A stretch of DNA of 64,000 nt from Lachnospiraceae bacterium (GTDB taxonomy: Bacteria > Bacillota > Clostridia > Lachnospirales > Lachnospiraceae): positions 1 to 64,000 of the forward strand of contig CASJPF010000019.1 of the NCBI GenBank assembly GCA_949383255.1, written 5' to 3'. The position numbers and the translations under genes were made by a program. Numbering within the stretch: position 1 is the stretch's first letter; each line of letters starts with the position of its first letter. The notes below the pieces were generated by a model that was not told where the DNA came from, did no database searches, and was given only the letters and a program-made list of their open reading frames with translations. Positions 1 to 64,000 of the stretch are shown here, piece by piece.

Positions 1-360
1 AGCAATCCTAAGAATTAGTTTCATATCATAATATAGTATGTAAATCACTGTAAATGGAAAAACCATAATAAACACCAAATCATTTTGTGCCCCGATCACA
101 GCAAGTCCATAGACCACCATATACCCAATCACAGACACATGTTTAAATATCGCACTGTCTTTCTTGTGAAAATAAACTGCATAACATGTAATCATTGATG
201 CGATAACCGACAAATCAACCGCCATCATAAATTCAAAACTGATGTTTCCCTGTACATAATCTCCAATATACCCAAAGAACAGAAACATATCAATGATTGT
301 AATGATCATAAGCACAAATTTATTCACACGTTTTTCATTTTGTCCATCATTTCCCTTCAT
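1..360 (-). CDS. Multi-TM membrane protein N-terminal part (runs off window edge); possibly the N-terminus of a sensor/chemotaxis-type protein
   Basis: Reverse-strand reading from ATG at 360 gives MKGNDGQNEKRVNKFVLMITIIDMFLFFGYIGDYVQGN...KLILRIA with no stop to the window edge; AAAGGAG ribosome site upstream. Confidence 0.6.
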   Translation of the reverse strand, partial: MKGNDGQNEKRVNKFVLMIITIIDMFLFFGYIGDYVQGNISFEFMMAVDLSVIASMITCYAVYFHKKDSAIFKHVSVIGYMVVYGLAVIGAQNDLVFIMVFPFTVIYILYYDMKLILRIA

Positions 361-616
361 CACTATCATCTCCTTTATATTTTCTATAATTCCTAAAAAT
401 TCCTGAACAAACCTATAAGAAAGCAAACCGCTGGGAAATTCATTTTTGGAGGAAAATGAATACCCCAGCAATTTATAGAGTAGTTATTGAAGTTGTCGTG
501 ACAACCGAATTTATTATACATATCCCTTTGCCAAAAGAAAATATTTCTGGTATATATTGCATTTTTTGCGGTATGATTTGCATACCAATATGGCTAAACT
601 GCTTTGGATTGTGACA

Positions 617-2185
617 TTAGACACACTCCAAGACAGATCTTAAGAACCGCGCTGACTGCTCAATGCTCTCCAACTGATCAAGTTCCCCAAAATGTTCAAT
701 CGACAGATATCCGTTATAACCTATTTCTTTAAGCTTTCTGACAAGCTGTGTGACAGGAATGTAACCACTTCCTGTCGGAACAGATTTCAGCCCATTTCCT
801 TCACTTCCCCTATCCTTACAGTGCACATGTACAATATATCGTTCTAATAACTCATATGCCTCCATTACATTCTCATAGCCAAAAGCAAAATTTCCCATGT
901 CAAAAGTACATTTTAAATCGGGTACATTGCGCAAAAACCAGAGCAGTTCATTCATTCGCGAGCACGGCGACCCAACTGCATCAAAGTCTTCAAGTGTCAC
1001 TTGCACTCCCAAAGACTTTGCATAATCGGTAAGCTCAATCAATGCTGCTTTCATCACCTGAATGCGCAGATTTTGCTCCATAAAGCGCTCGACCGCAAAA
1101 TAATCACTGCTCACACTATGCAGCGCTCTTGCTTCCTCTTCATCCAGAAATCCTGGCACCACCAAAATCTTTTTTACCCCTAGTTGATATGCCATATCAA
1201 TTTGATCTTTTCCAACACCAATATCTGACTTTCGCTGAAAATCATAAAAATGGTAAATACTTGCAACTTCCATATAGTGATAGCGCAACGCTCCACAAAT
1301 TTGATCATAGTCTGCGCAGAGATGATCATATTCAATATCAATACCACGGATTCCAAGGTCACTGCAACGTCGCATAATTTTGTCGATTGTATTTGCGCCC
1401 TCCGACTGGGCAACCGCCTGTAAAATATGATCATAAAATACAGAAATTTTCATTGGATTGGTATATTCTTGCTCCAACGTTACTTTCACTGCTGTGCAGG
1501 TCATAGGTCCTGCCTGACGTTTTACCTCCGCACACCAGTACACTGCATTGGAGAGAATCCGCTGAATTTCAGGCATATGATAAATAGGATACTCCTCATG
1601 CCCTGGCTGGAAATAAAAAATCCTGCCTCGTCCACGCTGAAAAGTACAGCCGCTGCGAAACACCTCACCTCCTGCAAACCAACCAGTAAATACCACATCA
1701 TCCGGTTTTGGAATATCAAAATATTCCCCGTACATCTCCTCCATTGGAATGTCAAACTGTGCAGGAATCCCCTGTGCAATTGGATGATACGGTGCAGTGA
1801 CAAACAACCGCTCACGGTCCCCATGCTTCCAGCGAAGTGTCATACTTGTTCCCATCAGCAGCCCCATAATCTTGGCAAAATGCGCAGAGTGCAATGCGAT
1901 GAGACCCATGCCGCCCAGCACATGATTCTGCACGCGCTTTGCTATTTCATCCGAAAAGTCGCCATGTGCCATATGTCCCCAGTAAACCAACACATCTGTA
2001 TCTGCAAGAACCTCCTCTGTCAGTCCATGTTCTGGTTCCTCTAAAGTCGCAGTCCGAACAAATATATTTTTATCCTTTTTCAAAAACTCCGCAATACAAC
2101 CATGAATTCCTATTGGATAAATAGCCCTCACTTCCTCCTGTCTCTGTTCATGCAAATACTCGTTCCATATGGTCACTTTAATCAT
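617..2185 (-). CDS. ThuA-like domain fused to a sugar-phosphate isomerase/epimerase (xylose isomerase-like TIM barrel)
   Basis: N-half MIKVTIWNEYLHEQ..VLVYWGHMAHGDF..ALHSAHF..GRGRIFYFQPGHEEYP is ThuA-like; C-half MKISVFYDHI..CTFDMGNFAFGYENV..VHCKD..GYNGYLSIEHFG is TIM-barrel epimerase-like. Start moved from 2305 to MIKV because the upstream codons lie in or near a repeat element. Confidence 0.8.
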   Translation of the reverse strand: MIKVTIWNEYLHEQRQEEVRAIYPIGIHGCIAEFLKKDKNIFVRTATLEEPEHGLTEEVLADTDVLVYWGHMAHGDFSDEIAKRVQNHVLGGMGLIALHSAHFAKIMGLLMGTSMTLRWKHGDRERLFVTAPYHPIAQGIPAQFDIPMEEMYGEYFDIPKPDDVVFTGWFAGGEVFRSGCTFQRGRGRIFYFQPGHEEYPIYHMPEIQRILSNAVYWCAEVKRQAGPMTCTAVKVTLEQEYTNPMKISVFYDHILQAVAQSEGANTIDKIMRRCSDLGIRGIDIEYDHLCADYDQICGALRYHYMEVASIYHFYDFQRKSDIGVGKDQIDMAYQLGVKKILVVPGFLDEEEARALHSVSSDYFAVERFMEQNLRIQVMKAALIELTDYAKSLGVQVTLEDFDAVGSPCSRMNELLWFLRNVPDLKCTFDMGNFAFGYENVMEAYELLERYIVHVHCKDRGSEGNGLKSVPTGSGYIPVTQLVRKLKEIGYNGYLSIEHFGELDQLESIEQSARFLRSVLECV

Positions 2186-2240
2186 ACTTTCCCTCCCGTA
2201 AATAACTCGCCCTAACAAACATCTCCCCGCCACAATCTTC

Positions 2241-2405
2241 TTAGGAACTGTAGAAAAATAACTGACACATCTTGACTTGTCTATTTCTCCGATTACGCAT
2301 GTCAAAAATCCTCGCCGTAGCCCGCTGCGACTACGTTTTTTGACATACCTTCTCGAAGAAATATCCTACGCAATTTGTATCACTGATTTTCCTATAATTC
2401 CTTAA
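2241..2405. repeat. 165-bp MITE-like element, copy 1
   Basis: Near-identical, same-length copy at 4904-5068; ends TTAGGAACTGTAGAAAAATAA / TTTTCCTATAATTCCTTAA are imperfect inverted repeats; internal ATGTCAAAAA...TTTTTTGACAT hairpin. Confidence 0.85.
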
Positions 2406-2477
2406 ACTATTTTATCACTGATTTCTTTGTGATTCAACAGCAATCCGCACATCATCACTTTAACTCAATATTTTTGT

Positions 2478-2554
2478 GTTACTGTTCCCCTTCCTACGCC
2501 ATGTTTTCACGAAATGCGCAGCCAAGTGCGCATTCCTGACCCATGAATAGTAGC
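2478..2554. repeat. Short structured repeat with GTTAC-type ends
   Basis: GTTACTGTTC ... TGAATAGTAGC ends with internal GAAATGCGCA/TGCGCATTCC hairpin similar to 58350-58374. Confidence 0.4.
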
Positions 2555-2676
2555 ATATTTTCTAAAATTAATCCTCTTGTTGACTTTTCTTTTCTTTTTA
2601 TATATATTTTATATGAAAATCTCGAGAATAATACTGCGAACGTGGCAAGTTAAGAGAAAGACAAGGAGAGCTAAAA

Positions 2677-3474
2677 ATGACAGGAAAAATTGCTTTTTTC
2701 GATATAGATGGCACGCTGACTTCAGAACTGGATGGCAGCATTCCAGCAGATGCTGCGACTGCGATTGCCAAGGCGCGCCAAAACGGAAACTTAATGTTTA
2801 TCAATACAGGAAGGTGTTTTCAAAATGTGGGGCGCCGCTTCCGCGAAATTGGTTGGGATGGTTATGTGTGTGGCTGCGGCACCAACATTTATTGTGATGG
2901 CAAAGATGTCCTACATGTCGCCCAGACTCATTCCACAATTATGCAGCTTTTGCGTGCTGCCCGTCAGATAGACGTCGATATTTTGTTTGAATCCCGCACT
3001 TTTGTGGCGTTTGATCTGTCTCGTCCACTACATCACACAGACGCAATACGCCAATACAATTCTTTTGTAAACCATCACTATAACATGTCGGAGGATTTGG
3101 AAAATCCAAACTTTTTTGCCGACAAATTTGTTATCTGGTATCAGGAGGAGTCTCAACTCGAAGCGTTTCGCCTCGTCAGCGACAAATGGTTTGATTGTAT
3201 TGATCGTGGCGGCACATTCCGCGAATTTGTTCCCTATGGGTACTCCAAGGCAACCGGAATCCAGTATGTACTAAATCACTATCATTTGAATTTAACAGAT
3301 GCCTACGCTTTTGGGGATAGCAATAATGACCTGCCCATGCTCTCCTATGTCCCACACAGTATTGCTATGGGAAATGCATCTCCCGAAAGCCTTTTTGCAC
3401 AGGTGGAGTATGTTACCGCAAAATCGAGCTGCGGCGGAATCCAACAGGCGTTAGAACATTATGGTTTTCTCTAA
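2677..3474 (+). CDS. HAD superfamily (Cof-type) hydrolase
   Basis: IAFFDIDGTLTSE motif I and YAFGDSNNDLPML motif IV; AGGAG RBS. Confidence 0.9.
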   Translation: MTGKIAFFDIDGTLTSELDGSIPADAATAIAKARQNGNLMFINTGRCFQNVGRRFREIGWDGYVCGCGTNIYCDGKDVLHVAQTHSTIMQLLRAARQIDVDILFESRTFVAFDLSRPLHHTDAIRQYNSFVNHHYNMSEDLENPNFFADKFVIWYQEESQLEAFRLVSDKWFDCIDRGGTFREFVPYGYSKATGIQYVLNHYHLNLTDAYAFGDSNNDLPMLSYVPHSIAMGNASPESLFAQVEYVTAKSSCGGIQQALEHYGFL

Positions 3475-3672
3475 AAATCGGAGGAAATATCGAGCATTCC
3501 TTTGGCAATTATTATGAGATCTACGAAGGAAGGCTTGTTATTAAATAAATTTGTTCTATACGCAGCCTATCGCTACAAGATGCAAAACAGGAATTGGTTT
3601 TCTATCAAAATTAAGGAATGAAGGAAGGGACTACACACAAAAAATGCCCTTAAATAAATCAAGGGCAATCCT

Positions 3673-4203
3673 TTATAAAATAGTCACTTGCGCATCGGCG
3701 TTATAGGTGTGGGGTTCTTTCGACACCGCCTTATGTCCAAATGCAATCGCAATTTCATACTCGTACTTTTCAGGGAATTGGAGCGCTTTTGAAAAATACG
3801 CTTTCTTCTCACCTCGCATGGCATCATAAATACAGCCGATTATCAAGTTTCCAAGACCAAGTTCCTCCGCAGCAAGCGCCATATTTTCTACAGCAATACC
3901 AGCATCTAACGCGCTCCATCGAAATTCACTGTCAGCACTCAATATAACAACAGTCGGCGCTTCATAGTAAAAGTTATGGGGCGGCACAGAAATCTCGCGA
4001 AGGCGGTTCTTTTCCTCCTCCAATTCTGTCAAAATCGGATTATCGCCTTTTAGTACTGTAAAATGAATCTCCTGTTTATTCGCGGCTGTCGGTGCCTGCA
4101 AACCAGCATGAATCAGTATATTCAACTCCTCGTCTGTCAACGGTTCATCTGTATATCCTCTCGTAGAACTTCGTCTTTTTATTACATCTATCACAGTACT
4201 CAT
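3673..4203 (-). CDS. Nitroreductase family protein
   Basis: VIDVIKRRSSTRGYTDEPLTDEELNILIHAGLQAPTAANKQ... typical nitroreductase N-terminus. Confidence 0.88.
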   Translation of the reverse strand: MSTVIDVIKRRSSTRGYTDEPLTDEELNILIHAGLQAPTAANKQEIHFTVLKGDNPILTELEEEKNRLREISVPPHNFYYEAPTVVILSADSEFRWSALDAGIAVENMALAAEELGLGNLIIGCIYDAMRGEKKAYFSKALQFPEKYEYEIAIAFGHKAVSKEPHTYNADAQVTIL

Positions 4204-4438
4204 TCTTAACAATCTCCTTATTTATTCATAGTCTATGGTATTGTAGTCAGATAGCGCTTAAATTTATTTCTCTATATCACCTATTTTCGTATCACTCTGT
4301 ATTTCTACAACTTGCCTAAACGATTGATATTTGCATTATATCACATCAAAAAAGTCATGTCTATTGAAATCTAAAGCAACATCAACACAACCGTTACGAG
4401 AACTTCGTTCAAACCACTTGTCAGGCGTTTTAAAAATA

Positions 4439-4864
4439 TTAAGAAGTTGTAGAAAAATATATAGAAGTCAGAGCCGCTCCAACCCATGTTCCAAATGTAT
4501 TTAATATTAAGTCATCTAACTCAGAAAATCCAGTTCCAAACACAAACTGCATTGTCTCGATTAAAAAAGAAAAGAGAAAACCGCAGACCGCTGTATGAAA
4601 TGGAGTCTTAGTTTTCCCCATATATTGCAAATACATGCCGAGTGGAACAAACCAAAGAATATTTCCCAAAAATAGATACCCAAAATAAAACCAGTTTCCC
4701 TGTTGAAGCAACGCAATATATCCCTCAAATAAGGTTAGATTTATCTTTCCATTCTGGCACAAATGCTGCAAAGTAAATGTGGATCGAAACACTGTTATCC
4801 GTAGCACAATTGCAAGATATAGAAAAAATAAAAGCGTTATCACTTTTTTACATCTCTGTGACAT
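4439..4864 (-). CDS. VanZ family membrane protein
   Basis: NILWFVPLGMYLQYMG...FSFLIETMQFVFGTGFSELDDLILNTFGTWVGA VanZ-like signature. Confidence 0.85.
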   Translation of the reverse strand: MSQRCKKVITLLFFLYLAIVLRITVFRSTFTLQHLCQNGKINLTLFEGYIALLQQGNWFYFGYLFLGNILWFVPLGMYLQYMGKTKTPFHTAVCGFLFSFLIETMQFVFGTGFSELDDLILNTFGTWVGAALTSIYFSTTS

Positions 4865-4903
4865 CTGTTGTCCTTTCTACAGATCCTAAATAGACGCACC
4901 AAC

Positions 4904-5068
4904 TTAGGAACTGTAGAAAAATAACTGACACATCTTGACTTGTCTATTTCTCCGATTACGCATGTTAAAAATCCTCGCCGTAGCCCGCTGCGCTTACGTT
5001 TTTTGACATACCTCCTCGAAGAAATACCCTACGCAGTCTGCATCACTTATTTTCCTACAATTCCTTAA
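4904..5068. repeat. 165-bp MITE-like element, copy 2
   Basis: Same length and nearly same sequence as 2241-2405, same orientation. Confidence 0.85.
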
Positions 5069-5379
5069 TTAAATTTATTCGGGTGGGAGCGCAAAAACAT
5101 AATTTTAAAGAAACGTATTTTCAGGCGTTGGTCAACGAATTTTATGCCCACAAATTCTTTCTGCCAATTTCTAAATTTATTAGTCATTCAGATTACCTTT
5201 TTTAGTATAACATGAAAACATTCAAATATCTATGATTACTTACAGGTCAAATGAATTTCTAAAATATGACATATAGGGTATACTGGAAAACTATTTTAGT
5301 AAAAATTATTTAGTTTACAAGAAAGACATAAGAATTTATAATAAAAATATATTGTGTTAAGGAGAATTGGAGTAAGATT

Positions 5380-6045
5380 ATGTACAGAATAATGATTGTT
5401 GAAGATGAAATTATGATGAGGAATGAATTATCCAATATGCTAAAAAACAATGGGTATGAGGTATGCTACATTACAGACTTTGTAAATGTAACCGATCAGC
5501 TTATTCAGGAACATATGGATCTAATTTTGCTGGATATCAATCTTCCAAATGAAAATGGATATCAAATTTGTAGCAAAGTGCGTGCAAGCATTCCAGTTCC
5601 AATCATTTTTATAACCAGCAGAAATTCTGATATGGATGAGTTGAACAGCTTTATTTCTGGCGGAGACGATTATATTACAAAGCCATATAATATTCCTGTT
5701 CTTCTGGCAAGAATCTCCAATGTACTAAAACGCACATACAAGGAATCAGAAAATGAACAGTTGGAATATAAAGGTTTGATATTATATGTGGAAAAAAATA
5801 TCATTGTTTATAATGAGCAGGAAATAGAGCTTACTAAAAATGAATTTAAAATCTTATTGTTTTTAGTAAAGGGAAAGGGGAAAATTTTATCTCGAACGGA
5901 AATCATAGAGTATTTATGGGACAATGAAATGTTTGTCGATGACAATACTTTAAGTGTAAATATCAGAAGGATACGTACAAAGTTAGAGAAAATAGGTCTC
6001 TCTGATTTTATACACACAAAGCACGGACAGGGATATGCGGTATAA
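5380..6045 (+). CDS. OmpR-family response regulator (BceR-like)
   Basis: MYRIMIVEDEIMMRNEL..LILLDINLPNENGYQIC..FITSRNSDMDE; winged-helix C-terminus; adjacent to kinase and BceAB-like ABC genes. Confidence 0.88.
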   Translation: MYRIMIVEDEIMMRNELSNMLKNNGYEVCYITDFVNVTDQLIQEHMDLILLDINLPNENGYQICSKVRASIPVPIIFITSRNSDMDELNSFISGGDDYITKPYNIPVLLARISNVLKRTYKESENEQLEYKGLILYVEKNIIVYNEQEIELTKNEFKILLFLVKGKGKILSRTEIIEYLWDNEMFVDDNTLSVNIRRIRTKLEKIGLSDFIHTKHGQGYAV

Positions 6046-7060
6046 TCAAATGAATGAATATTTAAAAGAAAATAAAATCTACATCTTTGTTGGTATGACT
6101 GCCTTGATTTTTTTATCTGCCTTTTTAATTTCAGAGGATATTCAAACAGCATATGTAATTTCAATTGATGTGATTTCCTGGGGAATTTTCAGTTTCCTTT
6201 TTGTATACCATTATTTGCGGAGAAAAAAATATCATACAATAATCGAAAAGCTCCTTGAAGGACTAGACAAAAAATATCTGTTGACAGATATTATAGAGTT
6301 TTCTCAGACACTAGAAGACCAATTTTATTATCAAATAATGAAAGAATGTACCAAAGCAATGCTTGATGAAATTGCGCGTGAGAAAATAGATCGGCTAGAA
6401 TATAAGGAGTATATCGAACAGTGGCTTCATGAAATTAAAAATCCCCTTGCAACAATTAAATTAATTTGCGATAACGACCGTTCCGCAACAACAACAAAAA
6501 TACTGCTTGAAATAACCAGAATGAATAACTATATGGATCAGGTTTTATATTATGCACGAAGCGCAGATGTTGAGAAAGATTATATTATCAAGGAAATACA
6601 GCTTTCAGAATGTGTGAAGAAAGTTTTAATCAAAAATAAACAGCTTTTGATTGAGAATAAAGCAAAAGTTATACTAGACGAATGTAGGGATTCTGTATTA
6701 ACAGATGAAAAATGGTTGGAATTTATTATTACGCAGATAATTAATAATTCAATACAATATAAAACTGATAACTCAATGGAATTAAAAATATTTACCCAGA
6801 AAATAGACAAAGACATAGAACTAATCATCCAAGATAATGGAATTGGCATTTTAAAATCAGATATTTCCAGAGTTTTTGAAAAGGGATATACGGGTAAAAA
6901 TGGAAGGAATAATAGTACATCAACAGGTCTTGGACTTTATTTGTGCAAAAAATTATGTAACAAACTAGGCGTGGACATTTATATTGAATCACAAAGAGGA
7001 CAAGGAACGAGTGTTATATTGGTATTTCAAAATAGAAAAATATTAGAGATGCAGTCATAG
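6035..7060 (+). CDS. Sensor histidine kinase (BceS-like, intramembrane-sensing)
   Basis: Two N-terminal TM segments, EQWLHEIKNPLATIKL H-box, GLGLYLCKKL G2 box; overlaps the response regulator. Confidence 0.87.
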   Translation: MRYNQMNEYLKENKIYIFVGMTALIFLSAFLISEDIQTAYVISIDVISWGIFSFLFVYHYLRRKKYHTIIEKLLEGLDKKYLLTDIIEFSQTLEDQFYYQIMKECTKAMLDEIAREKIDRLEYKEYIEQWLHEIKNPLATIKLICDNDRSATTTKILLEITRMNNYMDQVLYYARSADVEKDYIIKEIQLSECVKKVLIKNKQLLIENKAKVILDECRDSVLTDEKWLEFIITQIINNSIQYKTDNSMELKIFTQKIDKDIELIIQDNGIGILKSDISRVFEKGYTGKNGRNNSTSTGLGLYLCKKLCNKLGVDIYIESQRGQGTSVILVFQNRKILEMQS

Positions 7061-7100
7061 AATTCTGCATCTCTTACAGTTTTGTAAGAATTTTGTAAGA
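7046..7100 (+). promoter_or_regulatory. Hairpin followed by a candidate response-regulator operator upstream of the ABC genes
   Basis: AGATGCAG..CTGCATCT hairpin at the kinase 3' end, then CTTACAgttTTGTAAG palindrome (7073-7088) and a second TTTTGTAAGA (7091-7100). Confidence 0.45.
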
Positions 7101-7195
7101 TAACACAATATACTTTTGTAGCGCAAGCAATTATAATGAAAATAATTTATATAACCTCTCAGAGTGTATATATAGGATAAGGAGGAGAATTCAAT

Positions 7196-7975
7196 ATGAA
7201 AAATGAACGACCGCTATTGCATATTCAAAATATACAAAAGTATTATGGAAGCAACAATAATAATATTGTGAAAGCTCTTGATGACATCAGTTTTGATGTA
7301 AATAAGGGAGAATTTCTAGGAATTATGGGAGCCTCTGGCGCTGGTAAGACAACATTACTGAACTGCATTTCTACGATTGATACCGTTAGCGCTGGACACA
7401 TTATTCTGGGAGAGAATGATGTTACTACATTGAAGAATAAAATGCTTGCGCAGTTCAGAAGAGAAAACCTAGGTTTTGTTTTCCAGGATTTCAGCCTATT
7501 GGATAATTTAACAATATATGACAACATTGCTCTAGCATTAACAATCAATGGTGTCTCATCTGTTGAAATTAAACGAAGAATAGACACAATTGCAAAAGAA
7601 CTAGGAATATATGAGATTCTACAGCATTATCCGTATGAAGCATCTGGCGGGCAAAAGCAGCGTTGTGCATGTGCCAGAGCAATCATTAACAATCCCCAGT
7701 TGGTTCTTGCGGATGAGCCGACAGGCGCTTTAGATAGTCATTCTGCCCAAATGCTTTTAGAAACAATGTACGATATGAATAAAAAGCTAAATACAACATT
7801 TATAATGGTAACACATGATGCACTTTCAGCAAGTTATGCCAAGCGTGTTATTTTTTTAAAGGACGGGAAGATTTATATAGAATTACAGAAAGGAGAAAAA
7901 GAGAGGCGCCACTTTTTCACCGAAATATTAGATGTAGTAGCACTTCTAGGAGGTGAACGAAAACATGTATCTTAA
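7196..7975 (+). CDS. ABC transporter ATP-binding protein (BceA/MacB-like)
   Basis: GASGAGKTT Walker A, ASGGQKQR signature, LVLADEPTGALD Walker B. Confidence 0.92.
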   Translation: MKNERPLLHIQNIQKYYGSNNNNIVKALDDISFDVNKGEFLGIMGASGAGKTTLLNCISTIDTVSAGHIILGENDVTTLKNKMLAQFRRENLGFVFQDFSLLDNLTIYDNIALALTINGVSSVEIKRRIDTIAKELGIYEILQHYPYEASGGQKQRCACARAIINNPQLVLADEPTGALDSHSAQMLLETMYDMNKKLNTTFIMVTHDALSASYAKRVIFLKDGKIYIELQKGEKERRHFFTEILDVVALLGGERKHVS

Positions 7976-10085
7976 ACTGATTAATAGTAATTTTAGGAAG
8001 GCTGTAAAAGATTATCAGATATATATTATTACATTAGTAATTAGTTCAGCCTTATTTTTTGCTTTTGTTTCTCTGAGTAGCCCATATAATACAATTATAG
8101 CAGATGGAAGTCGATATTCCAATGAGCTGTTTCGAGAAACGATTAATTTGACTGTCGGGTTAGTCTCTCTGATTTTTTTTGTTTTAGTAAACTATGTAAA
8201 TAACCATATGCTCAAAAGAAGATCAAAAGAATTTTCATTGTATATGCTTTTGGGTATGGAACAAAGAAAAATTGCCTTCTCCTATTTTATAGAAACTTTT
8301 GAAATTGGAATTGCAGCGATTTTTATCGGGACTATACTCGGAATACTTTTGTCAGGGGGACTTACAAGCATTGTGTTGGTTTCCACCGGCGGTAAAATGG
8401 ATTATAAAGTAGGATTTTATCCAGACACATTTTTAAAGACCTTTCTTTTCTTTATATTTGTATTTGTATTTACTGGAATGTTCAACACGAGAAAGTTGGC
8501 AAAAACAAAACTTCTTGAGCTTTTGAACGCCGAGAAGGTATCGGAAGGGCAATCGCAAAGAAAAAACATATATATGATTGGAACAGTGATTTCCATTCTT
8601 TCCTTTGCTATTGCTGCGGTAATGTTAAAAAAATACTTATCTGTTGAGCGTGATTATATGTCAAATGTTCCAGCAGCAATAAACAACAGATATCAAACTG
8701 TGATTGGTGCTACTTTGGTATGCGGCATATTCTCTGGCTGTTATGCAGCTTCGTATATTATTCGCATCATTCGAGATAAAAGTACAAAGTATAAGTATAA
8801 AAAACTGAATGTTGTATTTATCAATAACTTGTATGCGCGATCCACTTCTAATGCGAAAGTAATTGCTAGTGCCACAATTGCTATTGCTGTTTCCATTTTA
8901 GGATTTGTTATCGCTCCTGTACTAGCTGATATATCAGAAGAATTTTTGGATTATAGAATGCCATACGATTTAATGATAAATAATTCATATAGATACATTG
9001 ATCTACAGGAAGATATCCCATATATAGATTATTCTTTTGTCCGTGATATTTTGGCGGAATATGGAATTGAAGAAAGTGAGGTATGCCAACAAGAATCATA
9101 TTTTGTGTGGGGAAAAAATTTTAAAAACGCAGATATGCGTGATAGTAAATGGGATATGCCAAGACTAGCTATTTCTCTTTCTGATTATAATCAGATGAGA
9201 CAAATGGCAAATTTGCCAACAATTGACCTTAATGATAACGAATTTGCCTTGCAAGTGAGCAATGAAATTGACAAAGTAAACATGGAAGCACAAATTAAAT
9301 CAGCAGAATCTGAAATTATTTTAGACGATAAGAGAAAATTGGTCTTGTCAGCAAAACCAGTATATAATGATGCAGTAGGAACATTTTTGTATAATTTCGG
9401 CAATTCTAGCTCCTTTATATTCGCAGATAGCGTGTGTGAAAATTTGAAAATAGCAAATACCTGTTATTATGCTAATACCTCAAAAGCTATACCAATCAAT
9501 GATTGTACCGAAATTGAAAAGCAAATCAAAAAACAATTCAGGGCAAATTATCCAGAATTGTATGATAAATATGAAACAAAATATAAAACAGATAAAGATT
9601 ATCAAGATTTTATAAATCCTATACGTTTTATGACACAAGAAATAAACTCAGTTAAAATAAATTCAGTGTGTATTAGACTTCTAGGAGTTTATATTGGAGT
9701 GATTTTTTTTGTAATCTGCCTAAGCGTATTGGCATTACAGCAGCTCTCAGACGCAGAAAATAGCAAAAAACAGTATTGGGTAATGTATAAACTGGGAATA
9801 GAAGAAAAAGAAATATACAGCTTAATCAAAAAACAGATATCTATATTTTTTTCAATTCCTTGTGTCTTAGCAATGATTGGAGCTGGTATTGGTGTTTATG
9901 TGTTCCTACTCAGGTTTGGGCATAAAGTAGAGGCATATATTGGAACAGAGGATTTTATTTTAAATATATTTTTGGCAGTTATAATGCTTCTCATTATATT
10001 TATCTCTTACTTTTGGGGCACTGTAAAAGCATACCATCATAGTATCGAGACTGTTTTCAAAAACAATTTTCGGAAACAGATTTAA
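7965..10085 (+). CDS. BceB-like FtsX-domain ABC permease
   Basis: MYLKLINSNFRKAVKDYQIYIITLVIS, multiple TM segments with a large extracytoplasmic loop; start chosen for AGGAGG spacing. Confidence 0.88.
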   Translation: MYLKLINSNFRKAVKDYQIYIITLVISSALFFAFVSLSSPYNTIIADGSRYSNELFRETINLTVGLVSLIFFVLVNYVNNHMLKRRSKEFSLYMLLGMEQRKIAFSYFIETFEIGIAAIFIGTILGILLSGGLTSIVLVSTGGKMDYKVGFYPDTFLKTFLFFIFVFVFTGMFNTRKLAKTKLLELLNAEKVSEGQSQRKNIYMIGTVISILSFAIAAVMLKKYLSVERDYMSNVPAAINNRYQTVIGATLVCGIFSGCYAASYIIRIIRDKSTKYKYKKLNVVFINNLYARSTSNAKVIASATIAIAVSILGFVIAPVLADISEEFLDYRMPYDLMINNSYRYIDLQEDIPYIDYSFVRDILAEYGIEESEVCQQESYFVWGKNFKNADMRDSKWDMPRLAISLSDYNQMRQMANLPTIDLNDNEFALQVSNEIDKVNMEAQIKSAESEIILDDKRKLVLSAKPVYNDAVGTFLYNFGNSSSFIFADSVCENLKIANTCYYANTSKAIPINDCTEIEKQIKKQFRANYPELYDKYETKYKTDKDYQDFINPIRFMTQEINSVKINSVCIRLLGVYIGVIFFVICLSVLALQQLSDAENSKKQYWVMYKLGIEEKEIYSLIKKQISIFFSIPCVLAMIGAGIGVYVFLLRFGHKVEAYIGTEDFILNIFLAVIMLLIIFISYFWGTVKAYHHSIETVFKNNFRKQI

Positions 10086-10119
10086 AAAAGGAGCCTGCAG
10101 TATTGTAGGCTCCTTTTTA
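10085..10119 (+). terminator. Rho-independent terminator after the bceB-like gene
   Basis: AAAAAGGAGCCT gcagtattgt AGGCTCCTTTTT. Confidence 0.85.
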
Positions 10120-10174
10120 TGCACACGGACGTGGAAACGAAATGTGCAGCGAAAGCTGCCCGCGTCCGGCACAT

Positions 10175-10200
10175 GAGTAGGGAAGATGAGACTTCCCTAC
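10175..10200. repeat. GAGTAGGGAAG hairpin repeat, copy 1
   Basis: GTAGGGAAG atgaga CTTCCCTAC; extended similarity to 25415-25444. Confidence 0.6.
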
Positions 10201-10256
10201 TTGATTTACATGTCAATGCAGAGGAAATATGCAAAAACAGGCAAATAGGAGTTAAC

Positions 10257-12185
10257 ATGAAAGAAATAATGGAACTAGTTCGATATACAAAAATTTCATA
10301 TTTAAGAAAACAGATAAAATGTTTTATATGGGTTCTACTAAACACTTTGCTTACATTAATATATCCAAGTTGTATCAGTTTTGTAATCGATCACGGTGTT
10401 GAAAAACGAGATATGTCAACAGTAGTTAACAGTGTAGTCATTCTACTGCTACTTGGTTTATTAATTATTCTCACAAACTACATACAACAACTTAAATACA
10501 CAAAACTTGGACGAGAAATATGTGAAAAACTAAAAAATAGAATTTTTCAGAAACTATGTAATACGAACTATAAATTTTGGAGTAAGAACAGGGTTGGAGA
10601 TATTTTAACGGTTATCAATACAGATATTTCTTCCGTAGAAAAGCTCTTCACTACAACAATAAATAATGCGATACTAAATAGCTTGTATTTTCTGGGAATC
10701 ATAATTATTCTGTTTTTATTAAATTATGTAATTGGCATTTGGATCAGCATATTGCTAATCGGCTTTATGATACTTCAAAGAAAAAATGGCAAAAAAATAA
10801 AAAATGGAATGACTGAACTAAGAACCAAAATGGGTATATTCAACTCAAACACTCAGGAAATGATCAGCAATATGCCAGACATCCAGTTGGTGTATCCTAA
10901 TAACAATTCATTATTCAGACTTGATAAAAAATCAAAAAATATGTTAAAGCTAGAAGGACTGGAAAATGAGCAGGCATATAAATATCTTTCATCAGTTATG
11001 ATTGTCGATGAAACAGACGAATTATTCAATAATATGAAGCAATCTGGTCTATTGGTAGATGAAAAAAAGTCTATTTCAAATAAAATAGAAGAAACAGCAG
11101 TGTCTCCTATGGGAGTTACATTAATGATTATTCAAGAGTGTAACCTGCGATGTACATATTGTTATGGAGAAGGTGGCGAATATCAAGATAGAGGAAAAAT
11201 GTCTCTGGATATTGCCAAAAAATCAATTGATTTTCTTATTGCCAATACTAAAAACAAAAATCTGCTGGTATGCTTTTTGGGCGGTGAGCCAATGATGAAC
11301 TTCCAACTAATTCAGGATGTTGTAGCTTATTGTGAAGAATATGAAAAGAAGCAGGAACTTCATTTCAGGTACACTATTACAACAAATGGAACAATCTGGA
11401 ATGAAGAGGTGGAGGAATTCTTCCGTAAAAACCAGTTTACAGTTCAGATTAGTATAGATGGAAAAAAGGAAGTTCATAATTGTAATCGCTGTTACGCAAG
11501 TGGAAAAGGCAGTTTTGATGTTATGGAAACAAATACAAGAAGTATGAGAAATGACGGTCTTGTATCTGGCAGAGCAACCCTAACTGCAACAAATCTGAAT
11601 TTAATTGATAATTTCAGATCACTTAATGAAATGAATCTTAATAGTATTCCAATGGCACCAGCACAAAATTTATTGTCTGATGAAGACTATGAAAAATTAA
11701 TAAAGGAAAACACTAAATTAGCAGAATACTTTCTGAAGTTGGTAAAAGATGGAGACTTTAAAACAGCTAAAAAGCTAAGAATCCTTATGTCAGGATTATA
11801 TAAAATACATAAGAGTGGCATAGAAAGAAATATACCATGTGGTGTAGGGAGTAGTAACATTGCTGTCGATATTAATGGTGATATCTTCCCTTGCCATAGG
11901 TTTGCAGCGAACAAAGAATATGTTATGGCAAATGTTTTAAGAGACACAGAAATGAACAACAAATCATTTTTAGAAGAAATAGACATAGATAAGCACGAAG
12001 AATGTAAAAAATGTTGGGTTAAAAATTTGTGTGCAGGAGGATGTCCCAATGAGAATCTTGTAAATGCAGGCAGTACTCAAAAATCTACGGAAAAAAGTTG
12101 TAAATTTATTCGCTCAATGTATAATGATTTAATTCATGTATATCTTGAACTAACATCAAATGATAAAAAACAACTTTGGGGCTAA
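10257..12185 (+). CDS. Chimeric protein: truncated ABC-exporter transmembrane domain fused to a radical SAM/SPASM peptide maturase
   Basis: N-term ABC TMD (FWSKNRVGDILTVINTDISSVEKLFTT); then IIQECNLRCTYCYGEGGEY (CxxxCxxC), CFLGGEPMMNF, and SPASM cysteines CGVGSSNIAVDINGDIFPCHRF..CKKCWVKNLCAGGCPNE. No Walker A/B. Start at MKEIMEL with AGGAG RBS. Confidence 0.82.
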   Translation: MKEIMELVRYTKISYLRKQIKCFIWVLLNTLLTLIYPSCISFVIDHGVEKRDMSTVVNSVVILLLLGLLIILTNYIQQLKYTKLGREICEKLKNRIFQKLCNTNYKFWSKNRVGDILTVINTDISSVEKLFTTTINNAILNSLYFLGIIIILFLLNYVIGIWISILLIGFMILQRKNGKKIKNGMTELRTKMGIFNSNTQEMISNMPDIQLVYPNNNSLFRLDKKSKNMLKLEGLENEQAYKYLSSVMIVDETDELFNNMKQSGLLVDEKKSISNKIEETAVSPMGVTLMIIQECNLRCTYCYGEGGEYQDRGKMSLDIAKKSIDFLIANTKNKNLLVCFLGGEPMMNFQLIQDVVAYCEEYEKKQELHFRYTITTNGTIWNEEVEEFFRKNQFTVQISIDGKKEVHNCNRCYASGKGSFDVMETNTRSMRNDGLVSGRATLTATNLNLIDNFRSLNEMNLNSIPMAPAQNLLSDEDYEKLIKENTKLAEYFLKLVKDGDFKTAKKLRILMSGLYKIHKSGIERNIPCGVGSSNIAVDINGDIFPCHRFAANKEYVMANVLRDTEMNNKSFLEEIDIDKHEECKKCWVKNLCAGGCPNENLVNAGSTQKSTEKSCKFIRSMYNDLIHVYLELTSNDKKQLWG

Positions 12186-12211
12186 CCCAATACTATGAAT
12201 AACACAAAAAT

Positions 12212-12250
12212 AAATTGAGTAGGGAAAGAAGAATCTTCCCTACTCAATTT
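12212..12250 (+). terminator. Terminator-like hairpin; copy 2 of the GAGTAGGGAAG hairpin repeat
   Basis: AAATTGAGTAGGGAA..TTCCCTACTCAATTT 15-bp perfect stem followed by a T-rich stretch, just after the rSAM ORF. Confidence 0.7.
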
Positions 12251-12396
12251 AGACTTTTTATTTGAGTGTGTAAAATAATTTCTGTAAATTAAGATCTTCT
12301 ATGATAAGTTATTATAAAGGATAGGTGTTTTTAGTTCACCTGCTTTTTACTATGCAAACGTTTGTTTTTTTCTGTCAACCCATATTAAGAAATTTT

Positions 12397-12594
12397 TCAG
12401 AAATCCTCCCCGTTGCGTGTTATGTCTTCTAGAATGAGTGCCTTTATTGCTCCCTGTACAGAAATGAAACGGCTGTATTTCTGTTTTTTGATCCATGCAA
12501 GGATGTCCTTGTCAGTTTTATAGTTCAGTTTCACCTGGGTAGTGTTTGATTCATCATATCTATTCTGGGCATCATATTTTCCACCATAAAACAT
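12397..12594 (-). CDS. Small protein, possibly ribbon-helix-helix type DNA-binding protein
   Basis: MFYGGKYDAQNRYDESNTTQVKLNYKTDKDILAWIKKQKYSRFISVQGAIKALILEDI; AAAAGGGG-type RBS; perfect palindrome just upstream. Confidence 0.5.
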   Translation of the reverse strand: MFYGGKYDAQNRYDESNTTQVKLNYKTDKDILAWIKKQKYSRFISVQGAIKALILEDITRNGEDF

Positions 12595-12626
12595 ATCCAC
12601 CCCTTTTCTATAGATATATACCTTGA

Positions 12627-12644
12627 CATAGGTGTACACCTATG
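12627..12644. promoter_or_regulatory. 18-bp perfect palindrome, candidate operator
   Basis: CATAGGTGTACACCTATG. Confidence 0.5.
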
Positions 12645-12655
12645 CTTGTACTGGC

Positions 12656-12982
12656 TTACTTGGGTAGTCTCCCTTCATACATGATGGACATCTCTCCATA
12701 GACTTTTCCCCAATTACAAATGGAAACTGTGCATTTCTTTACCACCTCAAAAGTTGCCAGATAAAGGGATTTCATCAAAGTCTGGGGACTTGAGAATACG
12801 CTCCGCTGTCTATTTAAACGACGGTAAGATGAATTCAACGACTTAATTACGTTTGTGGTATAAAATGCAGTCCTTGTATCTTTTGAAAACTTAAAAATCG
12901 TTGTAATGGCTTCCCAGTTATCATACCAGCGTCCCATCGCACCTAGATACTGTTCTTTCCACTTTTCTGTCACTTTCTCCAT
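12656..12982 (-). pseudogene. IS256/Mutator-family transposase C-terminal remnant
   Basis: WYDNWEAITTIFKFSKDTRTAFYTTNVIKSLNSSYRRLNRQRSVFSS is typical of the IS256 transposase C-terminus; the N-terminal catalytic part is missing. Confidence 0.85.
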
Positions 12983-13024
12983 TTTTTGTGCATATTGTTT
13001 TTTCTTCTTACTATATCTATTATT

Positions 13025-14965
13025 TTATTTCCTCAATACTGCATACCGCACAACTGCAAACACCGTAGCTGCAAACACCACAAGTCCACCCACAATGCCT
13101 GTATCCATCACTGCAGACAAATCAATTCTATCCGCCACACCGACAACTGCAAGCACCGCAAGCAATATTCCCACAAGTCCTTCACCTGCAATTAATCCAG
13201 AACAAAACAAGATGCCACTTCCAGCCTCACTATCCATATCTGTGTTGACCGCCCTTCTGGACACCGCATAGCGCACCAAACCACCCGCCATAATCGGCAC
13301 CGAAAGTTTTAGTGGCAGATACAATCCAATTGCCACTGGAAGCACTGGAATACCAAAGATTTCAATGACAACCGCAATAAACACTCCAATCCACACGAGC
13401 GTCCACGGAAGATTTCCATCCATCACGCCCTCCACAATCATTTTCATCAAAGTGGCCTGTGGCGCAGAAAGTTCCGCAGAACCAAAACCCCAAGCCGAAT
13501 CGAGAAGAAGCATCACCCCGCCAATTGTAACCGCAGAGACCGCAGCGCCAATCAGCTCGCCAAGCTGCTGTCGCCGTGGTGTTGCACCCAAGATATACCC
13601 TGTCTTTAAATCCTGCGATGTATCGCCGGACATTGCCGCGATAATACAGATGACAGAGCCAATTGCTATCGCGCCTGTCATGCCATGAGCGCCGCTATCT
13701 CCTGTAGATTTTAGTACCATTGTCGCAAACAAAAGTGTTGCAATCGCCATGCCAGACACTGGATTATTGCTGCCGCCCACAAGTCCCACCATTCTTGAGG
13801 AGACCGCGGAAAAGAAAAAACCAAACACGGCAATCAAAATCGCACCTAAAAAAGAAACTGGAATATCTGGGAATATTGCAATTGCCAAAATAATCAAAAC
13901 AATTGCACCAAGTACAATTTTCATGTTCAAGTCGAGAGCGGTTCGTTTTGTTTTCGCATTGTTATCTGCGCTGCTGCCATAAAGTCCTTTTATAGCCTCA
14001 CGAAAAGTCATTACAATCAGCGGAAGTGACTTCACAAGACTGATAATACCGCCTGCCGCGACAGCTCCTGCTCCAATATATCGAATGTAATTGCTCCAAA
14101 TAGCATTCGCCCCTCCTTTTATAAACATTTGTGTAATTGGTTCTGTTCCGGGATAGAGAATTGTCTCCCCGCCAAACGCTATAATCGCAGGTATCAATAC
14201 AAACCATCCTAAAATACCACCCGCAAAGAGATAGGAAGAAATTTTTGCTCCACAGATATACCCCACCCCGACAAGCGCTGGATAAATTTCTGTAGAAAAC
14301 TCTGTCCTAAGCGTTTGAACCCGCATTGTAATTGTACTTGGCACCACTTTCAAACCGTCCACAACAAATTTTATCAAAGCTGCAATCCCCATTCCAGCAA
14401 AGACAGCGCGTGCTGAAGTACCCCCTTTTTCCCCAGCAAGCAATACTTCTGCACACGCCGTTCCTTCAGGATATGGAAGTGCACCATGCTCCTTGACAAT
14501 CAGTGCATTTCGCAGCGGAACCATAAACAAAACACCGAGAAGTCCCCCTAAAAGTGCTGTCAATGAGATAGAAAGCATTCCTGGACGGCTGCTGACACCC
14601 TCCTTTGCCCACAGAAAAAACACTGGCATTGTAAAAATTGCTCCCGCGGCGAGAGATTCTCCCGCTGAGCCAATGGTTTGTACCATATTGCTCTCCAAAA
14701 TAGATTTTCTGCGCAGCACAATCCGCAACACTCCCATTGAGACAACCGCCGCCGGAATGGATGCGGATACAGTCATTCCCACACGTAATCCAAGGTAAGC
14801 GTTGGCGGCGCCAAATACCACTGCGAGCAAAACTCCTATCATCACCGATGTCACAGTCAATTCTGGAGGTGTTTGCTCTGCTGGAACATAAGATTGAAAC
14901 TCTAATTCTTTTTTGTTGCTGTCGTGCTCCTTCTCGATATCCATTTTCCCTGCTCCTTTTTTCAA
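13025..14965 (-). CDS. OPT family oligopeptide transporter
   Basis: ELTVTSVMIGVLLAVVFGAANAYLGLRVGMTVSASIPAAV and many TM segments; DTSQDLKTGYILGATPRRQQ. Confidence 0.92.
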   Translation of the reverse strand: MKKGAGKMDIEKEHDSNKKELEFQSYVPAEQTPPELTVTSVMIGVLLAVVFGAANAYLGLRVGMTVSASIPAAVVSMGVLRIVLRRKSILESNMVQTIGSAGESLAAGAIFTMPVFFLWAKEGVSSRPGMLSISLTALLGGLLGVLFMVPLRNALIVKEHGALPYPEGTACAEVLLAGEKGGTSARAVFAGMGIAALIKFVVDGLKVVPSTITMRVQTLRTEFSTEIYPALVGVGYICGAKISSYLFAGGILGWFVLIPAIIAFGGETILYPGTEPITQMFIKGGANAIWSNYIRYIGAGAVAAGGIISLVKSLPLIVMTFREAIKGLYGSSADNNAKTKRTALDLNMKIVLGAIVLIILAIAIFPDIPVSFLGAILIAVFGFFFSAVSSRMVGLVGGSNNPVSGMAIATLLFATMVLKSTGDSGAHGMTGAIAIGSVICIIAAMSGDTSQDLKTGYILGATPRRQQLGELIGAAVSAVTIGGVMLLLDSAWGFGSAELSAPQATLMKMIVEGVMDGNLPWTLVWIGVFIAVVIEIFGIPVLPVAIGLYLPLKLSVPIMAGGLVRYAVSRRAVNTDMDSEAGSGILFCSGLIAGEGLVGILLAVLAVVGVADRIDLSAVMDTGIVGGLVVFAATVFAVVRYAVLRK

Positions 14966-15018
14966 CTTATATAAATAATGTCTTTGCTAATATATTTCCT
15001 TTCCGCGTCTGTGCGTAT

Positions 15019-15067
15019 AAAAAAGCTTAGCAATATTTTATTTTGTATTAAATATCGCTAAGCTTTT
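15019..15067 (-). terminator. Terminator between the OPT gene promoter region and the histidine kinase gene end
   Basis: AAAAAGCTTAGCaATATTT...AAATATcGCTAAGCTTTT. Confidence 0.75.
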
Positions 15068-15105
15068 CTCATTCTTATATATAGACTTGACAATATGGCA
15101 AGAGA

Positions 15106-17382
15106 TTATGTATCCCACTCCAACACTGCCTTAAACAAATCGCCGTCAATTTCAACGTAGAACCTGCCGCCTTGCAACTCAGAAAAACTCTTGGCAATTG
15201 CAAGCCCAAGTCCGCTTCCTTCCGTGTTGCGCGATACGTCACCGCGCACAAAGCGCTCTGTCAAATCTGTCGGCGTGACGGTCAACTCCTGCGCCGAAAT
15301 ATTTTTCATCTCAATATGGATTGTGCGCTGTCCCTCCTTAATAATAATCACTCTTGCCAACACATAGACACGGGTGTTCGTCAGGGCATATTTCATCACA
15401 TTAATGTACAAATTTTCAAAAATCCGGTATGTTTTCTGACTGTCAAGCTGCAAAATAATCTTCTCCTCAGGAAGGTCAAATCGCATATCAAGGCCATTTT
15501 TTATCATTTGATCTTCGTGTTCGAGATACACCTGACGCATCAGATTACAGATATCTACCGCAACTAATTCTAACCGCACATTGCCGCTGCTCGCTTTGCT
15601 AATTTCAAACAGATCTTCAATCAATACTTTTAATCGCAGCGACTTGCGTTCTAATGTGTTCAGATAGGATTTGCGCTGTTCTGGCGTGACATTTTCTTCC
15701 TTTAATAAATCTACATAGGTAATAATTGCTGTAAGTGGTGTCTTTAAGTCATGCGAAACATTTGTGATAAGCTCTGTTTTCATGCGCTGACTGCGCACTT
15801 CCTCATCAACTGCCTTACCAAAACCATTCTGTATCTGATACAGTTCATTTTTATAGCTCTCAAAGATCCCAAAATCCTCTGCAAGTTTATTGTCAAATCG
15901 TCCTTGTGCAATCGCGTTTGTAGCGTTTAACAAACTGTTGTACTGGGTTTGTATCTTGCTAAGATAACGTTTTAAGACCAAGTAGAGCAGTAACGAGTAC
16001 AATATTAATCCAAAAATCCCAACAAACCAGAAGCAGCTTAGCAAAGATGTAACAATAAGTTGAAATATTATAATTCGTTTTAGCGGATTGATTACATCTT
16101 TGTTCAGTCCTTCAATTGACATCGCCGCCTTCCACTTCTCTAAAATATGTCGGCAAAATCCTTTAATTTCATTCCAATAACGATAAATCAAACTTCTTTT
16201 TCTAAGAAATGGCAAAAACCCTGAAAACAACTCTCGCACACTCAAAAGCCCCCAATACCACGCACCAAACAAAATGACCATCGCGACAAATATTATAAAA
16301 AAGACACCTTCTTCCGACGTTCCTACCACTTCACTAAAATAATAGACTAACTCTACTACTGTCGTATTTAGGCCAATTGACAGAATCCCCAAAACCAGAA
16401 AAATTAATTCTGCCGAAAACCGGGAGCCTGCCGTATCCGCAGTCAACTGCGATTTACACCGCGCAATAATAAAGAAAAGTATTGTGATAATACCCAGAAT
16501 GGTAAGATATAGATTGCCAATACCAAGTAAACGATACGTAAATTGCCTGTCGTATACACCAATAACCCACTCTGACGAAGATGTGAACACCTGTATCCAC
16601 GGAAACTGTTCTTTTTGCTCTTCAGTCATAGCATAGATAAACACCACATCTTGCGGATTCTTCTGCGTGACTGTCATTTTCCCATTTGCCATATTGTCTT
16701 CATCTACCAACACATAATGGCTCACTTTCTCGTAGTCATTCAGCAAAAGAGTATCCTTTGAATTTGCCACGAGCTGCACATTCTTTAAAAACTGTTCCAC
16801 ATTGCTGCCACCAACTTTTATATTGGAGATCCTACCATTTTTATCATAATAGAGCACCAAGTAATAGGTATAGATTGAATTGTCCCCATCTTTTAACAGC
16901 TCCGGCTCTCTGGCAGTATTTTTCAAAATTGTCTGTGTCGTTTCATCAATGACACAATAATCTAAATTCATTGCAAGATTTGATACATAATGGTCGTTCA
17001 CCCTTGACACATTCCTGTTCAATTTTTCAATCATATATGTTTTAAGTTGTTCTCCATTTCCCATATACTCCGCCTCATTGCCAACATAATTATCTCGTTC
17101 AACTTTCTCTATTGGCTCCTGTGAAAATGTGAGATACAACTCTTCAAGCTGCGCATCCTTTCCGCTCTTTTCCAACACTTCAGGATAGAGCACATAGTTA
17201 CTCTGAAACAATATTTCTATAAAGTCCTCCTGTTCAAATCCATTGCCTGTCTCCGCATAATAATTGTCTACTCTATCCTTGTAAGATGCCGCAAACCATG
17301 CAAAGATAGCCGCTGCTGTTATCACAAGGATCGCTGCTGTGCGCAGCGCCTTTTTATTGTTTTTCAATCTTGTATCCAACAC
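15106..17382 (-). CDS. Membrane sensor histidine kinase
   Basis: ELITNVSHDLKTPLTAIITYVDLL H-box; GSGLGLAIAKSF G box; large extracytoplasmic region. Confidence 0.9.
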   Translation of the reverse strand: MLDTRLKNNKKALRTAAILVITAAAIFAWFAASYKDRVDNYYAETGNGFEQEDFIEILFQSNYVLYPEVLEKSGKDAQLEELYLTFSQEPIEKVERDNYVGNEAEYMGNGEQLKTYMIEKLNRNVSRVNDHYVSNLAMNLDYCVIDETTQTILKNTAREPELLKDGDNSIYTYYLVLYYDKNGRISNIKVGGSNVEQFLKNVQLVANSKDTLLLNDYEKVSHYVLVDEDNMANGKMTVTQKNPQDVVFIYAMTEEQKEQFPWIQVFTSSSEWVIGVYDRQFTYRLLGIGNLYLTILGIITILFFIIARCKSQLTADTAGSRFSAELIFLVLGILSIGLNTTVVELVYYFSEVVGTSEEGVFFIIFVAMVILFGAWYWGLLSVRELFSGFLPFLRKRSLIYRYWNEIKGFCRHILEKWKAAMSIEGLNKDVINPLKRIIIFQLIVTSLLSCFWFVGIFGLILYSLLLYLVLKRYLSKIQTQYNSLLNATNAIAQGRFDNKLAEDFGIFESYKNELYQIQNGFGKAVDEEVRSQRMKTELITNVSHDLKTPLTAIITYVDLLKEENVTPEQRKSYLNTLERKSLRLKVLIEDLFEISKASSGNVRLELVAVDICNLMRQVYLEHEDQMIKNGLDMRFDLPEEKIILQLDSQKTYRIFENLYINVMKYALTNTRVYVLARVIIIKEGQRTIHIEMKNISAQELTVTPTDLTERFVRGDVSRNTEGSGLGLAIAKSFSELQGGRFYVEIDGDLFKAVLEWDT

Positions 17383-18061
17383 CCCACACCACCTTTAAAT
17401 ACTTCGGATCATTCGGATTAATCTCAATCTTTTCTCGAATTTTCCTGACATGCACCATAATTGTATTGGTATTAATCGCCTGCTCATTCCACACCCGTTC
17501 ATAAATTTCGTCAGCGCTAAACACCCTGCCTGGATTTTTCATTAACAGCAATAAAATTTTAAACTCAATAGGCGTCAGCTTCACCAGATTGCCATCAACA
17601 CTGACTTCCACAGTATCTTCATTTAGTTCCAAACCGCCAATAATGTGTATCCTATCCTGATTTTCCTGTCCCGTCACCGCATCGAGATATCGTTTGTAAC
17701 GCCGCAAATGAGAATTGACACGCGCAAGTAATTCCATTGTTGTAAACGGCTTCGTCACATAGTCGTCCGCTCCCATATTTAACCCCATAATCTTATCAAC
17801 TTCCTCCGACTTTGCAGAGAGCATAATCACAGGAAACTCATATCCTTTTTCCCGCACCTTCATCATCATAGTAATACCATCCATGCGCGGCATCATAATA
17901 TCCACTATTGCAAGATGAAATTCCTCCGACTCAATCTTTTGCAGCCCTTCAAAGCCATCTGCTGCCTGTGTCACACTGTAACCCTGATTTTTCAAATAAA
18001 TCTCTATCCCCTCCCGAATTTCCTTGTCGTCCTCGACAATCAAAATATGATATGACTCCAT
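17354..18061 (-). CDS. OmpR-family response regulator
   Basis: HILIVEDDKEIREGIEIYLKNQGY..LAIVDIMMPRMDGITMM..; winged helix. Confidence 0.92.
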   Translation of the reverse strand: MESYHILIVEDDKEIREGIEIYLKNQGYSVTQAADGFEGLQKIESEEFHLAIVDIMMPRMDGITMMMKVREKGYEFPVIMLSAKSEEVDKIMGLNMGADDYVTKPFTTMELLARVNSHLRRYKRYLDAVTGQENQDRIHIIGGLELNEDTVEVSVDGNLVKLTPIEFKILLLLMKNPGRVFSADEIYERVWNEQAINTNTIMVHVRKIREKIEINPNDPKYLKVVWGVGYKIEKQ

Positions 18062-18299
18062 GTTTTTATCCCCCTTTTCATAATATATCTTATCAGAAGT
18101 TGCCCTTTACTTCCGATAAAAGGCACTGCTCTTTGCGCCGTGCATCTGACTATAAGAAGCTGTCCTTGCTTCTTATAGGATAGCCTCTCGAAACTAAGAA
18201 CCTATTTATCAATCTTAGGAACTGTCCCCAAAATGATTTGTCATGCGCAATTGATTAACAATTTTGCCCTCTCAATACTGCTGCCGAATATAATATATC

Positions 18300-18443
18300 G
18301 TTACTATTCACAGTCGAAATACACATGAACTACGCATTTACGACCCAATACAGTGGATTGCGCAAGCATTTGCGCCTCGCCGCGGGCGACTTTTCATGCG
18401 CAAATGCTGTTGCTATAAACAGCCGGAAGCTGTGAACAATAAC
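18300..18443. repeat. 144-bp structured TIR element of the GTTAC family
   Basis: GTTACTATTCACAG ... CTGTGAACAATAAC ends; flanks AATATATC / AGTATATC (7/8 match); internal GCATTTGCGC/GCGCAAATGC stem enclosing TCGCC/GGCGA. Confidence 0.6.
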
Positions 18444-18489
18444 AGTATATCACGAATCTTGCAGAATAGGAAATTGCCACACTCGAAAT

Positions 18490-18996
18490 CTACAAATACT
18501 GAAACACTGCGTCACCCAAGAGATAACCTGCGCCGACAAAAACTAGATTCCACAGAAATACGCCAAGTGCAGAGCTAATGGTATATTTTACAAAATGAAT
18601 TTTCAGCACACCTGCTGGTATAGAAATCAGCGTTCGTACCATTGGAATCAATTTTCCAATAAAAATTCCAAAACAACCTTTTTCCTGTATGATCTGAAAG
18701 TTTTTCTCAATCGCAGGGCGATGTTTGGGAAACTTCTTTAAATATTTGTCCAATATTAGACTGCCTCCCGCATACCCCACAAAATATAATATCCAACTTC
18801 CAAGAACACCTGCTAAGAGCGTGATCACCATCACCCAGAAAAAGTTAATATTTCCGCGTGCTGCCCAAACGCCCGACAGTGGCATAATAATTCCTGATGG
18901 AAATCCTGGCAGATTCATATACTCCAGCAAAACAACAATGAAAATTGCAATTGCCCCATATTGAGTAAAATAGCAAGTGAACGTCTCCAGATCCAT
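18490..18996 (-). CDS. DedA family membrane protein
   Basis: EYMNLPGFPSGIIMPLSGVWAARG..GSWILYFVGYAGG..FIGKLIPMVRTLISIPAGV. Confidence 0.88.
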   Translation of the reverse strand: MDLETFTCYFTQYGAIAIFIVVLLEYMNLPGFPSGIIMPLSGVWAARGNINFFWVMVITLLAGVLGSWILYFVGYAGGSLILDKYLKKFPKHRPAIEKNFQIIQEKGCFGIFIGKLIPMVRTLISIPAGVLKIHFVKYTISSALGVFLWNLVFVGAGYLLGDAVFQYL

Positions 18997-19187
18997 AAAA
19001 ACACCTTCCTCTTTTGTTTTCCTTTTAATAGTCATAGACTACCAGCGAAAACGAAAAAAGAAGGTGTATGAAATCGAAAGATTTTCTTAAAATTATTGAT
19101 GATTTTTCCACAAAATAAAAAATATTTCTTTTCCTTTCAGAATATGGTAAAATAGAAAACAAATAAAATCTTGGAGGTAACATTGAT

Positions 19188-19679
19188 ATGGAAACTGTTG
19201 TTTGTTTTCACAATCCAGAGGAGATAAACGGATATCTCAGCAATTGGTATTTAGCGGATTTTTCTGTAGATGGGATTCAATATTCTTCTATGGAACAGTA
19301 CATGATGTATCAGAAGGCATTGCTTTTTCAGGATATGGAGATCGCAAAGCAGATATTAAACACATCAAATGTAGGAAAAATAAAAGCATTGGGCCGATCT
19401 GTGAAAAATTATGAAGATATCATCTGGAATGGTATGCGGCAAATTATTGTCTATCAAGGATTACTGCAAAAATTTCAACAAAACACGGAACTGAAAGAAA
19501 AACTTCTGGCCACGCAAGAGCATCTGTTAGCGGAGTGTGCCGTGCAAGATAAAATTTGGGGTATTGGACTTTCTATGAAAGATGAACGACGCCTGCATCT
19601 TGATAAATGGCAAGGTCAAAACTTATTGGGCTTTTCTTTAATGTGTGTACGCTCTGCATTAAAACAGTCCACAAAATAA
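19188..19679 (+). CDS. NADAR family protein (YbiA-like)
   Basis: GYLSNWYLADFSVDGIQYSSMEQYMMYQKALLFQD..MRQIIVYQGLLQKF..WGIGL..LLGFSLMCVR. Confidence 0.88.
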   Translation: METVVCFHNPEEINGYLSNWYLADFSVDGIQYSSMEQYMMYQKALLFQDMEIAKQILNTSNVGKIKALGRSVKNYEDIIWNGMRQIIVYQGLLQKFQQNTELKEKLLATQEHLLAECAVQDKIWGIGLSMKDERRLHLDKWQGQNLLGFSLMCVRSALKQSTK

Positions 19680-19701
19680 AATTTTTAAAAGGGTGAGAGC
19701 A

Positions 19702-20067
19702 ATGAAAAGCAGAAAAAATTATTTAAAAGCGCGTAAAAAACAATTTCAATGGTCCTATATTGGCTGGGTTGTAAAGGACTCTATCTGCCCAATTTGCAGC
19801 GGCAGTCCACTGGTACTGATCGATCAATATGATGCATGGGCTTGTATCTCCTGCAATGAATGGCTGGATAAAGCCTGTGATGACCCTGATTGCCCCTATT
19901 GCAGCATTCGACCACAGACTCCCTATGAAGCATACTTTCTAACTGACATGGAAGCTGGGCGCGCCGGCTTGCGAAAGCGCTGGCGCTGCGACAATTATCA
20001 GCACAAAACAAATGGTATGAAAAAGCATATGCGACGCAGATTGCTTGTAGAACAGCTTGCCAGATAA
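19702..20067 (+). CDS. Small cysteine-rich zinc-ribbon protein, possibly co-transcribed with the NADAR gene
   Basis: SICPICSGSPLVLIDQYDAWACISCNEWLDKACDDPDCPYCSIRP; 22 bp after the NADAR stop. Confidence 0.65.
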   Translation: MKSRKNYLKARKKQFQWSYIGWVVKDSICPICSGSPLVLIDQYDAWACISCNEWLDKACDDPDCPYCSIRPQTPYEAYFLTDMEAGRAGLRKRWRCDNYQHKTNGMKKHMRRRLLVEQLAR

Positions 20068-20117
20068 AAGGTTAAAATACCCGTTTCAAAGGTTGGATCA
20101 TTGGTATATCGTCTGCT

Positions 20118-20141
20118 TTTTGCAAAGCAGACGGTTCTTGA
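20118..20141 (+). terminator. Hairpin downstream of the NADAR/zinc-ribbon pair
   Basis: CGTCTGCTTTttgcAAAGCAGACG followed by GTTCTTG. Confidence 0.5.
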
Positions 20142-20237
20142 ATCGCCATCATAATCGTTTTGAAATCCTTTAATCTATCCTCATAAAACTAAAATTTTCA
20201 ATATAATTCCACTTCCTCTGAACCATCAAAAGCAGGA

Positions 20238-20489
20238 TCAGCTATATATCCTTTGTTTTATATACTGAGCTGCTCTTTGTTCTGCATATTTCACATTTAA
20301 AACCTCGCCGTTTTCATCAACCTCAAGATTATTAATAAAAATTGCATACACGGTTTCAAGCAAACTTGGACTTTCCTGAAATTCATCAAAATAATCAATT
20401 CCTTCTAATAACGGATAACCAACGGTTCCATTTGCAATCCAATAAGAGAATTGTCTGATAGCCCCACTTACTGAATGACTTAACTTCAT
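20238..20489 (-). CDS. Small uncharacterized protein
   Basis: MKLSHSVSGAIRQFSYWIANGTVGYPLLEGIDYFDEF; GGAGGT RBS. Confidence 0.55.
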   Translation of the reverse strand: MKLSHSVSGAIRQFSYWIANGTVGYPLLEGIDYFDEFQESPSLLETVYAIFINNLEVDENGEVLNVKYAEQRAAQYIKQRIYS

Positions 20490-20844
20490 AATGACCTCCA
20501 AAACTTCCAATTTAGCTGTTATATTTTATTCTCAAATTCTTCGCTAACATTTGAGAACGCCAAATTTATTGCAAATGCATTAAATTTAAGAATGCAAAAT
20601 GACACAATTCGCATTCTTGAGCGGGAAATCCATAGAGTAAACTGTTTCCTCAATAAGTAAACCGTTGCAATTAATACTGTAGTCCCTTATTCAATAAGCG
20701 TAGACCATGTCACACCTGCACCCCTTACTTCAACCCCCACACAAATACATAATTGAAAATAATATTTGTGGCAAATCTTACAATCATAAAAGCTATTGTA
20801 TAAAAAATCGCCATAATTGCGAATAAAAGGAGTCAGTGCCGTAC

Positions 20845-21210
20845 TTAATACACACAGTACCCTGTTTCAGATAATACATTTTGCGCCCGCTCAAAATCCT
20901 CTTTCTTTATAAAAATATAATCTGTGTTGTATGTGGAAACCACAAAGATTCCAATTTCGTTTTCTGCAAGCAAAGACGAAATTGCAGCCAATATGCCAAT
21001 CAGTGAGAAATCCAAAACACCTTGTATCCGAAAGGCTTTCCAGCCATACTCACATTTTAATGCGTTGGCTGGAACATCCTCTGTGACACAGACAAGCGAT
21101 TTCTCCTCGTCTGTTTTTCCAACAAAACAGAATTCGCTTTCTAAATGAACTTGTGTATAATCGGGTACTTTACACACTGTAAATTCATAATCTATTGTTT
21201 TTAATTTCAA
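20845..21210 (-). CDS. ACT domain-containing protein
   Basis: GWKAFRIQGVLDFSLIGILAAISSLLAENEIGIFVVSTYNTDYIFIKKEDFERA. Confidence 0.85.
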   Translation of the reverse strand: MKLKTIDYEFTVCKVPDYTQVHLESEFCFVGKTDEEKSLVCVTEDVPANALKCEYGWKAFRIQGVLDFSLIGILAAISSLLAENEIGIFVVSTYNTDYIFIKKEDFERAQNVLSETGYCVY

Positions 21211-21237
21211 AATTCTTCCCCCTGATTCATTGTCACT

Positions 21238-21738
21238 TTACTCATATCCCTTACAGACATCAATCCAGCCCACATATCCTGAATATTGTTCCAACTCTGC
21301 TATTGTCAGTTCAATAGCACTATTAGAACTGCCACAAGCAGGGAATACAGTCTCAAAACGTTTTAATGATACATCAAGATATACTTCTATACCTTCATTT
21401 ACTGCAAATGGACACACACCACCCACAGCATGACCAACTAATGTTTCTACCTCCTGCGGTGAGAGCATCCTTGCCTTTGTCCCAAACTGCGCTTTGTATT
21501 TTGGATTGTCAATCTTGGCGTCGCCGGCGGCTACAATCAGTATTGCATGTCCATCTACCATAAATGAAAGCGTCTTTGCTATGCGTTGCGGTTCACAGTA
21601 CAGCGCCGCCGCTGCCAGCTCAACGGTGGCACTAGATACCGCAAATTCCTGAATTTTATTGTCCATGTTATATTGTTTAAAATATATTTTTACTCTATCA
21701 ATTGCCACTTTTATTCTCCTTGTATATAATTTATCCAT
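21238..21738 (-). CDS. YbaK/EbsC-type aminoacyl-tRNA deacylase
   Basis: EFAVSSATVELAAAALYCEPQRIAKTLSFMVDG..LSPQEVETLVGHAVGGVCPFAV. Confidence 0.9.
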   Translation of the reverse strand: MDKLYTRRIKVAIDRVKIYFKQYNMDNKIQEFAVSSATVELAAAALYCEPQRIAKTLSFMVDGHAILIVAAGDAKIDNPKYKAQFGTKARMLSPQEVETLVGHAVGGVCPFAVNEGIEVYLDVSLKRFETVFPACGSSNSAIELTIAELEQYSGYVGWIDVCKGYE

Positions 21739-21812
21739 TATAATAAGAAATTGTACTTGTTATCCCAAGATATTATTTTTAAAACACGCTCTTTATAACA
21801 GCCAGAAATTTT

Positions 21813-22613
21813 TTAATTTCCAGCGCTCTCATACACAGAAATACCCTTCTGAAATATCTTGTATGCGACAATCCAAATCACTACTGCCACCACGCATTCC
21901 GCTCCAATCGTCTTCCAGAGATTGGCATCAATTAAGAAAAATGTAGATGGAATATAAGCCACAAACGCAAACGGCAAAATTGTCATCAGAATTACTTGAA
22001 TTGGTTTGGCGTAAATTTCAGTTGGATATTTTGCAAAATCAGCGACTTCATACGCTGTTGTCATAATCGCGGAGCTATCTTTTAGCCAAAATGCAATGGA
22101 CGCCAAAATTAATTTGACAGCAGTATAAATAATGGCACCAGCAGTTATAGAAGTAATAAAAAACAGTAGTTTTACTGGTGTCACTTGCACTGTGCCATTC
22201 GCTACAGCGCGCCCTACTAGAACCAATCCGACTAGAATCTCTCCCAGCGCATCAAACTGAACTTTTTCACAGACAATCTGGAAAAATATATTCATCGGAC
22301 GCAGAATATACTTGTCAAAAGTTCCTTTAATCACCATCTGCCAGCCAACCATCCAGATATTATCTGTCAATAGGTGGTCAATTCCTCTTGGAAGCTGCGC
22401 AAAACCATAGATAAAAAGCATCTGTTCCAAAGACCACTCCTGCATAGATGGAATCTGTTCAAAAACAAGATACAAAAATGCAAGTCCTGCTGCTTGGGAA
22501 ATTAAAAATCCACTCAGTCCAATAAAGAAGTCCACCTTGGACTGCATGGTTGTCTTTATATACTGTATGACAAAAATACGATATAGACTCAGGTATCTTG
22601 ATATTTTTTTCAT
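21813..22613 (-). CDS. ABC-2 type permease
   Basis: Six-TM protein in an operon with a second permease and an ATPase; MLFIYGFAQLPRGIDHLLTDNIW..GTFDKYILRPMNIFFQ. Confidence 0.85.
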   Translation of the reverse strand: MKKISRYLSLYRIFVIQYIKTTMQSKVDFFIGLSGFLISQAAGLAFLYLVFEQIPSMQEWSLEQMLFIYGFAQLPRGIDHLLTDNIWMVGWQMVIKGTFDKYILRPMNIFFQIVCEKVQFDALGEILVGLVLVGRAVANGTVQVTPVKLLFFITSITAGAIIYTAVKLILASIAFWLKDSSAIMTTAYEVADFAKYPTEIYAKPIQVILMTILPFAFVAYIPSTFFLIDANLWKTIGAECVVAVVIWIVAYKIFQKGISVYESAGN

Positions 22614-22619
22614 TATCTG

Positions 22620-23438
22620 TCAACCTCCCAAAATCACAATTCTTTTTTCAATCTTTTTCCACAAAAAACTTCCAAGAAAAAAGAGTACGACAACCCACAA
22701 AGCCTGTTTTCCAAGCTGTTCTATCACCTGCATATCAGAATATTTTCCTAGATAAATCATAACAGGTACATAGGTCATTGCTGTAAACGGAAGAAACGAA
22801 AAAATCTTTTGCAACACAACTGGAAAGAAAGAAATAGGAATCAGCCTTCCTGTCAAAAAGTTTAGCATGGCATTTTTAACAATATTCATTCCAAAAATAT
22901 AAGTGGTGACAAACGCCAACATTCCAAAACAATAATCAAAAAATATATAAATAAAAAAGCTCAACAATATGCTAAAAAGAGTTGCTATCATTGTAATAGG
23001 ATTGGTCACAGGCATTCCCAGCTTACAGACTTTATAAATTTCCAAACCAATCCAAATAAACAAGGTTGGGACAACCGCCCTGTAAATCATCACTCCTAAA
23101 GAGTTAAACACAAGGCGTGTTCGGTAGTCAATTGGCTTTATCAGGCTCATTGCCACACTTCCATCTGTCACATCATATCCGATTTCAGAAGAGATTCCTA
23201 CCATAATCATATCTGAAATAGTGTAGGACATAAACACATACAATATCATTTCACTTCTGGTAAAACCGCCAAGCTGCTGTGTTGAAGCACTCGCATAAAT
23301 TGCCATCCACAGATAGTAGTATATAAACATACCCAGAAATTTACGCAGAATAAAGAGGTAAAACCTACCTTTATAAACAAAATTAGACTTAATCTGATTT
23401 GCGGTAAAAGGCCAATAAATTCTAAAAAATTTTTTCAT
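22620..23438 (-). CDS. ABC-2 type permease
   Basis: GFTRSEMILYVFMSYTISDMIMV..VTDGSVAMSLIKPIDYR. Confidence 0.85.
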   Translation of the reverse strand: MKKFFRIYWPFTANQIKSNFVYKGRFYLFILRKFLGMFIYYYLWMAIYASASTQQLGGFTRSEMILYVFMSYTISDMIMVGISSEIGYDVTDGSVAMSLIKPIDYRTRLVFNSLGVMIYRAVVPTLFIWIGLEIYKVCKLGMPVTNPITMIATLFSILLSFFIYIFFDYCFGMLAFVTTYIFGMNIVKNAMLNFLTGRLIPISFFPVVLQKIFSFLPFTAMTYVPVMIYLGKYSDMQVIEQLGKQALWVVVLFFLGSFLWKKIEKRIVILGG

Positions 23439-24451
23439 ATCGCTCTGCCCTCGCTGCCCTGATAAATTCTTTTCACGATGTCCGTAAGTTCTGTCTCCTT
23501 AATTTGAACGTCCTTTACCTCTGCAATCCCCATTATTTTTGCAATCACTTCCGCAACGCTGCTCTCTTTTTTGCTAAAACACACCTGAATGCCCTTTTCT
23601 TGCTTATGAAGTACAAACTGTCTGCTAAGCGTTTGTAGCATGTCCTCCTGATTTGGAGCGAGCCTTTGTTTCCACTCAAATAGAACACTGCAACTGTCGC
23701 CGTAATCTTGCATAAGCTGGTCTAAGGTAGAATCATAAATCTTTTTTCCGGTGTCTATAATAATAATCCGCTGACACAATTCTTCAATGTCGTTCAAGTC
23801 ATGCGTGGTCAAAATAACTGTCGTGTTGTATTTCTGATTAATTTCCCGAATTGCCTGGCGAATCCTGTCCTTCACAACAACATCCAAGCCAATTGTCGGC
23901 TCATCAAGATAAAGCACTTTTGGATTGTGTAACAGCGCTGCTGCCAGATCCGCACGCATCCGCTGACCAAGGGATAATGTTCGCACTGTACTATGTATAA
24001 ATTCCTGCAAGTTAAGGACTTCATTAAGAAACCCCATTCGCTCCTCAAAATCCTCTTTGCGCACCTCATAAATTTCTTTTAAAACTGTGTACGTCTCTCC
24101 TAAAGGTAGATCCCACCAGAGCTGTGTCCGCTGCCCAAACACAACGCCAATATTCTTAGCATTCCTTTTTCGCTCTCTGTACGGTTCCAATCCGTTTACC
24201 ACACAGGTTCCTGAAGTCGGCGTAAGGATTCCTGACATCATTTTGATTGTGGTAGATTTCCCCGCACCATTGCTTCCGATATATCCGACCATCTCCCCCT
24301 CTTGAATTGCAAAAGAAATGTCATCCACCGCGGTTTTGGTTACTGTTTCCTTTGAAAAAAGACCTTTGACCGCGCCCTTAAAACCCGGGTAGTGCTTTGC
24401 TGTCACAAACTCCTTGCGGACATTGTTCAACTCAATAAGATTTTCATTCAT
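23435..24451 (-). CDS. ABC transporter ATP-binding protein
   Basis: GYIGSNGAGKSTTIKMMSGIL; LSLGQRMRADLAAALLHNPKVLYLDEPTIGLD. Confidence 0.93.
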   Translation of the reverse strand: MNENLIELNNVRKEFVTAKHYPGFKGAVKGLFSKETVTKTAVDDISFAIQEGEMVGYIGSNGAGKSTTIKMMSGILTPTSGTCVVNGLEPYRERKRNAKNIGVVFGQRTQLWWDLPLGETYTVLKEIYEVRKEDFEERMGFLNEVLNLQEFIHSTVRTLSLGQRMRADLAAALLHNPKVLYLDEPTIGLDVVVKDRIRQAIREINQKYNTTVILTTHDLNDIEELCQRIIIIDTGKKIYDSTLDQLMQDYGDSCSVLFEWKQRLAPNQEDMLQTLSRQFVLHKQEKGIQVCFSKKESSVAEVIAKIMGIAEVKDVQIKETELTDIVKRIYQGSEGRAI

Positions 24452-24857
24452 TTTTATGTCTCCTATTCTTTTTAGTGAGTCCTTTGCATTTTGTGTATAT
24501 TACTTTTGAACCGTTCCTAAACATCTGCTTCTGAAGTAATATTTATACTTTGTATGGATTTTTCGGAATTATGCTGAAATATATTGTGTTTTTTCAGTAT
24601 AGCACAGTTGTTCTGTAATTTCAAGAAAATGCATCTTTTGTAACTATGAAATAACTTTTTTGTAACTATGAGCGGTCCCCCATGCCATGAATAGTAATAA
24701 AAATCCATGTTTATTATGACTATTTTATCAATACTCTCGACAAAAACACAAAAAGAGATTATAATTAGCTGCACACAGATGGTACATTTGAAGTCTTTTT
24801 GTATCTGATGTTGCAAGATAGATTTCGAGAGACTATCATCATATCAAGGAGGAAAAA

Positions 24858-25400
24858 ATGGAAACAACAAAATATGCAGGAACACAGACCGAAAAAAATT
24901 TGGAGACAGCATTTGCGGGGGAATCACAGGCGAGAAATAAATACACCTACTTTGCTTCCGTAGCAAAAAAAGAAGGTTATGAGCAAATTGCCGCCCTATT
25001 TTTAAAAACAGCGGACAATGAAAAAGAACATGCCAAAATGTGGTTTAAGGAACTAAAAGGAATTGGCAATACAAAAGAAAATCTTGCGGCAGCAGCAGAC
25101 GGCGAAAACTACGAATGGACCGATATGTATGAAGACTTTGCCAAGACGGCTGAGAAAGAAGGATTTCCTGAACTCGCAGTGAAGTTTCGACTTGTGGGCG
25201 CGATTGAAAAACACCATGAAGAACAGTACCGCGCGTTACTTCAGAATATAGAGACAGCTACTGTGTTTGAAAAGAGCGAAGTAAAAGTTTGGGAATGCCG
25301 CAACTGTGGGCACATTGTCGTCGGGACAAAAGCGCCGGAAGTTTGCCCAACTTGCAATCATCCGCAAAGTTATTTTGAGATACACGCAGAAAATTATTAA
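24858..25400 (+). CDS. rbr: Rubrerythrin
   Basis: [39 protein letters not shown]-terminal rubredoxin-like [23 protein letters not shown]. Confidence 0.95.
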
Positions 25401-25414
25401 CAATTCCTTAGAAT

Positions 25415-25444
25415 CGAGTAGGGAAGTCTCATCTTCCCTACTCG
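25415..25444. repeat. GAGTAGGGAAG hairpin repeat, copy 3
   Basis: CGAGTAGGGAAG tctcat CTTCCCTACTCG; its reverse complement extends similarity to 10165-10208. Confidence 0.65.
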
Positions 25445-25597
25445 CGTTCCGGACCTTATACAAATAATATTCTTTTGGAGTCTCTCTTCTCTCCGCTTCT
25501 ATGGCAAATCTTTTGGCTTCTTCTATAAATCTCAAACTCCGCACATTAATTTTAATTATGTACCTTAAATTTGATACAAATATCACAGAAATAATTT

Positions 25598-26356
25598 TTA
25601 ACAAGAAACATCGACGGATACATTCTGCTTTCCTTTGCGCGTCTCACCAGATAGTTCCACAAATTGAAATCTGCCAAAACCGCGCACAGACACTTTGTCT
25701 CCTGGTTTTAGCAGCCCGCCATTATTTTCATTTAACCGGCCATTTACAAAAATCTTCTTTGCGCGAAAAAGTTCCACGCTCTCACTTCTTGACAAATTGT
25801 AAGCTTTTGCAATAATACTATCCGCACGCACTGTATTGACCTGCACAATTCTGCGCTCTATCTTTGTAATTGTACTCTCTGGTATATTTACTGCGCACAG
25901 ACATTTGACATTGGTATGCCGAATCTTATCCAAATTTTCTATAATATAAGGTGCCATCTTATTTGTGCAAAATAGAAAAGCATGTTTTCCCTCAATAATA
26001 ATATCTCCAAGTGTGCTGCGCTCAATTCCTAAATTCATCAGTGCACCTAGATAATCCCTATGCCCAAGCTCCTCACCAAACTTTTCAACTAGCGGCATAA
26101 TCTCGATACACTGGATTGGAAATGCTTCTTCATACCCACAAAGCTCCTCGCTTCCAAAGCGCAGCATAACGCGCTCACAGTCCGCTGTCCCGCCAAATAC
26201 TGTGACTGGCACATAGGACAATTCCCGCTCCATGCGATAATACAAATCAAGTTCTGCCGCTGTCAAAAAGCCTGTGAAAAAATACTGACTATTTTGATAG
26301 GCTCTGTCCGCAAGCTCCTTTAAACGCTTGCGAAAAAGTACTTCCTCAGAGTCCAC
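25598..26356 (-). CDS. S4-domain RNA-binding protein (YlmH-like)
   Basis: DYLGALMNLGIERSTLGDIIIEGKHAFLFC..LSRSESVELFRAKKIFVNGRLNENNGGLLKPGDKVSVRGFGRF. Confidence 0.9.
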   Translation of the reverse strand: MDSEEVLFRKRLKELADRAYQNSQYFFTGFLTAAELDLYYRMERELSYVPVTVFGGTADCERVMLRFGSEELCGYEEAFPIQCIEIMPLVEKFGEELGHRDYLGALMNLGIERSTLGDIIIEGKHAFLFCTNKMAPYIIENLDKIRHTNVKCLCAVNIPESTITKIERRIVQVNTVRADSIIAKAYNLSRSESVELFRAKKIFVNGRLNENNGGLLKPGDKVSVRGFGRFQFVELSGETRKGKQNVSVDVSC

Positions 26357-26397
26357 ATAAATCCCCCCTTACTGCCCACTCTTTTCTATAAACTCTT

Positions 26398-28173
26398 TTA
26401 TTCTCTGAATCTCTTTAATCCTTTTGCCAATTCACATCTGCCTTTTATCTGGTCAATCTCCGACAGCAATACGGTTTTTAACTCGTTGACCATCTCACCA
26501 CTCTCAGAAGCCTTAAAACTTTTCACCAGCACCCCAAAATCTGTCTGTTCCTGACCGTCGCCCAAATCATCTGGGGTCAGCACAATCACCTTTGTGACAG
26601 GACGCATATTGAGCAATTCTCCTATTCCGCCAAACAAGATATGCGAACGGGCATTGTTATAGTAGGCTTCCAACTGCCCTCTGCTTGAACGCGGAGAATT
26701 TTCTGTCCAAAAAGAATTGAGTTTTCTGTATTTGCACTCGATAATAATTGTTCCCAGATACCACTGTTCCCGCATGTCATAAACATGAACCAACAAATCT
26801 GGTCTGTTATGGTTTCGATAATCGCTGTGATGCCTTGCCATATACAATGGTTGTTCCAGAGAAGTCTCTTCCTGCTTTAGCGGAAGACAGATATCATAGA
26901 TTACTTCCAACCGCAAATCATTCTTTTCAAATCGTATGGTTTTTCCCACATCAAGAAGTGGAAACAGCGTTCTATCGGCATCAGCACCGCACTCTCCATC
27001 TGGCACAAAGACATACTCTGACATTAAAATTCGACAAATTTTAAGATAACACCATATCTCATACATATAACTACTAGATTTCCATGTGTAAGAAAACGCT
27101 GTATTTAGCCCCAAGTCAATCTCCTCCCGTTTTAAATCGAGATGCATCTGATATAAAAGGCTATATCTGGAATCCAAAATTAACGCATGTGGAACATACG
27201 GGTCCCGCAAATCTTGTATTGACGCATACCATTTCTGCGACTTTAATATCGCTGTCATTTTTCGCAGCCGGACCGCTCTGCCCTTAAATTCCTCCAGATT
27301 ATTTTTCCACGATATTCTACTCTGTGAAGCGCCTCCATCCATCTCGTCAATCAGATCGATAAACTGCTCCAACTTTTTCTCATAGTCCAAAATAATTCTC
27401 TTTAAAATGCGATTTTCCTGAATATCATAGTTCACTGTCTTTACTGGAATTTTGTAGGTTGGCTCAGAACCTGACCGCACGGCAAACCGTCTGACCGTCT
27501 CCGCATCAAAACTGTAGTTCTCCCCCTCGTTTTGGGACACATTTTCATAAACTGTAATAATCTCGCTTCTTGGATTGCTGGAAATATCCGTCAGAGCCAT
27601 CATAACCTTGTTGGAATACTTTCGCATCACCAAAAAATTATAAATCACTTTTGGCGGAATGTTTTCATGATTGTTTCCCATACCAATACTGCGGCGAACA
27701 ATATCCTGTGACAAATCGCGAATCTCACACTCAAGATCGTCGCGCATCATTTGCCACTCTTCAATTGCAATCGGTTTTGGAAGAATCTGCAACGTCCCGT
27801 AATACCACTCTTTCTGACACAAAACAGCAATCCGAAAAGTATCCACACGCAAGGCATCATATCCTCTGCTGCTTCTATACAGTGCAAAGCAATCGGACGA
27901 AACAGCCCTGTAGATTCTGCCATGACGATCTTGCTTAATATACATATCATCTGCTGGTATCATACTCAACGCTTCCAAATAGAGTCGCGCCTCTGGGTCG
28001 TCTGCATTAAAATACAAATCCATCTCTTCATTCTCTTCTACAGACAATGTAATTATGCTATCCTTCCAAATGTCCTGTTCCTCCTTGCAGAATACCCTTG
28101 CTTTCTGGATCGTCTCTACCGGATATTTCTGTATCAGTTTGAGCGTAAACGGCAGGTCAGATACAATATCCAT
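26398..28173 (-). CDS. DUF2357/McrC-like protein with C-terminal PD-(D/E)XK nuclease domain
   Basis: NHNRPDLLVHVYD..LGTIIIECKYRKL (PD..ExK core); start overlaps the end of the McrB-like gene. Confidence 0.75.
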   Translation of the reverse strand: MDIVSDLPFTLKLIQKYPVETIQKARVFCKEEQDIWKDSIITLSVEENEEMDLYFNADDPEARLYLEALSMIPADDMYIKQDRHGRIYRAVSSDCFALYRSSRGYDALRVDTFRIAVLCQKEWYYGTLQILPKPIAIEEWQMMRDDLECEIRDLSQDIVRRSIGMGNNHENIPPKVIYNFLVMRKYSNKVMMALTDISSNPRSEIITVYENVSQNEGENYSFDAETVRRFAVRSGSEPTYKIPVKTVNYDIQENRILKRIILDYEKKLEQFIDLIDEMDGGASQSRISWKNNLEEFKGRAVRLRKMTAILKSQKWYASIQDLRDPYVPHALILDSRYSLLYQMHLDLKREEIDLGLNTAFSYTWKSSSYMYEIWCYLKICRILMSEYVFVPDGECGADADRTLFPLLDVGKTIRFEKNDLRLEVIYDICLPLKQEETSLEQPLYMARHHSDYRNHNRPDLLVHVYDMREQWYLGTIIIECKYRKLNSFWTENSPRSSRGQLEAYYNNARSHILFGGIGELLNMRPVTKVIVLTPDDLGDGQEQTDFGVLVKSFKASESGEMVNELKTVLLSEIDQIKGRCELAKGLKRFRE

Positions 28174-30100
28174 ATGCTTTCAGCTCCTTCTGTTTCTGTG
28201 TAATCATTTCCCGGCACTTGTTAAAGTCGGACAGGTCCTGATACTGGTCAAAAATTCGCTCAAAATTGTTGGTACTGTTCTTGTCCAAGATTGATCCCAA
28301 CTGGCTTTCTGGTCCCCGCACCTTGGTCAACACACGCTGAACCACCTGATAATCAAGCGCGTTCCTCCGATCAAAATCGTCAATGACCTCCTGTGGAAGA
28401 TTGTTGAGATAAGTCTCTATCGCTTTCACTATACGCGGTCCAATTCCATACTTTGTGCTTGCACACTGCATCAACTGATGAATATCCCACAACAGTTCAT
28501 GCAGACGGTCCGCATGGCTTGCTGGTCCTTTTACCAAAAGCCTTGCATAATCGTCGGAGGACCATATTACCGGGCGTTTTGTCGCATAGGGTTTTTCTTT
28601 CCATTCTGTGGCATAGTTCAGTACATTCAACTGAATTACATTGGCGCGGTCCAACACCTTATCAGAAAAATGGTAAGTTGACTCATCCACATTGACTGTT
28701 CCCACAAAGCGAATATTGTCCCCAATCTTAATTTTGTATGGATAATCTTTGGAATTATATAATCTGCCAATATATTGCTCATCATAGAGTTGCAACTCTC
28801 GCTTCTGACGTTCGAGAATCGATAAAAACTGACTGAAATAATGTTCCACCCGTGCCAGATTCATCTCGTCAAAACAAACCAGATACATCTTGTCCGAATT
28901 GTTCTGTGCACTGACAAGCAAATCAACAAAACCCGTGTCGGACGGTCGGTACACCATATGCACTAAGTCAACATATCCGAGTAAATCTGCATCATCATTC
29001 CACGACGGCCGCACCGGAATCACCAAAAGTCGATCTTCAATGCCCAGCGCTTTCGCATAGACCTCTACCAACTGAGACTTTCCAGTACCACTCAGACCAG
29101 ACAAAATAACCAGACTGCTGCATTTGACTGCAGTGTGCACATTGACAAAATCCCGCATACTATAGTACAGACCATCCCGCTGGCTGTGATAATCCATTGA
29201 TTGGATTATCATCTCATCCGTCTTTTCTGTAATGTCAATCTCAATTAGTTTTTCATTGCTAAATTCATTTACCTCCCGTATATCTGTCGGCACAGGGATT
29301 TCAACCTTCTCCTCAATACTCTTTTCCACCTTTTTCCGCGCGACAGAATCTTTTAAAATCACATCCTCTATATCTTTGTAAATCTCTTCTGGCACAAAGA
29401 TAATTGTCGGATTTGCATTCATGTCATACACAACAAACTTAATGTAATCACTGATATTGACCTTAAAAATATCGCTTCCTTCCAATATAATCCCGCCTAG
29501 CGAATCATAGGTGATATCTGTAATTCCACCAATGGCATAGAGCTTTCCCTCCGCGTCCTTCCAGACTACAAAAGAAGGTTTGAACGAATCGAGGTCATAT
29601 CCATACAAACTGCCTACAGAGCGCTTCTCATATATGTAGTTTTGAAATTCTCCAAGACTTGCATAGTCCCGCCACAGATTAAAGCGCTGTCTGCTGCACC
29701 AGTCCATAATAATCCTGTCACCCTCCGCCGCAAAAACAGGAACTGCATAAAAACGCATATTTGTATCAAATGCATTGGGCTTGGCCACCAGATTTGCTTT
29801 TCTCACCTTCGCAAAGTCTCCGCCTGTCTTGTAAGAAAAAATAAGCAATTGTTTGCTAATCCATTCCCGAAAATTCTCAGAGCGGTCTGGATCATCGAGA
29901 TACGTGTCATCTTCAAACTCAATTTCATCTTCAAATGAGCTAAGATATCCAGTAAAATATTCAGGCTCTCCCCGTGGAATACTCAGTGATTTTAACGTAT
30001 ATTGAATTGCTGAACTTCTGTTGATAAAAACACTATTATTATTCAGTTCTTCATCACTAACCAATATTCCTATGATCTGTCTGTCCTCCGTCTGCATCAT
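28157..30100 (-). CDS. McrB-like AAA+ ATPase/GTPase with an uncharacterized N-terminal domain
   Basis: LVILSGLSGTGKSQLV Walker A; MYLVCFDEMNLARVEHYFSQFLSILE Walker B; FVGTVNVDESTYHFSDKVLDRANVI sensor region (NxxD). Confidence 0.82.
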   Translation of the reverse strand: MMQTEDRQIIGILVSDEELNNNSVFINRSSAIQYTLKSLSIPRGEPEYFTGYLSSFEDEIEFEDDTYLDDPDRSENFREWISKQLLIFSYKTGGDFAKVRKANLVAKPNAFDTNMRFYAVPVFAAEGDRIIMDWCSRQRFNLWRDYASLGEFQNYIYEKRSVGSLYGYDLDSFKPSFVVWKDAEGKLYAIGGITDITYDSLGGIILEGSDIFKVNISDYIKFVVYDMNANPTIIFVPEEIYKDIEDVILKDSVARKKVEKSIEEKVEIPVPTDIREVNEFSNEKLIEIDITEKTDEMIIQSMDYHSQRDGLYYSMRDFVNVHTAVKCSSLVILSGLSGTGKSQLVEVYAKALGIEDRLLVIPVRPSWNDDADLLGYVDLVHMVYRPSDTGFVDLLVSAQNNSDKMYLVCFDEMNLARVEHYFSQFLSILERQKRELQLYDEQYIGRLYNSKDYPYKIKIGDNIRFVGTVNVDESTYHFSDKVLDRANVIQLNVLNYATEWKEKPYATKRPVIWSSDDYARLLVKGPASHADRLHELLWDIHQLMQCASTKYGIGPRIVKAIETYLNNLPQEVIDDFDRRNALDYQVVQRVLTKVRGPESQLGSILDKNSTNNFERIFDQYQDLSDFNKCREMITQKQKELKAYGYCI

Positions 30101-31103
30101 CCTTTTTTCCTCCCTGACTTACTGTGTTAATCAAATCTTCCATTGTCAAAAACTGCCTTAGCCTCTTTCCAATACATTCACTCATCTCCGATACCAAATG
30201 ATACGGAAACTGTTTCTGGACAAGCCACACTTCCAGATAGCCTCCATTGACTGCCTCCTCCTTCGTTGTTTTATCCCATTCATGAACCATTTTGATATGA
30301 TACCCCGGAATATCAATCTTATTTTTTGTCTTTGCAATGCATAATAATTTTGGTGCATGTTTCCTATAAAGTTCCAATTCCTTTATTTGTTCCATGAGTG
30401 TTTCAATCTGTTCCTCAAGCGCTATAATCTGTCGTTCTGTCATCTCTCGCCGCCTGATTTCCTCCTGTTTTTCCGCCTGAATTTGCCCCATCTGATGTTC
30501 TAATTCTCCAATTTGTCGAAAGAGACGATCCTTTGCCTTTTCCTGCCGCAGTATATTTTTTTGCAGATTATCAAGCTCTATCTTATTCTCCTGGATTGTA
30601 TTTTTATACTTTTTATTTTTTTCCTTTGCAGTTGTTAACTCTTGCTCAAATCGTTGTATTTCTTTTTTTAGCGCTTCTATTTCACTGTTTGCATTCTGTT
30701 TTGGATTCTGTTCTTGCTCTTGCGACTTCATTTGTGGTTTGCTCTTTTCTGGTGCACTGTCCAGCTCCTTCTTATCATGTGTCAATTTCTTTAAATATTC
30801 CTCAACTCCAGCATGTGTATACTCCCCTTTCATCCATTCACCCGCAAGGTGATATATAATATTTTCCTCATTCATTTTTCGTTGCTCCGCCATAGCCTCT
30901 AGCACAAGCTGATAAGGATATTTTCCGCCGCGCCTTGCCCGCTTTGCCATACATGCACAGACTGCCCGCGGCGGTGCTTTACTCACATTTTTTGAAAAAC
31001 CATCCACAACAAACCCCTTCTCAGCTGCTTTTTTGACGACAAGTCGCTGATCTTCTTCTGCAAGCTGTTGATACAGCGCCCGCGTCAGTTCTAACTCATT
31101 CAT
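30057..31103 (-). CDS. Coiled-coil protein, first gene of the McrBC-like operon
   Basis: Helical N-terminus; long Glu/Lys/Gln heptad region (EIEALKKEIQRFEQELTTAKEKNKKYKNTIQENKIELDNLQKNILRQ...); GGAGAGGGG RBS; 3' end overlaps the McrB-like gene by 44 bp. Confidence 0.78.
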   Translation of the reverse strand: MNELELTRALYQQLAEEDQRLVVKKAAEKGFVVDGFSKNVSKAPPRAVCACMAKRARRGGKYPYQLVLEAMAEQRKMNEENIIYHLAGEWMKGEYTHAGVEEYLKKLTHDKKELDSAPEKSKPQMKSQEQEQNPKQNANSEIEALKKEIQRFEQELTTAKEKNKKYKNTIQENKIELDNLQKNILRQEKAKDRLFRQIGELEHQMGQIQAEKQEEIRRREMTERQIIALEEQIETLMEQIKELELYRKHAPKLLCIAKTKNKIDIPGYHIKMVHEWDKTTKEEAVNGGYLEVWLVQKQFPYHLVSEMSECIGKRLRQFLTMEDLINTVSQGGKKDDADGGQTDHRNIG

Positions 31104-31269
31104 TTTGCATATCCCCTCTCCTTTTCTTTTGGTAATGAACTGTAACGACAAAAACTCCATGTTACTCTTTCAGTTTACCATGCAAACATTAGTTCTTCAA
31201 CCTCTTTTTTTAAAATTATTAAAAATTTTATTTACAATTTCTGTAAAATGGTGTATAGTTCGATTGTTA

Positions 31270-31315
31270 TATAGGAAACACCAGAAAGTATTTTCCGTTT
31301 TCTACAGTTCCTATA
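31270..31315. repeat. Short inverted-repeat element upstream of folT
   Basis: TATAGGAAACACCAGAAAGTATTTTCCG...TTCCTATAA; related sequence at 32225-32262. Confidence 0.35.
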
Positions 31316-31344
31316 ATTGATATTCTATTTTATTGAAATATCTT

Positions 31345-31489
31345 GCAGAGTAGAATCGCGTGCGTTAGGAATGTTGCAATTCTTTACAATTCCTTACAGT
31401 GCCTTGTGAACAGGGAGTTGTCACAGGGACGAAAGAAACAAAAATGTTATGATAATTTGTTTTGCGATACGAGATTCGCATCCCGCTGC
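31345..31489 (+). ncRNA. THF (tetrahydrofolate) riboswitch-like leader of folT, containing a ~30-nt insertion
   Basis: GCAGAGTAG-AATCGCGTGCGTTA[insert]CAGTGCC-TTGTGAACAGGGAGTTGTCACAGGGACGAA...GATTCGCATCCCGCTGC matches the THF-I layout from memory (AGAGUAG, GCGUUAAGUG, GGGAUGUNGUC..GACGAA, GCAUCCGCU) and sits upstream of a folate ECF gene. Confidence 0.7.
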
Positions 31490-31606
31490 TACATATTTGA
31501 CTGAGGAATCATTTCTATAATTTTATTTGATGCAACTCCATCTGATGCATTATTCCTAAGTCTCATTTGTGTAGTTTTCGGAGGCTGCATAAAGGAGGCT
31601 TATTTT

Positions 31607-32194
31607 ATGCAAAAAATCAAAAAACGGTACACAGAATGTTCTTCTGACGCGTTCCAACAGTTAAAAATAACACACAATCTAGTGCTTTGTGGATTGATGG
31701 CGGCGTTGGCAGTCGTACTCAACTACACCACATCCATCTTTATCACGCCAAACATACGCATTGGCTTCTCAGGTCTGCCAAACCGCGTTGTCGAATATTT
31801 GTTCGGTCCCTGCATTGGCGCAATTTTTGGCGGTATGCTTGACATTCTAAAATATTTGTTAAAACCAGATGGCGGTGCTTTTTTCTTTGGTTACACCTTT
31901 AATGTTATGGTTGCAGGCATTATTTACGGCACAATTTTATATCGACGACCTGTCAGACTCTGGCGCATTTTTATCGCGGAGTTTCTGACAAAGGCAATTG
32001 TCAATTGCGGACTAAATACACTGTGGCTCGCTGTTATGAATGGAAACGCATTTCTAGCAATTTTGCCCGCGCGCGTAATAAAAAATATTATTATGCTTCC
32101 AATTGACACCGCCATTTTATTCTTCACACTCACTTTCGTGTCAAAACTGTTAAACATGCCAGAATTTCGCAAATTTCGAGGTGGGAAATTTTAG
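31607..32194 (+). CDS. folT: Folate ECF transporter S component
   Basis: GLMAALAVVLNYTTSIFITPNIRIGFSGLPNRVVEYLFGPCIGAIFGGMLDILKYLLKPDGGAFFFGYTFN. Confidence 0.9.
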   Translation: MQKIKKRYTECSSDAFQQLKITHNLVLCGLMAALAVVLNYTTSIFITPNIRIGFSGLPNRVVEYLFGPCIGAIFGGMLDILKYLLKPDGGAFFFGYTFNVMVAGIIYGTILYRRPVRLWRIFIAEFLTKAIVNCGLNTLWLAVMNGNAFLAILPARVIKNIIMLPIDTAILFFTLTFVSKLLNMPEFRKFRGGKF

Positions 32195-32224
32195 CCCTTT
32201 TTCTGTTCACAAAAATGTGTTAAA

Positions 32225-32262
32225 CTATAGGAAACGGCAAAAGTATTTGTGTTTCCTATAAC
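32225..32262. repeat. Short inverted-repeat element downstream of folT
   Basis: CTATAGGAAAC ggcaaaagtatttgt GTTTCCTATAA. Confidence 0.35.
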
Positions 32263-32316
32263 TATATAGTACATAAAAATGCAAAGGCGCCTATATCATC
32301 AAAGAGGTACATACTT

Positions 32317-33198
32317 ATGAATCATATTGAAAACCACATGTTTGAGGAAATGAAACACTTGATTGACCGCTCTGCCCTTATCTGGCTGATACTTATGACA
32401 AGCGTGTCACTTTTGACAGGATTGCTCTGTCTGCTTGGCGTTTTGCCACACACAGCATTGTGGTCTTTGCTCTGGCTTCTCCCGACGGCTATTGTTCTGT
32501 GCGTTGTTGTCCACTTTTATCACAAAAAGGCAAAAATTCTTGCGCAAAAACAACAAATTTCCATGATGGCTTACCACGCGAAACAAATTATGGAACAACT
32601 TCAGCACCAAATTCCTGACACTCTCATCACAGACAGCAAAATAAAAATGCGTTACCTTGCTCGACACGGTGTTGATATTGATGCCGCCTTGGCTAGGCTT
32701 GGACAAAATATAGAAAAATATAATGAACTGGCGATATCGTTTTTGCAAAACAGTGACAAGTACGAAGATACTCTGTATGATTTGATGCAGCCGGACACAT
32801 TGATGCGATATGGTGCAAACGCACACATGCTGCGCATTAAGGTAAATGAGCTTGGACTGGTCAATCTTACTGACACTGTATTTTTTCACGAGATAGAAGC
32901 CTACGCAGGCTGTATTGACGTGGTGCGTGACAACTGGAAAAAACTTTCTCTTGAACTTGACGAGGCATACAGTATCTTAAATGAATATGTAAAATCTGTC
33001 GGTTTGACAGGCAGCAATCATATCTCCTTTAAAAAGTGGGGAGAACAGCTTCAAGAAGCTTTTCAGGCACTTGAAACCTACGACACACAAAAGGCAAAGA
33101 CAATCTTAAATGAATTGATTCAATCCCCCATTGACTCTGACATTACAAATGCCCTAAGAGGGATTATTGCAAATATTGATGATATGCTGGCACTCTAA
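32317..33198 (+). CDS. Membrane-anchored protein with an Hpt-like helical domain
   Basis: Two TM segments, then LQNSDKYEDTLYDLMQP..YGANAHMLRIKVNELGLVNLTDTVFFHEIEAYAGCIDVVRDNWKKL resembling an Hpt bundle. Confidence 0.5.
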   Translation: MNHIENHMFEEMKHLIDRSALIWLILMTSVSLLTGLLCLLGVLPHTALWSLLWLLPTAIVLCVVVHFYHKKAKILAQKQQISMMAYHAKQIMEQLQHQIPDTLITDSKIKMRYLARHGVDIDAALARLGQNIEKYNELAISFLQNSDKYEDTLYDLMQPDTLMRYGANAHMLRIKVNELGLVNLTDTVFFHEIEAYAGCIDVVRDNWKKLSLELDEAYSILNEYVKSVGLTGSNHISFKKWGEQLQEAFQALETYDTQKAKTILNELIQSPIDSDITNALRGIIANIDDMLAL

Positions 33199-33211
33199 AA
33201 AGAGAGACATG

Positions 33212-33310
33212 GGGGCTGTTGCAAAATTCGGCAATTCCACAATATATAGTTAAGATGTCTGAAATAACTATATTATATATTGTGTGCATCCGCCATTTTG
33301 CAACAGCCCC
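33212..33310. repeat. 99-bp palindromic MITE-like element with IS-type ends
   Basis: GGGGCTGTTGCAAAAT ... ATTTTGCAACAGCCCC perfect 16-bp TIRs; nested CACAATATATAGTTA ... TAACTATATtATATATTGTG. Confidence 0.75.
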
Positions 33311-33352
33311 TTTGAAATACTAATTCATCAAAGTGAATTTGATATCTATTTA

Positions 33353-34465
33353 TTATTTCAATTCTTTAACATACAATCGGTCTGTTCCATTCCCGTAATT
33401 TGTAATATCGTGAAGATAATGATATCCAAACTTTTCATATAAGCCAATATGCTCTGTTGGAATATAAGTTCTTACAAATCCACATTCTTTTGCATATTCA
33501 TTTGCAAAGTCAATTAACCGCTCGATAATTCTATTTCCTCGATAATCTTCGACAACAAACAGACTAGATACCCAAGGATATATTTCTGGCAGCGGATAAT
33601 AGTCTGTCTTCATAATAGAAGCCATTCCCACAATTTGACCATTAATAATTGCCACAAATGGTGTTTCCCAATCTGTAAACACCCACGCCCGTAGTATCTC
33701 CAGCATATGTTCTTTTACATCTTCCCAAGAAAAATTTTCAACAAAATGGATTAATTTATTAGCCAATTTTGTATCTTTTTCTACTTTTTTTATTTCTAAT
33801 ACTTCTATGCTGAAATTATTATTTTTTAATCCAAAATGTCGCTCTACTTTTTCTACAGTTTCATCAATTGTACTTTTGGATGTTCTTTCAATCCAGTAAT
33901 AGTCACTATCCTTGATAGCATTATAATACTTCTCGTTAAGACTTTTAAGCGTTTCGTTACATACTGCCTTTGCTTTCTCGGTATCAGAGGTACTATTTAT
34001 AAAATCGCTAAATCCTTGATGGTCGGGACGATTACAGTAATCATCAATTATATTTGAAGGTTCTTTTAGTAAAAATACGATTCGAGAGGGTTCCGTAAAT
34101 TTTTTGACTTCTTCTATAGTCAAATGGCAATCACACAATACAATTTGATTTTGCGAAAGTCGTATCAAATCCAATAGCACAAAATCAAATTGTTCTCTTG
34201 TGTTATCAATCAACCAATTTCTGTATTCCTCTACAGTACGCCCAAAAAATGCATCCGCATCTTTAAAAGTTTTGTTCATTGCAGGCTGAAAAGCAATATT
34301 TGAGATTTTTTGATGATTTGCAAACTGCTCATCAACATCATATACCAATAAATTATGCCGCTTTGCCAACTCCCGTGAAATAGTTGTCTTCCCTCCACAA
34401 GGTATTCCAGTTACAAAATAAACATTTTTTAAGTATTCTTTTATTACATTATCCTGAAATATCAT
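33353..34465 (-). CDS. P-loop kinase-like domain fused to a GNAT acetyltransferase domain
   Basis: N-term VYFVTGIPCGGKTTISRELAKRHNLLVYDVDE (P-loop); C-term FVAIINGQIVGMASIM..SSLFVVEDYRGNRIIERLIDFANEYAKECGF..YEKFGY (GNAT). Confidence 0.8.
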   Translation of the reverse strand: MIFQDNVIKEYLKNVYFVTGIPCGGKTTISRELAKRHNLLVYDVDEQFANHQKISNIAFQPAMNKTFKDADAFFGRTVEEYRNWLIDNTREQFDFVLLDLIRLSQNQIVLCDCHLTIEEVKKFTEPSRIVFLLKEPSNIIDDYCNRPDHQGFSDFINSTSDTEKAKAVCNETLKSLNEKYYNAIKDSDYYWIERTSKSTIDETVEKVERHFGLKNNNFSIEVLEIKKVEKDTKLANKLIHFVENFSWEDVKEHMLEILRAWVFTDWETPFVAIINGQIVGMASIMKTDYYPLPEIYPWVSSLFVVEDYRGNRIIERLIDFANEYAKECGFVRTYIPTEHIGLYEKFGYHYLHDITNYGNGTDRLYVKELK

Positions 34466-34580
34466 TGCAAAATCTCCTTTATTAAATAGTCTTTCGTGTT
34501 CTGCCTATACATAAAACTATTTAATATAGTCTTATGTACTTAGATATTTCTTAATCTTAATACCATATTTTTCACCTCCA

Positions 34581-34601
34581 CAAATCCCGATTGTGATTTG
34601 A
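34581..34601. repeat. attL-like direct repeat
   Basis: CAAATCCCGATTGTGATTTGA, identical to 46890-46910. Confidence 0.85.
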
Positions 34602-34861
34602 TGATTTTTAAGGGAAATATTAGCTGTTATATTTTGTTATTAAAATACCCGCCAACCCTTGAAAATACTAAGTTTATCGCAGGTGAACTTTCCCTTATCG
34701 TTTCCCTTGTGTTATATCTTCCCACAGGGCATTACGAACCCTGATAAGGGAAAAAATGAGGGAAACAAAATCACATAAAACATTATAACACAAAATATAT
34801 GGGAATTGGTAAACTGATTGAAATGCTTTCAAAAAATCAATGAAAAGAGGACGGATAAAAG

Positions 34862-35101
34862 ATGAATATGATTTACGCAACATACAATATCCACCATAAC
34901 AGCATTGACGTATACACTTATGCAGGCTACTTTTTACGGATAGACTGCAATAAAGCGGAAGAAGGATTAAAAACTACCCCTTGCTCTGAATGTGCCTTAA
35001 ATGCTCTGGCAATAGACGAACCGCTTGAATACGCAAGGCTCTATCTTGATGGAAATATGCAGATGTGGGTGGATGCGGAAGATTCATTGGAATTGTGGTA
35101 A
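34862..35101 (+). CDS. Small protein, DUF6061-like
   Basis: MNMIYATYNIHHNSIDVYTYAGYFLRIDCNKAEEGLKTTPCSECALNALAIDEPLEYARLYLDG. Confidence 0.6.
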   Translation: MNMIYATYNIHHNSIDVYTYAGYFLRIDCNKAEEGLKTTPCSECALNALAIDEPLEYARLYLDGNMQMWVDAEDSLELW

Positions 35102-35260
35102 TTTTTATAATTACTATATCAATATTTGCATAGTGTAGCTTTTTAATGAACAAATTGAAACAAATTAACTGAACCGATAACTGCTGATTATACATGTTAT
35201 CGGTTCAGTTTTTCTAAAATAAACTCTTATGACAAGAGGTAATAAAACAGTTCAAATTTT

Positions 35261-36916
35261 CTACTTGGGAAAGGTTACAATAACCGTCGTGCCTTTTCCG
35301 ACATGACTTTTTACATCAACTTTAGCATTATGGATTTTAGCAGCGTGTTTCACAATAGAAAGCCCAAGCCCGGTTCCCCCTACTGCCTTAGAATGGCTCT
35401 TATCAACACGATAAAAACGCTCAAAAATACGTTCTTGATGTTCGGGTGCAATTCCTATCCCCGTGTCCTCCACTGATAAAACTACCATGCCGTTTTCGTT
35501 CTGTATGTTTACCATTACTTTTCCGTTTTCATGGTTATACTTAATCGCATTGTCACAAAGATTATAAATCACACTGTATAAAAGCTGAGGTATGCCGTTA
35601 AGGGGAGCCGAAACGCCGGAAAGCTCCAATGTGACACATAAGGTATTTGCCTGTGGCTCTAAGCTCTGTACCGCCTTTTCTGCCAATGCGTATAAGTCGA
35701 TATTTTCCCTCTGCATATCGTCCGCACCTTCGTCAAGGTGCGAAAGACTGATAATGTCCTCTACAAGCCGTATCATTCGTCCGGCTTCATCATAAATCTT
35801 TCCGGCAAAGGGTATTTTATCATTCTCCTTTACCATATCGTTTTTCAAAAGCTCCGCATACCCGGAAATGGAGTGAAGCGGGGTTTTTAATTCATGGGAC
35901 ACATTAGCGGTAAATTCGCGCCGTATCTGTTCCGCTTTTTCTTTTTCCGTCACATTGAAAAAGAAAAGTGCGGCTCCTTTCACAATGTTTTCAGAAGTGA
36001 TCGGATCAGCGTCAATTTGATAGCTTTCTCCATGCAGCCGGATAATGTTTTCGCCCCGTTCTCCATGTAAGGCTTTCGTAAGGATTTCCTGCAATTCAAG
36101 ATTACGGCATAAGGACAGCATATCAGAACCGATACAGTCTGTGTCAGCGTCCAGCAGTTTTCTTGCCGCAGGGTTTATACTGATAATTTTCCCTTTTTGA
36201 TTTAAGAGAATCATGCCCTCATTCATGCTGCCGATAATCGTATTTAATTCATTCTCTTTTTGGAGAAGCTCGGCTTTCTGCCCCCGTAGCTGTTTTTGCT
36301 GGCTGTCAATACGCCGTAAAAAAGGGGAAAGCTCATCATAGCCCTCATTTGACAACGGATTATCAAGATCAATTTCATTTAATGGCTTTACTATTTTTTT
36401 TGAAACTTGAATAGCCAAAACAATGGAAAGAATCAATGCAATCACAAATATAATGCAAATCGGCTGTGTCATACCTAAAAGGAGCGTCAAAATAGAATTT
36501 TGAGATATGGAAAGCCGTAATATAGTGCCATCATCAAGTTTCTGTGCGGAATAAAACGAACGCTCCATCAAAGTAGCAGAATACCGTTTGCTCTCACCAT
36601 AGCCCGAAGAAAGGGCTTCCCGCACTTCTTCCCGCTCTAAATGATTTTCCATTTCCGCAGTATCAGACGCACTATCAAAAATAACATTTCCCTCTGTATC
36701 AATCCATGATATACGATAATTTTTCACTTTCAAATCATGGAAATAATCAATGCCCTCATTTGTAACGCCCTGTGCGGCAAGGGTTGTCTGCATTTTTAGC
36801 TGTGCCTGTTCAACATTTGAAAAGTATTCATACAGAACACCCATGAACAGAACAACAGACGCAAGAAAAACAGTCAATGCGACAAGGCAGATTGAGCGAA
36901 AAATTCGTTTCGTCAT
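35261..36916 (-). CDS. phoR: Phosphate sensor histidine kinase PhoR
   Basis: PAS domain plus FTANVSHELKTPLHSISGYAELL and GGTGLGLSIVKHAA; adjacent to phoB/phoU/pst. Confidence 0.88.
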   Translation of the reverse strand: MTKRIFRSICLVALTVFLASVVLFMGVLYEYFSNVEQAQLKMQTTLAAQGVTNEGIDYFHDLKVKNYRISWIDTEGNVIFDSASDTAEMENHLEREEVREALSSGYGESKRYSATLMERSFYSAQKLDDGTILRLSISQNSILTLLLGMTQPICIIFVIALILSIVLAIQVSKKIVKPLNEIDLDNPLSNEGYDELSPFLRRIDSQQKQLRGQKAELLQKENELNTIIGSMNEGMILLNQKGKIISINPAARKLLDADTDCIGSDMLSLCRNLELQEILTKALHGERGENIIRLHGESYQIDADPITSENIVKGAALFFFNVTEKEKAEQIRREFTANVSHELKTPLHSISGYAELLKNDMVKENDKIPFAGKIYDEAGRMIRLVEDIISLSHLDEGADDMQRENIDLYALAEKAVQSLEPQANTLCVTLELSGVSAPLNGIPQLLYSVIYNLCDNAIKYNHENGKVMVNIQNENGMVVLSVEDTGIGIAPEHQERIFERFYRVDKSHSKAVGGTGLGLSIVKHAAKIHNAKVDVKSHVGKGTTVIVTFPK

Positions 36917-36992
36917 ATTATAACCGTACTCCTTTCATAATCTGCAAGTTTGGGCTGTAAAGCACAAACTTGTAAGATTGAAAATTTTAATT

Positions 36993-37667
36993 TTAATCTT
37001 TTCCCTCCATTCGATACCCAACTCCCCGTACCGTTTCAATATAGCTCCCACATTCGCCTAATTTTGTTCGGAGCGTTCCGATGTGAACATCTACGGTTCG
37101 GGTTTCCCCTATGTAGTCAATGCCCCATATCATTTCAAGAAGCTGGTCGCGTGTAAACACCCGTCCGGGGTTTTCCATAAAAGTATGGAGCAGCTTATGT
37201 TCTTTCAGTGTCAACTGAACCCGTTCGTTGTTTACAAGCACAATATATGTTTCCAAATTCAATTCTAAATTTCCAATTTTTAGTTTTTTTGTTTCTTCTT
37301 TCGGGCTTGTACGCCGCAATACCGCTTTCACACGGGAAATCATTTCCATCATGCCAAACGGCTTTGCAAGGTAATCATCAGCTCCCAAGTCAAGCCCGGT
37401 TACTTTGTCGTATTCGGTTCCTTTGGCTGTCGCCATAATAACAGGAATATCCTCTGTCGTACCCTGCATACGCAGCTTTTTCAATATGGAAATGCCATCT
37501 TCGCCGGGAAGCATTATATCAAGCATAATAAGCTGGGGTTTTTCTGTCTGCAAAGCGTCAAAAAGGCTGTCCGCGCAGTCAAAACCTTTTGCTTCAAATC
37601 CGGCAGAATTTAATGTGTATATCATCAGATCACGGATAGAGCTGTCGTCCTCAACACAATAAATCAT
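36993..37667 (-). CDS. phoB: Phosphate response regulator (PhoB/PhoP type)
   Basis: MIYCVEDDSSIRDLMIYTLNSAGFEA..LIMLDIMLPGEDGISIL; winged helix. Confidence 0.88.
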   Translation of the reverse strand: MIYCVEDDSSIRDLMIYTLNSAGFEAKGFDCADSLFDALQTEKPQLIMLDIMLPGEDGISILKKLRMQGTTEDIPVIMATAKGTEYDKVTGLDLGADDYLAKPFGMMEMISRVKAVLRRTSPKEETKKLKIGNLELNLETYIVLVNNERVQLTLKEHKLLHTFMENPGRVFTRDQLLEMIWGIDYIGETRTVDVHIGTLRTKLGECGSYIETVRGVGYRMEGKD

Positions 37668-37750
37668 ATAAATCCGCTCCTTTCTTTCCTGTGGCAATAT
37701 TCCGAACTCAATCATACCATATTACCTATATTTCATCAATGGCGGTATGT

Positions 37751-38392
37751 TCACCCCTCTTTGTTCCCTGTGATTGAGAACAGAACCCATTTTGCAATAT
37801 TGACCGCATGATCTCCGATACGTTCAAAATATTTTGCAATCATTAACAGGTCTATGGCATACTCACCGTCTGTTTCGGGCTTGCTGAAAAGTTCAATCAG
37901 CATTTTCTTCACCTTATCGAAAAAGGAATCCACCACATCATCATAATCTATCACGGCTTTCGCCATCTGCATATCCTTTTTCACAAAAGCGTCAATACTG
38001 TCCGTTACCATTTTAATGACAGCAACCGACATATCATGGATAACCTGTGTGTCGTCGGTGGCGTGAATATTGGCTAATGTGATAATTTCCGCTATGTCTG
38101 CGGATTGATCTCCGATTCTTGCCATATCTGTCACCATTTTAAGCGCGGACGATACAACCCTCAAATCTTTTGCCACGGGCTGCTGCTGTAAGAGCAGCTT
38201 TAGACACATAGTTTCAATTTCGCGCTCTTTGTGGTCTATCTGAACAGAGAGATCGGGAACAGCCTTTGCAAGTGCGGGATTCCCCTCTGTCAGAGCTTTT
38301 GCGGACATAGCAATCGCATTTTCACAAAAAGCCCCCATTGTAATCAACTCTTTATTTAACAAATCTAACTGTTCATCAAATTTTAGGCGCAT
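37751..38392 (-). CDS. phoU: Phosphate signalling protein PhoU
   Basis: [65 protein letters not shown]. Confidence 0.93.
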   Translation of the reverse strand: MRLKFDEQLDLLNKELITMGAFCENAIAMSAKALTEGNPALAKAVPDLSVQIDHKEREIETMCLKLLLQQQPVAKDLRVVSSALKMVTDMARIGDQSADIAEIITLANIHATDDTQVIHDMSVAVIKMVTDSIDAFVKKDMQMAKAVIDYDDVVDSFFDKVKKMLIELFSKPETDGEYAIDLLMIAKYFERIGDHAVNIAKWVLFSITGNKEG

Positions 38393-39141
38393 TATCCAAA
38401 CCTCCCTGTAATATAGTCCTCTGTCCGCTTGTCCTGCGGCATGGAGAATAATTTTTCTGTTTCTCCAAACTCCACCATTTCCCCAAGCAGGAAAAACGCT
38501 GTCTTGTCAGAAATTCGGAGTGCCTGTTGCATATTATGTGTCACAATGACAATGGTATAGTCCTTTTTTAATTCTGCGGCAAGTTCCTCTATCTTTGCCG
38601 TAGAAATAGGGTCAAGTGCGCTGGTCGGTTCGTCCATCAGCAAAACTTCCGGCTCCACCGCCAAAGCGCGGGCAATGCAAAGACGCTGCTGTTGACCGCC
38701 CGACATACCAAGCGCGGATTTTTTCAGCCTGTCTTTTACCTCGTCCCAAATTGCCGCCCCTTTTAAGGAACGCTCTACAATTTCGTCCAGCGCAGCTTTA
38801 GAACGGATACCATGAGTCCTTGCTCCAAAGGCAACATTGTCATAAATGCTCATAGGGAACGGATTCGGTTTTTGAAATACCATTCCCACACGTTTACGCA
38901 GTAGGTTAATATCCATATTTCCATAAATATCTTCACCGTCTAAACGGATAGTCCCTTTGATGTGGCAGCCCTCCACCAAGTCATTCATTCGGTTCAATGT
39001 TTTTAATAATGTCGATTTACCGCAGCCCGACGGTCCGATCAGCGCGGTAATTTCGTGTTCCTTAAACGCCACATTTATTTTTTTCAAGGCTTGAAAGTTT
39101 CCGTAGAATAAATCCAAATCCTCAACCACGATTTTATCCAT
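38392..39141 (-). CDS. pstB: Phosphate ABC transporter ATP-binding protein PstB
   Basis: [61 protein letters not shown]. Confidence 0.96.
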
Positions 39142-40000
39142 CTGTGTTTTTACCTCCTATCTTTTTTGCCACAAACCCGGAAAGCCCGTTTATCAGAATG
39201 ACAACCACCAATAATACAACCGCAGTTGCGTAGGTCTGCTTGATATACAGCCCCTCGCCCGAAATAGAATACATATGGACGGATAAAGTTCTTGCCGACG
39301 AAAAAATGCTTGTTGCTATTTCTGCAACGGTTCCGGCAGTAAAGATCAGTGCCGCCGATTCCCCGACGATACGCCCGATTCCAAGAATAACGCCGGACAA
39401 AATACCCGGAACGGCGCAGGGCAGGACAATAGAAAATACGGTTCGTAACTTTCCGACTCCAAGCCCGAAGCTGCCCTCCCGGTAGCTGTCGGGAACGCTT
39501 CGCAAGGCTTCTTCTGTTGTCCGCATAATAAGCGGTAAAATCATAATACTTAAAGTCAAAGCCCCGGACAGCAAAGACAACCCCAGCCCAAGATATTTTA
39601 CAAAGAACAGGGAACCGAACAGCCCATAAACGATTGACGGAATCCCGGACAATGTTTCAGCAGTAATACCTACGATATGAACCAGTTTATTTCCCCGTCT
39701 TGCGTACTCTGTCAGATAAATTGCTGCACCAATTCCTACGGGAACCGCAAACAGCAGAGAAAGCAGCATAATGAACAGTGTATTGATAAGTGCCGGAAGC
39801 AGGGACACATTTTCTGTTGTATATTTGCTGTCAAATAAATCCGGCGTTAAATTTGGAATCCCTTTCATCAATATGTATGCAATAATAAAAATAAGCGCGA
39901 GCATTGTAATCAATGCTGCAAGGCATACAGAAAGAAAGAGAACAAAAGATTTAGGGTCGCGTCTGTATGCGCACCATTTCCGTTTCAATTTCCCAATCAT
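39134..40000 (-). CDS. pstA: Phosphate ABC transporter permease PstA
   Basis: [47 protein letters not shown]. Confidence 0.94.
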
Positions 40001-40855
40001 TTATTTCACCCTCCTTTTGAACAGGGAGAGGGACAGATTGATAATGAGAATGAAAACAAACAGAACAACAGCCGTACCAATTAACGCTTCACGGTGTAAA
40101 TCCGTAGAATATCCCATTTCCAATACAATGTTTGTGGTCAGTGTCCGAACGCCGGAAAGCATACTGTCCGGGATAACCGCTTGATTTCCGGCAACCATCA
40201 TAACCGCCATTGTTTCACCGACTGCCCGCCCAATCCCTAATACAACCCCTGCAAAAATACCGCTCTTTGCTGCGGGAAGAACCGTAAAAAATACACTTCT
40301 TTCATGGGAAGCTCCAAGAGCAAGCCCTCCCTCATAGTAACTTTCCGGGACAGCCCGGATTGAAGTTTCCGAAACGCTGATAATGGTAGGTAAAATCATC
40401 AGCCCCAGCAGGACAGAAGCAGTAAGAACACTCATACCGCGCCCGCCAAAGGCTTCCCGGATAAAAGGCACTAAGACTACCAATCCAAAAAAACCGTACA
40501 CAACCGACGGAATCCCCGCCATTAGATTAACAGCAGCTTTCAAAGGCGCATAGATACTTCTCGGAGCAAATCTTGCCATGAATACCGCTGTCAATATTCC
40601 AATCGGTACGCCAATAATCAATGCTCCGGCAGTTACATAGAAAGAGCCGACGATCATAGGGAGAATCCCATAGAGATTATTTGCGGGTTTCCAGCTTGTA
40701 CCCAGCAAAAATTTGAAAACGCCTATTTCTTTTATTGCAGGGATACCGCTTGCAAACAGGAATATGCAGATTAGAATTACCGCTGCTATGGAAACAAGGG
40801 CTGTCAAGAAAAAAAGCAGTTTCATCACTTTTTCTTTTATATTCTTCATAATCAT
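40001..40855 (-). CDS. pstC: Phosphate ABC transporter permease PstC
   Basis: IPAIKEIGVFKFLLGTSWKP..GILPMIVGSFYVTAGALIIGVPIGILTAVFMA..MAGIPSVVYGFFGL. Confidence 0.94.
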   Translation of the reverse strand: MIMKNIKEKVMKLLFFLTALVSIAAVILICIFLFASGIPAIKEIGVFKFLLGTSWKPANNLYGILPMIVGSFYVTAGALIIGVPIGILTAVFMARFAPRSIYAPLKAAVNLMAGIPSVVYGFFGLVVLVPFIREAFGGRGMSVLTASVLLGLMILPTIISVSETSIRAVPESYYEGGLALGASHERSVFFTVLPAAKSGIFAGVVLGIGRAVGETMAVMMVAGNQAVIPDSMLSGVRTLTTNIVLEMGYSTDLHREALIGTAVVLFVFILIINLSLSLFKRRVK

Positions 40856-40906
40856 GCTCCTTATTGAAAAGGGGCGGCGGCTTTCTTACCGCAGCCCCTT
40901 AAAATC

Positions 40907-41800
40907 CTACTGTGATATTTCACTCCAACGAACCGCATTACCCATGAAAATATCTTTTACCTGTTCGCTTGTAAGGTTATTTATGGGACAGTCATTATTA
41001 ACAATCACTGTAATACCGTCCATTGCAATTACGGTAGCGGTCAGTCCTTTTTCCATTTCGGAATCTTTCAGCTCACGGGAAGCCATGCCTATATCGCAGG
41101 TTCCGTCTATTGTGTCAGACATACCAGTAGAAGAATCACTTTGCTGTATCTCAATCGTAACGCCCGGATTTCTCTCAAGATAGGCTTCTTTGAGCTTTTC
41201 CATAACCGGGGTGACAGAGCTGGAACCCGCTACAATAATTTTGCCCGAATCCATTTCCCCGCTGTAACTTCCCGCGTCAGATACAGAAATATATCCATTT
41301 TCTTCAATCACCGCTTGACCGTCCGCACTCATAATGAAGTCGATAAAATCCTGCGCCGTGTCGCTCAAACCGTCTTTTGTTGCAATGTTAAAGGGACGTG
41401 CAATCTCATAAGTACCGTTTTTAATATTTTCAATCGTTGCTTCGCAGCCGTCGATCTGAATCGCTTTTACAGTATCATTCATGGAGCCAAGAGAAATATA
41501 TCCGATAGAGTATAAATCCCCGGCAACCGTTGTCATCATAACAGACGTAGAATTTGTAACGGCGGCGGTGTCTGCTGTATAGTCGATTTTTTCTCCCGCT
41601 TCATTTTTCTGCTCGATTCCAAACAGCTCTATGAACGCGCCGCGTGTCCCCGAACCATCTTCGCGGGTAAGTACATTGATCTCTCTTGCCGTGTCAAACT
41701 TGCCGGAATCTCCCTCGTTCTTATTACTGCACCCCGTTAATGCAGACAGCATTAGAACACTCACAAGGGCAAATGCCAAGAATTTTTTTGATGTTTTCAT
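40907..41800 (-). CDS. pstS: Phosphate-binding lipoprotein PstS
   Basis: LSALTGCSNK lipobox; REDGSGTRGAFIELFG; VAGSSSVTPVMEKLKEAY. Confidence 0.93.
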   Translation of the reverse strand: MKTSKKFLAFALVSVLMLSALTGCSNKNEGDSGKFDTAREINVLTREDGSGTRGAFIELFGIEQKNEAGEKIDYTADTAAVTNSTSVMMTTVAGDLYSIGYISLGSMNDTVKAIQIDGCEATIENIKNGTYEIARPFNIATKDGLSDTAQDFIDFIMSADGQAVIEENGYISVSDAGSYSGEMDSGKIIVAGSSSVTPVMEKLKEAYLERNPGVTIEIQQSDSSTGMSDTIDGTCDIGMASRELKDSEMEKGLTATVIAMDGITVIVNNDCPINNLTSEQVKDIFMGNAVRWSEISQ

Positions 41801-41885
41801 TTTTTGAATCTCCTTTGCTTTTTATTGTTTCTTGAAGTGACAGCTATATCATACATGACAAAAATCAAATCCAATATCGCGGCAT

Positions 41886-41902
41886 TGTAAAATAGATGTA
41901 AA
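41886..41902 (-). promoter_or_regulatory. Candidate Pho box upstream of pstS
   Basis: Minus strand TTTACAtctatTTTACA: two TTTACA hexamers with 11-bp period, upstream of a TATGAT-like -10. Confidence 0.55.
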
Positions 41903-41948
41903 GTTTTTACAAGCCAAAAATATCTTAATAAAATTTTAGAGGGGCATG

Positions 41949-43595
41949 TCATCTTGCCCCTCTGTTTCTGCTTTTTGAAATCTGTTTTGTTTGTCTGTCT
42001 GCATTTTCCCTTTGATAATTCCGTAACCGTTTGGATATGCTTTCTTCCTTCTTTTGTACTTTTTCCCCGTATTGTTCTTCCCATTTATCCACCTTGTCCC
42101 GATATTCGGCATTAGCAGTTTTAGAGACAGAAAAGACTTTGTAGAAATCATGCACCGTCTGGAATCCATATCGCTTGACTATCCCCGACAAACCAATTTT
42201 GAGAAGGTCTATTTCCTCATTTTTGCGCTCAATCCTGCTTTGCAGTTCCCCCTTCTTTGTCAATTTCGCAAATCCTTTCAGGCTGTCACGCTCCAGTTCC
42301 AACTCATTGCGTTCCCTCTCCGCATCAAAGATAATTCCGTTTTGGCGGTTTAATTCCTTATAAATTTTCAGCAGCTTTGGATATGCGGTGGCTTCAGCGG
42401 ACATAACAGGCTTTGGTGGAATTTTAGGTTTTTCCTGTTCTGTTGTCTGTGTTTTTGCCTGCAACTCCTGTTTCTGTGATGATGGATTAGCAGTCGGTTC
42501 TTTATGAGTGATTTTTTCCTGCATTGGTATTTTATCAGTCTGCGGTATTACTTGTGTCGTTCTTCTCTCGTTTGGCTCTGCAACCGGCTGTATCGTTTCT
42601 TTCTCAAATAACTTTGCTGACAGTTCCCTTGCCTTATCCAATACTTTAGAAATCAGCAATGCCAACGCCGTAACAGCGGTCATAATAATACTTCCAAGAC
42701 GTTCCGGCTGGCTGCCGAATATATCAACCGATTCTCTGATGCGGTCAGTGATATATTTTTTCTTTATCTGTCGTATCTCTGTTTCGGGAACGCCGCTGAC
42801 AATTGCCCTGTCAACTTCCCTGTTCCAACGCATACGCATTTCGTTATCGGTCTGTATCTGTTCCGCTTTCGGGTTGTTTTTCCCTATCTTCTTGGTGGCA
42901 AGATACAATCCGCTGCTGTCGAACACATGAAGTTTTTCTTTGTCGTCTTTTACAAGAAGATTGATAAGGTCGGTATAGAAATGCTTTACCTCGTCAACAA
43001 AATTTTCCTGCTTGAACAGCTTACTCTTGGCGGTAAAAAGACTTCGCTCATAGACTTCTCCTTTCTTCACGATTTTACAGCCTTTGCGGACATTTCCGTT
43101 TTCGCCGAGTATCTCTTTCTTGGTTCGGACATGTCTCCCGTTTTCGTCATAGAACATATTGCGTGTCGCGGTTTTTTCTATGGGTTCGGGCAACAGTTCC
43201 CGTTCAGAAAAAATAAGATGGATATGGTAATTTGTCTTTCGTTTGTTATGGTGCAGTGCTGATACGCACTCCACGCCATATTTTTCTTTGAAGCGATCTG
43301 TAAAAAGCTGCAACAGCTTGTTTGGCTCATAAAGATTAGGGAATGATTCGGGCAGGGCAATGATAAATTCCCTCGCCTCAATGCACATTCCCTCTGTGCC
43401 GCTTTTTTCAAATTCCTGTCGGTTGCATTTCGCAAGCTCCGTCCAATAGCGGCGGTCTGTCGTTTCATAGACCGCATACAGGTTTTCCTGTTTCGCATGG
43501 CTGGATATATAAGTGATCCTGCCCCTGACATCGGACAGTTTGCTCATGCGGATGAATGAATGTCTTTGTATTGTGCTTTGTCCTCCCTCCTGCAA
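41949..43595 (-). CDS. MobA/MobL family relaxase
   Basis: RGRITYISSHAKQENLYAVYETTDRRYWTELAKCNRQEF..IALPESF..HHNKRKTNYHIHLIFSER (HxH motif); start may be the internal MSKLSD at 43547. Confidence 0.87.
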   Translation of the reverse strand: MQEGGQSTIQRHSFIRMSKLSDVRGRITYISSHAKQENLYAVYETTDRRYWTELAKCNRQEFEKSGTEGMCIEAREFIIALPESFPNLYEPNKLLQLFTDRFKEKYGVECVSALHHNKRKTNYHIHLIFSERELLPEPIEKTATRNMFYDENGRHVRTKKEILGENGNVRKGCKIVKKGEVYERSLFTAKSKLFKQENFVDEVKHFYTDLINLLVKDDKEKLHVFDSSGLYLATKKIGKNNPKAEQIQTDNEMRMRWNREVDRAIVSGVPETEIRQIKKKYITDRIRESVDIFGSQPERLGSIIMTAVTALALLISKVLDKARELSAKLFEKETIQPVAEPNERRTTQVIPQTDKIPMQEKITHKEPTANPSSQKQELQAKTQTTEQEKPKIPPKPVMSAEATAYPKLLKIYKELNRQNGIIFDAERERNELELERDSLKGFAKLTKKGELQSRIERKNEEIDLLKIGLSGIVKRYGFQTVHDFYKVFSVSKTANAEYRDKVDKWEEQYGEKVQKKEESISKRLRNYQRENADRQTKQISKSRNRGAR

Positions 43596-43699
43596 ATGGC
43601 AGTATCAGATCGGAGTAAGCGGAGGTATGGCGGAACAGATTGTGAGTGGGCGACATAGGCGGTATGTTTACAAACACATCCGCCTTGTGGCGGTCAATT

Positions 43700-43791
43700 C
43701 AAATGCGTCAGCATTTGTAATTCACGCTTGCGTGAATTTGCTCCCCGCAGGGGCGAAATCCCCATTGCATAAACGAAGTTTGTGCAATGGG
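43700..43791. other. Hairpin cluster upstream of the relaxase, candidate oriT
   Basis: CAAATGCgtcaGCATTTG; AATTCACGcttgCGTGAATT; CCCATTGCAtAAACgaaGTTTgTGCAATGGG in ~90 bp. Confidence 0.4.
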
Positions 43792-43877
43792 TGTATTTCG
43801 CTCTCAAACGCCGAGGGCTTTAAGAGAAAGGAATTTCCCCTATAGGCACTCGAATTATGCCTGCAAAACGGTTGTCA

Positions 43878-44040
43878 TGATAGCAAAAAATGATGGCACT
43901 TTTCCATTTGTGATGGCAAAAAACGCTATCACTTCGCCTAAAATGATGCCGCTATGATAGCAAAAAGTGATGATACTTATGATAGTAAAAACTGCCATCA
44001 TGCTATCAAAAAGTGCTGCCACATATGATAATAAAAGTGT
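43878..44040. repeat. Iteron-like array, ~6 degenerate copies of TGATAGCAAAAAnTG
   Basis: Units starting at 43878, 43911, 43955, 43980, 44001, 44026. Confidence 0.65.
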
Positions 44041-44343
44041 CGGTTCTGAAATTTCTTTCAACTGAAAATGGAGAAAGTCAGTTGAACTTTTACAGTCACT
44101 TTATGCTGCATTAGAAACATCGTTAAAACATCAGTTGACTTTTCCAACTGAAAATACAGAAATCAGTCGATTTTTTAAGTCCGTTTTTGCCATATGGACT
44201 TATTTTTTCAACCCACTTTCTGCCCATTCCCGCAAATTTCCGCTTGTACCGGAAGGAAGCACATGATATAATCTATTTGCGTGTAGGTATATCATGGCTT
44301 CGGTCTGATACATACCTGAGGCGGTTTCGTAAGAAGCCGCCTT

Positions 44344-44577
44344 TTATACTGCTGATTTTCTTGTTACCGCTTTTACATCGCCCTTATCCCGCAGGTTCTT
44401 TCCCTCGTTCACTTCCATGAACTTTTCCAAAATATCGCTTTTGATAAGTACCTTTCGCCCGACTTTTAAGACCGGCAGCTTTCCCCATTCCACAAGGTTT
44501 CTCATGGTATTCCTGCCGATTCCCGTATACTCGGATGCTTCCTCGATTGTCATTGCAATCTTCGTTTCTGTCATCAA
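44344..44577 (-). CDS. Excisionase/MerR-type helix-turn-helix protein (Xis-like)
   Basis: MTIEEASEYTGIGRNTMRNLVEWGKLPVLKVGRKVLIKSDILEKFMEVN. Confidence 0.85.
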   Translation of the reverse strand: MMTETKIAMTIEEASEYTGIGRNTMRNLVEWGKLPVLKVGRKVLIKSDILEKFMEVNEGKNLRDKGDVKAVTRKSAV

Positions 44578-44749
44578 CTTCCCTCCTTTTGAATTGCATT
44601 ACGCAATTTTGTGTGTACTGATACTATACTGCTTTTATATTCCCTTGTCAAGCGTTATGATAATACGAAAATTGTTTTTAAGTTGCATATTGCATTATTG
44701 CTTTTTGTATGCTATAGTATAAACATACCGACAAAGGAGGCGTATCAAC

Positions 44750-45379
44750 ATGAAAGACAAAGAATTGCGCAGGCTGATCGGTAGCAGGGCAAAGCAGCGG
44801 AGGGTGGAGTTGGGACTGAACCAGCCTTATGTCGCAGAGAAGATGGGGGTAGCCACTTCCACAATCGTGCGCTACGAGGCAGGGACAATCGACAACACAA
44901 AGAAGCTGGTCTTGGAAGGTCTGTCAGAAGCACTTCATGTATCTGTGGAGTGGTTAAAAGGGGAAACAGAAGAATACGAAACAAACATTACGGATAAAAG
45001 GGAATTATTCATTCGTGATGTGATGTCCTCCATTCTCGCAAAGCTGCCGTTTGACATGGAACAGGCAGAGTCGGACTTTACAAAGGATTTACTGCTGCTG
45101 ATGTTGAGGGAGTATGAACTGTTCGTGGATTCTTTCCGGTTTGCCTGTAAGAATTTCAAGGACAATGCGGAAAATGCCGCACTCGCCCGGACAATGGGGT
45201 TTGAATCGAATAAGGAATATAACGAGATTATGTTCCTTCGGGAAATCACCCACACCGTAAATATGTTCAATGATATGGGCGACATTGTGAGGCTCTATTC
45301 CAAAAATCCCGAAACAGCCACCGTAAGGCTTGCAAATCTTCTTTCTATGGTATCGGGGGAAGAATCCGAATCGGTATAG
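44750..45379 (+). CDS. XRE-family transcriptional regulator
   Basis: LRRLIGSRAKQRRVELGLNQPYVAEKMGVATSTIVRYEAGTIDNTKKLVLEGLSEALHVSVEWL. Confidence 0.9.
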   Translation: MKDKELRRLIGSRAKQRRVELGLNQPYVAEKMGVATSTIVRYEAGTIDNTKKLVLEGLSEALHVSVEWLKGETEEYETNITDKRELFIRDVMSSILAKLPFDMEQAESDFTKDLLLLMLREYELFVDSFRFACKNFKDNAENAALARTMGFESNKEYNEIMFLREITHTVNMFNDMGDIVRLYSKNPETATVRLANLLSMVSGEESESV

Positions 45380-45463
45380 TAAAGCAATCGGAGTCATGAT
45401 ATACTTACACGCAGAAAGCATTTCATCAGTTCCGATTGCCCGTTATCGAAAGGAGAACGGATT

Positions 45464-46762
45464 ATGGCAAAAGGTTCTGTAAGAAAAAAAGGAAAGAAAT
45501 GGTACTACCGCTTCTATGTGGAGGACGCAAGCGGCAACTTGGTACAGAAAGAGTTTACGGGTACGGAAAGCAAGAGCGAGACGGAAAAGCTGTTAAGGCA
45601 GGCAATGGAGGATTACGAGGAAAAGAAATTCATTGCAAAGGCTGACAACATCACGCTTGGGGAACTGCTCGATATTTGGGCGGAGGAAGAATTGAAAGTC
45701 GGCACGCTTAGCAACGGTACGGTGGAAAATTATCTCGGTGCGATACGGTGCATTAAGAAACACCCTGTTGCTGACCATAGATTAAAAACCGTAACAGCGG
45801 AGCATTTGCAGACATTCCTTGACCTGCTTACTTTCGGAGGGACTTATCCAGACGGAAAAGTCAAAAAAGGATTGAGCAAAGACTATATCCACTCTTTCTC
45901 AGCGGTTTTACAGCAGTCGTTCCGTTTTGCGGTATTCCCAAAACAACTGATTACGTTCAATCCAATGCAGTACATCAAGCTGAAACGAAAGGCAGAGGAA
46001 GTGGATTTGTTTTCAGAGGAAGATATGGGACAATCGGGCACACAGCCGATTTCCCATGATGACTATGAAAAACTTATCGCTTATCTTGAAAAGAAAAATA
46101 TCTCTGCGGTTCTTCCGATACAGATAGCCTACTATGCAGGTCTTAGGATCGGCGAGGTATGTGGGCTGACCTGGCAGGACATCAACCTTGAGGAACAGTA
46201 TTTAACGGTAAAGCGGAGTGTCCGCTATGACGGCGCAAAGCACAAAACGATTATCGGACCGACTAAACGTAAGAAAGTGCGGACGGTTGATTTTGGGTAC
46301 ACGCTTACCGCCATACTGAAAAAGGCAAGGAAAGAGCAGCTTAGAAATCAGATGCAGTACGGGGAACTGTACCACCGCAATTACTACAAGGAAGTGCAGG
46401 ACAAAAACAGGGTTTACTATGAGTATTACAGCATGAAGAACACGCAGGACATTCCGGCGGATTACAACGAAATCTCATTTGTATGTTTAAGACCTGACGG
46501 CTGCCTTGAAACGCCGAGTACATTGAGTATCGTCTGCCGGACACTGGCAAAGAAACTGGACGGATTTGAGGGCTTTCACTTCCACCAGCTTCGGCATACT
46601 TATACAAGCAATCTGCTGTCAAACGGTGCAGCGCCAAAAGACGTGCAGGAACTCTTGGGACACTCTGACGTGAGTACCACCATGAATGTGTATGCCCATG
46701 CCACAAGGGAGGCAAAGCGGACTTCCGCAAGGCTGTTGGATAAGGTGGCAGGCAACGATTAG
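45464..46762 (+). CDS. int: Tyrosine-type site-specific integrase (Tn916 Int-like)
   Basis: KGSVRKKGKKWYYRFYVEDASGNLVQKEFTGTESK arm-binding start; AYYAGLRIGEVCGLTWQDI; HFHQLRHTYTSNLLSNGAAPKDVQELLGHSDVSTTMNVYAH. Confidence 0.95.
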   Translation: MAKGSVRKKGKKWYYRFYVEDASGNLVQKEFTGTESKSETEKLLRQAMEDYEEKKFIAKADNITLGELLDIWAEEELKVGTLSNGTVENYLGAIRCIKKHPVADHRLKTVTAEHLQTFLDLLTFGGTYPDGKVKKGLSKDYIHSFSAVLQQSFRFAVFPKQLITFNPMQYIKLKRKAEEVDLFSEEDMGQSGTQPISHDDYEKLIAYLEKKNISAVLPIQIAYYAGLRIGEVCGLTWQDINLEEQYLTVKRSVRYDGAKHKTIIGPTKRKKVRTVDFGYTLTAILKKARKEQLRNQMQYGELYHRNYYKEVQDKNRVYYEYYSMKNTQDIPADYNEISFVCLRPDGCLETPSTLSIVCRTLAKKLDGFEGFHFHQLRHTYTSNLLSNGAAPKDVQELLGHSDVSTTMNVYAHATREAKRTSARLLDKVAGND

Positions 46763-46889
46763 ATACATTCAGAAAAACTTTCCCTTGTAAACTGCCCATA
46801 AGGGCAAAAACAAGGGAAAATACATAGCAATTCACTGTATGAGGCTCTAAAAGCCTTGAAAAATAGGGAAAGTTCTATAAATTCATCTG

Positions 46890-46910
46890 CAAATCCCGAT
46901 TGTGATTTGA
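46890..46910. repeat. attR-like direct repeat
   Basis: CAAATCCCGATTGTGATTTGA, identical to 34581-34601. Confidence 0.85.
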
Positions 46911-47060
46911 ACAGCTTTCGGGTTATTTGTCGCACTTGGGGATCTACTCAATTCATTTAAGGAAATCATCATGAACGGATTGTGCTGGTTTCCGCGCCTT
47001 ATGCAATAGCAGACCTCAAAGGGCGAAGCTTCCTCTATGTTCGAAGATTACAGGAATAAA

Positions 47061-47513
47061 CTACAACTGGTATTGCATAAAACTACTATTTTTTGTAAAA
47101 CCAAAATCAGTATACAATAATACCCCCATATCTGAAGCTGTAATTTGAACGCTACTACACCCATATTCTTTTGCCTCATTTACAACGCGTGACAACAATT
47201 CTTTTGCAATTCCCTGCCTTCGATAATCAATAGAAGTAAACATACTGGAAAGTAAGCCTATTTTCCCCTTGGGACATCCAAAATATGGCGGTTTTTCAAC
47301 GAATGACATTCCACTTGTCCCTACAATTTTATCTTCATCAACAGCCAGCCAAGAGACAAAGGTGCCATCTGCCATATGCCGACTGTAATAATCCCTTAAG
47401 GCAGGCTTTAAATCCAAATCTTCTGTTGCACCTTCTTCCCGCAGTTGGCAGATTCTCATTTCTATAAATCTATCCAGTTCTTTTTCCGTTAATTTCCTGT
47501 ATTGTATAGCCAT
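47061..47513 (-). CDS. GNAT family N-acetyltransferase
   Basis: KIGLLSSMFTSIDYRRQGIAKELLSRVVNEAKEYGCSSVQITASDMGVLLYTDFGF. Confidence 0.9.
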   Translation of the reverse strand: MAIQYRKLTEKELDRFIEMRICQLREEGATEDLDLKPALRDYYSRHMADGTFVSWLAVDEDKIVGTSGMSFVEKPPYFGCPKGKIGLLSSMFTSIDYRRQGIAKELLSRVVNEAKEYGCSSVQITASDMGVLLYTDFGFTKNSSFMQYQL

Positions 47514-47583
47514 AACTATTACCTCGTGTTCAATATCTTTTTCTCTTGTAACCTGCCCATAAGGACAAAAACATTCGATTCTT

Positions 47584-48363
47584 TTATTCCTCTAAAATTC
47601 TAGCCCAATCTTCCTGCCAATTATCCATACTTAGCAGATTATATTTTATTCCCTTTACAGAGATATACTGGCTTGTAATAATATGCGGCGCTCTTTTCAC
47701 CATTTCGTGAATCACTTCCAAACTGACGTTCTTACAGTCCCGCTGCATTCTTAACATGCCATTCTCAAATCCCAAATACTGCTTTCCAGTATAAGGATTT
47801 TTAACGCCTGGCTTTTTTGTATCCTGTCGCGTAATGATAAACAGACTCTGCCGATAACCGCCATTTCCTGGAATCTCATTGGAATAAAAAGCAGCGACAA
47901 TATCATCAAGTTTTCGCAGATAACAGCCTTTTACCGCCCACACAGACAGAAAATAATGTTCTGTGATGATATATACCACCTGCTTGCGCCCATCATCTAT
48001 TTTGCTTCCAATTTTTACCGCATCTGGACGCATTAACTCCTGATCTGCCTGTTGAATTTCCTGTGCACTGTACCCTGTATCCTGCTGAAAAAAATCAATA
48101 TATGTATCCACTCTTTTCTTGTGCTTTGCATTGCCGACAAAACATAAACTCAGCCCTGGCACTCCCAGTACTAAAAAAATTATAATCCCAAGAAAACTGT
48201 CAATTAATGCAGTAAAAGCAGCAAGCATTATGCCCAGAATTAACAACATAATTCCACCGGCTACCGCTCCAATTCCCAGACCGCCTTGTGTTCTGTAGGC
48301 TTTGAGCAAACTGCCATACCGCACAGCCTTTTTCTGCAATCCCTTATCCAATTCCATTCTCAT
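47584..48363 (-). CDS. Uncharacterized membrane protein (two TM segments plus cytosolic domain)
   Basis: Hydrophobic pair GIGAVAGGIMLLILGIMLAAFTALIDSFLGIIIFLVLGVPGLSLCF; no family recognised. Confidence 0.7.
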   Translation of the reverse strand: MRMELDKGLQKKAVRYGSLLKAYRTQGGLGIGAVAGGIMLLILGIMLAAFTALIDSFLGIIIFLVLGVPGLSLCFVGNAKHKKRVDTYIDFFQQDTGYSAQEIQQADQELMRPDAVKIGSKIDDGRKQVVYIITEHYFLSVWAVKGCYLRKLDDIVAAFYSNEIPGNGGYRQSLFIITRQDTKKPGVKNPYTGKQYLGFENGMLRMQRDCKNVSLEVIHEMVKRAPHIITSQYISVKGIKYNLLSMDNWQEDWARILEE

Positions 48364-48410
48364 AAAAATACTCCTTTTAAAAATTATGAAAAATTATTCT
48401 TCACCAGTTT

Positions 48411-50354
48411 CTAATCACTGATAATATTAACCTGTGTCTCATCTAAAACACGTAAATTACTAATAGGATTTCCCTTGCAGTTTACCTGGCGCAGAGAGGG
48501 CATTGATGATAGAACATGCATATCTGACACATAATTGTCTGAAAAGTCAATCTCTTCCAAATTTACAAGACTTGCAGCAAAATCAAGGTCCTTTATTTTA
48601 TTGTCTGCTACATTTAACTTTTTTAAATTAGGGAAATGCGCAATAAAATCCATATGATCTGCCAGATACACGTCGTCCCAGGACACGTCTACAATCCCAT
48701 TGCCTCCCGATACCCGCGCATTTTTATAGAGCTGCACACCGGCTATTTCAAGTGTTTGTAAAGAGGGATTCTCCGAAATTTTATCAAAGTTAATCTCACC
48801 CTCCATACCGCTGATATCAAGACTTTTTAGCTGTGGCAGTGCAAAGACTGCCGAAATATCTTTGTAAGTTACCATTCCGCCAAGGTCAATTTCTTCCAGC
48901 GCAGTAAGGCTTTTTATAAAATCCAATGACATATCTCCAGAATGCGAAGCGCAAGTCAATTTTCGCAAACGGGTTAGTCCTGACAAATCTAGATTGGACG
49001 ACAAAGTACAATTGTGCAGGGACAATGTTTCAAGATTTATCAGTTTAGAAAGAAAATGACAGGAATCGAATCTCCTTAAGGTCAGACGCTGCAAATTTGT
49101 AAGTTCTCCAAGCGATGGCTGCGGACAGTTATACGGCGGGTCCAGAGAAAGCTCTTTCAACGTCAAAAGTTTGGTGACACTGCTCATGTCCGTCAGCTCA
49201 TCACAATCTTCAATTGTAAGCGCTTCAAGCCCCTCTAGCGCCTCAAGCCCACTCAGATCAAAGAATGCGCCATTCAAAAGTCCAAGACGCTTTAGCTGTG
49301 GCATTCTCTTTAAAAAATCTAATGATTTTAAGCTTTCTGAATCAATCACCAACTCCTCAAGCGTTCCGACAGATGCAAGTACTGCAAAGTCCGTAACAGT
49401 ATCCGCGTTATTGAGTGTGAGCGATTTTAAATGCTGCAGTACAATTACCGCATCAATATCATTTAACGCACCTGCATTTAAAACAAGCTGTTCTACATTT
49501 GGAAACAATTCTAATCCCTGTAAATTTTCAATGCGACTATTAATCGTAAGTTGTTTAATTTTATCAGCGCTCTCAAATTCCTGCGCAGCTTCCTCCAATG
49601 ATTGTATCGGTGCAGAGAAACTTTCAAGCGATACTCCCTGCAAATTACACTGGGAAAGAGATTCTTTGGTATCTAATCTTTTTAATCCCTGAAATTGATA
49701 TAATCCTGCATAACCACTTTCACTATGGTCCGGAAATGCTAACCAGTTTAATACTGCGTCTGGGTTTTCTATTGGATTTTCAAAGCTGTAGCCAATATAA
49801 CGATAATCAATGTCGCTGCGGTCTGCAATCCATTGAATCTGAGACAACTCTTCTTGTGTCACACTCTCTATATCCTTGCCAAATACAATGGATACCATCT
49901 GCCCTAACATACCAGAGAGTTGTTCTTCCGTTGCTGCCTCCTCAAGAAAAGGATAGAGAGGCTGTTGAACAGGTATTGGCTCCGGTACAATATTTTTGTA
50001 TTTCTGTGTCTCTTTATATCTGCCAAAAGCAATTGCCCCTCCTATTCCAACCAAAAACAGCACAATGCAAAACCATATTGCACTTGAGCTATAAGATGGA
50101 ACATTGGGCTGGGGTGCCACAGGTTCCCAATCTGGTATTTGGCGCGGGACTGATTGCTGCTTTGGAATATCCAAAACATACTCATTGCCACAATATTCAC
50201 ACTGAATAGACTTTACATTTCCTTCTGGCAGCTTTAAAAGACCACCACAACTTGGACATCGCATCTCTGTAATTTTAATATGATCTTCCAATAATATTGC
50301 ACCTCCCAACTTACTCCCCATCGAATAATGCTTTTTCCAATTCCATAATATCAT
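48411..50354 (-). CDS. Zinc-ribbon, single-TM, leucine-rich-repeat protein
   Basis: MRCPSCGGLLKLPEGNVKSIQCEYCGNEYVLD; TM IWFCIVLFLVGIGGAIAFG; many LxxLxxLxL repeats; actual start uncertain. Confidence 0.8.
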   Translation of the reverse strand: MILWNWKKHYSMGSKLGGAILLEDHIKITEMRCPSCGGLLKLPEGNVKSIQCEYCGNEYVLDIPKQQSVPRQIPDWEPVAPQPNVPSYSSSAIWFCIVLFLVGIGGAIAFGRYKETQKYKNIVPEPIPVQQPLYPFLEEAATEEQLSGMLGQMVSIVFGKDIESVTQEELSQIQWIADRSDIDYRYIGYSFENPIENPDAVLNWLAFPDHSESGYAGLYQFQGLKRLDTKESLSQCNLQGVSLESFSAPIQSLEEAAQEFESADKIKQLTINSRIENLQGLELFPNVEQLVLNAGALNDIDAVIVLQHLKSLTLNNADTVTDFAVLASVGTLEELVIDSESLKSLDFLKRMPQLKRLGLLNGAFFDLSGLEALEGLEALTIEDCDELTDMSSVTKLLTLKELSLDPPYNCPQPSLGELTNLQRLTLRRFDSCHFLSKLINLETLSLHNCTLSSNLDLSGLTRLRKLTCASHSGDMSLDFIKSLTALEEIDLGGMVTYKDISAVFALPQLKSLDISGMEGEINFDKISENPSLQTLEIAGVQLYKNARVSGGNGIVDVSWDDVYLADHMDFIAHFPNLKKLNVADNKIKDLDFAASLVNLEEIDFSDNYVSDMHVLSSMPSLRQVNCKGNPISNLRVLDETQVNIISD

Positions 50355-50952
50355 CTACATTTGGCGTGTATACATTGTCCTCAAGCTCTATTCTAACATT
50401 CATTGAAGCTGGCTCCTCATAAGTTACCTCAGACAATACAGCCTCCATACTCTCTTTAAATTCCAAAATTACGCGCTCAACAATCTCCTCCTTCGACGGA
50501 ACGCTGTCACTGTCTTTCCACGTATCTCCTAATGCTGCAACTTTCTCTTGATACAATGTCAATGCCGGCTCAAAAATACGCATTTTTTCATAAGTCACCG
50601 ATACAATATAAGAACCATCACTCTGTTTCTCCGCAGTATCAACCGTATATCGCACTTTTCCTAGCATTTCCATATATATCTGACGAAATTCTTCTTTGTA
50701 TTCATCTGATACACCCATTCTACTACAGAAAACACCGACACCGGTATCAATTCCCTGTGCATAGAGTGCTTGTGCCTCCTCAGCTTTGCCAAGTTTCATA
50801 TCCACAAATGCACTGGAATCATTTTTATAAGAAGCATCCAAAAGTGCTTGCAGATAAGTTTTGACTGTCTTGTCCGATGTACATCCGCTCAGAGCGCCTG
50901 CCATCAGAATACCTGCAAGCACAAACAGGATTTTCTTCAAATATTTCTCCAT
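50311..50952 (-). CDS. Lipoprotein (DUF5105-like)
   Basis: LAGILMAGALSGCTSDKTVKTYLQALLDASYKNDSSAFVD lipobox and following motif. Confidence 0.7.
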   Translation of the reverse strand: MEKYLKKILFVLAGILMAGALSGCTSDKTVKTYLQALLDASYKNDSSAFVDMKLGKAEEAQALYAQGIDTGVGVFCSRMGVSDEYKEEFRQIYMEMLGKVRYTVDTAEKQSDGSYIVSVTYEKMRIFEPALTLYQEKVAALGDTWKDSDSVPSKEEIVERVILEFKESMEAVLSEVTYEEPASMNVRIELEDNVYTPNVDDIMELEKALFDGE

Positions 50953-51052
50953 GTTTTCTTCCTCATATCAACCATAACACAACTATTGAGGTAATGAAAA
51001 CGCATATCTCGGTTGGTTGAGATATGCGTTTTTGCAACCTTATTTTCTATCC

Positions 51053-53503
51053 CTACAGTTCTACTTTATCCAGATGCCAGATCTCATCTACATACTGCTG
51101 AATCGTTCTATCAGAAGTAAACTTGCCAACCTTTGCGGTATTGAGCATTGCACTTCTTGCCCATCCAGCCTTATCCTTGTAAGCCTTCTCCACTCGCTTC
51201 TGCGCATCTGCATACGAATGAAAATCTTTTAAGATAAAGTAACGGTCTGCCTTATCTGTATCCAATGTATTTAAAAGTGAATTGTACAGGCTTCGGAAAA
51301 GCTCTCTATCCTCTGCAAAAGTGCCGTCTACAAGCTGGTCTACAACCTTTCTAATCTCAGCGTCCCTATTGTAGACATCCATTGGATTATAGCCGCCGTT
51401 GTTCTCAAAATTAATCACCTCATCCGAACTCAGACCAAAGATAAATGCGTTCTCGTTGCCCACTTCCTCGACAATCTCCACATTTGCGCCATCCATTGTG
51501 CCAAGTGTCAACGCACCATTCAACATAAACTTCATGTTGCCAGTACCACTTGCTTCTTTTGACGCAGTAGAAATCTGCTCTGAGAGATCCGCAGCAGCAA
51601 AAATTAACTCTGCGTTGGAAACTCTATAATTCTCAATAAACACAACTTTAATCCGGTCCTTGACAATTGGGTCATTGTTCACCTTGTCTGCCACTGCATT
51701 AATCAACTTAATGGTGAGCTTCGCGTTCTTGTAACCCGCCGCTGCCTTCGCGCCAAAAATAAATGTCCTTGGATAAAATTCCATATTTGGATTTGCCTTC
51801 ATTTCATTATATAGATACATCACATGAAGGATATTGAGTAACTGCCGCTTGTACTCGTGCAGTCTCTTAACCTGCACATCAAAAATGGAATCCGGATCAA
51901 CTGTAATCCCATTGTGCTCCTTAATATATTTTGCCAGACGTATTTTATTCTTATGCTTAATCTCCATAAACTCTTTCTGCGCCACAGGATCATCCACATA
52001 TTTTATAAGCCCGCCGATCACAGGAAGGTCCACAATCCAATCCTCGCCCACCTTTTCTGTAACCCAGTCTGCAAGCAGCGGATTTCCATGCAACAGGAAG
52101 CGTCTCTGTGTAATACCATTTGTTTTATTATTAAATTTCTGCGGGAACATCTCATAGAAATCTTTTAACTCTTGATTCTTTAAAATCTCTGTATGAAGCT
52201 TCGCCACACCATTCACACTGTAGCCGGCAACGATAGCCAAATGCGCCATCTTTACTTGCCCATCTGCTATAATTGCCATCTTTTTAATCTTATCTGCTGG
52301 TTCTGGATATCTGTTTACAATTTCCATAAGGAATCTACGATTGATTTCCTCCACAATCTGATAGATTCTCGGAAGCAGTCTCTGGAACAAATCTACAGGC
52401 CACTTTTCAAGCGCTTCCGCCATAATGGTATGGTTTGTGTATGCGCAGGTTTTTGTTGTAATCTCCCATGCCTCATCCCACTCCAAGTGGAAATCATCTA
52501 ACAGAATCCGCATCAACTCTGCAATCGCTACTGTTGGATGTGTATCATTAAGCTGGAAAGTAACCTTCTCGTAAAATTTATGAATATCCTCATGCTTGGA
52601 CATATATTTTTCAATTGCTGTCTGCACAGAAGCAGAGATAAAGAAATACTGCTGTTTTAGGCGGAGTTCCTTACCAGAAATATGATTGTCATTTGGATAG
52701 AGCACTTCCACAATATTTCTTGCGAGATTGGTCTGCTCTACTGCCTTCTGATAATCGCCCTTGTCAAAAGAATCCAGACTAAAGCAATCCATTGGCTCTG
52801 CATCCCAGATTCTAAGCGTATTGACAATACCATTTCCATATCCGACAACTGGAAGGTCATATGGAATTGCCTTAACAGACTGATAATTTTCCTGATACCA
52901 AATCAGTCTGCCATTCTCCTCTCTGCACGCTACATTGCCGCCAAATTTAATTACCTTTGTGTATTCTGGACGACGCAGCTCAAACGGATTGCCGTCACGA
53001 AGCCAATCATCAGGAACTTCACGTTGAAAACCATCGCGAATTTCCTGCTTAAACATACCATAATGATAGCGAATACCACAACCATATGCTGAATATCCAA
53101 GCGTCGCAAGTGAGTCAAGAAAACATGCGGCAAGACGTCCTAAACCACCATTTCCAAGCGCTGCATCCGGCTCTTGGTCCTCAATCACATTAATGTCGAG
53201 ACCAAGTTCCTCAAGCGCTTCAGAAAACTCCTTGTACGCCATCAAATTAATCATATTATTTCCAAGTGCACGTCCCATTAAAAATTCCATCGACATATAA
53301 TAAACTGTCTTGGGGTCCTTCTCCTCATAAGCTGCCTGTGTCTTGAGCCAGTGATCTACAATGGCATCCTTCACAGCATATGCAACCGCTTGAAAAATCT
53401 GCTGATCTGTAGCCTCCTCCAAAGTTTTTCTGTACAATGTCTTTACATTGTACAAAACGCTTCTCTTAAACATTTCTTTGTCAATTATTGGCTTTTTTGG
53501 CAT
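51053..53503 (-). CDS. glgP: Glycogen/starch phosphorylase
   Basis: MSMEFLMGRALGNNMINL; EKDPKTVYY; EASGTGNMKFMLNGALTLGTMDGANVEI (PLP site). Confidence 0.97.
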   Translation of the reverse strand: MPKKPIIDKEMFKRSVLYNVKTLYRKTLEEATDQQIFQAVAYAVKDAIVDHWLKTQAAYEEKDPKTVYYMSMEFLMGRALGNNMINLMAYKEFSEALEELGLDINVIEDQEPDAALGNGGLGRLAACFLDSLATLGYSAYGCGIRYHYGMFKQEIRDGFQREVPDDWLRDGNPFELRRPEYTKVIKFGGNVACREENGRLIWYQENYQSVKAIPYDLPVVGYGNGIVNTLRIWDAEPMDCFSLDSFDKGDYQKAVEQTNLARNIVEVLYPNDNHISGKELRLKQQYFFISASVQTAIEKYMSKHEDIHKFYEKVTFQLNDTHPTVAIAELMRILLDDFHLEWDEAWEITTKTCAYTNHTIMAEALEKWPVDLFQRLLPRIYQIVEEINRRFLMEIVNRYPEPADKIKKMAIIADGQVKMAHLAIVAGYSVNGVAKLHTEILKNQELKDFYEMFPQKFNNKTNGITQRRFLLHGNPLLADWVTEKVGEDWIVDLPVIGGLIKYVDDPVAQKEFMEIKHKNKIRLAKYIKEHNGITVDPDSIFDVQVKRLHEYKRQLLNILHVMYLYNEMKANPNMEFYPRTFIFGAKAAAGYKNAKLTIKLINAVADKVNNDPIVKDRIKVVFIENYRVSNAELIFAAADLSEQISTASKEASGTGNMKFMLNGALTLGTMDGANVEIVEEVGNENAFIFGLSSDEVINFENNGGYNPMDVYNRDAEIRKVVDQLVDGTFAEDRELFRSLYNSLLNTLDTDKADRYFILKDFHSYADAQKRVEKAYKDKAGWARSAMLNTAKVGKFTSDRTIQQYVDEIWHLDKVEL

Positions 53504-53645
53504 TTTTTACCTCTCCTTTTACCTTGTGCCCGCTTCTTAAAAGTATATAACTCCAAGGATTCTGAACACGTAATTTTTGCTGTTCTTCAAAGATTTTGCT
53601 TTTAGTCTTCCTAATTATAGCACACAATATCAAATCTTGAAACAA

Positions 53646-54875
53646 TTAATTCACAAAAAACATGTTTTTATTGTTTTCACGTTCTTGTCTTTTTTGCTCT
53701 AATTGTTCCTGTTCCAATTTTTCTTTTTCTGTTTCTTCTGCCTTTTCTTTTTCTGCTTCCTCGACATCTTCTGATTCAGCAGGTGCTTCATTGCGTTTGT
53801 CAATTGCCTCCTGCACTCTTTGTTCTAGCTCCTTTGATGCCTTGTCAAGGGTGCTCTGCGCCACCTCATTTTGTGCAGCGTCCACCCCTGTTTGCAAAAT
53901 AGTCTGCTTTGCCTGTTTTACGCCATCAAGCGGACTGGTTTGAATATGTTTTAAATCCAATTCCCGCGCATCTTTGGTCTCCTGAATCCCGCTGCTTCGC
54001 AGATGCATTATTTCGTCATAATTTGACATTAACATTCCTTTGGCCGTCTCCATATGGCCGGATATCAGTTCTTGTCTTTCCTCTGCACTAAGCCCTTCTC
54101 TTCCTGCTGCCTCCTTTGCCAAGTCAAGCTCTGCTTGTATCTCTTGCATCATTTCATTTGCTTTGGCTATCTTATTATAACCGTCAGCTCTTAGCGCATC
54201 AATGGTTCCTTTTGCCTGTAGCTCACGTTTTGCCGCCGTAGCACCAAGCATTGTCGCTGCTTGTGAAATCTCGTCACCAATTCCTCCTGGTTTGTGTTCT
54301 GTATCGTCTGTTGCAGATGCTTCTTTAGCACTGCTGCCAGATATCTCATCCTCATCTTCTTGTTCCTCTAAACTTTTTAGCAAAAGATAAAGATCCGCAT
54401 TTTTTTGGTCAATCTCCTCCTGCTCCTTTGAGGCAGCAGCACTGCCAGCAGCATCCTCTGCCCGCTGTTTATTTTCCTGATCTTGGCGCGCCTTTAAGTC
54501 CAACAGCCGTTGTAGCGCATCTTGCTTCTTTGAAATTGTTTCCTCATCCTCGCCAGACGCATAGGAATTTCTGATAGAATCCATTAAACCCGATATCTCA
54601 TCTAACATATTGGAAGATTCCTTCTTGTCTGTCTCTGCCTGTTGCTGCTCCCGCATCAGCAGTCTCCCTGCACTGGCCGCCATGGAGCTTCTCGGAGTTT
54701 CCTGTGTGGATTCTTTGCTCAATTTCTTACCCTCGTGCGATATTGTCACCTTACATTGCGGACCAAATATATCTGGCATTTTAAGATGATGTTGACTCTT
54801 TTCTTGCATCCAAGTCATTGAATAATTTGTTCCTACTTGAAACCTTCTGTAATTGTCTAACCCGCCAATCTGCAT
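53646..54875 (-). CDS. Uncharacterized coiled-coil protein
   Basis: MQIGGLDNYRRFQVGTNYSMTWMQ..; Glu/Lys/Gln-rich low-complexity C-terminus. Confidence 0.7.
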   Translation of the reverse strand: MQIGGLDNYRRFQVGTNYSMTWMQEKSQHHLKMPDIFGPQCKVTISHEGKKLSKESTQETPRSSMAASAGRLLMREQQQAETDKKESSNMLDEISGLMDSIRNSYASGEDEETISKKQDALQRLLDLKARQDQENKQRAEDAAGSAAASKEQEEIDQKNADLYLLLKSLEEQEDEDEISGSSAKEASATDDTEHKPGGIGDEISQAATMLGATAAKRELQAKGTIDALRADGYNKIAKANEMMQEIQAELDLAKEAAGREGLSAEERQELISGHMETAKGMLMSNYDEIMHLRSSGIQETKDARELDLKHIQTSPLDGVKQAKQTILQTGVDAAQNEVAQSTLDKASKELEQRVQEAIDKRNEAPAESEDVEEAEKEKAEETEKEKLEQEQLEQKRQERENNKNMFFVN

Positions 54876-55065
54876 ATACTTACCTCTCAATTCTATTCGC
54901 ATATTTTTATTCTCCCGAAATCATTTTGCCTTATATTACACTGCTTTCAAGAGTTCCTAACTTATAGACTTTTGGTGTCTATGATTATTATATCGACTAT
55001 TTTCATCATCTATGTTACCATCATATTCTATGGAAAACATAAATTCTATGCGCATTTACGTAATA

Positions 55066-56550
55066 TTAATGCTCAAAAGCCTTACCTCTTTCATGCAAAA
55101 GCCCCATTTTCAGTTCGTAATAATCTGGCGTCATATCCATATAATGTACATGTGGATTGATAAATCGTTGTTCTTCCTCCCAGATTTCTTCCTCAAGCTG
55201 CTTTTTTACATATGCTCGAATTTCTTCCAGTGTTGGCAGCTCATAAACGAGTTTACCATTCTCAAATATTTTTACCTGAAGCGGCTTTGCAGTACAATTT
55301 GTGAATTTTAGATTTCTCCAAGGCATTTTGGGGTCCACAAATCGAAATGCACTGCTCATATCAATCTCCTCATCCGCCTTTGCAATCAAATCCGCCTTTG
55401 CCTTTCCATTCTGGTCGTAAATGCGATACACTTTCTTCAAACCAGGATTTGTAATCTTTTCTACTGTGCCAGAAATCTTAATCCGCGGTGTAAACACCCC
55501 ATTTTCCTCAACTGCCGCTATCTTGTAGACCGCACCGAGCAGTGCCAGTGTATCATCAGAATAATCGCTGGTTGCTCCTGTAATCAACCGCTCGCCAACC
55601 CCGTAACTGTCAATGCATGCTTTCTGTATATTTAAGGAAGAAATCGTATGCTCATCCAGACTGTTTGACACAATAATTTTACAGTCCGTCAAGCCTTCGC
55701 TATCCAGCATTTTGCGAACCTTTGATGACTGGTAAGCCAAATCTCCACTGTCAATACGAACGCCTTTCAGCCGTTTTCCCATAGGTTCTAATATCTCGTG
55801 TGCCACGCGAATTGCATTGGGAATACCAGATTGTATTGTATCATATGTGTCAACCAAAAGCATTGTATTGTCAGGATAATTCACAGCATAATTCTTAAAT
55901 GCCTCAAATTCATCCTTGTAGTACATAACCCAGCTATGTGCCATTGTCCCGCTGACAGGAATTCCGAACATCTGTCCAGCAAGCACGGTCGCCGTTCCAG
56001 CGGCACCGCCAATATAAGAGGCGCGCGCGCCGTACACTGCGGCATCCATATTGTGTGCACGCCTTGCGCCAAAATCCGACACAATTTTCCCCTCTGCTGC
56101 TCTCACAATACGAGCGGTCTTTGTCGCAACCAAAGATTGATGATTAATCTGCGCCAGTATCGCTGTCTCCACAAGCTGCGCATCAATTAACGGTGCAACT
56201 ACAGTGATGACTGGCTCATTTGGATACATAATTGTTCCTTCTGGAAATGCATAGATATCACCATGAAACTGAAAGGCTCTCAGATAATCTAAAAACGCAT
56301 CCGTAAATGTATGAAGCGAACGCAGATACGCCACATCTTCTTCGGAAAAGTGCAGGTTTTCCACATACTCCACAATCTGTTCAAGTCCCGCAAAAATGGT
56401 AAATCCCCCTCTATCTGGATTTTTCCTGTAAAATACATCAAACGCTACGCGCGCCTCTGTATCCCCATCATTAAAATAACCGTTTGCCATAGTCAATTCA
56501 TACAAATCCATAATCATGGACAAATTCCTTTTATCTGCCTGCTTCATCAT
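55066..56550 (-). CDS. pncB: Nicotinate phosphoribosyltransferase
   Basis: MDLYELTMANGYF..VAFDVFYRKNPDRGGFTIFAGLEQ; DFGARRAHNMDAAVYGARASYIGG. Confidence 0.93.
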   Translation of the reverse strand: MMKQADKRNLSMIMDLYELTMANGYFNDGDTEARVAFDVFYRKNPDRGGFTIFAGLEQIVEYVENLHFSEEDVAYLRSLHTFTDAFLDYLRAFQFHGDIYAFPEGTIMYPNEPVITVVAPLIDAQLVETAILAQINHQSLVATKTARIVRAAEGKIVSDFGARRAHNMDAAVYGARASYIGGAAGTATVLAGQMFGIPVSGTMAHSWVMYYKDEFEAFKNYAVNYPDNTMLLVDTYDTIQSGIPNAIRVAHEILEPMGKRLKGVRIDSGDLAYQSSKVRKMLDSEGLTDCKIIVSNSLDEHTISSLNIQKACIDSYGVGERLITGATSDYSDDTLALLGAVYKIAAVEENGVFTPRIKISGTVEKITNPGLKKVYRIYDQNGKAKADLIAKADEEIDMSSAFRFVDPKMPWRNLKFTNCTAKPLQVKIFENGKLVYELPTLEEIRAYVKKQLEEEIWEEEQRFINPHVHYMDMTPDYYELKMGLLHERGKAFEH

Positions 56551-56673
56551 ATCAGTGTATCCTTTCTATCATAAAACCACTCTTTAAAAGCCACTCTTTC
56601 ACTGTATAGTATATACAGATTATACCAACTCTTTTTTGTATATTCAATCCAACTTTTTAAGATATGGCAGTTC

Positions 56674-56748
56674 CTTGTAACAGTTCAGCCTTCGGCTTCC
56701 TGTTACAAGCATCAAGCCATACAAAACCACTTCGTGGTGGCTTGATGC
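56674..56748. other. Two abutting strong hairpins between the radical SAM gene end and pncB
   Basis: CTTGTAACAG..AGCCttcGGCT..CTGTTACAAG and GCATCAAGCCA..TGGCTTGATGC. Confidence 0.6.
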
Positions 56749-56763
56749 ATCTCAATCACTGCG

Positions 56764-58203
56764 TTATTTCACAGACTTTGCAGTAAATGCAAAGTCCTGA
56801 GGCAACTGTAGCAATTCCTTCTTTAAATCTGCTCGAATACTCATGTGCCAAAAATACTCTCCCAAGAACAACAGTTTGTGCAGTGCATCCTCGCGCAGTA
56901 GTGCCTCTACTAATCTAGGGAAAGAATAAATTTTTTTACTTGCCTTTATATGTTCTAACTGAAGTTCATATGGTGTCATCTGTTCTGGTCTATGCACTGT
57001 ATTGCCATTGTACCTGCTCCAATCTCGGTGAAGCAGTCTGTCCTTATGACTTTCATAGACAGGCGTTCCAGGCACAAAATACATACACTGAATCAGCGCC
57101 CCCTTAATATGATTCTCAATCACAAAATCTGCCAGTTTATCTCCCACACCTACAGTATGATTATCCGCCCCCAATATAAACAGCCCGCGGACACTAAGTC
57201 CATGGCGCTGAATATTTTGAATGGATTCTATAATCTTCTCCCTGCTGCTTTTTTTGTGATACAATGCAAAAGATGCATCATCAATAAATTCAACCCCCAT
57301 AGCCAGTTCCACAAAACCAGCCTTTTTCAGCAAAACCAGCATTTCATTGTCCAGCCCTACCTCCCAGCGTGCCTGCACCGTAAAATGGTATTTTATTCCA
57401 CTGTCAATAATTTTCTGCAATACTTCCATTGCCCAACTTCGGTCTGCAAAAAAATTATCATCCGTTATCCACAATGCTTTTAAGAGCCTATGATGTCCTT
57501 CCTCTTGAAATGCAATAGTTCGACGAATATCCTCCAACACATTCTCTGGTGTTCTCGTCCGAACCCGTCGCCCAAAATGACGCACAAGCGCACAATAATC
57601 ACAATTGTGAGGACATCCTCTCGATGCATGTACCTGTCCCCACAGAGTATTATGTCCAGCCATTTTCTTATAATGATACACTAAATTTTTATCTGGTATT
57701 GTCTCAAAATGCTCTGGTGGCCTTCGCTCTCCAGTATGTACTAACTTTCCGTCTCTTACATAAGCCACACCTGGAAATGTTGGTGTCTCTTTTTTTCTTA
57801 CAGCCTCCACCATCTCCAAAATTGACTCGTCCCCTTCGCCCAGAAGAACATAATCACAGTATTTTACTGCCTCCTTGTAATTCATAGAAGCATGGAGACC
57901 ACCCATCACAATAATGGCGTTGCTCTTTTTCTTAAAATAGCGCGCTAACTTGTAACCTCGTATGGCATTAAATGTAAATATACCTATAAAAATAATATCC
58001 GCATCTATAATATCATCTATCACTAATCGGGAAATAGATTCGCTGTACATCATAGTGTCTGGAACTTTTTCCTTCACAATTGTGGCTAGAGTGTTTAAAC
58101 CAACAGAAGGTGTCCTAATATATCTGTCATACACAAAATAATTTAACAGTGTAGGTTTATATGGTCTGTTTCCTGGTTCTATAAATCGTATTTTCATCAT
58201 CAT
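56764..58203 (-). CDS. B12-binding-domain radical SAM protein
   Basis: ADIIFIGIFTFNAIRGYKLARYFKKKSNAIIVMGGLHAS; ASRGCPHNCDYCALV (CxxxCxxC). Confidence 0.9.
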   Translation of the reverse strand: MMMKIRFIEPGNRPYKPTLLNYFVYDRYIRTPSVGLNTLATIVKEKVPDTMMYSESISRLVIDDIIDADIIFIGIFTFNAIRGYKLARYFKKKSNAIIVMGGLHASMNYKEAVKYCDYVLLGEGDESILEMVEAVRKKETPTFPGVAYVRDGKLVHTGERRPPEHFETIPDKNLVYHYKKMAGHNTLWGQVHASRGCPHNCDYCALVRHFGRRVRTRTPENVLEDIRRTIAFQEEGHHRLLKALWITDDNFFADRSWAMEVLQKIIDSGIKYHFTVQARWEVGLDNEMLVLLKKAGFVELAMGVEFIDDASFALYHKKSSREKIIESIQNIQRHGLSVRGLFILGADNHTVGVGDKLADFVIENHIKGALIQCMYFVPGTPVYESHKDRLLHRDWSRYNGNTVHRPEQMTPYELQLEHIKASKKIYSFPRLVEALLREDALHKLLFLGEYFWHMSIRADLKKELLQLPQDFAFTAKSVK

Positions 58204-58349
58204 TTTCCCCCTGTATATAAAATATAGCCGCTCGCAGGCTATAGAATTAAATCGATTATACCACCGTGATGACAGTTTTTGAATACTTTATTCTCTTAAA
58301 TCTCTGCAAATTCATATATCGCCCCCTCATTTCTCAATCATGTTCTCAC

Positions 58350-58374
58350 GGAATGCGCAGCACATGCGCATTCC
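58350..58374. repeat. GGAATGCGCA hairpin related to 2511-2535
   Basis: GGAATGCGCA gcaca TGCGCATTCC, followed by TTGTGAAAAGTAAC. Confidence 0.45.
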
Positions 58375-58538
58375 TGACTTGTGAAAAGTAACTATAGAGT
58401 TACTTTAACCACCAAACTACCCAATGACAAATATAATAAAGTGCGTTATAATAAAAACAGCACTATTGTTTGTCGGTCGCCTTTTCTGTTACGAAGCAGC
58501 TTTGCTGAACCATATTCTATAATATAGAAACTATTTCT

Positions 58539-58833
58539 GTTACAATTCACACCCACGCCAGATTTCGTATTCATTTATGATGATTTGGCGTGAATTGCAA
58601 CAATTGATGCACACAAAATGCCACAAGGCGTTACTGTTCAGACAGGACTTAGCATTTACTGCTAAGTCCGTGAGAAAACGTACTGGTTGTAAGTAAAAAT
58701 CCATTTGCGAAGCAAATTTTGCATGGATTTTTACCTGTTGCTGGAACGGAGTGAACAGTAACCACAAGGCAGGCATTTTTGCGCCGGCTCCGACACCATG
58801 CAGCAAGTGCATGGTGCGGGTGTGAAAAGTAAC
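58539..58833. mobile_element. 295-bp non-autonomous structured element with TIRs and 8-bp TSD
   Basis: GTTACAATTCACACCC / GGGTGTGAAAAGTAAC TIRs (14/16); perfect flanking direct repeat CTATTTCT (58531-58538 and 58834-58841); several internal hairpins. Confidence 0.8.
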
Positions 58834-58881
58834 CTATTTCTGACCACAAAACAAGAATAAAAGAAAGTCGAGGTTTTACAG

Positions 58882-60183
58882 ATGTTAAGAAACAAAGATA
58901 TACTAGAACTAAAAAAACGCTTTAAAAAAGAGTCCTGCACAATCACAAGAATGTGCGGTTGCTATGTGGATGCCAACAAAAACAAAGTTTTAGAGTTAAA
59001 TGAAAATTTCCTCAACTTAGAGGATGAAGAATTTTTCAAATATCTCGATATTGCAAAGAAAACCCTTTCTGGCACAATTGGAAATAACCTGCTGGAGTTG
59101 CACTTTGCAAGCGAGGAGGAAGAACCTGGCGGAAAGCAACAATATCTGCTGGGACTGCGCGAGAGTGGACTGAAAAATCCAGAACTTTTAGAGCATCTCT
59201 ATGACAGAATTATTGAAAATTATGACGCTGTAGGCAATTATTTGATTCTAGTCTTTCATGATGTATATGATGTTATCACCAAGACAAGCGATGACTTAAA
59301 AATTGATGAGTCTGAGGAAGTATTTACTTACCTTTTATGCGCTATTTGCCCGGTAAATCTATCCAAACCGGGTCTTGGCTACCGCGCTGACTTAAATCGT
59401 ATTGGTATTCGTATACAGGATTGGGTAGTTGCCGCACCGGATGTCGGTTTCCTGTTCCCTTCTTTTATAGAGCGCTCAACAGATATCCATTCCCTTACAT
59501 ACTATGTGCGTGACGCCAAGGATTCCCACCGTGACTTTATTGAAGTTGCGCTTGGCTGCAGTGCAAAACGGACCGCCACAGAAGAACAAAATACATTTAA
59601 TAGTATTGTAAAAACCGCCATTGCCCCCATTATTGAAAACAGCGACGATATGCTCCTTGAGATCCATGAGAAATTAAACGACATTGCCGAAGATCACGAA
59701 ACAGCAATGGAAGACTTAGTGATCGTGGAACCAGAAGAATTTACACTCACGACTGAAATTATTAAGGAAGTGTTTACAGACAGCAAGATTCCCGATGCAG
59801 CAGTGATGCAAATTCAAGACCATTTTACAGAAGAATTTAGTGACAAGCCCCCTATTGTACGAAACTTGGTCAATGAAAAGGCAATTGAGAAAAAGAATAA
59901 AGAAAAGAAAGAGATGAAACTTCTTGAGGAGGTTGCCTCCCTTCGACAGGAACTCAAAGACACGCAACAGGAAAATGCAGAGAAAACAGAACAGATTAAG
60001 ACACTTGTTAACATGGAAGCTCCTCTCGATCCAGAAGAAGCCAAAAGCTGGTCTGAAATCTTTTTGCGCATGAAACCCGACAAGGCGGATCAGGTAAAAT
60101 ATGAGACTATAGATGGTCAAAAATATCTTATGATTCCCATGGAAGAAGATGAACATATTAACTTAAATGGAGTGGAACAATAA
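58882..60183 (+). CDS. DUF4317 family protein
   Basis: MLRNKDILELKKRFKKESCTITRMCGCYVDANKNKVLELNENFLNLEDEEFFKYLDIAKKTLSG. Confidence 0.85.
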   Translation: MLRNKDILELKKRFKKESCTITRMCGCYVDANKNKVLELNENFLNLEDEEFFKYLDIAKKTLSGTIGNNLLELHFASEEEEPGGKQQYLLGLRESGLKNPELLEHLYDRIIENYDAVGNYLILVFHDVYDVITKTSDDLKIDESEEVFTYLLCAICPVNLSKPGLGYRADLNRIGIRIQDWVVAAPDVGFLFPSFIERSTDIHSLTYYVRDAKDSHRDFIEVALGCSAKRTATEEQNTFNSIVKTAIAPIIENSDDMLLEIHEKLNDIAEDHETAMEDLVIVEPEEFTLTTEIIKEVFTDSKIPDAAVMQIQDHFTEEFSDKPPIVRNLVNEKAIEKKNKEKKEMKLLEEVASLRQELKDTQQENAEKTEQIKTLVNMEAPLDPEEAKSWSEIFLRMKPDKADQVKYETIDGQKYLMIPMEEDEHINLNGVEQ

Positions 60184-60259
60184 AGCCTACGCTATTAAAG
60201 AATCAGAAAGAAATAACCAATTATCCAGCGTTATCTCTTTCTGATTCCTACTTCGTACT

Positions 60260-61324
60260 CTATTTCCCAATCGCTTCCATATAAAAATCCACAATGTCTG
60301 CAAACAATGCTTGGTCTAGTCGTGATGTCAATTCCTTATTAATTTTCTGATTCCATTCCTTTTCAATCGCATCTGGAATGGCATCTTCATACTGTTCTTG
60401 AATCTGTTTATATTCTGCATCCAACTGCTCCATATATGCTAAACGCTCTGGACTTTGGTCCATCATCAAATCACTGTGATCTCTGCCCTCAAGCAATACA
60501 TATTGCACATCATCTCTTGTAATCTTATCCCGATTCGCATAGATACATGGACCATCAAAACCAACAAAATCATCCAAATCTCCTTGAATAATCATTACTG
60601 CTGTGTGCTTTGCGCGATTAATTCCATCCACCGCGGTAAGATTCATTTTATCCCCAAACGTAGTGCGCAGCGCCAGCCATAAAAACGGTTTTTCCACATA
60701 GGCAAATGCCCCCAAAAGATTTTTGCCCACATAAGTCATCTCCTCTAGGCTGTCGTTGTATCCGGCAAGACTGGCAACTGCTATAATATCATGATCGTAA
60801 TTTAAAATTGCTGTTGTGGCAAATCCGCCCCAACTATGTCCATACAGACAAATAGGAAGACCATAAAAGACTGGATTTTGCTCAACATAGGTCAGTGCAT
60901 TATCCAAGTCTATCACAGACTGCACAAGCCCAATGCAACTGTCTCCAGTCGAGGCGCCACTTCCTGTATTGTCATAGGCAAACACCATAAATCCATTGTC
61001 CACAAAATATTTTGTCTCGCTAATATAGCCCTCCGAATATCCGCCAAGTCCATGTGAAATGACCACCAATCCCTTAGAAGTGTTCTCTTTTCCATAAATA
61101 TAACCAGTTAATGTCTCTTCGCCAGACGGAAACGTCACCATCTCGCGCTCGAAATCCTCAAAATCTGCCCAGCGCATATACTCAGAGTATTTTTTCTGCT
61201 CACTTCGATTAAAATACTGCTTCATATAATGATTGATGATAACAATGGAAGCAATGACAAAGAGAACCACCAAAACAACAACTGCAATCAAAATAATGTT
61301 TAAGAATTTACCTCTTTTTCTCAT
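60260..61324 (-). CDS. Alpha/beta hydrolase, membrane-anchored
   Basis: N-terminal TM; GLVVISHGLGGYSEGY; ICLYGHSWGGFATTAIL nucleophile elbow. Confidence 0.9.
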   Translation of the reverse strand: MRKRGKFLNIILIAVVVLVVLFVIASIVIINHYMKQYFNRSEQKKYSEYMRWADFEDFEREMVTFPSGEETLTGYIYGKENTSKGLVVISHGLGGYSEGYISETKYFVDNGFMVFAYDNTGSGASTGDSCIGLVQSVIDLDNALTYVEQNPVFYGLPICLYGHSWGGFATTAILNYDHDIIAVASLAGYNDSLEEMTYVGKNLLGAFAYVEKPFLWLALRTTFGDKMNLTAVDGINRAKHTAVMIIQGDLDDFVGFDGPCIYANRDKITRDDVQYVLLEGRDHSDLMMDQSPERLAYMEQLDAEYKQIQEQYEDAIPDAIEKEWNQKINKELTSRLDQALFADIVDFYMEAIGK

Positions 61325-61358
61325 ATCAACTTTTCTCCCAGGAAATTCTTAAAAAGAT

Positions 61359-64000
61359 TTACACTTTCTTTACACCAATCATTGTATTCTCGCCATTGAT
61401 ATTCCACTCTTTCGCATTTGGAACATCGCTCTCACCATATACAAACGTTTCCGCCAGAACCTTCTCTCCAATCGCCTTTTCATTTTTCTGCACGACTTGA
61501 GCAATTTTGTCATTTCCGCTAACATACACTGTAATGTGGTCCATTACCTCAAAGTCGGAATCCTTGCGCATTGTCTGCACTTTGCTGATAACTTCATACA
61601 CAAAGCCCTCCTCGACAAGTGCATCTGTCAGATTTGTGTCAAGCACAACGGTCACAGTATTGTCCGCCTCTGTCACATACCCCTCTTTCTGCGAGATATC
61701 AATGAGTAAATCTTCCTCGGCAAGCTTCACTTCTGTACCATTTACATCAAACGTGATAACCCCGTTTGCTTTCAGTTCATCCATCGCTGCATTTCCGTCG
61801 ATAGCAGAAAGTTTCTCCTTAATGCCGGCAAGCTGTTTGCCATATTTAGGTCCAACTGTCTTTAATTGTGGCTTAAATGTATAAGTTGTAAACGCTCTGA
61901 CATCATCTGTAAACACAACCTTTTTGACATTCAACTCATCTTCAATAATCTCTTGATAAAATGCCCCTAGTGTAAAAGGTGCCTTTATAAACATTGTGCT
62001 GATTGGCTGACGGTTTTTGATATTTGCTGTATTTCTGCAAGCACGCCCCATCACAACTGTCTTTAATACAGCCTCCATATCCTCCTCAAGCTTTTTGTCG
62101 ATAAAAGTCTCATTTACTGTTGGAAAATCGCACAAATGAATGCTTTCTGGCGCAGACTTATCAATGCTGCACACAAGATTTCTATAAATATCTTCTGTCA
62201 TAAACGGAATCATTGGCGCTGCTGCCTTGGAGATAGTTACAAGTGCCGTGTAAAGTGTCATATATGCATTAATCTTATCCTGCTCCATGCCTTTGGCCCA
62301 AAAACGCTCACGGCTGCGCCTTACATACCAGTTACTCATCTCGTCAACAAACTCCTGCAATGCCCTTGCCGCCTCTGGAATCCGATAATTTTCCAAATCC
62401 CTATCTACCGCACCGACTACCGTGTTGAGCTTTGACAAAAGCCACTTATCCATCACTGGAAGTTTATCATATTCCAGCGTATATTTTGTGGCGTCAAACG
62501 CATCAATATTTGCATAGAGCACGAAAAATGCATAGGTGTTCCACAGTGTTCCCATAAACTTGCGCTGTCCTTCTTGCACTGCTTTTCCATGAAATCGGTT
62601 TGGAAGCCATGGCGCAGAGTTTACATAGAAATACCAGCGAATAGCATCTGCGCCATAAGTCTCTAACGCCTCAAATGGATCAACCGCATTGCCCTTTGAT
62701 TTGGACATCTTCTGTCCATTTTCATCTTGAACATGGCCAAGTACAATAACATTTTCATACGGGGATTTATTAAATAATAATGTAGATTCCGCCATTAACG
62801 AATAGAACCATCCGCGCGTCTGATCAACCGCCTCTGAGATAAACTGTGCTGGAAACTGCTGCTCAAACAGCTCCTTATTCTCAAATGGATAATGATGTTG
62901 TGCAAATGGCATTGCGCCAGAGTCAAACCAACAGTCAATTACTTCTGGTACTCTGTGCATTTCCTTACCACATTCAGGACATTGGAATGTAATTTCGTCA
63001 ATATAGGGTCTGTGCAATTCCACCTTTGCCGCGTCAGGATTTCCACACCGATCCGCAAGTTCCTGCCTGCCACCAATACATTCCTGATGACCACACGCAC
63101 ACTCCCACACATTCAGCGGTGTACCCCAATAACGATTGCGGGAGATACCCCAATCCTGAATATTTTCCAGCCAGTCGCCAAAACGTCCTTTGCCGATAGA
63201 CTCAGGAATCCAATTAACTGTGTTGTTATTGCGCACCAAATCCTCTTTTACCGCGGTCATTTTGATAAACCAAGACTCACGCGCATAGTAGATAAGCGGT
63301 GTGTCGCAACGCCAACAGTGCGGATACTCATGCTCAAATTTTGGCGCATCAAACAACAGTCCTTTTGCCTCCAAATCCTTTAAAATCATTGGATCAGCCT
63401 TTTTTACAAAAACACCTGCGTAGGAAGTTTCCTCTGTCATCTCCCCCTTGCCGTTCACAAGCTGTACAAACGGCAAATCATACTTTCTTCCAACATTGGC
63501 ATCATCCTCACCAAACGCCGGAGCAATATGAACGATACCTGTACCATCTGTCATCGTTACATATGTGTCACATGTAATAAAATGCGCTGTCTTGTGCTGT
63601 CTCTCAATAATATCTGCTGCAAAATCAAACAGCGGCTCATATGCCTTGCGCTCCAAATCCGTTCCCTTATAAGTTTCAAGTACTTCATATGCTTTGTCAC
63701 CCTCATGCTCCACCAATTTTCCAAGCACCTTGTCAAGAAGCGCCTCCGCCATATAGTATGTGTATCCGTCCACTGCCTTCACTTTACAGTATGTCTCGTC
63801 AGGATTTACGCAGAGCGCCACATTTGACGGAAGTGTCCAAGGTGTTGTTGTCCATGCAAGAAAATATGCCTCCTCTCCAACAACCTTAAAGCGAACTACC
63901 GCAGAACGCTCCTTTACAGTTTTATATCCCTGCGCTACTTCTTGTGAAGACAACGGTGTTCCACAACGCGGACAATACGGTACAATCTTAAATCCCTTAT
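61359..64000 (-). CDS. ileS: Isoleucyl-tRNA synthetase, 5' end beyond window
   Basis: FLAWTTTPWTLPSNVALCVNP; GHVQDENGQKMSKSKGNAVDP (KMSKS); ESWFIKMTAVKEDLVRNNNTVNWIPE. Confidence 0.96.
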   Translation of the reverse strand, partial: KGFKIVPYCPRCGTPLSSQEVAQGYKTVKERSAVVRFKVVGEEAYFLAWTTTPWTLPSNVALCVNPDETYCKVKAVDGYTYYMAEALLDKVLGKLVEHEGDKAYEVLETYKGTDLERKAYEPLFDFAADIIERQHKTAHFITCDTYVTMTDGTGIVHIAPAFGEDDANVGRKYDLPFVQLVNGKGEMTEETSYAGVFVKKADPMILKDLEAKGLLFDAPKFEHEYPHCWRCDTPLIYYARESWFIKMTAVKEDLVRNNNTVNWIPESIGKGRFGDWLENIQDWGISRNRYWGTPLNVWECACGHQECIGGRQELADRCGNPDAAKVELHRPYIDEITFQCPECGKEMHRVPEVIDCWFDSGAMPFAQHHYPFENKELFEQQFPAQFISEAVDQTRGWFYSLMAESTLLFNKSPYENVIVLGHVQDENGQKMSKSKGNAVDPFEALETYGADAIRWYFYVNSAPWLPNRFHGKAVQEGQRKFMGTLWNTYAFFVLYANIDAFDATKYTLEYDKLPVMDKWLLSKLNTVVGAVDRDLENYRIPEAARALQEFVDEMSNWYVRRSRERFWAKGMEQDKINAYMTLYTALVTISKAAAPMIPFMTEDIYRNLVCSIDKSAPESIHLCDFPTVNETFIDKKLEEDMEAVLKTVVMGRACRNTANIKNRQPISTMFIKAPFTLGAFYQEIIEDELNVKKVVFTDDVRAFTTYTFKPQLKTVGPKYGKQLAGIKEKLSAIDGNAAMDELKANGVITFDVNGTEVKLAEEDLLIDISQKEGYVTEADNTVTVVLDTNLTDALVEEGFVYEVISKVQTMRKDSDFEVMDHITVYVSGNDKIAQVVQKNEKAIGEKVLAETFVYGESDVPNAKEWNINGENTMIGVKKV

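Follow-up and report, generated by a model that had tools for sequence, protein, structure and literature searches.

A chimeric exporter–maturase reading frame beside a BceAB-like module in a Lachnospiraceae genome, probably the product of an in-frame deletion

The window, which is the whole 64-kb stretch of DNA that was analysed, contained a complete four-gene module on the forward strand between positions 5380 and 10085. This comprised a response regulator (5380–6045; PF00072, PF00486), a sensor histidine kinase (6035–7060; PF02518, with a SapS-like NCBIfam match below its cut-off), a BceA-like ABC ATPase (7196–7975; PF00005) and a large, BceB-like FtsX permease (7953–10085; PF02687). The permease showed 43% identity to G013 and 32% identity to the permease beside the maturase of G074. 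The same four-gene make-up is found in BceRS-BceAB sensing and resistance modules, and similar transporters were present in most of the intact clusters described below. The sensor-regulator-BceAB-like module probably still works in peptide resistance. It is not part of the chimeric gene that comes after it; since such a module was found as an orphan, without RiPP genes, in G103, it may be a mere neighbour. G-C content was 29–36.5% in the module and in each half of the chimera, compared with 39.8% for the window, and this shared low G-C content fits a single acquired cluster.

A strong terminator-like hairpin followed the permease gene (10085–10118, forward strand), as identified by its inverted repeat and fold. 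This led into one copy of a dispersed repeat of approximately 92 nt with two hairpins (10117–10208, forward strand), located 5' of the chimera, for which BLAST returned 38 places in the organism's own genome, this one included. A hairpin of the same repeat type was identified on the 3' side of the chimera (12211–12251); other places were 25412–25454 (second hairpin only) and L055–L065. Compensatory changes were observed at 15 of 28 predicted pairs in 10 copies, showing that the structure of the repeat is conserved; Rfam produced no match to it. The second hairpin alone (GAGTAGGGAAG...CTTCCCTACT) had 35 exact matches in the genome, counting both strands. In the stretch that separates the terminator from the chimera's ATG, no promoter-like site was found.

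The chimera itself encoded 642 amino acids in one frame without stops (10257–12185, forward strand). An AGGAG ribosome-binding site lay immediately 5' of the ATG at 10257, which aligned with the starts of related exporters and was taken to be the gene's own start. A longer protein beginning at 10119, as given by the mechanical open reading frame, was rejected; the additional stretch was the dispersed repeat, open in frame and lacking coding homology. Within the 642 residues, Pfam identified an ABC_membrane domain (PF00664; residues 22–210, E = 4.5e-21), a Radical_SAM domain (PF04055; residues 291–405, E = 6e-12) and a SPASM domain (PF13186; residues 528–587, E = 9e-5), while the NCBIfam model for PapB-type maturases (NF047865, rSAM_PapB) gave a match of 364.5 bits, above its cut-off of 340, over model positions 4–329 of 330. 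The match to ABC_membrane covered profile positions 4–194 of 274 and ended within the domain, and no match to ABC_tran was found anywhere in the open reading frame. A previous, sequence-only reading had described an in-frame chimera of a truncated exporter membrane domain, ending mid-domain near residue 210 and lacking a nucleotide-binding domain, and a radical SAM/SPASM maturase; the open frame and the profile matches bore out each of these points. On present evidence, a real and well-delimited chimera exists at 10257–12185.

The exporter-derived half (residues 1–211; 10257–10889, forward strand) was recognised by PF00664, by identity to full exporters and by hydropathy. It retained four of the six membrane helices of an ABC exporter, with hydrophobic stretches at residues ~20–45 and ~51–80 and a pair corresponding to TM3 and TM4 within ~133–176; TM5, TM6 and the ATPase domain were absent, a loss of approximately 330 residues. 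Its nearest relatives were exporters of radical SAM RiPP clusters, with 34–39% identity over the first 211 residues to exporters of 541–548 amino acids in the organism's own genome (C33) and in G021 (C29 and C40); related exporters of such clusters were also present in G037 (C73) and G011. All of these are full exporters of 541–555 amino acids that possess six helices as well as the ATPase domain, whereas the chimera keeps only ~39% of that length. The lantibiotic-like origin that had been proposed for this half was rejected accordingly, as its relatives are not specifically lantibiotic exporters. The exporter on C33 belonged to an exporter-RR-HK-BceA-BceB set (L033, 93–6835), RR and HK being response regulator and histidine kinase, which stopped at the end of the contig; in related loci of G021 (L075) and G037 (L076) the set was extended by a pair of radical SAM genes and by a precursor of 56–57 amino acids with a GCSDDC core.

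The two halves were aligned separately with stand-alone relatives. Exporter relatives aligned with the chimera up to ...TQEMISNMPDIQL, and full-length exporters could be followed through ...NTQEMISNMPDIQL, for which the Paraclostridium exporter had ...HTQELVFNISDIKM; maturase relatives aligned from ...NNNSLFRLDKK, the counterpart in G074 being ...ENSSFFKIDKR. Since the alignments met at residues 211–215 or thereabouts, the join was placed at nucleotides 10887–10901 (forward strand). Residues ~212–642 constituted a nearly whole PapB-type radical SAM/SPASM ranthipeptide maturase. In comparison with its relatives, only the first 20–30 residues were absent; the leader-binding domain had thereby lost its first strand, and exporter sequence stood in its place. 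The remnant of this N-terminal, PqqD-like domain (10890–11060, forward strand), which aligned with G074, G450, G573, G862 and other maturases, is presumably the RRE; the complete leader-binding domain that characterises the PapB family was not present.

The remainder of the maturase appeared unimpaired. The radical SAM domain (11127–11471, forward strand; PF04055 and NF047865) contained the CxxxCxxC cluster motif as CNLRCTYC at residues 295–302 (11139–11162), and the SPASM domain and C-terminus (11838–12185, forward strand; PF13186) retained all SPASM and auxiliary-cluster cysteines in alignment with ten relatives. In a leave-one-out test of decay, in which each sequence was scored at positions invariant among the others, the maturase half deviated at 3 of 47 (by L to M, V to A and G to A substitutions), compared with 0–4 among the relatives, and none of the 5 such positions in the exporter half had changed. 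There was no visible decay in the maturase core, which had no stops and kept all of its catalytic cysteines; therefore, either the event was recent or the protein has been kept under some constraint. The chimera exceeded the curated cut-off for the family of PapB, the freyrasin maturase, across both the radical SAM and SPASM domains, but it differs from that family in having its leader-binding start replaced by exporter sequence and in being fused to membrane helices. Maturases of the PapB family install thioether links from Cys to Asp or Glu within CX3D motifs. Among solved structures the best relative was PDB 5wgg, which we take to be CteB, a SCIFF thioether maturase; this aligned over residues 235–598 of the chimera. 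CteB belongs to another maturase family; it carries an intact leader-binding domain and, unlike the chimera, is a soluble, stand-alone enzyme.

Neither whole-genome searches of 98 near relatives, nor samples of ~390 genomes from the order, 390 from the class and 399 from the phylum, produced another fusion; in total approximately 1,250 genomes were covered, from genus to phylum, with samples that overlap in part. The fusion was also absent from the plasmid and phage collections searched. Relatives of the two halves were found at up to 43% identity for maturases and up to 39% for exporters, and they were never joined; a scan of genome contigs found one distant maturase only, and a protein scan of viral contigs gave no match. 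A widespread family of fusions was rejected on these grounds, given its absence from the genus, family, order, class and phylum samples and from plasmids and phages. One match to a Paraclostridium plasmid covering 90% of the query was considered as a second fusion and rejected, since the maturase and the exporter behind it are two distinct genes that share a strand. On this plasmid (P. bifermentans, CP124692.1; L068) the PapB-type maturase just before the exporter was missing from the gene table; it reached the first position of the circular record, so that its precursor would span the record's origin.

Intact clusters of the kind expected of the parents, in which exporter, maturase and precursor each have a gene to themselves, were found within the genus as well as in more distant organisms. 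In G011, of the same genus, the order was precursor-maturase-exporter, a TraB/ChaN-like protein, BceA and BceB. In G573 and on an Anaerococcus prevotii plasmid it was precursor-maturase-BceA-BceB-exporter, and in G450 precursor-maturase-BceA-BceB. G368 had RR-HK-ABC-permease-precursor-maturase, the P. bifermentans plasmid had maturase-exporter-RR-HK-BceA-BceB, and G074 had BceB-maturase-BceA-exporter-RR with a possible precursor ahead of BceB. These gene labels were read from translated sequences, except on the two plasmids, which were annotated. None of the intact clusters found had an exporter directly ahead of a precursor and maturase.

The precursors of these relatives were separate genes of the CX3D type encoding 33–56 amino acids, usually with a BceAB-like transporter alongside, and they adjoined the maturase in G011, G573, G450, G368, G472, G021, G862 and A. 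prevotii. In most of them the leader had (I/V)N close to its start and the cores were of the form C-x2-C-D, which fits the CX3D motif and leader asparagine reported for PapA/PapB (PMC9413430). None of the five precursors tested reached an NCBIfam cut-off. In contrast to these PapB-family relatives, no small open reading frame of the CX3D type was found in the 64-kb window, consistent with the earlier statement that no precursor lay near the chimera; the precursor close to the maturase that marks ranthipeptide clusters was thus wanting in the window. A single related precursor used to query the rest of the organism's genome also retrieved none, which is a weak negative. Two further loci were observed in the same genome. 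One (L034, G000:C27, 8182–9808) held a second broken-looking maturase in consecutive pieces of 245 and 125 amino acids, followed by a cysteine-rich, 63-amino acid open reading frame (MKLVNVDG...CQCKDTADNNS) resembling a RiPP precursor. The other (L036, G000:C74, 783–12996) had RR, HK, BceA, BceB, a possible precursor of 47 amino acids and, among other genes, those for three radical SAM proteins, and was apparently a complete RiPP locus.

Of the two interpretations put forward in the sequence-only reading, a relic left by a deletion and a maturase tethered to the membrane, the evidence favours the former: the open reading frame was probably produced by an in-frame deletion within a PapB-type ranthipeptide cluster, a reading to which both the separation of exporter, maturase and precursor in all relatives found and the absence of the junction from every other genome searched lend weight. 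We infer an ancestral order of RR-HK-BceA-BceB-exporter-precursor-maturase, to which G368 is the nearest; from that order, with an exporter placed before the precursor, one deletion would yield the present locus. The deletion would have run from the middle of the exporter membrane domain, through the remainder of the exporter and the precursor gene, to approximately codon 20–30 of the maturase. It may have removed ~1.2–1.35 kb, consisting of ~1.0 kb of exporter, ~0.2–0.25 kb of precursor and spacers and 60–90 bp of maturase, and the stumps would have rejoined in frame, for which the chance is one in three. Any protein made from it would combine an inactive exporter fragment with a cytoplasmic maturase core that has damaged leader binding and no substrate gene nearby.

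The alternative, that the protein is a working, membrane-tethered maturase using the exporter piece as an anchor and acting on a precursor whose gene lies in another part of the genome, was judged unlikely, and less likely than the deletion relic. The intact catalytic motifs, change not in excess of that in relatives and a ribosome-binding site of its own would suit such an enzyme, as would the predicted topology, in which four helices and positive-inside loops place the maturase in the cytoplasm; PapB, moreover, accepts varied core sequences (PMC9413430). However, the anchor would be an arbitrary, transport-incompetent third of an exporter, cut in mid-domain, and the leader-binding domain is without its first strand. 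Also against a functioning system are the single occurrence among ~1,250 genomes searched, the failure to find a promoter-like site upstream, and the fact that no precursor was found in the window or, on the weak negative from one query, in the genome. A functional new architecture, in which the exporter-domain anchor would couple modification in space to export or sensing, was considered similarly doubtful.

Two other explanations would dispense with a deletion in a complete cluster. The contig might unite two genes, for an exporter and for a maturase, that lie apart in the real organism, either by misassembly or by the collapse of strains; the draft assembly comprises 169 contigs, is 86% complete and 6.85% contaminated, and the junction occurs in no other genome searched. 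Yet the junction lies inside a 68-kb contig, neither half has a second copy in the assembly, the junction is free of repeats of assembly size, composition stays even from one half to the other, copies of the dispersed repeat native to this genome stand on both sides of the gene, and a random misjoin would need to land in frame as well, so that an artefact seems improbable. Alternatively, there may never have been a complete cluster at the locus, the halves having come from two clusters through illegitimate recombination or rearrangement. The nearest exporters to the N-terminal half (G021, G037 and C33) do occur, where the contig shows it, in clusters with another precursor type and other maturases, and the order of exporter before maturase was unseen in intact PapB-type clusters; but the composition common to both halves and the neighbouring module, and a gene set that is the usual one for PapB-type clusters, make an origin from two clusters very improbable.

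The in-frame deletion relic being preferred, the chimera most probably represents a dead end and not a novel architecture for an enzyme. We know of no other membrane-tethered maturase of the ranthipeptide kind; were the protein functional, it would be the first. The open reading frame also carries a warning for genome mining, since it exceeds the PapB cut-off and would be called as an active ranthipeptide enzyme despite the loss of the exporter, the precursor and a leader-binding strand. If a relic, it would be a clean example of a peptide-antibiotic cluster being dismantled while the adjoining resistance module survives.
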